From Verrucomicrobiota bacterium (lineage in GTDB: Bacteria > Verrucomicrobiota > Verrucomicrobiia > Opitutales > Opitutaceae): a DNA stretch of 39,160 bases. The stretch spans positions 1 to 39,160 of the forward strand of contig JAUWBF010000028.1 in assembly GCA_030601755.1 (NCBI GenBank), read 5' to 3'. Below the pieces are notes generated by a model. That model was not told the DNA's origin, ran no database searches, and saw only the letters and a program-made list of their open reading frames with translations. How positions within the stretch are numbered: the stretch's first letter is position 1; the number at the start of each line of letters is the position of its first letter. Position numbers and translations under genes: made by a program. Below, piece after piece: positions 1 to 39,160 of the stretch.

Positions 1-1
1 C

Positions 2-469
2 GAGGTCAGCGCGCTCGACGCCGACGACGTCACCCAGGACTTCGGCTACCTCAGCTACCTCGTGCTCACCGAGTCCATCCCCACCGCCACGTCCTACGCC
101 GTGTGGACCAGCCGCCAACGCCTGCCCGCCGACCAAGCCGCGCCCGAGCTCGACCCCGACCACGACGGCCTCACCAACCTCCAGGAGTTCGCCTTCAACC
201 AAGACCCCCGGCAACCCTCCCCCGCACCCGCCGCCACGCTCACCCGGACCGACGACCACACCTACCTCACGCTCGACACCTCGCTGAACCCCGACGCGGA
301 CGCCCCCGTCGTCGTCGCCGAAGTCTCCGGCGACCTCGCCCACTGGGACTCCGGCCCGGCGCACACGACCACCCTCGGCCAGACCGCCGACCGCTACACC
401 GTTCGCGACAATACCCCCTTGGAGGAACAACCGCGGCGCTTCATGCGACTCGTCGTAGTCCCCCAATAA
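2..469 (+). CDS. C-terminal end of a large secreted protein (5' truncated by window)
   Basis: The reading frame is open from the left edge of the window to a TAA stop, so only the last 155 codons are present. About 45 codons from the edge is a DPDHDGLTNLQEFAF segment. This is the Asp-rich, EF-hand/thrombospondin-3-like calcium motif (DxDxDGxxNxxEF) that often links domains in extracellular verrucomicrobial proteins. It is followed by a roughly 90-residue beta-rich tail ending near RRFMRLVVVPQ, which resembles the small terminal domain found after such linkers. No PEP-CTERM anchor is present. The catalytic or binding part of the protein lies outside the window, so its function cannot be told. 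The next gene follows after about 100 bases that contain a palindrome. Confidence 0.8.
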   Translation, partial: EVSALDADDVTQDFGYLSYLVLTESIPTATSYAVWTSRQRLPADQAAPELDPDHDGLTNLQEFAFNQDPRQPSPAPAATLTRTDDHTYLTLDTSLNPDADAPVVVAEVSGDLAHWDSGPAHTTTLGQTADRYTVRDNTPLEEQPRRFMRLVVVPQ

Positions 470-512
470 ACAACCACTTGGACCACCTTGCCAATTCCGG
501 CTTGATTCATTT

Positions 513-529
513 TGTATTTTTTAAATACA
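513..529. promoter_or_regulatory. 17-bp perfect-arm palindrome upstream of the small secreted gene
   Basis: The sequence is TGTATTT-TTT-AAATACA: two perfect 7-bp inverted arms around a 3-base spacer in an AT-rich island. It ends 36 bases before the ATG at 566. Almost the same 19 bases (18 of 19 identical over the longer TTGTnTTTTTTAAATACAT string) occur at 7388-7406, just before the prepilin-like gene. A dimeric repressor or activator site is the simplest reading. The protein that binds it is not identified. Confidence 0.5.
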
Positions 530-565
530 TTTAGACATCCCACCCACCCCGAGAACCCGTTTCCC

Positions 566-1057
566 ATGAAAAAAACCCTGTTAGCCTCCGCCCTTGTCCT
601 CTCGCTGTGCCTGCCCGCCACGGCCGAAACCGTTCACCAAACCCTCCGCGGGACCGCCGCCTACAAAGGTGACGGCTCCGACGCCGTCGAGTCCGGCCTG
701 ATGGAGACCAAGGTCGTCGACAACGCCAAGGTCGCCCGCATCAAGGGTTCCATGAACCAGTGGGGCTACGTCACCTACTGGATCGGCCAGCGCACGCCTC
801 CGGGCACCGCCACCGTGCGTATTCGTGTTTACAATACCGGCGAGCCCGTCGCCGGCTACTCGCTGTATCTCTCCGGCGGCCCCAACGACGCCTACGGCAA
901 GGTCGCCATCCCCGACGGGGCGGCCGCCAACAGCTTTGTCGACATCAACATCCCCGTCGCCCTCGCCAAGGAGTGGAGCGGCATCGTCCTCAAGAAGATC
1001 ACCAAGGACGAGCTCCCCGGCCCCTGGATCGAGTCGGTCAGCGTCATTCTCGAGTAA
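566..1057 (+). CDS. Small secreted protein of unknown function
   Basis: The product is 163 residues. It begins MKKTLLASALVLSLCLPATA, a standard Sec signal peptide that would be cleaved after the ATA. The frame stays open upstream to 512, but this ATG is chosen because it gives the signal peptide and follows an AT-rich regulatory region. The mature part (about 142 residues) is rich in beta-branched residues, with segments such as RIRVYNTGEPVAGYSLYLSGG, and lacks cysteines, which suggests a compact beta-sandwich like a small carbohydrate-binding module. No family was recognised with certainty. A palindrome shared with the prepilin/mannosidase promoter region lies just upstream, so it may be co-regulated with sugar-related genes. 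A PEP-CTERM gene follows after 24 bases on the same strand, possibly in one transcript. Confidence 0.85.
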   Translation: MKKTLLASALVLSLCLPATAETVHQTLRGTAAYKGDGSDAVESGLMETKVVDNAKVARIKGSMNQWGYVTYWIGQRTPPGTATVRIRVYNTGEPVAGYSLYLSGGPNDAYGKVAIPDGAAANSFVDINIPVALAKEWSGIVLKKITKDELPGPWIESVSVILE

Positions 1058-1081
1058 CCCTCAAGCCCCACCCAAAACAAA

Positions 1082-1777
1082 ATGCGCACTTCACCCTCCT
1101 CCACCTTCCGGACCCTGTGTCCGCTCCTCGCCCTCGCGGCGTTCGCCCCGCTTGCCGCGTCCGCTCAAGTCATCTTCATGGACTTCGGCCAAAACTCCAC
1201 GAGCGGTTGGAACAACGTGACCACCAACGCGACCAACGCCTCCCCTGTTTCCCTCACCGACTTCGACACCCAGCTAGCCAGCGGACTGAGCTATCAGATC
1301 ACCGCAGATTTCACATCACGGAGTGAGAACAGCTCATCGCCAACGTTCGCAGACTACCCACAAAGCGCGGTGCTCGACTTCTTTCACGGCAACAGCACCA
1401 CCGCGTCGCCGAAGACCAGCACGATTGAGTTCACCGGTTTCGACCCAAGCAAGAGTTACACCTTCACCTTCGTCTCGAGCCGCTACCGCACCGACAGCCA
1501 AGACCTCTCGACCCTGTTCACGGTTACCGGCGAAGGCACCAGCTCCGTGACGGTCAACGCCAACAACAACGCCAACACCGTATCCATCACCGCGGTGAAG
1601 CCCGACGCCCTTGGAGCCTTCACTCTGGATATCGGCAAGGGAGCGACCAACACCTTCAACTATTACTATCTCAACGCCCTCAAGATTGAGGCTGTCGCCA
1701 TCCCCGAGCCCAGCGCCGCCGCCGCGCTTCTCGGTCTCGGTGCCCTCGGCATGTGCGTCCTGCGCCGCAAGCGCTGA
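1082..1777 (+). CDS. PEP-CTERM sorting-domain protein
   Basis: The product is 231 residues with an N-terminal signal peptide (positively charged start, LLALAAFAPLAASAQ, cleavage near residue 29). It ends in a PEP-CTERM tripartite signal: IPEPSAAAALLGLGALGMC followed by the basic cluster LRRKR. PEP-CTERM proteins are exported, cut and retained at the surface by exosortase; no exosortase gene is in this window. The mature region starts with VIFMDFGQNSTS and contains a DPSKSYTFTFVSSR segment, a beta-rich pattern common in verrucomicrobial PEP-CTERM proteins of unknown function. The neighbour upstream is a small secreted protein on the same strand. A strong intrinsic terminator starts 24 bases after the stop, so this is the end of the transcription unit. 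Confidence 0.92.
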   Translation: MRTSPSSTFRTLCPLLALAAFAPLAASAQVIFMDFGQNSTSGWNNVTTNATNASPVSLTDFDTQLASGLSYQITADFTSRSENSSSPTFADYPQSAVLDFFHGNSTTASPKTSTIEFTGFDPSKSYTFTFVSSRYRTDSQDLSTLFTVTGEGTSSVTVNANNNANTVSITAVKPDALGAFTLDIGKGATNTFNYYYLNALKIEAVAIPEPSAAAALLGLGALGMCVLRRKR

Positions 1778-1801
1778 AGACCCGCTGAATCTTCCCTACA
1801 G

Positions 1802-1831
1802 GCCGGAGACGTTCGCGTCTCCGGCTTTTTT
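1802..1831 (+). terminator. Rho-independent terminator after the PEP-CTERM gene
   Basis: A perfect 10-bp stem (GCCGGAGACG / CGTCTCCGGC) closes on a TTCG tetraloop and is followed by six T residues. Confidence 0.93.
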
Positions 1832-1855
1832 GCGTCCGCATGTGTGCGCAAAAAA

Positions 1856-1913
1856 GTAGCGCAGGCATCCTGCCTGCCATCGATCCGGACGGCCGGCTGG
1901 AAGCCGGCGCTAC
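1856..1913. repeat. 58-bp dispersed palindromic repeat, copy 1
   Basis: The element is bounded by GTAGC and GCTAC and contains two nested GC-rich hairpins: GCAGGCATCCTGCCTGC on the left and GCCGGCTGGAAGCCGGC on the right. A second copy of exactly the same length occurs in the opposite orientation at 25782-25839, with changes mostly in the loops and the centre. This is REP/BIME-like behaviour. No RAYT transposase gene is in the window. Confidence 0.85.
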
Positions 1914-1925
1914 TGTCCCGAGCAC

Positions 1926-1958
1926 AAAAAGCGGCCCTCCCGTTTTGGGAAGGCCGCT
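1926..1958 (-). terminator. Rho-independent terminator for the minus-strand gene stub
   Basis: Read on the minus strand, AGCGGCCTTCCC pairs with GGGAGGGCCGCT across a 5-base loop with a single mismatch, and is followed by a run of four T residues. It lies 37 bases downstream of the stop codon of the minus-strand stub at 1996. On the plus strand there is no T-run after the stem, so it serves the minus strand. Confidence 0.75.
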
Positions 1959-1995
1959 GCCGTTTCACCATAATCCAGTCGTGCGACCAATCATC

Positions 1996-2247
1996 TCACG
2001 GCGTCACCAGCCGTAGCTCGGCCTGACGCCAGCCGCCGGTCACGAGCAGCACCGTGGCGAAGCCCGAAGTTTCGTTGATCCGCAGGTGCGACAGTCCCGC
2101 CGGCGCGGAGACATCGAGGTTGCCTCTGAACACCTCCGCCAGGCTGAACGGTCGGAGGCGGAGGGCACGGCGGGGGAAGGGAGGAGGCGATGTCCAGTCG
2201 AGCAGGATTTCCAACAACAAGCCAAACCCGCTCGTCGCGCCGCCTGC
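1996..2247 (-). pseudogene. 3' stub of a degraded minus-strand gene
   Basis: A frame without an ATG is open from just inside an upstream in-frame stop (2248-2250) down to TGA at 1996, coding about 83 residues. It reads like the end of a folded beta-rich domain: LLEILLDWTSPPPF, then FRGNLDVSAPAGLSHLRI, then ending GGWRQAELRLVTP. A proper intrinsic terminator follows the stop. There is no credible start and no continuation upstream, where the plus-strand membrane protein gene begins. The best reading is that the 5' part of a gene was lost and its 3' end and terminator remain. A short intact protein starting at TTG 2220 is possible but less likely. The parent family was not recognised. Confidence 0.4.
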
Positions 2248-2409
2248 TCAGACCTTTCGCCTGATCAACGCGGGTTGTCCACGACGTGACCGCTCGGCGC
2301 GCCGTGCACAGCCGTGGACACCGGAGCGGCGGGGCTGAGTCTTTTGTCAACAAGGCGTTGTATGATCCGAGGCATTGTCCGAGCATCCGGCGCTCCCCTC
2401 TCGAAAATC

Positions 2410-3906
2410 ATGCCCATTCCCTCGAAAAGCCGTGCGGTCCTCGTGTTGGAAACCCTGTTCGACTGCGTCTTGTTGGCGGTGGTCTCGCTGTTGGGCGCCA
2501 TGGTCGGCGCGGTGCTGATGCAGGGGATAAGGCCGGACACGCAAAACCTCGCACGCTCGGTCACGTGGTTGGCGGTCGCGGTGGTGATCGCGCTGGCTGG
2601 CTGGGCCTGGATCGAGACGAAGAGACGGCTGCGTCCCGTGTCCTGCGGACTTGTAACCGGCGGCATGCTGCTCGTCGGAGGCGTCGTTTGTCTGTGGATA
2701 CAGGCGTTCAGACTGGAACTGGAACACACCGGATCGGACGGGGTTCTGGCGGTGGCGGCCCAGATGCTGATGTTTCTGCTGCTGCTTCTGGTGTGCTTCA
2801 TGGCCCGCCATTTCGCCCTAGGCCGGCGGTGGTGGCGATGGCCCGCGCGGGCGGCGCTCTCGGCGGCGGTCGCGGTCGTGGTGGTTTACCTCAAGTCGGA
2901 CGCCGAGGAATCACCCAGCGTGGTGCGGAACCGCGAGGCGGTGTCCGGCTATTATGACGACGAGGCCTCCTACCTGCTGACCTTGCGCTATTCCCCGAAG
3001 CCCGGGGCGGGGCTGGTCATGGCCGAACTACCCCACCGGCTGAACATTCCTTCGGAAGAGCCAAAGCGTTCGACCTACCTGAAAGCGCATCGCGAAGAGA
3101 TCGAGGCGAACTGGGCGGCGTTGACCGACGTGCGTGCCTGGTGGTCGGAGATGGCGGCGCTGCCGGCGCTCGGCGACCGAACCTCCGGCCGCATTGACCA
3201 GCCCATCATGAAGTTCACACCGGTCAGAGCCTACACGCACCACGCGTTGGCCGTCGCGGAGTTGCGAGCGCTGGATGGCGACGGCGACGGGGCCATTTCG
3301 ATGGTGTCGGACGTCTTCAAGGTCGGTGCCTACCTGGAGTTCCCGACCTGCACGCTTGTTCGCGGCATGGTCGCGGTGTTCGTGCAAAGGAACGCGCTCA
3401 AAAGCGCGACGTTCATCTTTGAGCACGCGGAGGTTTCCCGGCAGGCGCGTGGAGAGTTCGCGGCGTTGCTGGCCGCGCGGCATGATCCGGCGGACTCGCT
3501 CCGGCGGATGTTGCTGGCCGACGGCATTTACACGGAGAACGTCGTTCGCTCCGTCGACAACGCGGGCAGCCTGGATATGTCCGTTGGCGAAATGGGAGAC
3601 TGGGCGTTCATCTTCGGCGGCGGCGTGCGCTGGCTGACATTCGATACCCAGGACACGATCAACCGGATTCACGACGAGTTGGAGATACAGTCCGATCTGG
3701 CGGCTGCGCGTGACCTGGATGCCTTGCGGCGGCGCGACGATGAAATGTGGCGGGAGCTGCACGGCCTATTTCAGATCAAGAACATCGGCGGCCGCATGAT
3801 GATGTCGCTGATGATGCCCGCCTACACCTCGATCACGAGGCGCTACTGGGAAAAGGAGGACCTGCGCCAGGCCATGCTGACGCGACTCACTGCGCCTCTT
3901 GACTGA
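2410..3906 (+). CDS. Multi-pass membrane protein of unknown function
   Basis: Starting from the ATG at 2410 (MPIPSKSRAVLVLETLFDC) the product is 498 residues. In-frame starts at 2314 and 2362 exist, but this one leads directly into the first hydrophobic helix. The first ~160 residues form about five membrane segments (for example LLAVVSLLGAMVGAVLM, LAVAVVIALAGWAW, LMFLLLLLVCFMA, AALSAAVAVVVVYL). The remaining ~330 residues are a soluble, alpha-helical domain with no recognised catalytic motif; a short DGDGDGAISM segment is Asp-rich but not a full EF-hand. The gene stands alone, flanked on both sides by apparent minus-strand gene remnants. I do not recognise the family. Confidence 0.75.
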   Translation: MPIPSKSRAVLVLETLFDCVLLAVVSLLGAMVGAVLMQGIRPDTQNLARSVTWLAVAVVIALAGWAWIETKRRLRPVSCGLVTGGMLLVGGVVCLWIQAFRLELEHTGSDGVLAVAAQMLMFLLLLLVCFMARHFALGRRWWRWPARAALSAAVAVVVVYLKSDAEESPSVVRNREAVSGYYDDEASYLLTLRYSPKPGAGLVMAELPHRLNIPSEEPKRSTYLKAHREEIEANWAALTDVRAWWSEMAALPALGDRTSGRIDQPIMKFTPVRAYTHHALAVAELRALDGDGDGAISMVSDVFKVGAYLEFPTCTLVRGMVAVFVQRNALKSATFIFEHAEVSRQARGEFAALLAARHDPADSLRRMLLADGIYTENVVRSVDNAGSLDMSVGEMGDWAFIFGGGVRWLTFDTQDTINRIHDELEIQSDLAAARDLDALRRRDDEMWRELHGLFQIKNIGGRMMMSLMMPAYTSITRRYWEKEDLRQAMLTRLTAPLD

Positions 3907-3969
3907 ACGAATCAAAGACACCCGCGCGAACAAGGCCGTTCAAGGCGGTGTTGCCATCGGTGGTCGTCA

Positions 3970-4150
3970 GCCGCGCCGGCGGACCTGCACGAAGACACCG
4001 CCGTTGGTAGTCTTCGTTTTTTAACCTCGAACAAGTCGATGGCAGAGAAGAGGTCTACGAGCTTGCCGAAGCCGTGGTTGCTCGGATCGAACGAACCCTA
4101 GTTGATGGACGGGGAGCGCCCGGCCGCCAGACCAGCGAAGTCGGCCTCCA
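3970..4150 (-). pseudogene. Possible decayed coding remnant
   Basis: In the gap between the membrane protein and the mannosidase, minus-strand translation gives protein-like stretches broken by an in-frame TAG and a shift of frame: GSFDPSNHGFGKLVDLF, then DLFEVK, then in another frame NGGVFVQVRRRG before a stop. Nothing else was recognised in this gap. It may be the decayed end of a secreted protein, but chance cannot be excluded. Confidence 0.2.
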
Positions 4151-4154
4151 TCGT

Positions 4155-7100
4155 TCAGACGAGACGAACAGTGCGCAGCGCGAAGGGCCGGTGCCATTCC
4201 TTCGCCTCGCACGTGTCCTCGAGCAGGTTGCAATCGCCCGCGAGCGTCAGCGGAGCCACCGGCGCGACCGCCATGCGCGAGGCCGAGCCGGCGGCGTCGT
4301 AAAGCCGCACGATCACGCCCTCGCCGGACTCGGCGGGCTTGACGGTCTCAACCACGATGCCGGGCGCGGGTTCCGCGATCAGCGAAGCCGAGGCGCGCGT
4401 GCCGCCGCGGTGAGCGAGCAGCGGGGTGTTGAGCTCGTAAGCCGGGCGCACCACGGACTCCACCGCCCACCCGCCGGCGTGCGGCAGCAGCGCGTAGGTG
4501 AAGCGGTGCACGCCCTTGTCGCCACGCGGGTCGGGATGACCACCGCCCTTGAGCAACGAGAGCCGGACGCGGCTGCCCAGCACGGAGAGACCATATTTGG
4601 AATCGTTGAGCAGCGACACGCCGAAGTCCGCCTCGGAGAGATCGGTCCACTTGTGTTGGCTGACCTCGAACCGCGCGCGGTCCTCGGCGAAGTTGCGATG
4701 CGTGCCGCGCTGCAGGTGGCCAAACTGGATCTCGTGGCGAGCCGCCGGCGTGTGCACCGCGAGCGGGAACTCGACACCGAGGTAGCGGTGCGGTTCTTCC
4801 CAATCGACGACGGTCTCGAAATCAACGCGCGCGGTGTGCGCATGGACCACGATGTCCTGCGTGAGCACGGAGCGGCGGCCGAGCTTAAGCACGCGGCGCA
4901 GGCGGAGCTGCAACGGTCCGTCGGCCACGACGCTGAACCCGGCGGGCGACGTAAGCGGCGCGAGCTTCAGTTCAAGATCGGGATCGATGTCCCAATTGTC
5001 CCACTGCGCGGGGATGTCCTCGCCGAAGACAAAGGTATTGAGCGGACCGCCGCGCGCGTCGCGCAACTCGCGGCCCGAGGCCAGATCGAGCCACGAAACG
5101 ATGCGCCCGGCCTCATCGAAACGCAGCACCGCGTGCGGCGTGCGCAGCGTGTCGCCCTCGTAGGCGAACGGCGATTCGGAGGAGGAATGCTCGCCGGCGG
5201 CGAAGGTGGTCGCACCTAGTGGCGGCAGGGCCAGTCCGGTGAGCGCGCGGCGGCGTTCGCCCCAAGGCGTCTCGATCTCCTGCGAGGCGACGCCGGCGGG
5301 CGCGGGGTGCGCGGCGGCGATCCAGCCGGCGTCGCGCGTCCAGCCCAGCGTATTGTGAATGCTGATACGGCCCGCGTCGCCATCGGAGAGCGCGGCGAGC
5401 AGTTCGCCGGCATGGGCGCGGGCGTCGGCGACCAATTGGCCGAGCTCACGGATGGCGCGGTCGTGCACTTCGGGGATCGAGGTGCCGGGCAGGATGTCGT
5501 GGAATTGGTTGAGCAGAAGCACGCGCCAGAGCGTCTCGAGGCGCGCCGCGTCAGTCTCGACTCCGGCGAGACGCGCGCGGGCGGCGCAGTAGTCGAGGTT
5601 TCGCAGGGCAAACTCGGCCTCGCGGTTCAGGCGCTTGATGGCGGCCTGCTGGGTGAGCGCACCGCGATGGCCTTCGAAGTAGAGCTCGCCGACGTAGAGC
5701 GGCGCGCGCACGGCGTCGGCTTGCAGCCCATCCATGAAATCCGAAACAGAGGTGTAGGTCGCGCGTGGACAGCCATCGAGATCAGCCACGCGACGGGCCA
5801 TTTCGAGCATCTCGAAATCGGGACCGCCGCCGCCGTCGCCGCGCCCGAAGGAGACGAGGCGCGCCTGGTTGACGTCGGGGTGGCGCACGCAGTTCTCGGT
5901 CTTGCGGAAGTCCTTGGGGCCCGTGCCGGCAAGCTTGTTGATGAGCGTGCCGGGATCGGGCGCGCAGTGGATGTCGTTGAAGTGCGTGAAGACGCGCGTG
6001 CCGTCGATGCCCTCCCACCAGAAGGTCTCGTGAGGAAAGCTGTTGGTGTCGTTCCAGGTGAGCTTGGTTGTCAGAAAAAAACGGATACCGCACCCGGCGA
6101 GGATCTGGGGCAGCGCGGCCGAGTAGCCAAAGGTGTCGGGCAGCCAGAACGTGTCGCCGGTGTAGTCGAAGTGCTCGCGGGTGAACTTGCGCCCGACCAG
6201 GAATTGGCGGATGAGCGCCTCGCCGCCGGCGAGGTTGACGTCAGGCTCGACCCACACACCGCCGTTGGGCTCCCAGCGTCCCTCGGCGGTGCGGCGCTTG
6301 ATGCCCTCAAAAATGTCCGGATAGCCCGTGCGCATGAACTCGGCGTGCACGGCCGAGCTTTGCACAAAACGATACTCGGGATACTGCTCCATGAGGCGCA
6401 GGACGTTGCTGTAGGTGCGGGCGCACTTGCGGCGGGTCTCGTCGATGGTCCACAGCCAGGCGGTGTCCATGTGCGAGTGGCCGATCAGTCCGGCACGGGC
6501 GGCGCTGTCGCCGTTGCGCTTGGCGAGTTCGTGGCCGAGCAACGCGCGCGCCTCGATGATGCCGGCGCGCCAGACGGACTCGTCGACGCCCTCGGGCTCC
6601 TCCCATACGGCGGCGTAGACGCGGTCGAGCGCGGCGAGCAATTGTCCCTTGCGAAAGCTGCGCTCGGGCAACGCCTCGGTCAGCGTGCGAATGACGTGCA
6701 GGTCGACCACGAAGTCCTTCACCAGTTCGTCGCGCCGGGCGATGAAGAGGCCGTTGAACGTGCGGATGAACGGCGGCCGATAAACGTCCTGCGTGCGCGG
6801 CGTCTCGCCCGGATGCACGCCGACGACCTCGTGGCCCGCGTAGGCCTCGACGAGGATGCGGAACGTCTCGCCCTTGCGTGCCGACGGCGCGAGCAGCAGC
6901 GCCCGGTGGTCGCCGCGCTGCCACTTGTAGTCGGCGTGGTTGAAGATGCCGCAGCAGCGACCGTTGACGCGCAACAGCGCCTCGCAACCGCCGGTGTCGG
7001 CCCGCACGTAGAGCGGCTCGTCGTGGTCGCGGTCGGCCGTCCACTCGGCGTGAAACCACGCGCTGCCACCGGAACAACCCCAGGTCCACCCACGCTCCAC

Positions 7101-7256
7101 CGCGGCCCACGGAAAACTTGCGTCCGGTTCGGCCGACAGATGCTCGCAGGTGCCGAACGCCTTTGTTTTTAACTCAAACAAATCAGCATGAATGCGGTTG
7201 CGATAACCCGACTCGATGCGAGCCAGCTTGGTCAGGGTTTGGGGGGAGGATATCAC
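4155..7256 (-). CDS. Alpha-mannosidase, glycoside hydrolase family 38
   Basis: The product is 1033 residues and has no signal peptide, so it is probably cytoplasmic and acts on imported mannosides. Residues ~1-250 match the Ams1-like N-terminal beta domain. The GH38 catalytic domain follows, with LIGHSHMDTAWLW at ~257-269 (zinc ligands His260 and Asp264, with His262 nearby) and the nucleophile in FWLPDTFGYSAALPQ at Asp374, the second metal-binding aspartate of the family. The middle helical domain and long beta-rich C-terminal domain complete a normal length for bacterial class II enzymes. GH38 enzymes hydrolyse alpha-mannosidic bonds with retention of configuration. The start is GTG at 7256, the most upstream that keeps the N-terminal domain, without a visible ribosome-binding site. 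It is divergent from a prepilin-like gene, with two palindromes between them. Confidence 0.95.
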   Translation of the reverse strand: MISSPQTLTKLARIESGYRNRIHADLFELKTKAFGTCEHLSAEPDASFPWAAVERGWTWGCSGGSAWFHAEWTADRDHDEPLYVRADTGGCEALLRVNGRCCGIFNHADYKWQRGDHRALLLAPSARKGETFRILVEAYAGHEVVGVHPGETPRTQDVYRPPFIRTFNGLFIARRDELVKDFVVDLHVIRTLTEALPERSFRKGQLLAALDRVYAAVWEEPEGVDESVWRAGIIEARALLGHELAKRNGDSAARAGLIGHSHMDTAWLWTIDETRRKCARTYSNVLRLMEQYPEYRFVQSSAVHAEFMRTGYPDIFEGIKRRTAEGRWEPNGGVWVEPDVNLAGGEALIRQFLVGRKFTREHFDYTGDTFWLPDTFGYSAALPQILAGCGIRFFLTTKLTWNDTNSFPHETFWWEGIDGTRVFTHFNDIHCAPDPGTLINKLAGTGPKDFRKTENCVRHPDVNQARLVSFGRGDGGGGPDFEMLEMARRVADLDGCPRATYTSVSDFMDGLQADAVRAPLYVGELYFEGHRGALTQQAAIKRLNREAEFALRNLDYCAARARLAGVETDAARLETLWRVLLLNQFHDILPGTSIPEVHDRAIRELGQLVADARAHAGELLAALSDGDAGRISIHNTLGWTRDAGWIAAAHPAPAGVASQEIETPWGERRRALTGLALPPLGATTFAAGEHSSSESPFAYEGDTLRTPHAVLRFDEAGRIVSWLDLASGRELRDARGGPLNTFVFGEDIPAQWDNWDIDPDLELKLAPLTSPAGFSVVADGPLQLRLRRVLKLGRRSVLTQDIVVHAHTARVDFETVVDWEEPHRYLGVEFPLAVHTPAARHEIQFGHLQRGTHRNFAEDRARFEVSQHKWTDLSEADFGVSLLNDSKYGLSVLGSRVRLSLLKGGGHPDPRGDKGVHRFTYALLPHAGGWAVESVVRPAYELNTPLLAHRGGTRASASLIAEPAPGIVVETVKPAESGEGVIVRLYDAAGSASRMAVAPVAPLTLAGDCNLLEDTCEAKEWHRPFALRTVRLV

Positions 7257-7325
7257 TGGATGTCCGGGGAAGGGAGGGCGGTTTGACAGGGGGGATTAAA
7301 TGCCGATTCGGCGCCGGCCTGTAAA

Positions 7326-7342
7326 TGTTTCTTTAAAAAACA
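7326..7342. promoter_or_regulatory. 17-bp imperfect palindrome, mannosidase side of the divergent region
   Basis: TGTTTCT-TTA-AAAAACA has the same 7-3-7 geometry and outer bases (TGTnTnT...AnAnACA) as the palindromes at 513 and 7389, with one mismatch between arms. It lies 69 bases upstream of the mannosidase GTG. Confidence 0.4.
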
Positions 7343-7388
7343 AATTGAAGTCAATCCCGCGCCTTTTCGTGGGAAATGACTTGCTGGT

Positions 7389-7405
7389 TGTCTTTTTTAA
7401 ATACA
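7389..7405. promoter_or_regulatory. 17-bp palindrome directly before the prepilin-like gene
   Basis: TGTCTTT-TTT-AAATACA differs from the perfect palindrome at 513-529 by one base. Its right edge is only 11 bases from the ATG at 7417, so a bound protein would cover the translation start region of the DNA and block transcription through it. Confidence 0.45.
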
Positions 7406-7416
7406 TATCTGTTTCC

Positions 7417-8091
7417 ATGTCACCCCGCCGCCCCCGCATCACCGCCCTCGCTTCGTCCGGCTTCACGCTGGTCGAGTTGCTCACCGTGATCGCCATCGTC
7501 GGCGTGCTTGCGGCCATAATGATCCCGGTGGTCGGCAAGGTGAAGGAGTCGGCCCGCAATGCCGAGTGCCTGTCCAATCTGCGGCAGGTCCACGTGCGCT
7601 ACTCCAGTTTTGTGGCCGACAACCGCGGACGCATTCCCATCGCCCAGAAATCCGGCTGGGACTGGCGGCATATCCTGAACAGCACCAATCCCAACGCCTA
7701 CGACCCGGAGGGGTTTAAGCGCGAACGGGCCGTGTTCGGCTGCCCGGTCAAACGCCGCCTGCGCGAATCGACCGACCCGACCGAACCCACCTATTCCCTG
7801 AATCTGCGCATCAACCGACTCGGCGCCGGCGGCGCCACCGAGGAGCGCCCGATGGCGGTCTTTGAGCAGCCGTCGCGCACGCTGCTGTTCGCCGACGGCT
7901 ACTACAAGTCGAACGGCGAGCTGAGCCCGACCCTCGAGCCCAACAACCCGCCGGAGTTCATTCACAACGACAAGGCCAACGTCGTATTCCTCGACGGCCA
8001 TGTCGCCTCGCTCACGCGGGACCAGGTGCCCACCTCCACGCCCGTCGGCACCGAGGATCATCTCTTCTGGTATGGCGTCACCCGCCCCTGA
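7417..8091 (+). CDS. Prepilin-type N-terminal cleavage/methylation domain protein (pseudopilin-like)
   Basis: The product is 224 residues. The N-terminus has the type IV prepilin signal: a short basic leader, then SSGFTLVELLTVIAIVGVLAA, in which the prepilin peptidase would cut after Gly15 and methylate Phe16, with the conserved Glu at +5. One membrane helix is followed by a globular head. The C-terminal part has NVVFLDGHVASLT, the H-x9-DG-type end (here FIHNDKANVVFLDGH) typical of the large pseudopilin-like families of Planctomycetes and Verrucomicrobia. Such proteins are thought to be secreted through a type II-like pilus machinery and are often next to carbohydrate genes. The frame extends upstream to 7300, but the ATG at 7417 is needed for the prepilin leader. 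It is divergent from the mannosidase, and a conserved unknown gene follows 24 bases later. Confidence 0.93.
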   Translation: MSPRRPRITALASSGFTLVELLTVIAIVGVLAAIMIPVVGKVKESARNAECLSNLRQVHVRYSSFVADNRGRIPIAQKSGWDWRHILNSTNPNAYDPEGFKRERAVFGCPVKRRLRESTDPTEPTYSLNLRINRLGAGGATEERPMAVFEQPSRTLLFADGYYKSNGELSPTLEPNNPPEFIHNDKANVVFLDGHVASLTRDQVPTSTPVGTEDHLFWYGVTRP

Positions 8092-8115
8092 GGATCAGCC
8101 TGCGAACTTCCCCGC

Positions 8116-9213
8116 ATGACCCCTCCCCCGCCCCGCGTGCCGTTCTTCGCGCCCGACAGTTTTTGGAACACGCCCATCTCCGCCGACGCCAAGGCCGACG
8201 CCGGGAGCGCGCGTTGGATCGAGCTGCTTGACGGTTGCCAACCCGGACGCGGCCTGCACGTCAACCTGCACGACTGGACCATTCCGATTTTTCACGCCGA
8301 CGCGTCCACCCCGCGGCACCGCCTGCATCCCAAACTCCTGCACTGCCACCTCTCGCAAGGCCACGTGAAGGCCAGCCAGCACCGGCTCACGCCCGACCAT
8401 CCGCATGGCCTGCACAAGAGCGTGCGCGGCGTCGACATTCCGATCCCCGACCACGCCGCGCCGGACGCCAAGCAGGACGCGCATATGGCGATCGTCGACG
8501 TCGACGCGCGCCGCGTCTACGACCTGTGGCAATGTCGCCGCGAGGACGACGGCACCTGGCACACCAACGCGGCCATCGCCTACGATCTCGACGGTCCCGG
8601 CGTGTTTCGTCCCGAGGATCTCGAGGGCATCGCCAACGACGAGAGCGTGCACTTCTACGGGCCGTGCCGCGCCAGCGGCGTGCCCCTGCTCGCGGGCCTG
8701 ATCATGCGCGACGAGATCGAGGCCGGCCGCATCGAACACAAGCTCGCCTTCGCGTGTCCCGTGCCCGGGTTGCAACGTCATGTCTTCCCACCCGCGACGT
8801 GGACCGACGGTTGGTTGCCCGGCGGACTGCCCGAGGGCTGCACGTTGCAACTCGACCCCGCGCTCGACCTCGACGCGTTTTCACTCACCCCCGCCGCCCG
8901 CGCCGTCGCCCGCGCGCTCCAGGTTTACGGAGCGGTGCTCGTCGACTACGCCGGCGGGGTTACCCTTTACGGCGAATCGCTCGAACCGCACGCCGGCCGC
9001 TCGTGGCACGGCGCGCTCGGCGAGGAGGATCTGTTCCCGATCCCGATGAAACACTATCGCGTGCTTGAGACCGGACCGCTGCGTCCGCTCGGCTCGCATC
9101 CGGTCTATCATCAGGGCATGGCGCGGCTGTTCTACGAGCACATCGAGCGCCACGGCGCCGACGCGCTCAACGCGATGGAGCCCTGGCGCGCCGCGCAGAC
9201 CACCCCGCGGTAG
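8116..9213 (+). CDS. Conserved protein of unknown function
   Basis: The product is 365 residues, without a signal peptide or membrane segment at the chosen start. It opens with RVPFFAPDSFWNTPISADAK; I associate the 'SFWNTPI' opening with a group of bacterial proteins of unknown function that are often secreted. The middle has His- and Asp-rich segments (LHPKLLHCHLS, DIPIPDHAAPDAKQDAHMAIVD) that could form a metal or catalytic site, and DESVHFYGPCRASGVPLLAGLIM. It lies 24 bases downstream of the prepilin-like gene, so it is probably transcribed with it and may act on the same glycan programme as the divergent mannosidase. A glycan lyase or hydrolase role is only a guess from context. Confidence 0.85.
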   Translation: MTPPPPRVPFFAPDSFWNTPISADAKADAGSARWIELLDGCQPGRGLHVNLHDWTIPIFHADASTPRHRLHPKLLHCHLSQGHVKASQHRLTPDHPHGLHKSVRGVDIPIPDHAAPDAKQDAHMAIVDVDARRVYDLWQCRREDDGTWHTNAAIAYDLDGPGVFRPEDLEGIANDESVHFYGPCRASGVPLLAGLIMRDEIEAGRIEHKLAFACPVPGLQRHVFPPATWTDGWLPGGLPEGCTLQLDPALDLDAFSLTPAARAVARALQVYGAVLVDYAGGVTLYGESLEPHAGRSWHGALGEEDLFPIPMKHYRVLETGPLRPLGSHPVYHQGMARLFYEHIERHGADALNAMEPWRAAQTTPR

Positions 9214-9273
9214 CCTCGCGAAATCGAGCAGAGTCCACGTGAGAGGCGGTGAAGCCAGAAGCAGGCAACGCCT

Positions 9274-9426
9274 TCATGACGAAGACGGCGGCGGCTCCGG
9301 CGCAAGCGGCGCCTTGGATGGAAGCGGCTTTGAGGGCCGGATAAATTTCGACTGACCGGCCTGCTTCTTGTGGAAGCTCTTGCTGGCTTGGATATCTCGT
9401 TTTGAAGGCTGGTATTTGGCTCCCAT
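9274..9426 (-). CDS. Possible small basic protein
   Basis: The frame from ATG 9426 codes 50 residues, with a Lys/Ser-rich first half (MGAKYQPSKRDIQASKSFHK) and a Pro-rich end (PLAPEPPPSSS). The stretch has lower GC than its neighbours and codon choice unlike an antisense shadow. An in-frame start 36 bases upstream exists. No ribosome-binding site is visible and no family was recognised. It sits downstream of the hybrid kinase on the same strand. It could be a small nucleic-acid-binding protein or an unused frame. Confidence 0.4.
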   Translation of the reverse strand: MGAKYQPSKRDIQASKSFHKKQAGQSKFIRPSKPLPSKAPLAPEPPPSSS

Positions 9427-9500
9427 GCCGGACAGCGGCGGCGAAAGAACGCCCGTTCGCAATCTCTATTTGGAATAGCTCGACGAACCCGCCAAACGAC

Positions 9501-12500
9501 TCAGTCCAGCGCCGCCTTGACGACGAAGAGGAGTTTGGCGGCGCTGAATGGCTTGGGCAGGCAGTGGCTTACGCCGGCGGCCTCGGCCTTGGGAATCTTG
9601 CCCTGCGCGGTGATGCCGCTGGCGGCGACGACGCGGACGGCCGGGTTGAGTTTGCGCAGCGCGTGGATCGTGGCGGCTCCATCCATCACGGGCATCATCA
9701 TGTCGGTGATGACGAGCGCGATGTCGGCGCGGTTCGCCGCGTAGAGCGTGAGCGCCTCGGCGCCGTCGGTCGCCGTCAGCACGCGATAGCCGAAGGCCTC
9801 GAGGATCTTGCGGGCGATGGCGCGGATGGACTCCTCGTCGTCGACCACAAGGATTGTCTCGCCATGACCGCGGGGCAGGTCGACGGCCGGGGCCGCCTCG
9901 CCGCCACCGCGCGCGCGTCCGCCACCGACGGGCAGGCAGACGGTGAAACGGGTGCCGCGGTCGGGCTCGCTGTAGACACGGATGAAGCCGCCGTGGCCCT
10001 TGACGATGGCCAGCGAGGTCGAGAGGCCGAGGCCGGTGCCCTTGCCGACCTCCTTGGTGGTGAAGAAGGGATCAAAGATCTTTTCGAGATTCTGCCTGGC
10101 GATGCCCACGCCCGTATCCTCAACCGTGATACAGACGTGCGGGCCGGGCTTGGCGTCGAGGTTCATCGCCGCGATGCTTTCGTCGATCTGCTCGTTGCGC
10201 GCGGCGAGCGTGAGCCGGCCGCCGTCGGGCATGGCGTCGCGGGCGTTGACGCAGAGGTTGACGAGCACCTGGTGGAGTTGCGTGGGGTCGCCGATGAGCG
10301 GGCTGAGGTCGTCGGCCACGCGGCTCTCGATGACGATGTCCTTGGGGAAGGTGTCGCGGGCGATGCGCTCGACCTCCTTGAGGATGCGGCGCAACTGCAC
10401 CTCCGTGCGCTGGCCGTCCATGCCGCGCGCGAAGGACAACACCTGCCCGACCATGGCCGCGCCGCGCTGCGCGCTGGCCGCGATCGACTCGAGCAGGGCG
10501 ACGCGCGACGGCACCGGCTCGTCCATGCGGAGCATGTCGGTGGCCATGAGGATGGGCGAGAGCACGTTGTTGAGGTCGTGGGCGATGCCGCCGGCCAGCG
10601 TGCCGATGCTCTCCATGCGCTGCGCGCGCAGGAACTGGTGCTCCATGCGCTTGCGGTCGGTGATGTCGGTGTTGATGGCGAGCACGCCGCGGGGCTTGCC
10701 GTCCTCGTCGCGCACGAGGGTCCAGTGGCACTCGACGGTGAGCTCGGCGTCGGCCTTGGTCACCTGCCGCAGTTCGCCCACCCACTCACCCTTGGCGACG
10801 GTCTGGCGGGTCGCCTCAAGGAAGTCCGCGGAGTCGCGATAGAGGAGCTTGTCGATGGTCCGCCCGAGGGCCTCGGTCGCGGTCCAGCCGTAGAGGCGCT
10901 CGGCGCTCTTGTTCCAATAGGTGACGCGGTGGTCGAGGTCGCGCAGGATGATCGCGTCGCGCGCCTTGTCCAGCAGCGCGGCCTGCTCGCGCACGCGTCG
11001 GTCGAAGTGCTGCCGGTCGAGCTCGGCCGAGGCGCGGCTGGCGAAGATGCGCAGCGTCGAGAGAATAAATTCCGTGCGCGCGACCGGCCGGCGGTAAAGC
11101 ACCGCCATGAGCCCGATCATGTCGCCCTGGGCGTCGAGCAGGGGATGTCCGATGTAGGCCTGCGCGCCGAAGGCCCCGAGCAAGCCGCAGGCGGGAAACA
11201 CCGCCTGCACGTCGTGCGCGATCACCGCGGGCTGCTCCGGAGAGATGCTGGCGCAGGGGCCGCCTTCCATGCGGTAGGTGACGTTTTCCGCGAGCTGGTT
11301 GTCGACGACGAGCGACAGGGTGCGGACCTCGCCGCGGTCGGCGGGATTGAGTCGGCCGATGACGCCGACATCGGCCCCGAGCGCGGTCACCATGCTTTGC
11401 GTGAGGCTGTCGAAAAAGGCCTCGCCGATGGAGGTGGACACGCCGCGCGAAACCGTGAGCACGGCGTCGAGCGTCTTCTTGCGATCCTCGCGCGCGCGCA
11501 GCGCGTCGAGGCCGTAGGCGAGGTCGTCGGCCAGTTGTTGCAACAACGCGATCTCGTCGGTGCCGATGTCGACCGCCTCGGCCGCGTGCAGGCCGAGCAG
11601 ACCGTGGCAGCGGGTCTTGTCACGCAGCGGCAGACAGACGACGCTGCGATAACCGCGCCGCCGAGCCGCTTCGCGCCAGTGGACAAACCGGTCGTCGTGC
11701 TCGATGTCGGCGCAGACGACGGCCGCGCCTCCGCGGATGGTCAACCCGGCCGGGCCGCATCCCTCGGGTTTGGTTTCATCCCAGCTCACGCGGATCTCCG
11801 CGAGGTAGCCGTCCTCGCGGCCGGCGTGCGCGATGGGCCGGATGGTGCGCGCCTCGTCCTGCTCGGCAAAGCCGACCCAGCCCATGCAGTAGCCGCCGAT
11901 GTCCACCGCGATGCGGCAGATTTCCTGCAACAGCCATTGCTCGGACTCGGCGCGGACGAGCGCCTCGTTACAACCGCTCAACATCAGCCGCGCGCGGTCG
12001 ACCCGCGCCAGCTCGCGCTCCATCTGGTAACGCGCGCTCACGTCCTCGGCCACGATCACCATACTGACCGGCCCGCCTTCCTGGTTGGGCATGAGCGACA
12101 CGCTGGCGCGTTTCCAGATCGTCGCGCCCTGCCGGCCGATGCAGCGCGTCTCGGTCACAAAGTGCTCCCGCGTTCCCGCGACCAGCTCGGACAACAGCCG
12201 CTCGTTGCGCGCGCGCTCGTCGGGGTGCAGCAGATCCGCGAGCTTCATGCCGCGCAGTTCGTCCTCGGTGTAGCCGACCGTCGTGCAGTAGGACGGGTTG
12301 GCCTGCAAAAACCGCCCCGCGGACGAGATCACCGCGATGCCCGTGGCCGCGCCCTCGAACATCCGGCGAAAACGTTGCTCGCTGTCGCGCAGCTCCTGCT
12401 CGACCCTGGTGCGACGCGCGATCTCGTCGGCGAGCTGGCGGGTGCGCTCGCCCACGCGTCGGCGGATGGCGAGGTTCCACAACACCACGCCGACCCAGAT

Positions 12501-13571
12501 CACCCCGGCCAGCGCCAAGCCGCGCGTCACCCAGCGGGGCAACGCCACGTCCGAACCATCCTCCGGCTCAAAGACAAACCCCGGCAGGCGTGCGGTGCCC
12601 GGCGCCATGCCGATGTCGGCGTAGATCTCCGCGATGCGCTCCCAGCGACCGGGATTCATGTGGCCGACCTCAACCAGATCCGGCTCGATGTAGGCGTGCA
12701 TGCGCCGGGCCTCCTCGAGCAGCAGCTCGCGCGTCATGCCCCGCTCGCTCACGCCCGGCAGAGCAAGGATCAGGTCCACGACCTGCCCGGGATTTTCCAA
12801 CGCGAACCGCCACCCGCGCAGGCTCGCCCGCACGAACGCCGCCGCCTGTTCCGGACGCGCCTCCACCAACCGCTCGGTCGTGAACAACGTGTCTCCGTAA
12901 AAATCCACCCCGTAGTCCCCGCTGCGCAACAACGCCGGCTCCACGCCCCGCGCCAGCAACTCCGCCGGTTGCAACGTCGCATAAGCGGCCATCGCGTCGA
13001 CCCGCCCCTCGACCAGGTCGTCCAGGTTCCAACTGTGCGGCACGATCTCCACCCGCGAAGGGTCCAGCCCCTCGTTGAGCAGCATCGTCTTGAACTGCGC
13101 GACTCCCTGATGGTCGTTGAGCATCACCCGGCGGCCGATCAGGTCCGAAGGCCGGCGAATGCCCCGGTCCGCGCGCGTCATCATCACATAGGGCGAATGT
13201 TGAAAAACCGCCGCGCACACCACCAGCGGCTCGCCGTTCAACCGAAACCGCACGATGTCCGCGTCCCCCACCCCGAAATCCGCCCGCCCCGCCAGCACCG
13301 CCTCCACCGACGACTCCCCCGGACGGCCCTCGACGATGTTCACCGACAGCCCTTCCTCCGCGTAATAACCCTCCGCCTGCGCCACGTAGTAACCGGCGAA
13401 CTGATACTGATGCCGCCACTTCAACCACAACGTCAGCCCCGCCTCCGCCGCGCCCGCCGGACCGGTCGCCGCCAGCAACCCGCCCGCGACGATCCACACG
13501 CGCAAACGGAGCGTTCGACGGCCGGGAAAAAATGATCTGCCTGAGGGTAGTGTCATCGACGATGCCGTCAT
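9501..13571 (-). CDS. Hybrid sensor histidine kinase with NMT1/THI5-like periplasmic input domain
   Basis: The product is 1356 residues. Order: a signal anchor at ~22-42; an NMT1/THI5-like substrate-binding domain at ~45-330 ([21 protein letters not shown], the entry typical of pyrimidine-precursor or sulfonate binding proteins); a membrane helix at ~347-369; PAS ~400-515; GAF ~535-690; a second GAF ~700-850; PAS ~865-975; HisKA with [13 protein letters not shown] (phospho-acceptor His998); HATPase_c with [17 protein letters not shown] and GTGLGLS; and a receiver domain ~1238-1355 with acidic pair D1244/D1245, acceptor D1290 in VITDMMMP, and K1340. All key residues are present, so it should be active. 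A small periplasmic ligand is the likely signal. There is no separate response regulator or transporter nearby. A second ATG five codons in is also possible. Confidence 0.95.
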
Positions 13572-13759
13572 CCGCTGCCGGCCACGCCCTCCATAAGAAC
13601 GCCTTCACGGAGGCAAGCAATGCGCAAGCGGCCACCCGCGCACGTCAATCGCCCCGCCGGCAGCCGGCAAAATGGCCGCCGACAGTCCGGTTACTATTTT
13701 TTACAGACACACGGCCCAAAATCCGCCAACCCTCTTACCCGCCGACCGACGGCCTCGCG

Positions 13760-14869
13760 ATGAAACCTGACGAGCGATCACAACCCAATCGAGGTCCCCG
13801 GCCCGGCGCTCCCGGCACGGCCGCCTCGGCGGTGGCGCTCGCCAAGGCGATCAGCGGAGACACCCTCATCGGCCTGCCCGGCAACTCGCTGCGCCTCCCG
13901 CCCCGCAATGCCCCGGCCGCCACCCCGGCGCAGGCTCCGGCCCAGCCCCCCGCCCCCGCGCCCACCGCCAAACCGTTGCGCGTGGCCCAGCCCACCCGAC
14001 CCGCGCTCCCGACCGGCCCCACCCCCGCCCCCTCCCCCTCTTATCTGCTGGCGCAGGCCCCCGCGGGTGCCGCCGCGACCGGTGCCACCGCCGCGCCCAT
14101 GCCCGCCGGCACGGCCACCACCCCGCCGATGCCCGCCGCCGGTGCCGAGACGCCCGTTGACCGCGGCTCCGACCCCGGCTCGTCCGCCGGCGTCATCCGC
14201 GCCATCACCCTGATGGTGAAGTTCGGCATCGCCGCCGCCGTCGTCGGAGGCATCGGCTACTTCACCTTCACCTCGGTCGTCCCCGTCCTCAAGGAGATGT
14301 CCAACCCGACGCCCGTCGGCGCCGGCGTCGACAAGGAGGCCCCCGTATTCGTGCAGGCGATACAGCAGACCCGGCAGGTCGTCGCCAAGAACGACGCCAA
14401 CGTCGCCCGCCTCGACGCCATTCTCGCCGACCCCACGGGCTCCGGTGTCACCGAACCCCCCGCCCCCTCCGGCCAGCTGGCCGCCCCCGCCGGCCCCGAG
14501 ACGCTCCCGCCGGGCCTCGATCCCAACCAGCAGCCCATCCCCGACTCCGCCTTTGCCGGCGCCCCCGCCGAGCCCGTCAACGTCTCCATCTACGCCCCCG
14601 GCAGCCCCATCGAGGTCAAGTTCACCAAGTTCCCCGGCTCCGACCTCTCGCAGGAACTCATGGAGATCATGGCCGGACGCGTCACCGGCTTCGCCGTCAA
14701 CGGCATCCGCCACGGCACCACGCCGCGCATCGTCATCGACGGCGTTCTCTTCAAGCCCGGCGACATGGTCGACTTCCAGCTCGAGCTCACCTTCGCCGGC
14801 ATCGACACCCGCAAGCGCCTCCTGCGGTTCGAAACGCCCAAGGGCGATCTCATCACCCGCACCTACTGA
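13760..14869 (+). CDS. Pro/Ala-rich single-pass membrane protein with GspC-like C-terminus
   Basis: From the ATG at 13760 the product is 369 residues; the frame is open upstream to 13532, but that part overlaps the kinase start and looks non-coding. Residues ~1-150 are low-complexity Pro/Ala/Thr. One membrane helix follows (VKFGIAAAVVGGIGYFTF, ~155-175), then a linker, then a ~90-residue C-terminal domain with GFAVNGIRHGTTPRIVIDG and LFKPGDMVDFQLEL. The pattern 'xVxGIRxGxxPRIxIDGxxxxxGDxV' resembles the homology-region domain of GspC/PilP-like secretion subunits, which would place it as an inner-membrane connector. This is a motif resemblance only. It is divergent from the hybrid kinase (188 bases between starts). 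No terminator was seen after it. Confidence 0.8.
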   Translation: MKPDERSQPNRGPRPGAPGTAASAVALAKAISGDTLIGLPGNSLRLPPRNAPAATPAQAPAQPPAPAPTAKPLRVAQPTRPALPTGPTPAPSPSYLLAQAPAGAAATGATAAPMPAGTATTPPMPAAGAETPVDRGSDPGSSAGVIRAITLMVKFGIAAAVVGGIGYFTFTSVVPVLKEMSNPTPVGAGVDKEAPVFVQAIQQTRQVVAKNDANVARLDAILADPTGSGVTEPPAPSGQLAAPAGPETLPPGLDPNQQPIPDSAFAGAPAEPVNVSIYAPGSPIEVKFTKFPGSDLSQELMEIMAGRVTGFAVNGIRHGTTPRIVIDGVLFKPGDMVDFQLELTFAGIDTRKRLLRFETPKGDLITRTY

Positions 14870-15180
14870 GCGTATTCAGTAACCGGTGACAAACAGTCGG
14901 ATACCCGCCGTCCCGCCCGCTTCGGAAATCGTAACAGGACGGTAAAAATCCCGCCGCCAACCAACTGCGAATCAAGCTGTTTCAGCGCCCGCGACGCGCC
15001 GGCATTCACAGGAGAAACCCGGTCGGTCACCGGTCGATGAGCAGCGTGCGACAAGAGTTACAATAGAGTCATCGGGTCCTTTTCGATCCAGGTGATACGG
15101 ACATTCGGTCGGGACGTCCCCGTCGTGCGCACCGTTTTCGGAACGCCACGGCCAAAACCCAAACCCTGATCCCCCCCTCC
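14870..15180. other. 311-bp intergenic region
   Basis: No coding frame with normal codon use and no RNA gene was recognised. It contains a loosely spaced inverted pair, GTAACCGGTGAC near 14879 and GTCACCGG near 15027, and an AT-richer stretch around 15050-15065 that could hold the promoter of the downstream glycoside hydrolase gene. No clear -35/-10 pair was found. Confidence 0.4.
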
Positions 15181-18100
15181 ATGAATACAGCCTCTGGACT
15201 GTTTGCGCGCGGCCTCGCGCGCCTCGCCGAACGGATAACCTCGCCAGGCCTGCCGCTCCTCGCCGCCCTGTTGTTCGCCTGCATCCTGCCCTTGGCCTCG
15301 GCGGCCAACTTCACGCGAGGCACGGCGACGGCCGTGAAGTTCGGCGTGCACGAGATCACGCTCACCGGCAACGGCTCCGTGGCCAACCCGCAGGACACCA
15401 TCGCCACGGTGACCTTCACGCCTCCCTCCGGCGCGGCCAACGCCCGCACCGTCCACGCCTTCCACGATGGCGGCCACACCTGGCGCGCCCGCGTCTACGT
15501 CTCCGAGACCGGCGCATGGACCTGGACCTCCGCCTCCGCGACCGACGCCGGACTCAACGCCAAGAGCGGCGCGTTCACCGCCGCCGCGTCCTCGCTGCGC
15601 GGCAAGCTTGTCAAGCACCCGGCCAACCCCAAGGCCTGGGCCACCGACGACGGCGCGTGGTTTCTCAACGTCTCCGACACCGGCTACTACCTCTTCAACG
15701 AGGCCAGCACCCAGTGGCAGGACTTCGTCACCGACGACTGGGACCAGGGCGTCAACTCCATCCGCGTCAACATGGTCGGCGCCCTCCGCCAGTTCGGCAA
15801 ACAGCAGGTGTCCGACGGCTGGGACCGCGTCTTCGCCGACGCCGGCTACACCACGCTCAACCAGGCCGCGTTCGCCCTGCAGGACCAGCGCATGGAGTGG
15901 ATGCTCAACAACCGCCCCGGCATGTATCTGCAGCTCATCGTCACGCCCGAGCCCGGCCAGAGCGACGACCGCGTCTGGTATCTGCTCAGCGCCGCCCAGC
16001 GCGAACGCTTCCTGCGCAACATCGTCGCGCGCTACGCCGCCTGGCCGCAGGTCTTCTGGCTGGTCACCAACGACGCCTTCGTTTCCAACCACCCCAGGAA
16101 CGTCGCCATGATCAACGAAATCGGCGCCTACCTCGCCGCCAACGACCCCTGGGCCGACAAGAACCTCCGCTCCAACGGCCAGCGCCGCGACACCGGCTTC
16201 TCGTTTCTCTCCGCCGACTGGGTGAACTACATCCATCTGGAGACCACCTACGACCTCTCCGCCGCACAGGAGGACGCCTACTCATCCACGCCCATGCACG
16301 TCTACAACGGCGAGGACTGGTATGAGGAGGAAAAGCCGATCACCAACGACGCCTATTTCTTCCGCCGCCTTTACTGGGCCTACACGCTCTCCGGGGGATC
16401 GGCCTGCTACGGCGGCGCGTGGAACCGTATCCTTTCTTATGATACGGCTGGATTCACCGGGCTCGACTCGGCCCCGCACGTCGGCGCCTTCTTCGCCGGC
16501 GGCAACCTCACGCTCGTCGACTACCTTGCGGCGGACTCCCGCGTCACCGGCCCCTCCGGCCAGCGCAAGGCCAAGGCCATGCGCACCGCCGACAGCCGCA
16601 GCTTCGTCATCTACCATCCCAACGCCGCCGCGGACAACTACCAGACCGTGCCCTCCACCGGCACCGCTTCGTTCACAGTGACCAGCCTGCCCTCAGGCAG
16701 CTACTCGCTGCGCTGGATGCGGGCCGACAACGGCACGATCAGCAACGCCGCCGACTTCACCCACGGCGGCGGCAACCGGGCATTCTCCGCCCCGTGGTCC
16801 GGCACCGATGTCGTCGCCTGGCTCCGCCCCGCCGGAGGAAGCACCTCGCAGGCGCCGTCGATCACCTCGCAGCCGCAGGGCCAGACGGTAAACGCCGGCC
16901 AGACCGCCACCTTCTCGGTCTCCGCCACCGGCACTCCCGCCCCCGCATACCAATGGCAGAAGAACTCCGCCAACATCCCCGGAGCCACCTCCTCGAGCTA
17001 CACCACTCCGGTCACCACCTCCGGTGACAACGGCTCCGCCTACCGCGTCGTCGTTTCCAACTCCGCCAGCTCCGTCACCTCCGCCTCCGCCACCCTCACC
17101 GTCAACGCCCTCCCCGGCGGCGATGTCCCCGCCCCATGGTCCAGCAACGACATCGGCTCCGTCGGCATCTCCGGCGACGCCGACCATGCCTCGGGCGTTT
17201 TCACCATCCAGGGCTCCGGCGCCGACATCAACGGCACCGCCGACGCTTTCCACTTCGTCCATCAAGTCATTGAGGGCGACTGTGACATCATCGCCCGCGT
17301 CTCCTCGCAGACCAACACCCACAGCTGGGCCAAGGCCGGCGTCATGATCCGCGAGTCCCTCGACCCCAACGCCAAGCGCCTGCTCATGGTCGTCACCCCC
17401 AACTACGGCTTCCGCTACCAATACAGACTCACCACCGGCGGTTCCACCCCCACCAGCACCGGCGGCGGATCCCTCTACGCCTCTCCAAACAACTGGGTCC
17501 GCCTCGTCCGCGACGGCGACGACTTCACCGCCTACAAGTCCGCCGACGGCTCCAACTGGACCCAGGTCGCCTCAACCTCCATTCCCATGAACTCCGCCAT
17601 CTACGTCGGACTCGCCGTCTGCAGCCACGACAACTCCGAACTCTCCACCGCCACCTTCGACAACGTCTCTGTCAGCGGCAACGCCGCCGGCGGCCTCCCC
17701 TCCCCCTGGGCCGCCGACGACCTCGGATCGGTCGCACTCACCGGCTCCACCGACTACGCCTCCGGCGTCTTCACCATCCAGGGCGCAGGCATCGACATCA
17801 ACGGCTCCGCCGACGCATTCCACTTCGTCCGCCAGCCCGCATCGGGCGACTGCGAGATCATCGCCCGCGTCACCTCCCAGACCAACACCGACACCTGGGC
17901 CAAGGCCGGCGTCATGATCCGCGAGTCCCTCCTGCCCGGTTCCAGGCACGCCATCATGGTCGTCACGCCCGGCAACGGATTCCGGTTCCAGCGCCGCGAC
18001 ACCACCGACGCCACCACCCCCTCCAGCGCCTACGGCGGCGGCCTCAACACCGCCCCCAACAACTGGGTCCGACTCGTCCGCTCCGGCGACACCTTCACCG

Positions 18101-18252
18101 GCTACAAGTCCGCCGACGGCTCCAACTGGACACAGGTGTCCTCCGTCACCATCCCCATGGCCCCCAACGTCTACATCGGCCTGCCCGTCTGCAGCCACGA
18201 CAGCTCCGCTCTGTCCACCGTCACCATCGACAACGTATCCGTAAACCCATGA
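15181..18252 (+). CDS. Secreted modular putative glycoside hydrolase (DUF5060 / DUF4038-like) with Ig and duplicated C-terminal modules
   Basis: The product is 1023 residues. A long signal peptide (~1-42) ends LPLASAAN. A DUF5060-like beta domain (~44-120) has AFHDGGHTWRARVYVSETGAW. The DUF4038-like TIM-barrel domain (~125-450) has WFLNVSDTGYYLFNE, DDWDQGVNSIRVN and IHLETTYD; its catalytic residues could not be assigned. A collagenase-like 'collagen-binding' beta domain (~475-555, LPSGSYSLRWMRADNGTI) comes next, then an immunoglobulin-like domain (~559-643, PSITSQPQGQTVNAGQTATF). The end is two ~190-residue copies of a DUF1349-like concanavalin-type module, each with ADAFHFV, WAKAGVMIRESL and NWVRLVR. 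The DUF4038 family includes GH140-type enzymes, so an extracellular pectin-side-chain or polysaccharide hydrolase is plausible. The start of the next gene overlaps its stop by 4 bases (ATGA). Confidence 0.9.
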   Translation: MNTASGLFARGLARLAERITSPGLPLLAALLFACILPLASAANFTRGTATAVKFGVHEITLTGNGSVANPQDTIATVTFTPPSGAANARTVHAFHDGGHTWRARVYVSETGAWTWTSASATDAGLNAKSGAFTAAASSLRGKLVKHPANPKAWATDDGAWFLNVSDTGYYLFNEASTQWQDFVTDDWDQGVNSIRVNMVGALRQFGKQQVSDGWDRVFADAGYTTLNQAAFALQDQRMEWMLNNRPGMYLQLIVTPEPGQSDDRVWYLLSAAQRERFLRNIVARYAAWPQVFWLVTNDAFVSNHPRNVAMINEIGAYLAANDPWADKNLRSNGQRRDTGFSFLSADWVNYIHLETTYDLSAAQEDAYSSTPMHVYNGEDWYEEEKPITNDAYFFRRLYWAYTLSGGSACYGGAWNRILSYDTAGFTGLDSAPHVGAFFAGGNLTLVDYLAADSRVTGPSGQRKAKAMRTADSRSFVIYHPNAAADNYQTVPSTGTASFTVTSLPSGSYSLRWMRADNGTISNAADFTHGGGNRAFSAPWSGTDVVAWLRPAGGSTSQAPSITSQPQGQTVNAGQTATFSVSATGTPAPAYQWQKNSANIPGATSSSYTTPVTTSGDNGSAYRVVVSNSASSVTSASATLTVNALPGGDVPAPWSSNDIGSVGISGDADHASGVFTIQGSGADINGTADAFHFVHQVIEGDCDIIARVSSQTNTHSWAKAGVMIRESLDPNAKRLLMVVTPNYGFRYQYRLTTGGSTPTSTGGGSLYASPNNWVRLVRDGDDFTAYKSADGSNWTQVASTSIPMNSAIYVGLAVCSHDNSELSTATFDNVSVSGNAAGGLPSPWAADDLGSVALTGSTDYASGVFTIQGAGIDINGSADAFHFVRQPASGDCEIIARVTSQTNTDTWAKAGVMIRESLLPGSRHAIMVVTPGNGFRFQRRDTTDATTPSSAYGGGLNTAPNNWVRLVRSGDTFTGYKSADGSNWTQVSSVTIPMAPNVYIGLPVCSHDSSALSTVTIDNVSVNP
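17119..18243 (+). repeat. Tandem duplicated C-terminal module within the glycoside hydrolase gene
   Basis: Two adjacent units of about 560-580 bases (boundary near 17695) code for nearly parallel sequences and share long identical DNA runs, for example around 17191-17211 and 17751-17771 (TCGGG/CCGGC then GTTTTCACCATCCAGGGC-type text) and the segment coding WAKAGVMIRESL. This points to an internal duplication. Confidence 0.8.
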
Positions 18253-19382
18253 CCGCCCCCCGGGTATCCGGCGCCTTTCCCGGCCGCCACCTGTTGCCGG
18301 CCGGGATCGTGCTGCTGGGCGTCGGCACCGGTCTCTGGCTGTTGTTCCGCTCCCCCGCCGTCGCGCCCGCCGGCGGCGGGGGCTTCATCGCCGCCAGCGC
18401 GACGCAACCCGTCGCTCGCGTTGGAAGCTCCTCTCCGCCCGGGCAACCGGACACCTCGCCCGCGACCCTCGGGGAGTGGATCGCGTCCATCGACACCGAC
18501 GCCATCCCCGAGACCCTTGAGGAGATGCTGACCATCGCCGACGGAAACCTGCGCACCGAGGCCCGCGCCGCCCTGCTGCGAGACTGGGTTCGGCGCGATC
18601 CGCACGGCGCACTCCGGTGGTTTGCCGTTCGCGGAGGCGCCGACCGTCTGCACGAGCAGGCCCGCGACATTTTCGCCGAGCAACTCGCCGCCGGCTCGCC
18701 GGCCGACGCGTTCGCGTGGATGGAAAGGAATCTGCCTCCCGCCGCCCGTCAGGAAATCGCCGGGGCGTTTTATCGAGCCTGGGCAGGCAACTCGCCCGCG
18801 AGCGCGGCCGGCCAATTGCAGGCCATGATCTCCGCCGCTCCCGGCGGAGACCAGACCGCCAGACTCGACCTGCTCGGCCAGGTCGTCGCCCGGTGGGCCG
18901 GCTCCGACATCCGGACGGCCGTCGCCTGGACCACGGCGCTGAACGACGGTCTCGTCAAAATGCGTGCCCTTGAGCAAATCGCCTACCGCTGGACGGAGGT
19001 CGACCCGGTCTCCGCGTCGATGCACGTCAGCTCGACGAACAACCCCAGCCTGCTCGCCACCGTCGCCGGCAAATGGGCGGAGACCGATCCGCAGGCCGCG
19101 GCCCGCTGGGTCGGCGGCCTGCCGGACGGACATGCCAAAGGCCGGGCGCTGGATGCCCTGCTGAGCGGCTGGGCCCAGTCGGCGCCGGCCGCCGCCGCCG
19201 ATTACTCACGTCATCTGGCCGCGCCGGAATTGCGCCACCGCGCCATCCTCACGGTCATGTCCACCTGGTCGGAGCAGGCGCCCGCGGAGGCGGCGGCGTG
19301 GGCGGCGCTTTTGCCCCCAGGTCCGTCGCGAAGCGCGGCGCTGGCACTGGGTGCCGGACCGGCGTCCTCACCCGAGGGTTGA
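18249..19382 (+). CDS. Membrane-anchored helical-repeat protein of unknown function
   Basis: The product is 377 residues. A signal anchor at ~15-34 (LLPAGIVLLGVGTGLWLLF) is followed by a short Gly/Pro linker and a long alpha-helical region made of recurring ~30-residue units centred on W-x(3)-DP-x-A-A-x-W, for example VRRDPHGALRWF, WTEVDPVSASM, WAETDPQAAARW and WSEQAPAEAAAWAAL. Such repeats suggest a TPR/HEAT-like solenoid exposed outside the inner membrane, probably for protein contacts. The ATG overlaps the glycoside hydrolase stop (ATGA), implying translational coupling and a shared task. Its 3' end overlaps that of the convergent SGNH hydrolase gene by 15 bases. The repeat pattern is familiar from verrucomicrobial proteins of unknown function. 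Confidence 0.85.
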   Translation: MTAPRVSGAFPGRHLLPAGIVLLGVGTGLWLLFRSPAVAPAGGGGFIAASATQPVARVGSSSPPGQPDTSPATLGEWIASIDTDAIPETLEEMLTIADGNLRTEARAALLRDWVRRDPHGALRWFAVRGGADRLHEQARDIFAEQLAAGSPADAFAWMERNLPPAARQEIAGAFYRAWAGNSPASAAGQLQAMISAAPGGDQTARLDLLGQVVARWAGSDIRTAVAWTTALNDGLVKMRALEQIAYRWTEVDPVSASMHVSSTNNPSLLATVAGKWAETDPQAAARWVGGLPDGHAKGRALDALLSGWAQSAPAAAADYSRHLAAPELRHRAILTVMSTWSEQAPAEAAAWAALLPPGPSRSAALALGAGPASSPEG

Positions 19383-20024
19383 CGCGGACAAGCCCAGCGC
19401 CCCCAGGATGACGGGCGTCACCAAGGCCGTGTAACCCGGCTCCGCCGGATGCAGACCGTCCGGCACCCAAGCGCGAAACGTCGCCTCGTCCTCCCGCAGC
19501 AAACGCGACCACGCCGGCATGTGGTCGATCAGCAAAAAGCCGCGCTCGGCCGCCACCTCGCGGTAGTTCGCCTGACACTCCGGCAACGTGGGCCGCCAGC
19601 CGTCGTGACCCTGCGGACGGTCGATCACCGGGTTCATCACCTGCAGGATGATCTCGCAATCCGGCCGGGCCGCGAGCATGCGGTCGATCATGGCGTTGAG
19701 ATTCGCCCGCGCCTGCGCCGGCGTGAGTTGAAAGCGGGCCACCGCGTCGTTGACCGCGAACTCCAGGAACACCACGTCGGGAGCATGCGCGAGCACCCGC
19801 TCGTCGAGGTTCTCGCAGCCCCAGCCCGAGTGCCGCCCCGGACCGGCGCCGTTGAAGGTCGTGACCAAGCCCGGGAAACGTTGCTCAAGCACCGCCGTCA
19901 CCTGCGTCGTCCAGGCGCCGCCGGCGGTCAGGCTCGTCCCGTAGAAGACGATGGTTTGCGGCCGGCCCGCCTGCAGGCGGCGGACAAAGGAATGCGGTGT
20001 GGCGGGGCTGCTCGGGTGGTTCAT
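19368..20024 (-). CDS. SGNH/GDSL-family hydrolase
   Basis: The product is 218 residues, within the usual range for the superfamily, and lacks a signal peptide. The four SGNH blocks are visible: block I TIVFYGTSLT with nucleophile Ser31; block II with FNGAGPGRHSGWG; block III EFAVNDA with Asn91; and block V WVPDGLHPAEPGY with Asp189 and His192. Such enzymes are esterases or lipases that remove acyl groups from sugars or lipids; the substrate cannot be told. It is the last gene of the minus-strand block that contains the cbb3 oxidase genes, 79 bases after the rhomboid gene, and may be read through from it. It ends convergently with a plus-strand gene. Confidence 0.93.
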   Translation of the reverse strand: MNHPSSPATPHSFVRRLQAGRPQTIVFYGTSLTAGGAWTTQVTAVLEQRFPGLVTTFNGAGPGRHSGWGCENLDERVLAHAPDVVFLEFAVNDAVARFQLTPAQARANLNAMIDRMLAARPDCEIILQVMNPVIDRPQGHDGWRPTLPECQANYREVAAERGFLLIDHMPAWSRLLREDEATFRAWVPDGLHPAEPGYTALVTPVILGALGLSASTLG

Positions 20025-20103
20025 GCAGGGCAGGCAACATGAATGCGCCGCACCCGCCCAACCAGTTCAAAACACCTCGCGGCCAACGGCACAGATTCGC
20101 AAC

Positions 20104-20952
20104 TCAACCCCGCGCCACCGTTCGGCGGACCGTGGCGAGCGCCCCCGTCAGCACGCCCGCCGCGAAACCCGTGCCGTGCGCAAGCACATCGATGTCGACC
20201 CCGCCCGCGCCGAACAATCCCAGCACCGCCACGCCCGAGAACAACGGCACCAGCACCGACCGCCACCGCGCGCCTCCCTGCCCGCGCGCGGCCACCATCA
20301 CCGCCCGCCCGACCAGCAGCCCCAGCCCCGCGAACACCGCCGTCGAAGCCCCGAGCGAACGATAATCGCTCCCCGCGCGCAACGCGGCCGCCACGACGTT
20401 GCCGCCCACCGACGACACCAGCAGCCAGACCCAACCGCGCCTCACGCCGAACGTCAGCAACACCGCGAAAAACACCCACAACCCGCCGCCGAGGTTCGAC
20501 ACCAGGTGCCCAAGATCGCCGTGCAACCACAGCGCCGTGAACGGCCGCCACCACTCGCCGTGCGTGAAAACCCGCTTTGGGTCCAGCAACCACCCCTCGG
20601 TCAACCCCGGCCGTGACGCCTGCCAACGAAAAACCGCCAGCACCACCACCGCCCACAGCAGCGGCGATGTCGGCATCCCGGCGCGCACCACCGCCGGATC
20701 GGCCGCTCGCCGCGGAGGCCAGCCTACACTTTCCCGATCATAGCGTTCGAGTTGCCCGCGCACCGCGTCCGTCGACACGGTCTTCACGCGCAGATGCCAA
20801 CCGGCGTCGGTCTTCACCAGCCAGCAGGCCTCGCCCATCGCCAGCACCACCGCGCAGTGCGCCAGGCCGACCGCCCGCGTCGGATAAACCCCCGCGTCCA
20901 CCGTGCCCTCGGGAAAAGGGTCGGTCGCGACGATGGGCTCGGGCTCGGTCAT
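20104..20952 (-). CDS. Rhomboid-family intramembrane serine protease
   Basis: From the ATG at 20952 the product is 282 residues; an in-frame start at 20988 exists. The first ~95 residues are a soluble cytoplasmic-type domain. The membrane region carries the rhomboid signatures: EWWRPFTALWLHGDLGHLVSN (the L1-loop and the helix-2 His/Asn motif), the nucleophile helix RSLGASTAVFAG with Ser203, and the partner His259 in VLAHGTGFAAG. Rhomboids cut membrane protein helices. The catalytic dyad is intact. The gene lies 61 bases downstream of ccoI on the same strand, at the end of the oxidase block, so it could act in oxidase quality control, but this is inference from position only. Confidence 0.93.
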   Translation of the reverse strand: MTEPEPIVATDPFPEGTVDAGVYPTRAVGLAHCAVVLAMGEACWLVKTDAGWHLRVKTVSTDAVRGQLERYDRESVGWPPRRAADPAVVRAGMPTSPLLWAVVVLAVFRWQASRPGLTEGWLLDPKRVFTHGEWWRPFTALWLHGDLGHLVSNLGGGLWVFFAVLLTFGVRRGWVWLLVSSVGGNVVAAALRAGSDYRSLGASTAVFAGLGLLVGRAVMVAARGQGGARWRSVLVPLFSGVAVLGLFGAGGVDIDVLAHGTGFAAGVLTGALATVRRTVARG

Positions 20953-21013
20953 GGCGCGCAGCCTACGGGCTTCCGGCCACCGCGCCAACCACCCGGTTGG
21001 ATTTCGCCAACCG

Positions 21014-23455
21014 TCAACGCCCGCGCAGCGCCGGCCGCAGGCCGATGCCCACGATCGCCAGCGTCGCCAACGAGCTCAACGGCATCAACACCGCCGCGAA
21101 CAACGGGTTCATGTGACCGGTCACCGCCAGCCCCACCGCCGTCAGGTTGTAGGCGACCATGAACACCAGCAGCACGATGTGCGTCGCGCGCCGCGCGTCG
21201 TTCACCTCCAGCAGCGCGCGAATGCCGTCGAGCCCCCGGCCAAGGTAATAAAAATCCGCCTTCTCCGCGAGCACCCCGCGGTGCACCACCGGTGTGCCCC
21301 GACACGACACGCGGTCAAACGCGAGGCTGTCGTTGGCCCCGTCGCCCAACATCAGCGTCGTGTCCGCGCCCGCGCCCGAAAGCCAGTCCGCCTTCTCGCG
21401 CGGCGAAAGTCCGCCCAACGCCGCGTCCGCCGGCAGCCCCAACGCCGCCGCCAGCGAGGCCACCTTTTCGGGCCGGTCGCCGCTCAGCACGTTCACCGCG
21501 AGCCCGCGAGCCCGCAGCGCCGCCAACTCGCCCCCCGCCCCGCGCCGCGCCGACTCCCCCAACGCAAACCGCGCCACCTCCACCCCACCCCACGCCAACA
21601 CCACGTCGGCCCCGGCCCCCGGCAATTTGTCACTTATTAAGTTACAAATTGCATTTCCATTTTGGTTATCAGTGGTTTGCTGCTGGTTTTTTGATGGATT
21701 TTTCCAGCCGGCGCGGCCGAGGGACCAGGGGCCGAGTTCGACGCCGCTGCCGACGGTTTCGCTCACTTCGCCCGTCAGGCGCGGGCCGTCGAAGCCGCCG
21801 ACGAGGAGCGCCTCGTGCAACGCCTGCGCGGCCGGGTGTAGGTTGTCGTGCACCAGCGCGCGCAACGCCGCGAGCGCGTCGGCGTTGAGCGTCGCGAGCA
21901 CCTCGGGGTTGCGCAGCGTGGGCGTCTCGAGGGTCAGCGTGCCGGTCTTGTCAAAGACCACGCGGCGCAGCTTGTGCAGACGCGGCCAGAGGTCGCCGGC
22001 GCGCACGAACACGCCGCGCCGACGCAACGCCACCGTGGCCATCTCGTCGGCCAGCGGAAACGCCAGACCGAGCGCGCACGGACACGACACGACCAACACC
22101 GCCGTGACCACCGCGCCGGCGGCCAGCGCGTCGCCGCCGCGCCACAACCACCACGCGCCCGCGCCGATCGCCGTGGCGATGATCGCGACCAGATAAACCT
22201 GCACCACGCGCGCCACCAGCGGGTCGTCCCGCACGGAGCGCTCCACCGGCTTGAGCAACTCGGCGAGCAGCGCCGCCGACCAGTCCTCGACCGCGCGCAG
22301 GCGGATCTCGTCGCGGCCGGCGTTTTGCGCGCCGGACGGCACCTGTTGACCACCGTGAAACACCCGCGGATCGGACTCGCCGTTGATCCAGGCGAGATTC
22401 ATGTCGGCCGCCGCCGAGACCAGCTTCGCGGCCACCGGCACCGTCTCGCCGCGGCCGATCACAAACTCGTCGCCCTCTCGCAGCGTATCCGGCGCGCGGA
22501 GACAGATCGCGCCGTCGGAGCCCACCACGCCGACGCGCGGCGGGGTCGGTTGCAGGCGCAGCAGGCGGCGCTGGTTGCGCTCCACCGCCGCGACCTGCGC
22601 CCAGCGACCGATCAACATCAGCAGGATGAACCCGCTCACAAAGTCGAAATAGACGAACTCCTCGCGGCCGGTCAGCCAGCCGTAGAACGAACCCGCGTAG
22701 GCGCCGCAGATGCCGATGGCGATCGGCAGGTCCACGTGCATCGCGCCGACCTGCAACGCGCGCCAGGCCTTGCCCAGAAAGTAGCCGCCGCCGGCCAGCA
22801 GGCTGAGCGTCGAAAACCCCATCGCCAGCGTGCCGAACAGATGCGCGTAGGCGAAGTCCGCCTCCATGCCGAAGTAGGTCGGCAACGCGAAGAGCATCAC
22901 GTTCATCGAGAACGCCGCCGCCAGCCCGATGCGCTTGGCCAGCGCCCGGCTCTCGGACGGTGCGTCGTTGGCCTCGGTCACCGGACCGAGCAGGTAGTTG
23001 AAACGCTGCAACGCTCGCGCGAAAGCCTGCGCGTCGAAGCCCGGTCGCCAGAGCAACCGCACGCGTCCGGTCTGCGCGTTGACCTCGCAGCGGCCCGCAC
23101 CCGGTTGTTTCTGAAAAACGCGGTCGATGAGCCACACGCAGGCCGCGCACGAGATCCCCTGCACCGCCAGCACCAGCTCGGGTGTGCGGGCACCGGCCTT
23201 GACCTCGGCCGCCGCCTGCAACTCGGCCAGCCACGCAAAGTCGCGCTCGGGTTGCAGCGCCGCGTCGGCCGGCGCGGTGACGTCGTCGCGGAACTTGTAG
23301 TAGTCGGCCAACCCCTCGTCGTGGATCAGCCGATAAACGTAGGCGCAGCCCGCGCAGCAGAACTCGTCGCCGGCGGGGCTCGGCGCGCCGCAGTGGCGGC
23401 AAACCGGCTTGGCCCGGGCCTGCGCGGGCAGGTCGATGGCGGCGCTCAGTGACAC
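21014..23455 (-). CDS. ccoI: CcoI/FixI-type copper P1B ATPase for cbb3 oxidase assembly
   Basis: The product is 813 residues. GTG at 23455 is chosen because GGAGGAGGAG lies just upstream and the start overlaps the stop of the TauE/SafE-like gene by 10 bases; the frame stays open further up but only as a shadow. Order: Cys-rich N-terminus (CRHCG, then CCAGC); a heavy-metal-associated domain with GISCAACV (Cys103, Cys106); membrane helices; an A domain with INGES (TGE in most P-type pumps); the translocation motif SCPCALG; DKTGT with phospho-Asp502; HP at 540-541; and GDGANDS at 705-711. It moves copper out of the cytoplasm towards the oxidase CuB site. Residues ~585-612 come from an inserted low-GC palindromic segment in the nucleotide-binding domain. 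Confidence 0.95.
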   Translation of the reverse strand: MSLSAAIDLPAQARAKPVCRHCGAPSPAGDEFCCAGCAYVYRLIHDEGLADYYKFRDDVTAPADAALQPERDFAWLAELQAAAEVKAGARTPELVLAVQGISCAACVWLIDRVFQKQPGAGRCEVNAQTGRVRLLWRPGFDAQAFARALQRFNYLLGPVTEANDAPSESRALAKRIGLAAAFSMNVMLFALPTYFGMEADFAYAHLFGTLAMGFSTLSLLAGGGYFLGKAWRALQVGAMHVDLPIAIGICGAYAGSFYGWLTGREEFVYFDFVSGFILLMLIGRWAQVAAVERNQRRLLRLQPTPPRVGVVGSDGAICLRAPDTLREGDEFVIGRGETVPVAAKLVSAAADMNLAWINGESDPRVFHGGQQVPSGAQNAGRDEIRLRAVEDWSAALLAELLKPVERSVRDDPLVARVVQVYLVAIIATAIGAGAWWLWRGGDALAAGAVVTAVLVVSCPCALGLAFPLADEMATVALRRRGVFVRAGDLWPRLHKLRRVVFDKTGTLTLETPTLRNPEVLATLNADALAALRALVHDNLHPAAQALHEALLVGGFDGPRLTGEVSETVGSGVELGPWSLGRAGWKNPSKNQQQTTDNQNGNAICNLISDKLPGAGADVVLAWGGVEVARFALGESARRGAGGELAALRARGLAVNVLSGDRPEKVASLAAALGLPADAALGGLSPREKADWLSGAGADTTLMLGDGANDSLAFDRVSCRGTPVVHRGVLAEKADFYYLGRGLDGIRALLEVNDARRATHIVLLVFMVAYNLTAVGLAVTGHMNPLFAAVLMPLSSLATLAIVGIGLRPALRGR
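21623..21707. mobile_element. Low-GC palindromic insertion within ccoI
   Basis: In a gene of about 70% GC this ~85-base stretch is AT-rich. It contains a 29-bp palindrome at 21623-21651 whose arms are CAATTTGT and ACAAATTG with ACTTA/TAAGT inside, and a T/G-rich tail to about 21707. Coded residues (KNPSKNQQQTTDNQNGNAIC on the gene strand) are unlike the rest of the protein. It looks like a small repeat or MITE-like element that entered in frame. No target-site duplication could be defined with confidence. Confidence 0.5.
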
Positions 23456-24123
23456 AGAAAATCTCCTCCTCCCGGGCCTTGCAGGCGCCACATGATCACC
23501 AGCGCGGCGACCAGCGCCACCGCCATCTGAAAGCGTCCCAGCCAAAGCGGAGACAACCGCAGCCTCAGCCGCCCGTAGCCCGCCTGCGCGATCCACAGCA
23601 GCGGCACCGTGCCGAGACCAAACGCCAGCATGAACTCCGCCCCGCGGAGGGCCGATCCGCTGAGCGCCGACAGCGTGATCAGAAAATACAACGGACCACA
23701 CGGCAGCACCGGCGTGGCCGCGCCCATCACGGCCGCCACCTGCACACGCGACTTGCCGTGCAACCATGAGGAGAGCCGAAGCCGCAGCCGACCGAGAAAC
23801 GCGGGCTTCGGCAGCCAGCGGTCGACGCGAAACGCCACCGTCAGGAAAAACACGATCAACACCCACGGCAGCAGCCGCAAGAAACCGTCGCCCAGCAACG
23901 CGGCCGGCACGCGTCCCACGCCGCCGGCGACCGCCCCGAGCAAGGTGTATCCAAACACTCGCGACACATGATAGGCCGTGGCCACGGTCTGCGGATCCGA
24001 CCGGTCGCGCGGCCCCGGGGCGAACATGCACGAGAGCGGTCCGCACATGCCGGCGCAGTGCAGGCTCGTCACGAGGCCCGCGACGAGGGCGGCTGAGGGC
24101 GTGCTGATGCCGGCGAGTTCCAT
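23446..24123 (-). CDS. Sulfite exporter TauE/SafE-like (UreH/DsbD-type) membrane protein of the cco operon
   Basis: The product is 225 residues with about six membrane helices. It starts with the family signature GLVTSLHCAGMCGPLSC and has a matching second half around MGAATPVLPCGPLYFLITL, giving paired Cys/Pro motifs within helices. Members of this family (often annotated sulfite exporter TauE/SafE or cytochrome biogenesis protein) are regularly found between ccoH and ccoI or ccoS, where a role in copper or thiol handling during cbb3 assembly is suspected. Its stop overlaps the ccoI start by 10 bases, and the end of this gene supplies the ccoI ribosome-binding site, so the two are translationally coupled. 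It starts 6 bases after the small protein upstream. Confidence 0.9.
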   Translation of the reverse strand: MELAGISTPSAALVAGLVTSLHCAGMCGPLSCMFAPGPRDRSDPQTVATAYHVSRVFGYTLLGAVAGGVGRVPAALLGDGFLRLLPWVLIVFFLTVAFRVDRWLPKPAFLGRLRLRLSSWLHGKSRVQVAAVMGAATPVLPCGPLYFLITLSALSGSALRGAEFMLAFGLGTVPLLWIAQAGYGRLRLRLSPLWLGRFQMAVALVAALVIMWRLQGPGGGDFLCH

Positions 24124-24129
24124 TTGCGT

Positions 24130-24354
24130 TTAAAACTGTAGGAGGGGCTTTATGCCCCGAACGTGCGACGCGGTTGGTTTTAAAAGCGTATGATTCAAGG
24201 CGGACGGGCGCCGCTCATCGGGGCGTAAAGCCCCTCCTACAGGGATATACTCCACGTTGGCCTTTGAGGCGGCGATGAACAGGGCGGCCCAGGCCAGGGC
24301 CATCAGCAGGAAAAGGCCGGCGACGCCGAGGAAGAGTTTGGTCTGGGTTTTCAT
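24130..24354 (-). CDS. Small single-pass membrane protein in the CcoH position, tail encoded by a repeat
   Basis: The product is 74 residues. It has one membrane helix, LFLGVAGLFLLMALAWAALF, then IAASKANVEYIPV, and after that a basic, disordered tail. The tail is encoded by the 24136-24242 inverted repeat, which supplies nearly all codons after about residue 37. The ATG overlaps the ccoG stop (ATGA, 4 bases). In most cco clusters this slot holds ccoH/fixH, but that protein is longer (around 150 residues) with a periplasmic domain. Here either a short accessory protein lost its native stop, or ccoH was truncated. Function in oxidase assembly is inferred from place only. Confidence 0.75.
   Translation of the reverse strand: MKTQTKLFLGVAGLFLLMALAWAALFIAASKANVEYIPVGGALRPDERRPSALNHTLLKPTASHVRGIKPLLQF
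24136..24242. repeat. Inverted-repeat element with TGTAGGAGGGGC ends
   Basis: The left end CTGTAGGAGGGGCTTTATGC pairs with the right end GCGTAAAGCCCCTCCTACAG, giving near-perfect ~25-bp outer arms around a ~57-base centre. On the RNA it would form a strong long hairpin between the small membrane gene and the TauE/SafE-like gene. It lies within the coding frame of the former. Confidence 0.85.
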
Positions 24355-25769
24355 TGCGAGGCCTCCGATTTGATGCCGAGCAGGCTCCGGTGCGGTCCGG
24401 TGAATTCGGCCTCGCGGTCGAGCGCGTAGGTGCCGGCCTCGTCGGTCACATGCACGCGAAAGGTGAACGGTCCTGCGTAGTCGGCGCGGGCGACCTGCAG
24501 GATCAGCGGCTGCACCTGCTCGGCCAGCGGCGCGAGTTCGACGACCTGATTAAAACCGGTCTGCGTCAGCGGCTGTCCGCCGGCCTCGACCGTGACCACG
24601 AAGCGTGCGGGCGCGTCGGTCTTGTTGACGAGACGCACCATGAACTGGTTTCGCACGCCGTCGTCGGCCAGGTAGTAAGGAGCGCCGACCATGCGGGTGA
24701 CCGCGAGCGCGGCGGGGCGCACGGTGGTCGCAGCCCAGGTGGCGACGGTCGCGCCGACCAGCATCAGGACAGCGTAGACGAGCGTGCGCGGACGCAGCCA
24801 ACGGGTCTTGCCACCGCCGAGACCGGTCTGGGAATCGTAGCGCACGAGGCCGCGGTCGCGACCGAGCTTGTCCATGACGGTGTCGCACGCGTCGATGCAG
24901 GCGGCGCAGCCGATGCACTCGATCTGCAGGCCTTGGCGGATGTCTATGCCGGTGGGGCAGACCTGCACGCAGCGGTTGCAATCGACGCAGGCGCCGGCGT
25001 CGGGCGTGCCGGCCTTGCCGCGGGGCTCGCCGCGCTTCTCGTCGTAGCCGATGACCATCGAGTGATCGTCGATCAGCACCGACTGCAGGCGACCGTAGGG
25101 GCAGATGATCAGGCAGAGCTGCTCACGGAACCACGCGAAGTTGAAGTAGAGGATCGCGGTGAAAACGAAGACGAAGACAAACGCGCTCCAGTGCTCGCCG
25201 GGCGCGGAGTGCATCATCGTCCACAGCTCGGGGATCGACACATAGTAGGCGAGGAACAGGTGGGCGATGACCGCCGACACGCCGAAGAACACGACCTGCT
25301 TGAATCCGCGGCGGATCACCTTGGTCGTATCCCACGGAGCGGCGTCAAGCCGGCGGCGGGCGACGGCGTCGCCTTCGAGCCAGCGCTCGATGCGGCGATA
25401 AACGTGCTCCAGAAAAACGGTCTGCGGACAAGCCCAGCCGCACCACACGCGGCCGAGCAGCGCGGTGATGAAGAAGAGCGAGAAGCCGAGTCCGGTGATG
25501 CCGAAGAACAGCAGCCACGCGTCCTGAAACGCCAGCGTGAGGCCGAACAGGTGGAAGCGCCGGTGGGCGATGTCGAGGAACACCGCGGGGTGTCCGCCGA
25601 CGGGGATCCACGGCAGCGCGAGGTAGATCGCGATGAGCACCCAGCCCGACCAGCGGCGCAGCGCGGTGAAGCGCCCGTGGGCATCGGCCGGATGCAGAAA
25701 CAACCGCGAGCCGTCATCACGGATGGTGGTGACGGAGTCGCGGTTGGGTCGGATCGATTTGGCGGACAT
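24351..25769 (-). CDS. ccoG: CcoG, membrane ferredoxin-type cbb3 oxidase assembly factor
   Basis: The product is 472 residues, usual for CcoG (RdxA/FixG). The N-terminal half has several membrane helices, including the WCGWACPQTVFLE segment that is a hallmark of the family (Cys110, Cys114). A cytoplasmic domain with two 4Fe-4S cluster motifs follows: CVDCNRCVQVCP (Cys261, 264, 267, 271) and CIGCAACIDAC (Cys285, 288, 291, 295). The C-terminal third is an Ig-like domain facing the periplasm. CcoG is known as a copper reductase that prepares Cu(I) for cbb3 assembly. It lies downstream of ccoP, separated by a dispersed 58-bp repeat, and overlaps the next small gene by 4 bases. Confidence 0.97.
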   Translation of the reverse strand: MSAKSIRPNRDSVTTIRDDGSRLFLHPADAHGRFTALRRWSGWVLIAIYLALPWIPVGGHPAVFLDIAHRRFHLFGLTLAFQDAWLLFFGITGLGFSLFFITALLGRVWCGWACPQTVFLEHVYRRIERWLEGDAVARRRLDAAPWDTTKVIRRGFKQVVFFGVSAVIAHLFLAYYVSIPELWTMMHSAPGEHWSAFVFVFVFTAILYFNFAWFREQLCLIICPYGRLQSVLIDDHSMVIGYDEKRGEPRGKAGTPDAGACVDCNRCVQVCPTGIDIRQGLQIECIGCAACIDACDTVMDKLGRDRGLVRYDSQTGLGGGKTRWLRPRTLVYAVLMLVGATVATWAATTVRPAALAVTRMVGAPYYLADDGVRNQFMVRLVNKTDAPARFVVTVEAGGQPLTQTGFNQVVELAPLAEQVQPLILQVARADYAGPFTFRVHVTDEAGTYALDREAEFTGPHRSLLGIKSEASQ

Positions 25770-25781
25770 TTGGCGGGGGAA

Positions 25782-25839
25782 GTAGCACCGGCTTCCAGCC
25801 GGCCGTCTTTGTCGATGGCAGGCTGGAAGCCTGCGCTAC
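25782..25839. repeat. 58-bp dispersed palindromic repeat, copy 2
   Basis: This is the inverted copy of the element at 1856-1913, with the same GTAGC/GCTAC ends and the same two internal hairpins. It fills most of the gap between ccoP and ccoG; its end lies one base beyond the ccoP stop codon, and its other end is 12 bases before the ccoG start. Confidence 0.85.
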
Positions 25840-25840
25840 T

Positions 25841-26410
25841 TTATTCGGCGGGTTCCTTGTGGTGGTTGAGCACGTAGGCGACGGATTGGGAGACCTTCTT
25901 GGCGCCGAGCACGGGGCCCCAGGCGGGCATGCCCTTGGCGGTGCCGTGGTTGACGGTGGCGAGCAGGTCGAGCGGCTTGCCCGTGCCGTAGAGCCACTCG
26001 TTGTCGGTGAGGTCGGGGCCGATGGCGGTGGCCATCTCGGATTTGCCGCGGAGGCTGACGAGGTGGCAGGCGGCGCAGTTGGTGTTGTAGACCTCGCGGC
26101 CGGCGTCGACGAAGACGGGGTTGCGGCTCATCTTCCAGAGCGTGGCGTCGTCGAGGTTGGCGTCGGCGGACTCGAGCTTGGCGGCCTCGATGCGCTGGAG
26201 CTCGCCGGCGACGCGCGTCTGGTCGTTGCCGTGCGGGAAGTGCTGGTCGGCCATCCAGTAGACGATGGCGAAGACGATGGCGCCGTAGAAGGTGAGCAGC
26301 CACCAGTTGGGCAGGCGCTTGTCGTATTCGGCGATGCCGTCGAAGACGTGCTCGCGGATGGGCGTGCCGTCGGTGTCGGGCGGGATGTGCGCGTTCTTAT
26401 CGTTCTTCAT
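25841..26410 (-). CDS. ccoP: CcoP, cbb3 oxidase subunit III with a single haem c
   Basis: From the ATG at 26410 the product is 189 residues; the frame is open further upstream, but the start overlapping ccoQ by 14 bases fits the family N-terminus (DKNAHIPPDTDGTPIREHVFDGIAEYDKRLP). One membrane helix (WWLLTFYGAIVFAIVYWM, ~36-53) precedes a cytochrome c domain with CAACH (Cys112, Cys115, His116) and the distal Met161 in KGMPAWGPVLG. Classical CcoP carries two haem c domains in about 300 residues; this one has only one, a known short form. It receives electrons from soluble cytochromes and passes them to CcoO. Confidence 0.95.
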   Translation of the reverse strand: MKNDKNAHIPPDTDGTPIREHVFDGIAEYDKRLPNWWLLTFYGAIVFAIVYWMADQHFPHGNDQTRVAGELQRIEAAKLESADANLDDATLWKMSRNPVFVDAGREVYNTNCAACHLVSLRGKSEMATAIGPDLTDNEWLYGTGKPLDLLATVNHGTAKGMPAWGPVLGAKKVSQSVAYVLNHHKEPAE

Positions 26411-26585
26411 GGCGGTGGGCCGAGGGGGTTTCGTCCTGCAGGGGCAGCGTGGAGAGTTCGTCGATCTGGCCGCGGCGCATGCGGAGCGCGCCGCGGAAAA
26501 TCCCGACGTAGACAATGGAGGCGACGATGAAGGAGATCAGCGGGAAGAGGCTGACCCAGTCGTCGAAAAAGAGGCGGCGGAACAT
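26397..26585 (-). CDS. ccoQ: CcoQ-like small subunit
   Basis: The product is 62 residues with one membrane helix (LFPLISFIVASIVYVGIF) and a polar tail (MRRGQIDELSTLPL). Size, topology and place between ccoO and ccoP are those of CcoQ/FixQ, which stabilises the oxidase complex; sequence conservation in this family is low, so position carries much of the weight. It overlaps ccoP by 14 bases. A 128-base inverted repeat lies between it and the end of the ccoNO gene. Confidence 0.85.
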   Translation of the reverse strand: MFRRLFFDDWVSLFPLISFIVASIVYVGIFRGALRMRRGQIDELSTLPLQDETPSAHRHEER

Positions 26586-26595
26586 GGTTTTATTT

Positions 26596-26723
26596 GGTCG
26601 AAGGTCTGAAGGTCTCAGGTCGAAGGTCGGATGTGGTGCCGCCGCGCGGCGGCACGAAGTTCAGGGCGTCGGCGTCGCCGACGCGGCGGCGACTTTGGAC
26701 GTTTGACCTTCCGACTTTCGACC
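26596..26723. repeat. Inverted-repeat element spanning the ccoNO stop codon
   Basis: The left end (GGTCGAAGGTCTGAAGGTC) and the reverse complement of the right end (GGTCGAAAGTCGGAAGGTC) match at about 26 of 34 positions. The centre has further hairpins, GTGCCGCCG/CGGCGGCAC and GCGTCGGCGTCGCCGACGC. The element carries the last 17 sense codons and the stop of the CcoNO frame. Confidence 0.75.
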
Positions 26724-29042
26724 GAGCGAGGCCGCGGCGGGCTCGCTCTTGCCGAGCTTCTGGAGGTAGGCGATGAGGGCGATGATCTCGCGGTCGTGGT
26801 CGACCTCGATGCCGGCGGTCTTGAGGCCGGCGGCGATGGCCTTGGACTGCTCCTCGACCTGCGCGAAGACGGCGGCGGGGCTCTGGTCGGGATAAGGCAC
26901 GCCGAGGGTGCGCTGGACGCGGAGCTTGGCGGGGAGCGCGCCGACGTCGGTGGCGGCGTCGACGAGCCACGGGTAGTTGGGCATGTTGGAGCCGGGCGAG
27001 ATGGCGCGCGGGTCGAGCATGTGCTGGTAGTGCCAGCTGTCGGGATACTTGCCGCCGACGTGGGCGAGGTCCGGGCCGGTGCGGCGCGAACCCCACTGGT
27101 AGGGGTAGTCGTAGATGGAGTCGCCGAGGCGCGAGTAGTCGTCGGCGACGCCGGGACGGCCGTAGCGGAGCACGTCGGGCACGAGGGTCCGGACCATCTG
27201 CGAGTGGCAGTTGTAGCAGCCTTCGCGGATGTAGATGTCGCGGCCGGCGAGCTCGAGCGGCGTATAGGGAACCTGGATACGGTCCTCGACGTTCTGCGCG
27301 CGGTTCACGAGCACGGTCGGGATGATCTGGATGAGGCCGCCGGCGGCGACGGCGATGAAGGTGAGCACGGTGAAGGGCGCGGCGCTGACCAGCAGGCGGT
27401 CATACCACTCGGCCCACTTGCCCGAGCGGGCGCCGAAGTGGGCCCACGCGAGGATCACGAAGAGGATGGTGCCGAAGAGACCGACGATTTTGAGGAAGTC
27501 GCCGCCGAACATCCAGGCGCAGGCCGAGACGGTGCCGAGCGTGGAGAAGATGACGGGCGGGTTGATGAACGTGCGACCGACGCCGAGGCGCTCGCCGGCG
27601 TGCGCGGCCTCGTCGGCCACGAAGACGTCGACCGAGCCGTCGACCGCCTTGGCGCCGGCGATGGAGCGCCAGACGTTGTAGGCGAGCAGGAGCCAGCCGA
27701 TGAGGTAGAGGCCGCCGCCGACGATGCGGAAGAGCATCATGGGACGGATGGTGTTGAGCGTCTCCAGGAAGTTCGGGTAGGCGAGGATGGTGCCGCCCTC
27801 GGTGGTGGCGTTGAGCATGAGACCCTGGGTGATGCCCGAGGTCCACATGGCGGCGACGTAGAGGAGGATGCCGACCAGCCCGAGCCAGAAGTGGAGATTG
27901 GCGAGGCCGACGGAGTGCAGGGGCTTGTTCCAGAGGCGCGGCAGGAGCCAGTAGATCATGCCGGCGGCCATGAAGCCGTTCCAGCCGAGGGCGCCGGCGT
28001 GCACGTGACCGATGATCCAGTCGGAGTAGTGCGCGAGGGCGTTGACGGACTTGATCGAGAGGAGCGGTCCCTCGAAGGTGGCCATGCCGTAGAAGGTGAC
28101 GGCGGCGGCGAAAAACTTCAGCACGGGGTCGGTGCGGAGCTTATGCCAGGCGCCGCGCAGGGTGAGCAGGCCGTTGAGCATGCCGCCCCACGAAGGGGCC
28201 CAGAGCATGAGCGAGAAGGTCATGCCGAGCGCCTGCAGCCAGCCGGGCAAGGCCGTGTTCAGCAGATGATGGGGACCGGCCCAGATGTAGACGAAGACGA
28301 GGGACCAAAAATGGATCACCGAGAGCCGGTAGCTGTAGACCGGACGCTCCGCCGCCTTCGGCAGGAAGTAATACATGATACCGAGGATCGGCGTGGTGAG
28401 GAAGAACGCCACGGCGTTGTGGCCATACCACCACTGCACGAGCGCGTCCTGAACGCCTCCAAAAATCGGATACGAGTGGGTGATGGAGGTGGGGATGCTC
28501 AGGTGGTTGACGATGTAGAGCATCGCCACGGTAATGATGGTGCCGATGTAGAACCAGATGGCCACGTAGAGGTGGCGCTCCTGGCGGCGGGCGAGGGTCC
28601 AGAAGAAGTTGACCGCGAAGACGACCCAGATGAAGGCGACCGCGATGTTGATCGGCCAGATGAGTTCGGCGTATTCCTTGCCGCGGCTGAAGCCGAGCGG
28701 GAGGGTGATGGCGGCGGCGACGATGATGAGCTGCCAGCCCCAGAAGTGCAGCGAGGAGAGGAAGTCGCTGGCGAGGCGGGCCTTCACGAGGCGCTGCGTG
28801 GAGTAGTAGATGCCGGCGAACATCATGTTGCCCACGAAGGCGAAGATGACGGCGTTGGTGTGCAGCGGGCGGAGGCGTCCGAAGGTGAGCCAGGGCAGGT
28901 CGAAGTTGACGCGCCAGAAGTTGAGCTGCGAGGCGACGATGACGCCGACGAGCATGCCCACCGCGCCCCAGAGGACGGTGGCGAGCAGGAACTGTCGGAC
29001 GATCTTGTCGTTGTAGTTGATGGTGACGGTGCGGGCGGACAT
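26661..29042 (-). CDS. ccoNO: Fused CcoN-CcoO, cbb3 cytochrome oxidase subunits I and II
   Basis: The product is 793 residues. The CcoN part (~1-480, about twelve helices) has the haem and copper ligands: His61 in RPLHTNAVIFAF (low-spin haem b), His208 in WWYGHNAVAFFLT and His258/His259 in WAGPHHLLN (CuB), Tyr252 six residues before them as the likely cross-linked tyrosine, and His346/His348 in IIGHVHAGALGW (haem b3 and b). The CcoO part begins after ~490 with additional membrane helices and carries one haem c site, EGCYNCHSQ (Cys609, Cys612, His613), with GSNMPNYPW as the distal-Met segment. It reduces O2 to water with high affinity and pumps protons. Fusion of the two subunits is seen in some bacteria. 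The last 17 residues are repeat-encoded. Confidence 0.97.
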   Translation of the reverse strand: MSARTVTINYNDKIVRQFLLATVLWGAVGMLVGVIVASQLNFWRVNFDLPWLTFGRLRPLHTNAVIFAFVGNMMFAGIYYSTQRLVKARLASDFLSSLHFWGWQLIIVAAAITLPLGFSRGKEYAELIWPINIAVAFIWVVFAVNFFWTLARRQERHLYVAIWFYIGTIITVAMLYIVNHLSIPTSITHSYPIFGGVQDALVQWWYGHNAVAFFLTTPILGIMYYFLPKAAERPVYSYRLSVIHFWSLVFVYIWAGPHHLLNTALPGWLQALGMTFSLMLWAPSWGGMLNGLLTLRGAWHKLRTDPVLKFFAAAVTFYGMATFEGPLLSIKSVNALAHYSDWIIGHVHAGALGWNGFMAAGMIYWLLPRLWNKPLHSVGLANLHFWLGLVGILLYVAAMWTSGITQGLMLNATTEGGTILAYPNFLETLNTIRPMMLFRIVGGGLYLIGWLLLAYNVWRSIAGAKAVDGSVDVFVADEAAHAGERLGVGRTFINPPVIFSTLGTVSACAWMFGGDFLKIVGLFGTILFVILAWAHFGARSGKWAEWYDRLLVSAAPFTVLTFIAVAAGGLIQIIPTVLVNRAQNVEDRIQVPYTPLELAGRDIYIREGCYNCHSQMVRTLVPDVLRYGRPGVADDYSRLGDSIYDYPYQWGSRRTGPDLAHVGGKYPDSWHYQHMLDPRAISPGSNMPNYPWLVDAATDVGALPAKLRVQRTLGVPYPDQSPAAVFAQVEEQSKAIAAGLKTAGIEVDHDREIIALIAYLQKLGKSEPAAASLGRKSEGQTSKVAAASATPTP

Positions 29043-29100
29043 GGCGCGGAGAAGGGAGAAAGGGAGTGGGTTACGCGGGGTGCGGAGGACGCGCGGCGGC

Positions 29101-29400
29101 TCAGGCGTGGCCGTGCTCGTGGCGGTGTGCGCAGTCGTCGCAGCGCTTGTGGTCGGCGTCGTGGGCGTGTTTGCCGCCGCAGCCGCGGCGCAGGTGGGGC
29201 TTGGCGGAGCGGCGTCCCTCGAGGTCGAGCACGAGCGGGCCGGCGGTGCCGGCGACGTGCGGGGTCTCGCCGGCCAGCGGCAGAAGGGCGTCGCTCTCGG
29301 CGCTGGAGAAGCGGCGGCGGCCGTGCTCGCGGATGAAGAAGATGATGAACGTGGCGGTCAGACAGAGGCTGATGACCAGGGTGAGCGGGATGACGGGCAT
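29101..29400 (-). CDS. CcoS-like small membrane protein with His/Cys-rich tail
   Basis: The product is 99 residues. The N-terminus is one membrane helix (MPVIPLTLVISLCLTATFII) followed by FFIREHGRRRFSSAESDALL, a layout like CcoS, the small copper-assembly protein of cbb3 oxidases, although the CcoS core sequence is not clearly conserved. The C-terminal ~27 residues hold three further cysteines and eight histidines (CGGKHAHDADHKRCDDCAHR and HEHGHA), which strongly suggests metal binding, most likely copper. It is the first gene of the cco block, 58 bases upstream of ccoNO. An 18-bp palindrome lies 24-41 bases before its start. Confidence 0.75.
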   Translation of the reverse strand: MPVIPLTLVISLCLTATFIIFFIREHGRRRFSSAESDALLPLAGETPHVAGTAGPLVLDLEGRRSAKPHLRRGCGGKHAHDADHKRCDDCAHRHEHGHA

Positions 29401-29423
29401 GGCGGAAATGGGCGGGGGAATAC

Positions 29424-29441
29424 GGTGCGGTTAACGGCACC
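29424..29441. promoter_or_regulatory. 18-bp near-palindrome before the cco block
   Basis: GGTGCGGTTAACGGCACC is symmetric except for one base pair and includes GTTAAC at its centre. It lies just upstream of the first gene of the cco block, in the 205-base divergent intergenic region, so it may be an operator. No FNR-type TTGAT-N4-ATCAA box was seen there. Confidence 0.35.
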
Positions 29442-29492
29442 ATTACCTTAGCTTTTTAGCCCGAATCCGACTGCGCGGAGGTTGGCGGACCC

Positions 29493-29552
29493 TGTGCATA
29501 TTTTGCGTGGACGGCAGGATGTGCGCAGCCGACGCGTTCAAAAGATGCACAA
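29493..29552. promoter_or_regulatory. Paired 13-bp inverted elements in the cco divergent region
   Basis: TGTGCATATTTTG (29493-29505) and CAAAAGATGCACA (29540-29552) are reverse complements at 12 of 13 positions, 47 bases apart start to start. They lie in the divergent region between the cco block and the Cys-containing protein gene, nearer the latter. Their arrangement fits two binding sites for one regulator. Confidence 0.4.
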
Positions 29553-29605
29553 CCTCCGGCAAGTGATGCGAAGCGGTTCGCCTCGTTTTCTGGCAACATG
29601 GGACG

Positions 29606-30106
29606 ATGCAGACCGCTTTGCTCGAATCGCTGAAGGCGCACCGTTCCAACCTGCGCACGCGCTGGGAGCACAAGCTGCGCGCACTGCCGCCGTCATCCCC
29701 GCTCGCCGAGCCGGACGCGCTCGTGCACCTGATGGACTGGACGCTGGAAAACTTTTTCCAGGAGCTGACCCACAAGGCCCGGCGCACGCAGCGCCACCAG
29801 TCCACCCCGCCCTGCCCGTGCGGCATGAACCCGCTGATCGCCTACTTCGTGACCGCGGAGGACGCGTTGCTCGAAATCATCTTCACCGAGGAAAAGCCGT
29901 GGCTCGCGCTCGACCCGGCCAACCGCGAGACCGAGCTGGCGTGGGTGCGCGGCTGCATGCAGCGCGTGGCCGCGCGCGAGATCGGAGCATTCTGCTCGGT
30001 GTGCCGCCACCGCAAGGACGGACATCATCAACACGAGTCGCCGGACGTGGACATCGCGGCCAAGGGCGGTTGCCCGAACACGCACTTGGGCGGGAAGGCG
30101 GTCTGA
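29606..30106 (+). CDS. Cys/His-containing protein divergent from the cco operon, function unknown
   Basis: The product is 166 residues, soluble, no signal peptide. The first ~60 residues are helical and basic (LLESLKAHRSNLRTRWEHKL). They recall the N-terminal helical domain of RsbRD-type sensors, but the match is weak. Two small Cys clusters follow: PPCPCGMNPL at ~70 and FCSVCRHRKDGHHQH at ~129, with a final Cys near the end (KGGCPNTH). Five cysteines and several histidines suggest a metal or redox site. Divergent placement from the oxidase genes, with paired inverted elements between, makes a sensor or regulator of oxygen or copper status plausible, but no DNA-binding domain is evident. The stop sits in a small hairpin; the convergent AraC-type gene ends 22 bases further on. 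Confidence 0.8.
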   Translation: MQTALLESLKAHRSNLRTRWEHKLRALPPSSPLAEPDALVHLMDWTLENFFQELTHKARRTQRHQSTPPCPCGMNPLIAYFVTAEDALLEIIFTEEKPWLALDPANRETELAWVRGCMQRVAAREIGAFCSVCRHRKDGHHQHESPDVDIAAKGGCPNTHLGGKAV

Positions 30107-30127
30107 GGACCGCGGCGCGCCGAGAGC

Positions 30128-31030
30128 TCAGGCCGCCTGCACGCGGTCGCGGTAGGCCGTCGGGGCCTCGCCGGCGATCTTGCGGAAGACGCGGTTGAAC
30201 TGCGACAGCGACTGGAAGCCGGCCTCGAAGGCGGCCTCGCTGATGCGCTTGTGCGGGTTGAGCAGGAGGTTTTTCACCTTCTCGACGCGCACGCGGGCGA
30301 GGTAGTCGGTGAAGGTCATGCCGGTGGCCTTGCGGAACATCTTGCAGAAGTAGAACGCGCTCATGTTGACGGCCTTGGCGACCTCGTCGAGCGACAGGTC
30401 CTCGGCGTGGCGGTCGGCGATGTAGACGCGGGCGCGGGCGATGGTGGGCGACTCGGCGTTGGTCTCGCGGACGACGAGCTGGTTGCTGAGCGTGGCGAGG
30501 TGCTGCGCGAAAATGGAGAGCAGGCGGATGATGGACTCGTATTGTTTTTTGCCCAGCACGCGGCTCTGGAAGTAGGCCTCCTGGAGCTTCTTCATGTCGA
30601 CGTCGGCACCGAACTTGATGAGCTGACGGGTGGTCTTCTCGAACTGCTCGGCGTTGGGCTTGTGCAGCAAAATCTGACCGGTCTGCAGGAACGCCACGAG
30701 GTTCTCGCCCACGCGGATCGGCACGGCGGAGTCGCACAGGCCGGCGAAGCACTTGAGGGTCTTGGGCTCGAGGCGGGCCTCCTCCTCGACGCGCTTTTGG
30801 AGCTGCAGGCAGGCCGAGCAGGTGTGGTTGGTCTTGGCCATGAGCGCGCAGAACGGGTTCTCGTTGGGGTCCCCGTGGTGCGGCAGGTTGAAGGCCTCGA
30901 TCGGGCGCAGGTTGATCGGCAGGCCGGTGGTGTCACGAAACGCCTGCTCGTAATCACGGTAGATTTGCGAGCGTTTGAGTTGCTCGACGAGGTCGCGGCT
31001 GCGCTTGGCGTCTGTGTCGTTTGACTGCAT
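30128..31030 (-). CDS. AraC-family transcriptional regulator with PocR sensory domain
   Basis: From the ATG at 31030 the product is 300 residues; the frame continues upstream to 31099 without typical residues. Residues ~25-185 form a PocR-type ligand domain with a Cys set: Cys61 (NPFCALM), Cys71/Cys74 (TCSACLQLQ), Cys94 and Cys99 (KCFAGLCDSAVPI). This pattern in PocR domains is thought to bind metal or small ligands such as diols or sugars. The C-terminal ~100 residues are two AraC helix-turn-helix motifs (LSLDEVAKAVNMSAFYFCKMF and RISEAAFEAGFQSLSQFNRVF; shown split by the conserved linker helix). It ends convergently with the Cys-containing gene. A 22-bp-spaced direct repeat lies upstream of its start and may be its own site. 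Confidence 0.93.
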   Translation of the reverse strand: MQSNDTDAKRSRDLVEQLKRSQIYRDYEQAFRDTTGLPINLRPIEAFNLPHHGDPNENPFCALMAKTNHTCSACLQLQKRVEEEARLEPKTLKCFAGLCDSAVPIRVGENLVAFLQTGQILLHKPNAEQFEKTTRQLIKFGADVDMKKLQEAYFQSRVLGKKQYESIIRLLSIFAQHLATLSNQLVVRETNAESPTIARARVYIADRHAEDLSLDEVAKAVNMSAFYFCKMFRKATGMTFTDYLARVRVEKVKNLLLNPHKRISEAAFEAGFQSLSQFNRVFRKIAGEAPTAYRDRVQAA

Positions 31031-31101
31031 GCGAGGCGGTAAAATCGCAAAAAATGCGGAGCGGCGCAATCCTATCGTTGCCCGCGGCGCATTCCCCACG
31101 G

Positions 31102-31137
31102 GGGCTGATAGCCGGGTCTCCGCGGGCTAATACCCGG
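31102..31137. promoter_or_regulatory. Direct repeat with 22-bp period upstream of the AraC-type gene
   Basis: GGGCTGATAGCCGG (31102-31115) and GGGCTAATACCCGG (31124-31137) match at 12 of 14 positions. The 22-base period is two helical turns, the spacing on which AraC-type dimers often bind direct half-sites. It lies between the divergent AraC-type gene and the small membrane protein gene. Confidence 0.45.
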
Positions 31138-31139
31138 AC

Positions 31140-31172
31140 CGGCGGGCGGGTGGTCATGGGGGCCGCCCGCCG
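31140..31172. other. Perfect 10-bp inverted repeat
   Basis: CGGCGGGCGG and CCGCCCGCCG flank a 13-base loop, just before the small membrane protein gene. There is no T-run on either side in the right sense, so it is not a terminator; it could be a leader hairpin or an operator. Confidence 0.4.
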
Positions 31173-31220
31173 AAAAAACGGGTCGACAACCGCCGGCCCG
31201 CGGCCTCACTTGCGGACATC

Positions 31221-31466
31221 ATGTCCAAGAACGGCGCCAAGTCCATTTCCCCCGTCAGCCATCTCGTCGACGCCATCGTCGTCGGCGCGTTTTTTGTCTA
31301 CATGTTCACCGTGCTGCGCGGACATGTGCCCTCCCCCAGCGCGTTCTGGGTCAACTTCTGGGGCGCCGCCGTCGCCGGCTGCATGGCGGGCGTTTTCTGG
31401 CTGGCCGTGCAGATGTTCCGCGTCGTCCTGCGCGCCCAGCGCGAGCGCGACGCCGGCAACAAGTAA
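31221..31466 (+). CDS. Small two-helix membrane protein
   Basis: The product is 81 residues with two predicted membrane helices (about 15-32, LVDAIVVGAFFVYMFTVL, and about 43-66, FWGAAVAGCMAGVFWLAVQMF) and a basic C-terminus (RAQRERDAGNK). No motif gives a function. It is divergent from the AraC-type regulator and 94 bases upstream of the mntR-like gene on the same strand. It could be under control of the AraC-type regulator. Confidence 0.75.
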   Translation: MSKNGAKSISPVSHLVDAIVVGAFFVYMFTVLRGHVPSPSAFWVNFWGAAVAGCMAGVFWLAVQMFRVVLRAQRERDAGNK

Positions 31467-31560
31467 GCCGCGTCACCCCGCCCTTTCCCCGCTTGTCCGC
31501 GGCCGGCGCCTGTCAGCGCGGCCACGTTCCCCGTCACCCGTCAAACGCCCCGTCTTCTAC

Positions 31561-31995
31561 GTGGCCGAACCGAATCCCACGCCCGCCCGCACCCCGACGG
31601 CCGCCGTCGAGGACTACCTGGAGCGCATCGCCGCGCTGATCCAGACCAAGGGCTACGCCCGCGTGGTCGACATCGCCGCCGAGTTGAAGATCTCGCAGGC
31701 CAGCGTGACCACCATGGTGCAGCGGCTCGATGCCGACGGGTTGGTGAAATACGAGAAATACCGCGGCCTGATCCTCACCAACGCCGGCGAGGAGGTCGCC
31801 GCACGCATCGCGCTGCGGCACGAGTTGCTCACCGGTTTCCTGCGTCACTTCGGCCTGCCGGAGGACGTGATTTTCCGCGACGTCGAGGGCATGGAACACC
31901 ACATCGGCGAGGAAACGCTGACGGTGTTCACGAAGATCACCCGCTACCTCGACGAGCACCCCGAGGTCGTCGCCAAGCTGCGCGCGGAGGAGTGA
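31561..31995 (+). CDS. mntR: MntR/DtxR-family metal-dependent transcriptional regulator
   Basis: The product is 144 residues from GTG 31561, matching the usual length of short MntR proteins without an SH3 domain. The winged helix is at ~17-75 (IQTKGYARVVDIAAELKI, SQASVTTMVQRLDADGLVKY), followed by the dimerisation helices. Comparison with Bacillus subtilis MntR shows all six manganese ligands: Asp18 and Glu21 (VEDYLERI), His87 (LRHELL), Glu109, Glu112 and His113 (DVEGMEHH). It should therefore sense Mn(II) and repress manganese uptake genes; none is in the window, so targets lie elsewhere. The start is chosen because upstream in-frame sequence does not look coding; the ribosome-binding site is weak. 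It is convergent with the zinc-ribbon gene, with a repeat between. Confidence 0.93.
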   Translation: MAEPNPTPARTPTAAVEDYLERIAALIQTKGYARVVDIAAELKISQASVTTMVQRLDADGLVKYEKYRGLILTNAGEEVAARIALRHELLTGFLRHFGLPEDVIFRDVEGMEHHIGEETLTVFTKITRYLDEHPEVVAKLRAEE

Positions 31996-32018
31996 GCCGG
32001 GCGGCTTCCGGGCGTTGA

Positions 32019-32122
32019 TTTTAACGCAAAGTCGCCAAGGCGCGAAGCTGGGCAAGAGACGCAGGGACGCGCAGTCCGGCCAAACCTTGCGGCCTTTGCG
32101 CCTTCGCGTCTTTGCGTTAAAA
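32019..32122. repeat. Inverted-repeat element with TTTTAACGCAAAG ends
   Basis: TTTTAACGCAAAG on the left pairs with CTTTGCGTTAAAA on the right. Inner arms such as CCAAGGCGCGAAG and CCTTCGCG continue the pairing. It fills most of the gap between the convergent mntR-like and zinc-ribbon genes and could act as a two-way transcription barrier. Confidence 0.85.
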
Positions 32123-32160
32123 ATTCGTTCCCACAGTCCCGCCAACACGAGGCGTGGACC

Positions 32161-32868
32161 TCAAGCGTCCCAGTAAACGACGCGGCCGCACTGGTCGCAG
32201 AGGGCGAGCTTGGTCTCCTCGCGGGAGCGCGAGTCGGACTCGACCTCGGACGACACTTTGAGGTGACAACCGTCGCACTTGCCGGCGCGCACCGCCACGA
32301 CGACGGGTTGCTGGCGGGCGGCCACGCGATCATAGACGCGCAGGGCGGGCTCGGGCACCGGGCCGCGGGCGGAGGTGAGCGCGGCGTTGGCCTCGGCGAG
32401 CTCGGCGGTGAGATTGGCGGAGCGTTCGCGCAGGGTGGCGATGCGCGCCTGGTGGCCGGCGATGTTGGCCTTGAGCGCGGCCTCGGCGGCCTCGAAACGT
32501 TTGCGGGCCTCGTCGATCTGGTAGAGCAGCCCGATCTCCTTTTCCTCCAGCGCGCCGATCGCGGCCTCCATGTTCTCGATCTCGTGGCCGAGCGCCTGGT
32601 ATTCGTCGTTCTTCTTCACCTGCGACTGCTGGGTGCGATACTTGGCGAGCTTGCCCTCGGCCGAGCCGATCTCGGTCTCGAGCACCTTCTTGCTGCTCTC
32701 GAGCGCCTTCAACTCGCCGCGGGCGTTCTCGATGGCGGCCTTCTCGGCGGCGATGGCGGACTCGACGGAGGCGATCTCCGGCGGCACGGCCGCGATCTGC
32801 TTTTCGAGGTTGATTCGGCGGGTGTCGCGATCCTGCAGGATCAGCAGCTTTTCAATCACGGCATGCGG
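32161..32868 (-). CDS. Coiled-coil protein with C4-type zinc ribbon
   Basis: From the ATG at 32868 the product is 235 residues; an in-frame start at 32901 exists. Residues ~5-170 are a long antiparallel coiled coil, rich in Ala, Glu and Lys (for example IEKLLILQDRDTRRINLEKQ and VKKNDEYQALGHEIENMEAA). The C-terminal zinc ribbon has the ligands Cys198, Cys201 (KCDGCHLKV), Cys224 and Cys227 (LCDQCGRVVY). This is the DUF164/CT398-like family, widespread and associated with RNA or secretion complexes; the exact role is not settled. It lies 40 bases downstream of the Rrf2 gene on the same strand, probably in one transcript. Confidence 0.93.
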   Translation of the reverse strand, partial: PHAVIEKLLILQDRDTRRINLEKQIAAVPPEIASVESAIAAEKAAIENARGELKALESSKKVLETEIGSAEGKLAKYRTQQSQVKKNDEYQALGHEIENMEAAIGALEEKEIGLLYQIDEARKRFEAAEAALKANIAGHQARIATLRERSANLTAELAEANAALTSARGPVPEPALRVYDRVAARQQPVVVAVRAGKCDGCHLKVSSEVESDSRSREETKLALCDQCGRVVYWDA

Positions 32869-32908
32869 CATGCCTTGCCTGATTAACCCGCACGCGACCA
32901 ACGACGAG

Positions 32909-33322
32909 CTAAATGTAATACATCTCGTCCGAACCCTTCGCGAGGAAGGTTTCCAGCGTCACCGCGCGGCACTCGGCCTCGAGCGAGGCGCGGATGTCGC
33001 GCCACACCTGGCCGACGCGTTTGCCCGACTGGCCGTCGGTGCCGCCGGACAACTCCAGCACGTCGCCCTCGATGAGCTTCACGATGTCGTGCAACGTGAT
33101 GTCGGCCGGCGGGCGGGCCAGCGCGTAGCCACCCTGCTTGCCGCGCTTGCTGGTGATGAGCCCGCCGTTGCGCAGCTCGCTGAGGATCTGCACGAGGTAG
33201 TTGGCGGGCACGGCCTCGACCCGCGCGAGCTGCTCGATGTGGGCCAGCTCGTCGGTGCCAAACATGCGCGCGAGCTGCGTGAGCACGCGGCAGGCATAGT
33301 CGACTTTGACGGAAAGTTTCAC
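32909..33322 (-). CDS. Rrf2-family transcriptional repressor
   Basis: The product is 137 residues, typical of Rrf2 proteins. The N-terminal winged helix has KLSVKVDYACRVLTQLA, then HIEQLARVEAVPANYLVQIL and LITSKRGKQGGYALAR, the last being the conserved wing motif. The three clustered cysteines of IscR/NsrR are missing; only Cys11 and one Cys near residue 119 remain, so an IscR-like 2Fe-2S cluster is unlikely, and the signal could be a thiol metabolite as in CymR. A TATAAT box lies on the minus strand 45-50 bases before its start, and a perfect 7-bp inverted repeat lies in the leader, suggesting autoregulation. The zinc-ribbon gene follows. Confidence 0.93.
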   Translation of the reverse strand: MKLSVKVDYACRVLTQLARMFGTDELAHIEQLARVEAVPANYLVQILSELRNGGLITSKRGKQGGYALARPPADITLHDIVKLIEGDVLELSGGTDGQSGKRVGQVWRDIRASLEAECRAVTLETFLAKGSDEMYYI

Positions 33323-33326
33323 CGGC

Positions 33327-33358
33327 GCGGACCGTAGCCACGCGAATCTTTGGTCCGC
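33327..33358. promoter_or_regulatory. Inverted repeat in the Rrf2 leader
   Basis: GCGGACC (33327-33333) and GGTCCGC (33352-33358) are perfect inverted arms with an 18-base gap, between the TATAAT (minus strand, 33367-33372) and the Rrf2 start. It may be the operator through which the repressor controls its own gene, or a leader hairpin. Confidence 0.4.
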
Positions 33359-33448
33359 AACCTGAAATTATAAACATAAGCCCGCCCCACCGCCTTCGCC
33401 CGATCTCATTCATGTTTGATTCAGAAGCGTTGTGCTAGGCTGCGCACC

Positions 33449-34969
33449 ATGTTCCCCATACCCGCTCTGTCCGGCCCATTGCCCCGCGTCCTCGTGTTGC
33501 TCGCCTCCGCCCTGCCCGCCGCCGCCTGGACGGTCGTCGACACCGGCCAGACCGCCAGCTACGACGACCGCTCGCCCATCGACGCCCCCGCGCCCGGCCG
33601 CGCCTTTCACGGCCAGGACGCCCACCACGCCGGCCCCGCCCCCGCCTACCGCGACAACGGCGACGGCACCGTCACCGACCTCGTCACCGGCCTCGACTGG
33701 TCGCGCGCCGTCGATCCGAAAAAAGTCTCCCTCGAGGAGGCCGAGGTCATCGCCCGCGAACTCCGCCTCGGAGGCCACGACGACTGGCGCGTGCCCACCA
33801 TAAAAGAGCTCTACTCGCTCATCGACTTTCGCGGCGTCACCGGCCTCGCCGATCCCGGCGCCACCACGGCTCCGCGCTCGGCCGTGCAGTATTTGAATAC
33901 CGACTACTTCGACTTCCGCCACGGCGGCGCGGGCGAGCGCTTCATCGACGCCCAGTGGCTCAGCTCCACCCGCTCCGTCAGCCCGCTCATGGGCGGCATG
34001 CCCGCGCTCTTCGGCGTCAACTTCGCCGACGGCCGCATCAAGGGCTACGCCACCACCACTCCCGACCCGCGCCGCCCGGAGAAAAAATTCTACGCCCGCT
34101 ACGTGCGCGGCCCGCTCGGCTACGGCGAGAACGACTTCGTCGACAACCGCGACGGCACCGTCACCGACCGCGCCACCGGCCTCACCTGGCAACAGGCCGA
34201 CAGCGGCCGCGGCATGGTCTGGCGGGACGCCCTCGCCTACGCCGAGAACCTCTCGCTCGCGGGCCACGACGACTGGCGCCTGCCCAACGCCAAGGAACTC
34301 CAGTCCATCGTCGACTACACGCGCTCGCCCGACGCCACCGACTCGCCCGCCCTCGATCCGGTATTCAAGACCACTGCCATCACCAACGAGGCCGGCCAAC
34401 GCGACTGGCCGTTCTTCTGGACCTCGACCACCCACCTCGACGGACCCGACTCACGCCAGGCCGTTTATGTCGCCTTTGGCCGCGCCATCGGCCAGATGCA
34501 CGGCCGCACGATGGACGTGCACGGCGCCGGCGCACAACGTAGCGACCCGAAAACCGGCTCGCCCCGCATCGGCCACGGTCCGCAAGGCGACGCCCAGCGC
34601 ATCCTCAACTTCGTGCGCTGCGTGCGCGGCGGCACGGCCGCCACCGACGCCGCCCCCGCGACCACCGCGGGTCGCGACCGTTATCCGCAGACCGTGCGGG
34701 TCGCCGGCGTCGCTTATCGCCCCGAGAAAATCACCGACCGTCCCGCGTCCCAACGCCCATCCGTGGAGACGCGACAAACGCCTCCTGCCGGCAAAGCCGG
34801 AGCCGGCGCCGACGCCTTCATCCGCCGCCTCGATCGCGATCGCGACGGCCGGGTTTCCCGCGCGGAATTCGACGGCCCCGCCGACCGCTTCAACGACTTC
34901 GACCGCAACCGCGACGACCACATCTCCGCCGAGGAAGCCCCGACCGGCCCGCCCCCGCAGCGGCGCTGA
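33449..34969 (+). CDS. Secreted DUF1566 (Lcl-type) protein with C-terminal EF-hands
   Basis: From the ATG at 33449 the product is 506 residues with a signal peptide (LPRVLVLLASALPAAAW). Two DUF1566/Lcl C-terminal-like domains follow, each starting with a 'DNxDGTVTDxxTGLxW' line (RDNGDGTVTDLVTGLDW and VDNRDGTVTDRATGLTW) and a 'GGHDDWRxPxxKEL' line. The second ends with FVRCVRGG, the usual end of this lectin-like fold. After a Pro-rich linker, two EF-hand-like loops are seen: DRDRDGRVSRAEF and DFDRNRDDHISAEE. It is presumably an extracellular calcium- or glycan-binding protein. It is divergent from the Rrf2 gene and ends 16 bases from the convergent histidine kinase gene. Confidence 0.92.
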   Translation: MFPIPALSGPLPRVLVLLASALPAAAWTVVDTGQTASYDDRSPIDAPAPGRAFHGQDAHHAGPAPAYRDNGDGTVTDLVTGLDWSRAVDPKKVSLEEAEVIARELRLGGHDDWRVPTIKELYSLIDFRGVTGLADPGATTAPRSAVQYLNTDYFDFRHGGAGERFIDAQWLSSTRSVSPLMGGMPALFGVNFADGRIKGYATTTPDPRRPEKKFYARYVRGPLGYGENDFVDNRDGTVTDRATGLTWQQADSGRGMVWRDALAYAENLSLAGHDDWRLPNAKELQSIVDYTRSPDATDSPALDPVFKTTAITNEAGQRDWPFFWTSTTHLDGPDSRQAVYVAFGRAIGQMHGRTMDVHGAGAQRSDPKTGSPRIGHGPQGDAQRILNFVRCVRGGTAATDAAPATTAGRDRYPQTVRVAGVAYRPEKITDRPASQRPSVETRQTPPAGKAGAGADAFIRRLDRDRDGRVSRAEFDGPADRFNDFDRNRDDHISAEEAPTGPPPQRR

Positions 34970-34985
34970 ACAATCTCCCATCAGC

Positions 34986-36473
34986 TTAAGCTGGTTTCAC
35001 TCCCGCCGCAGCCAGCTCGATGCGGAAACAACTCCCCCGCCCCAGCTCGCTGGTGACCGTGAGCGTGCCGCCGTGCGCCTCGACGATGGTGCGGCAGATC
35101 GCCAGGCCGAGGCCGACGCCGCCGGTCTTCGCGCGCGATTCGTCGACGCGATAGAACCGGTCGAAAATGCGGTCGAGCTTGTCGGCCGGGATGCCGATGC
35201 CGTTGTCCTCGACCTCGATGAACACCACGCGCTCCGCCGAGCCCGTGCGCAGCCAGACGCGCCCGCCGGGACGGTTGTAGCGCAGCGCGTTGTTCAGCAG
35301 ATTGATGACCACCTGCCCCAGCCGCAGCGGATCGGCGCGCACGCCGCCGGCGCCCAGCGCGGACTCCACCGGGATCGCGTGCTCCGCGGACAGCGGCGTG
35401 ATCACGCCGAGCGCATGCCGCGCGACCTCGACGACGTCGACATCGGCCAGCTCCAGCGGGGACTCCGCCGCGTCGAACTTCGCCAGCAAGCCCAGCCGCT
35501 CGATCAGGCCGCGCATGAACTGCGCGCTCTCGTGACACACCTCGATCGTCTCGCGATAACGCGCCGCGTCGCGCGGCCGTTTCAACGAGAACTGGCAGTC
35601 GGCCAAAATCGCCGCCACCGGCGTGCGCAGCTCGTGCGAGGCGTCGGCGGTGAACCGCACCTGGCGTTGCAACACGTCCTCGAGACGCGCGAAGGTCTGG
35701 TTGAGCACCGCCGCCAGTTGATCCAGTTCCGCCCCCTGCCGACCGATGGGGATGCGTCCCGACAACTCGCCAGACGCGATGCGCTCCGCCGTCTGGCTGA
35801 TGCGCGCGATCGGGCTGAGTCCGCGCGTGATGATGAAAAAACCCAGCAGCGACGAGCCGGCGAAAAACGCCAGGCACCACAGGCCCGCCTGACGCGCCTC
35901 GCGCCAAACCTCGCGGTCCAGCGCCGGGCGCGGCATGCCCACCAGCAAGCGGCCCTGATTGCGGGCCTTCACCGCCACCACCAGATAAGGGAAACCCGCC
36001 ACCGCCTCGAATTGCCGCAGATCGCGGGACTCCTCGACAAGGCGCGCCGCGTCATGCGCCGGCGCGTTGTCCGAACGGTAGATCACCCGCCCGTCGCCGG
36101 CCACCGCGAGCAGGAACCCGTCGTCCCGCGACAACATCCGCATCGCCTCCCGGAAGCGCCGGTCGTCGGGGTTAGGTTCCGTGTGCTCGGCGGTCGCGAA
36201 CCCGCGAACATCCCGAGGTCCATCCCGGTCCGCCGGCGGAAAGATCGCCGGCAAAAACGCCACCGCGCTCGCGCTCAGTCGCGACTTCGCCAGCGCCTCC
36301 ACGTCGCGCTTCTTGGCCAGCACGTGCACGACGAGCAGCACCGCCAGACCGCCGCCGATGAGCAGCGTGTAATAAACAAAAATCTGCCAACGGATGCTTT
36401 TGCGAAAGGATGCGGTGGATGTTTGACGTTGGTTCGGCCGGCTCGGGCCGGTTGACGCCGAAAGTGATAACAC
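34986..36473 (-). CDS. HAMP-domain sensor histidine kinase (orphan)
   Basis: The product is 495 residues. Two membrane helices (~31-52 and ~198-216) enclose a ~145-residue periplasmic sensor region. HAMP follows (~217-270, LSPIARISQTAERIASGELS), then HisKA with RFTADASHELRTPVAAI (His280), and HATPase_c with VINLLNNALRYN, DNGIGIP and GVGLGLAI. All catalytic boxes are present. The start is GTG 36473, supported by an AGGTGAGG ribosome-binding site; no other good start lies before the first helix. Kinases of this class are normally preceded by an OmpR-type response regulator, but none is here. A TGAACG direct repeat with an 11-base period lies directly upstream and resembles an OmpR-family binding site. 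Confidence 0.93.
   Translation of the reverse strand: MLSLSASTGPSRPNQRQTSTASFRKSIRWQIFVYYTLLIGGGLAVLLVVHVLAKKRDVEALAKSRLSASAVAFLPAIFPPADRDGPRDVRGFATAEHTEPNPDDRRFREAMRMLSRDDGFLLAVAGDGRVIYRSDNAPAHDAARLVEESRDLRQFEAVAGFPYLVVAVKARNQGRLLVGMPRPALDREVWREARQAGLWCLAFFAGSSLLGFFIITRGLSPIARISQTAERIASGELSGRIPIGRQGAELDQLAAVLNQTFARLEDVLQRQVRFTADASHELRTPVAAILADCQFSLKRPRDAARYRETIEVCHESAQFMRGLIERLGLLAKFDAAESPLELADVDVVEVARHALGVITPLSAEHAIPVESALGAGGVRADPLRLGQVVINLLNNALRYNRPGGRVWLRTGSAERVVFIEVEDNGIGIPADKLDRIFDRFYRVDESRAKTGGVGLGLAICRTIVEAHGGTLTVTSELGRGSCFRIELAAAGVKPA

Positions 36474-39160
<2,687 letters not shown>

Follow-up and report, generated by a model that had tools for sequence, protein, structure and literature searches.

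We conclude that the low-GC segment inside the CcoI-like P-type ATPase gene of the window (the whole 39,160-nt stretch of DNA analysed) is probably a copy of a REP-like repeat, dispersed and untagged, that persists in frame within a protein, and that the flip in strand composition around such copies would be the product of strand-polar processing after insertion. The flip consists of about 100 bp of C-rich sequence 5' of the palindrome and about 100 bp of G-rich sequence 3' of it, on both strands; it is absent from the preliminary description of this DNA and is the more surprising part.

The host gene and the parts of the segment with its flanks lie as follows.
21014-23455, minus strand: host gene, a heavy-metal P-type ATPase, CcoI-like (PF12156, PF00403, PF00122, PF00702).
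21611-21703, minus strand: whole in-frame insert, flanked in the ATPase by the conserved blocks ...LGRAGW and ADVVLAWGG.
21627-21647, no strand assigned: 21-bp 9-3-9 core TTGTCACTTATTAAGTTACAA, encoding CNLISD on the coding (minus) strand.
21622-21652, no strand assigned: extended palindrome of 31 bp, with 13/14 arm pairs and the centre ATT.
21653-21703, minus strand: AT-rich tail, encoding KNPSKNQQQTTDNQNGN, with one copy in the genome.
21704-21802, minus strand: upstream flank of 33 codons whose third positions are rich in C, at a G3-C3 skew of about -0.6.
21512-21610, minus strand: downstream flank of 33 codons whose third positions are rich in G, at a skew of about +0.7.

The name CcoI-like is taken over from the preliminary description, and the presence of PF12156 at the N-terminus and of an HMA domain agrees with it; PF00403 scored just below its cut-off (23.8 versus 24.8). 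As that description had stated, a segment of low GC interrupts a GC-rich gene (0.45 at 21600-21699, versus 0.66-0.80 in the gene's 100-base windows clear of the segment) and the reading frame is kept, the ATPase frame being open across the insert for 1010 codons from 24046, or for 814 codons including the stop from the GTG at 23455. The insert, whose bounds were set by flanking blocks conserved among the aligned orthologs, is translated in frame as KNPSKNQQQTTDNQNGNAICNLISDKLPGAG. The palindrome described there as 29 bp long is indeed present, at a length of 31 bp, and when the loop DNA was shuffled 200 times by mononucleotides, no shuffle reached its score. Tandem Repeats Finder reported four weak arrays in the window, each of about 2 copies.

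We then examined the genome to which the window belongs (G000; 3.55 Mb, 152 contigs, 96% complete). The 21-bp pattern TTGTMACTTAWTAAGTKACAA occurs there in 76 copies at no more than 3 mismatches, as against none for the reversed control pattern, and the consensus is TTGTMACTT-AWT-AAGTKACAA in a 9-3-9 layout. When a 101-base segment was searched against its own genome, 98 matches were returned, including the self hit; one of them consisted of 14 bases in the tail (query 87-100), and the remaining matches all fell inside query 1-57, the palindrome and its edge. The recurring unit is the palindrome, of about 21-31 bp, and not the 85-base segment put forward earlier, whose tail is single-copy. The 46 sites that were read hold 67 palindromes, as 25 singles, among them the window copy, and 21 pairs; within a pair, the distance between core starts is 47 to 87 bp and most often 53 or 66 bp. 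The pair spacers have a mean GC of 46% and resemble each other barely more than shuffled sequences do (mean local score 6.74 versus 6.39), two pairs exceeding the largest shuffle score. By eye, the ATPase tail resembles the spacers of two sites in ThiE-like and NnrD genes (L049 and L064), and on this likeness it is possibly the spacer of a former pair whose second palindrome has been lost.

The palindrome proved to be a repeat of the host's bacterial family. The strict pattern, at 1 mismatch, was found in 7 genomes, including G000, among the 95 relatives searched, and a looser core, GTMACYYAWTRRGTKAC, in 86 of 200 family genomes representing 30 of 49 genera, at no more than 104 copies per genome. 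Its reversed control matched once each in 2 of the same 200 genomes. Within a sample of 240 genomes of the phylum, none of the 219 from outside the family contained the looser core. The arms are genome-specific: G000 and several named MAGs carry TTGTCACTT/AAGTGACAA, G040 carries TTGTAACTT, and G039, G107, G126 and others carry GTAACCTAATAGGTTAC. Copy number is patchy inside genera, ranging from 0 (in G183) to 104 within a single one (g41). Among the 80 strict-pattern matches listed, the carriers were Verrucomicrobiota MAGs labelled Opitutaceae, Opitutus, Rariglobus, Opitutae or Verrucomicrobia, with the sole exception of one MAG contig that bears the name of an actinobacterium, Marmoricola (L133, 1191-1211), which reflects either a binning error or a transfer. 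Viral carriers and a known RNA family were also considered; IMG/VR gave 0 exact matches to the palindrome, and an Rfam scan of 10 loci gave no hit at the gathering score other than a tRNA.

As for their placement, 11 of the 46 sites are intragenic according to a purpose-written codon-composition gene caller, 29 lie between tandem genes, 2 between convergent and 2 between divergent genes, and 2 at contig edges. All 11 intragenic sites are read in frame, which is partly so by construction, since a copy that breaks the frame, in a gene now dead, would be classed as intergenic. The preliminary description had named the lack of a second copy as contrary evidence and had proposed to see whether further copies sit in frame in genes; further copies are numerous, and these 11 do. 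The spacing of pairs is a multiple of three in 4/4 intragenic and 7/17 other pairs, a difference that gives no significant sign of frame selection (Fisher p 0.09). The palindrome core has a single open frame per strand, encoding the peptide C[HN][LV][IL]SD[KN], which by symmetry is nearly identical in both orientations, and these two properties may explain its persistence inside proteins. In Pfam or NCBIfam terms, the hosts are the window ATPase, MetX (homoserine O-acetyltransferase), a tRNA uracil methyltransferase-like protein, DUF1365, a methyltransferase, a ThiE/TenI-like protein, a second P-type ATPase and O6-methylguanine-DNA methyltransferase, along with NnrE-NnrD, an exonuclease-DNA ligase fusion and one protein without a Pfam or NCBIfam name. 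The fusion (L069, G000 C146:4011-12011, gene 2964-5672) is a single ORF in which residues 8-317 form a ligase-associated exonuclease and residues 360-893 an ATP-dependent DNA ligase, and its palindrome, at 4001 or residue 345, sits at the exonuclease/ligase joint as if it were a gene-fusion linker.

We compared orthologous loops with and without the palindrome. The CcoI alignment comprised the window and 29 loci from relatives; the protein search had given some match in 60 of 61 genomes, often to paralogs alone, and genomes without a returned locus were excluded. Loop length among these 30 family orthologs ranges from 8 to 32 residues, the window loop having 31-32. Conserved presence of the stretch, named in the preliminary description as evidence against its reading, was not found: 22 of the 30 carry no 9-3-9 palindrome and the other 8 carry one, mostly with other arms. 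With one rule for three genes (a 21-mer with the centre AAT or ATT and at least 7/9 arm pairs), the motif was detected in 8/30 CcoI, 3/29 NnrD and 9/33 Fmt loops, a total of 20 in 92 orthologs versus 0.08 expected from shuffled loops, and in only 4 of 2715 same-length pieces elsewhere in these genes. The arms of the loop palindromes vary between orthologs, for example GTGTCACCCAATGGGTGACAC, TTGTAACCTATTAGGTTACAA and ATGTCATATAATATATGACAA. The position of the Fmt palindrome is common to G040 and three named MAGs, and that of one methyltransferase palindrome to G000 and two named MAGs; this may reflect either inheritance, with the arms changing in concert, or more than one entry at the site.

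Next, the flip was quantified as G-C, right minus left of the palindrome. Over the 46 sites it amounted to +0.53 at 5-10 bp, +0.44 at 20-30, +0.33 at 40-60, +0.27 at 60-80, +0.16 at 80-120, +0.08 at 120-160 and +0.01 at 240-400 bp, while at 582 control positions it stayed within 0.05 of zero. The 11 intragenic sites alone gave +0.44, +0.45, +0.34 and +0.26 in bins matching the all-site profile. Oriented by transcription, the upstream and downstream values were -0.25 and +0.05 for the 29 tandem sites (distant baselines -0.09 and -0.10), and -0.25 and +0.14 for the 11 intragenic sites (baselines -0.10 and -0.04). The flip extends to four-fold sites in the intragenic hosts, at which C was 0.83 and G 0.14 upstream, against baselines of 0.52 and 0.41, and C was 0.37, G 0.52 and T 0.10 downstream. 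In the window gene itself, the first 30 upstream codons include 21 ending in C and 6 in G, and the first 30 downstream codons 4 and 24, respectively. Among the 13 other genomes with at least 3 sites, 11 showed a flip above +0.1 at 20-40 bp, the two without it being G097 (-0.05, 4 sites) and G178 (+0.02, 3 sites). The flip is not a general property of hairpins, since 27 other hairpins with stems of at least 10 in the same loci gave +0.17 at 5-20 bp, and then +0.06 at 20-40 and +0.01 at 40-80 bp, nor is it a consequence of convergent genes, between which only 2 of the 46 sites lie, as against 29 in tandem.

The orthologous loops further allowed the flip to be set against the presence of the motif. 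Third-position flips averaged 0.48, 0.88 and 0.48 in the motif carriers of CcoI, NnrD and Fmt, versus -0.11, 0.11 and 0.04 in the 72 loop orthologs without the motif, and permutation of carrier labels within genes, ignoring kinship among the orthologs, reached the observed sum in none of 20,000 trials. This stratified test applies one rule to all three genes, the NnrD cut-off (palindrome score 9) having been seen post hoc. Taken singly, CcoI gave p = 2e-4 with nine carriers, one of which (L111) was counted by peptide alone. Fmt, which was picked as a replicate once CcoI and NnrD had been analysed and whose site was known beforehand to contain the palindrome, gave p = 0.0014 with nine carriers by motif and p = 0.064 when carriers were defined by a palindrome score of at least 8. 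Three NnrD orthologs with palindromes of unrelated sequence had flips of 0.85, 0.45 and 0.36, within the top six, and at a GC-rich palindrome in one Fmt loop the flip was absent (-0.15). In the own genome, control flips did not exceed 0.82 at 16,346 positions in 169 genes away from copies; six of the 11 intragenic sites, at 0.88 to 1.27, lie above every control, one stands at 0.64, and four show ordinary flips of -0.03 to 0.27, including the L046 site, which is common to two other genomes. Palindrome-bearing orthologs without a flip were seen in CcoI (L098, L093, L101 and L106) and in Fmt (L302, L293 and L307). Since motif-free orthologs lack the flip and controls are never so strong, it probably arises after insertion, though not at every copy.

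The converse order, in which the element enters where a C-rich stretch already adjoins a G-rich one, would account for a flip at almost any age and in all genomes, and some mobile elements do select their sites by composition or single-strandedness. We nevertheless regard such a target preference as quite improbable, as the flips are small in the motif-free loops of all three genes and pre-existing junctions of the strength found at six intragenic sites were not seen among the control positions. A chance palindrome in a naturally variable ATPase loop, with no element at all, would be in keeping with the wide range of loop lengths, but this explanation is already refuted by the copy number in the genome, where the reversed control is not found at all, and the excess of the motif in orthologous loops over that expected likewise leaves it next to no probability.

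Two further explanations invoke selection. Rather than being a selfish repeat, the palindrome could be a selected binding site for a dimeric DNA-binding protein, co-evolving with that protein; the core is nearly invariant whereas the pair spacers share little, the arms change in concert between genomes, the base position is kept in three genomes in the methyltransferase gene and in four in Fmt, and the spacings within pairs have two preferred values, 53 and 66 bp. We nonetheless consider this unlikely, given that almost a quarter of the sites (11/46) lie inside unrelated proteins and that the copies are so patchily distributed within genera such as g41. Slightly less likely still is a role as a two-way transcription stop or pause, in which the C-rich, G-poor 100 nt upstream would be a rut-like Rho-loading stretch selected after insertion. 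Rut sites have C above G across about 100 nt upstream, and the C excess found upstream over about 100 nt on both strands looks like them; in addition, the sites are on the whole closer to the 3' end of the preceding gene than to the start of the following one, and the two-sided pattern also occurs at tandem sites. On the other hand, the flip is equally strong at intragenic sites in translated genes, with a four-fold C content of 0.83 upstream, and premature stops inside translated genes should be harmful. Selection for a longer hairpin was also set aside, as the flanks have no specific complementarity, true and mismatched flank pairs being equal in duplex or hairpin energy (mean rank 0.50-0.55).

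Our preferred reading is therefore that of a repeat of this bacterial family, with 9-bp arms around AWT, which is or was mobile and of which a copy would persist in a protein when it lands in a tolerant loop with the frame kept. The flip would then arise as the DNA at the palindrome is processed repeatedly in a strand-polar manner, and its polarity fits a process that starts there and treats the strands differently on each side. A hairpin or cruciform might first be nicked or broken, with resection or strand displacement and re-synthesis to follow, and with errors exchanging G and C; after a break and 5' resection, the 3' tails would be the C-rich strands, and G lesions within these tails, if copied as C, would yield the observed pattern. 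More tentatively, and with somewhat less than an even chance in our estimate, the palindromes may be seats of a continuing process that turns G into C on the 5' side and C into G on the 3' side over about 100 bp, synonymous sites included, so that a selfish repeat leaves a readable scar. Plain cytosine deamination was rejected, as neither A nor A+T is raised at upstream four-fold sites and only T is raised downstream (0.10 versus 0.04). According to PMC3901139, both imuB and imuC are needed for G:C to C:G transversions in Caulobacter. DnaE2/ImuC was, however, set aside as the error-prone polymerase, because DnaE2 appears to be absent from the carriers checked (a single PF07733 match each in G000, G040, G039 and G046).

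With regard to mobility, Y1 transposase genes were found in 11 of 12 family genomes, with no Y1 match in G046 (84% complete) despite its 18 exact-type copies. Mobilisation by a RAYT was considered and rejected, as no core at up to 2 mismatches was present at three Y1 loci of G000 and at one of two in G040, two of these stretches being cut by contig ends. In a comparison of G039 with G107 (L246, 570-720, versus L314), which are 97.7% identical over 2.4 kb nearby, the sequences diverge strongly for some 100 bp to the left and right of one palindrome site, which holds a single palindrome in one genome and two in the other, and a second pair site close by differs hardly at all. No clean empty site at base resolution was seen and no transposase was found beside the copies, so mobility is only inferred. 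The preliminary description had spoken of a small mobile element similar in concept to the Rickettsia palindromic elements (RPEs); this reading is partly supported, the conceptual likeness being good.

RPE-1 elements are 100-150 bp long, whereas the repeated unit here is shorter, at 21-31 bp, and has a strand flip beside its copies. The likeness to RPEs lies in palindromic, dispersed copies that sit in frame in otherwise normal proteins, as they are portrayed in PMC3733652, and in-frame insertion into proteins that lack the palindrome in relatives was found here for CcoI, NnrD and Fmt. The copies also resemble GTAG/CGTC REPs in being numerous, palindromic over 20-40 bp and often paired, but the terminal tag is missing, occurring within 8 nt of only 4/67 palindromes versus a random rate of 0.295 (both including complements). 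In the same text, GTAG repeats are reported to lie inside ORFs of Opitutus terrae, the species with the most intragenic ones, and to form pairs with variable spacers (PMC3733652), and for this reason REP-like repeats read in frame are not new in kind in this group. Compared with the O. terrae repeats by their partial description there rather than by consensus sequence, the present palindrome differs in its perfect 9-3-9 symmetry and AWT centre. REPIN/RAYT systems, as outlined in PMC8266576, share palindrome pairs a few tens of bp apart, and Y1 genes occur in the family, but the copies here are untagged and not near RAYT genes. PARCELs are likewise palindromic DNA encoding protein, described in PMC2996958 as tandem 25-residue repeats, whereas the present copies are single or paired and dispersed. 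In full-text literature, which takes in few subscription papers, we found no paper on this palindrome family or on a local skew flip at REP-like repeats.

These repeats thus offer a case of RPE-like entry into proteins in frame over many genera. Because the repeat spans so many genera, orthologs with and without it can be compared at one site, and the entry and persistence of such repeats in proteins become testable. Should the palindrome be what causes the flip, small repeats would shape codon choice and amino-acid composition in the surrounding host genes, and the flip would provide a handle on the enzyme acting there; if the scar reading is true, the past activity of a selfish repeat could be read from composition.

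Finally, some related palindromes and arrangements were noted. A sister variant, GAGTAACCYAWTRGGTTACTC, coexists in G000 (L043, L044 and L065), where loose matches number 104 versus 72-76 strict ones, and four of its copies showed weak flips of -0.06 to 0.17. The NnrD linkers of other genera (L271, L255 and L276) hold unrelated GC-rich palindromes, and the flip is present there too. In G046 C1 (L126), G020 C1 (L247) and G097 C1 (L249/L250), copies with near-identical flanks are regularly spaced at about 1684, 270 and 345 bp, respectively, and are apparently tandem duplications carrying the palindrome.
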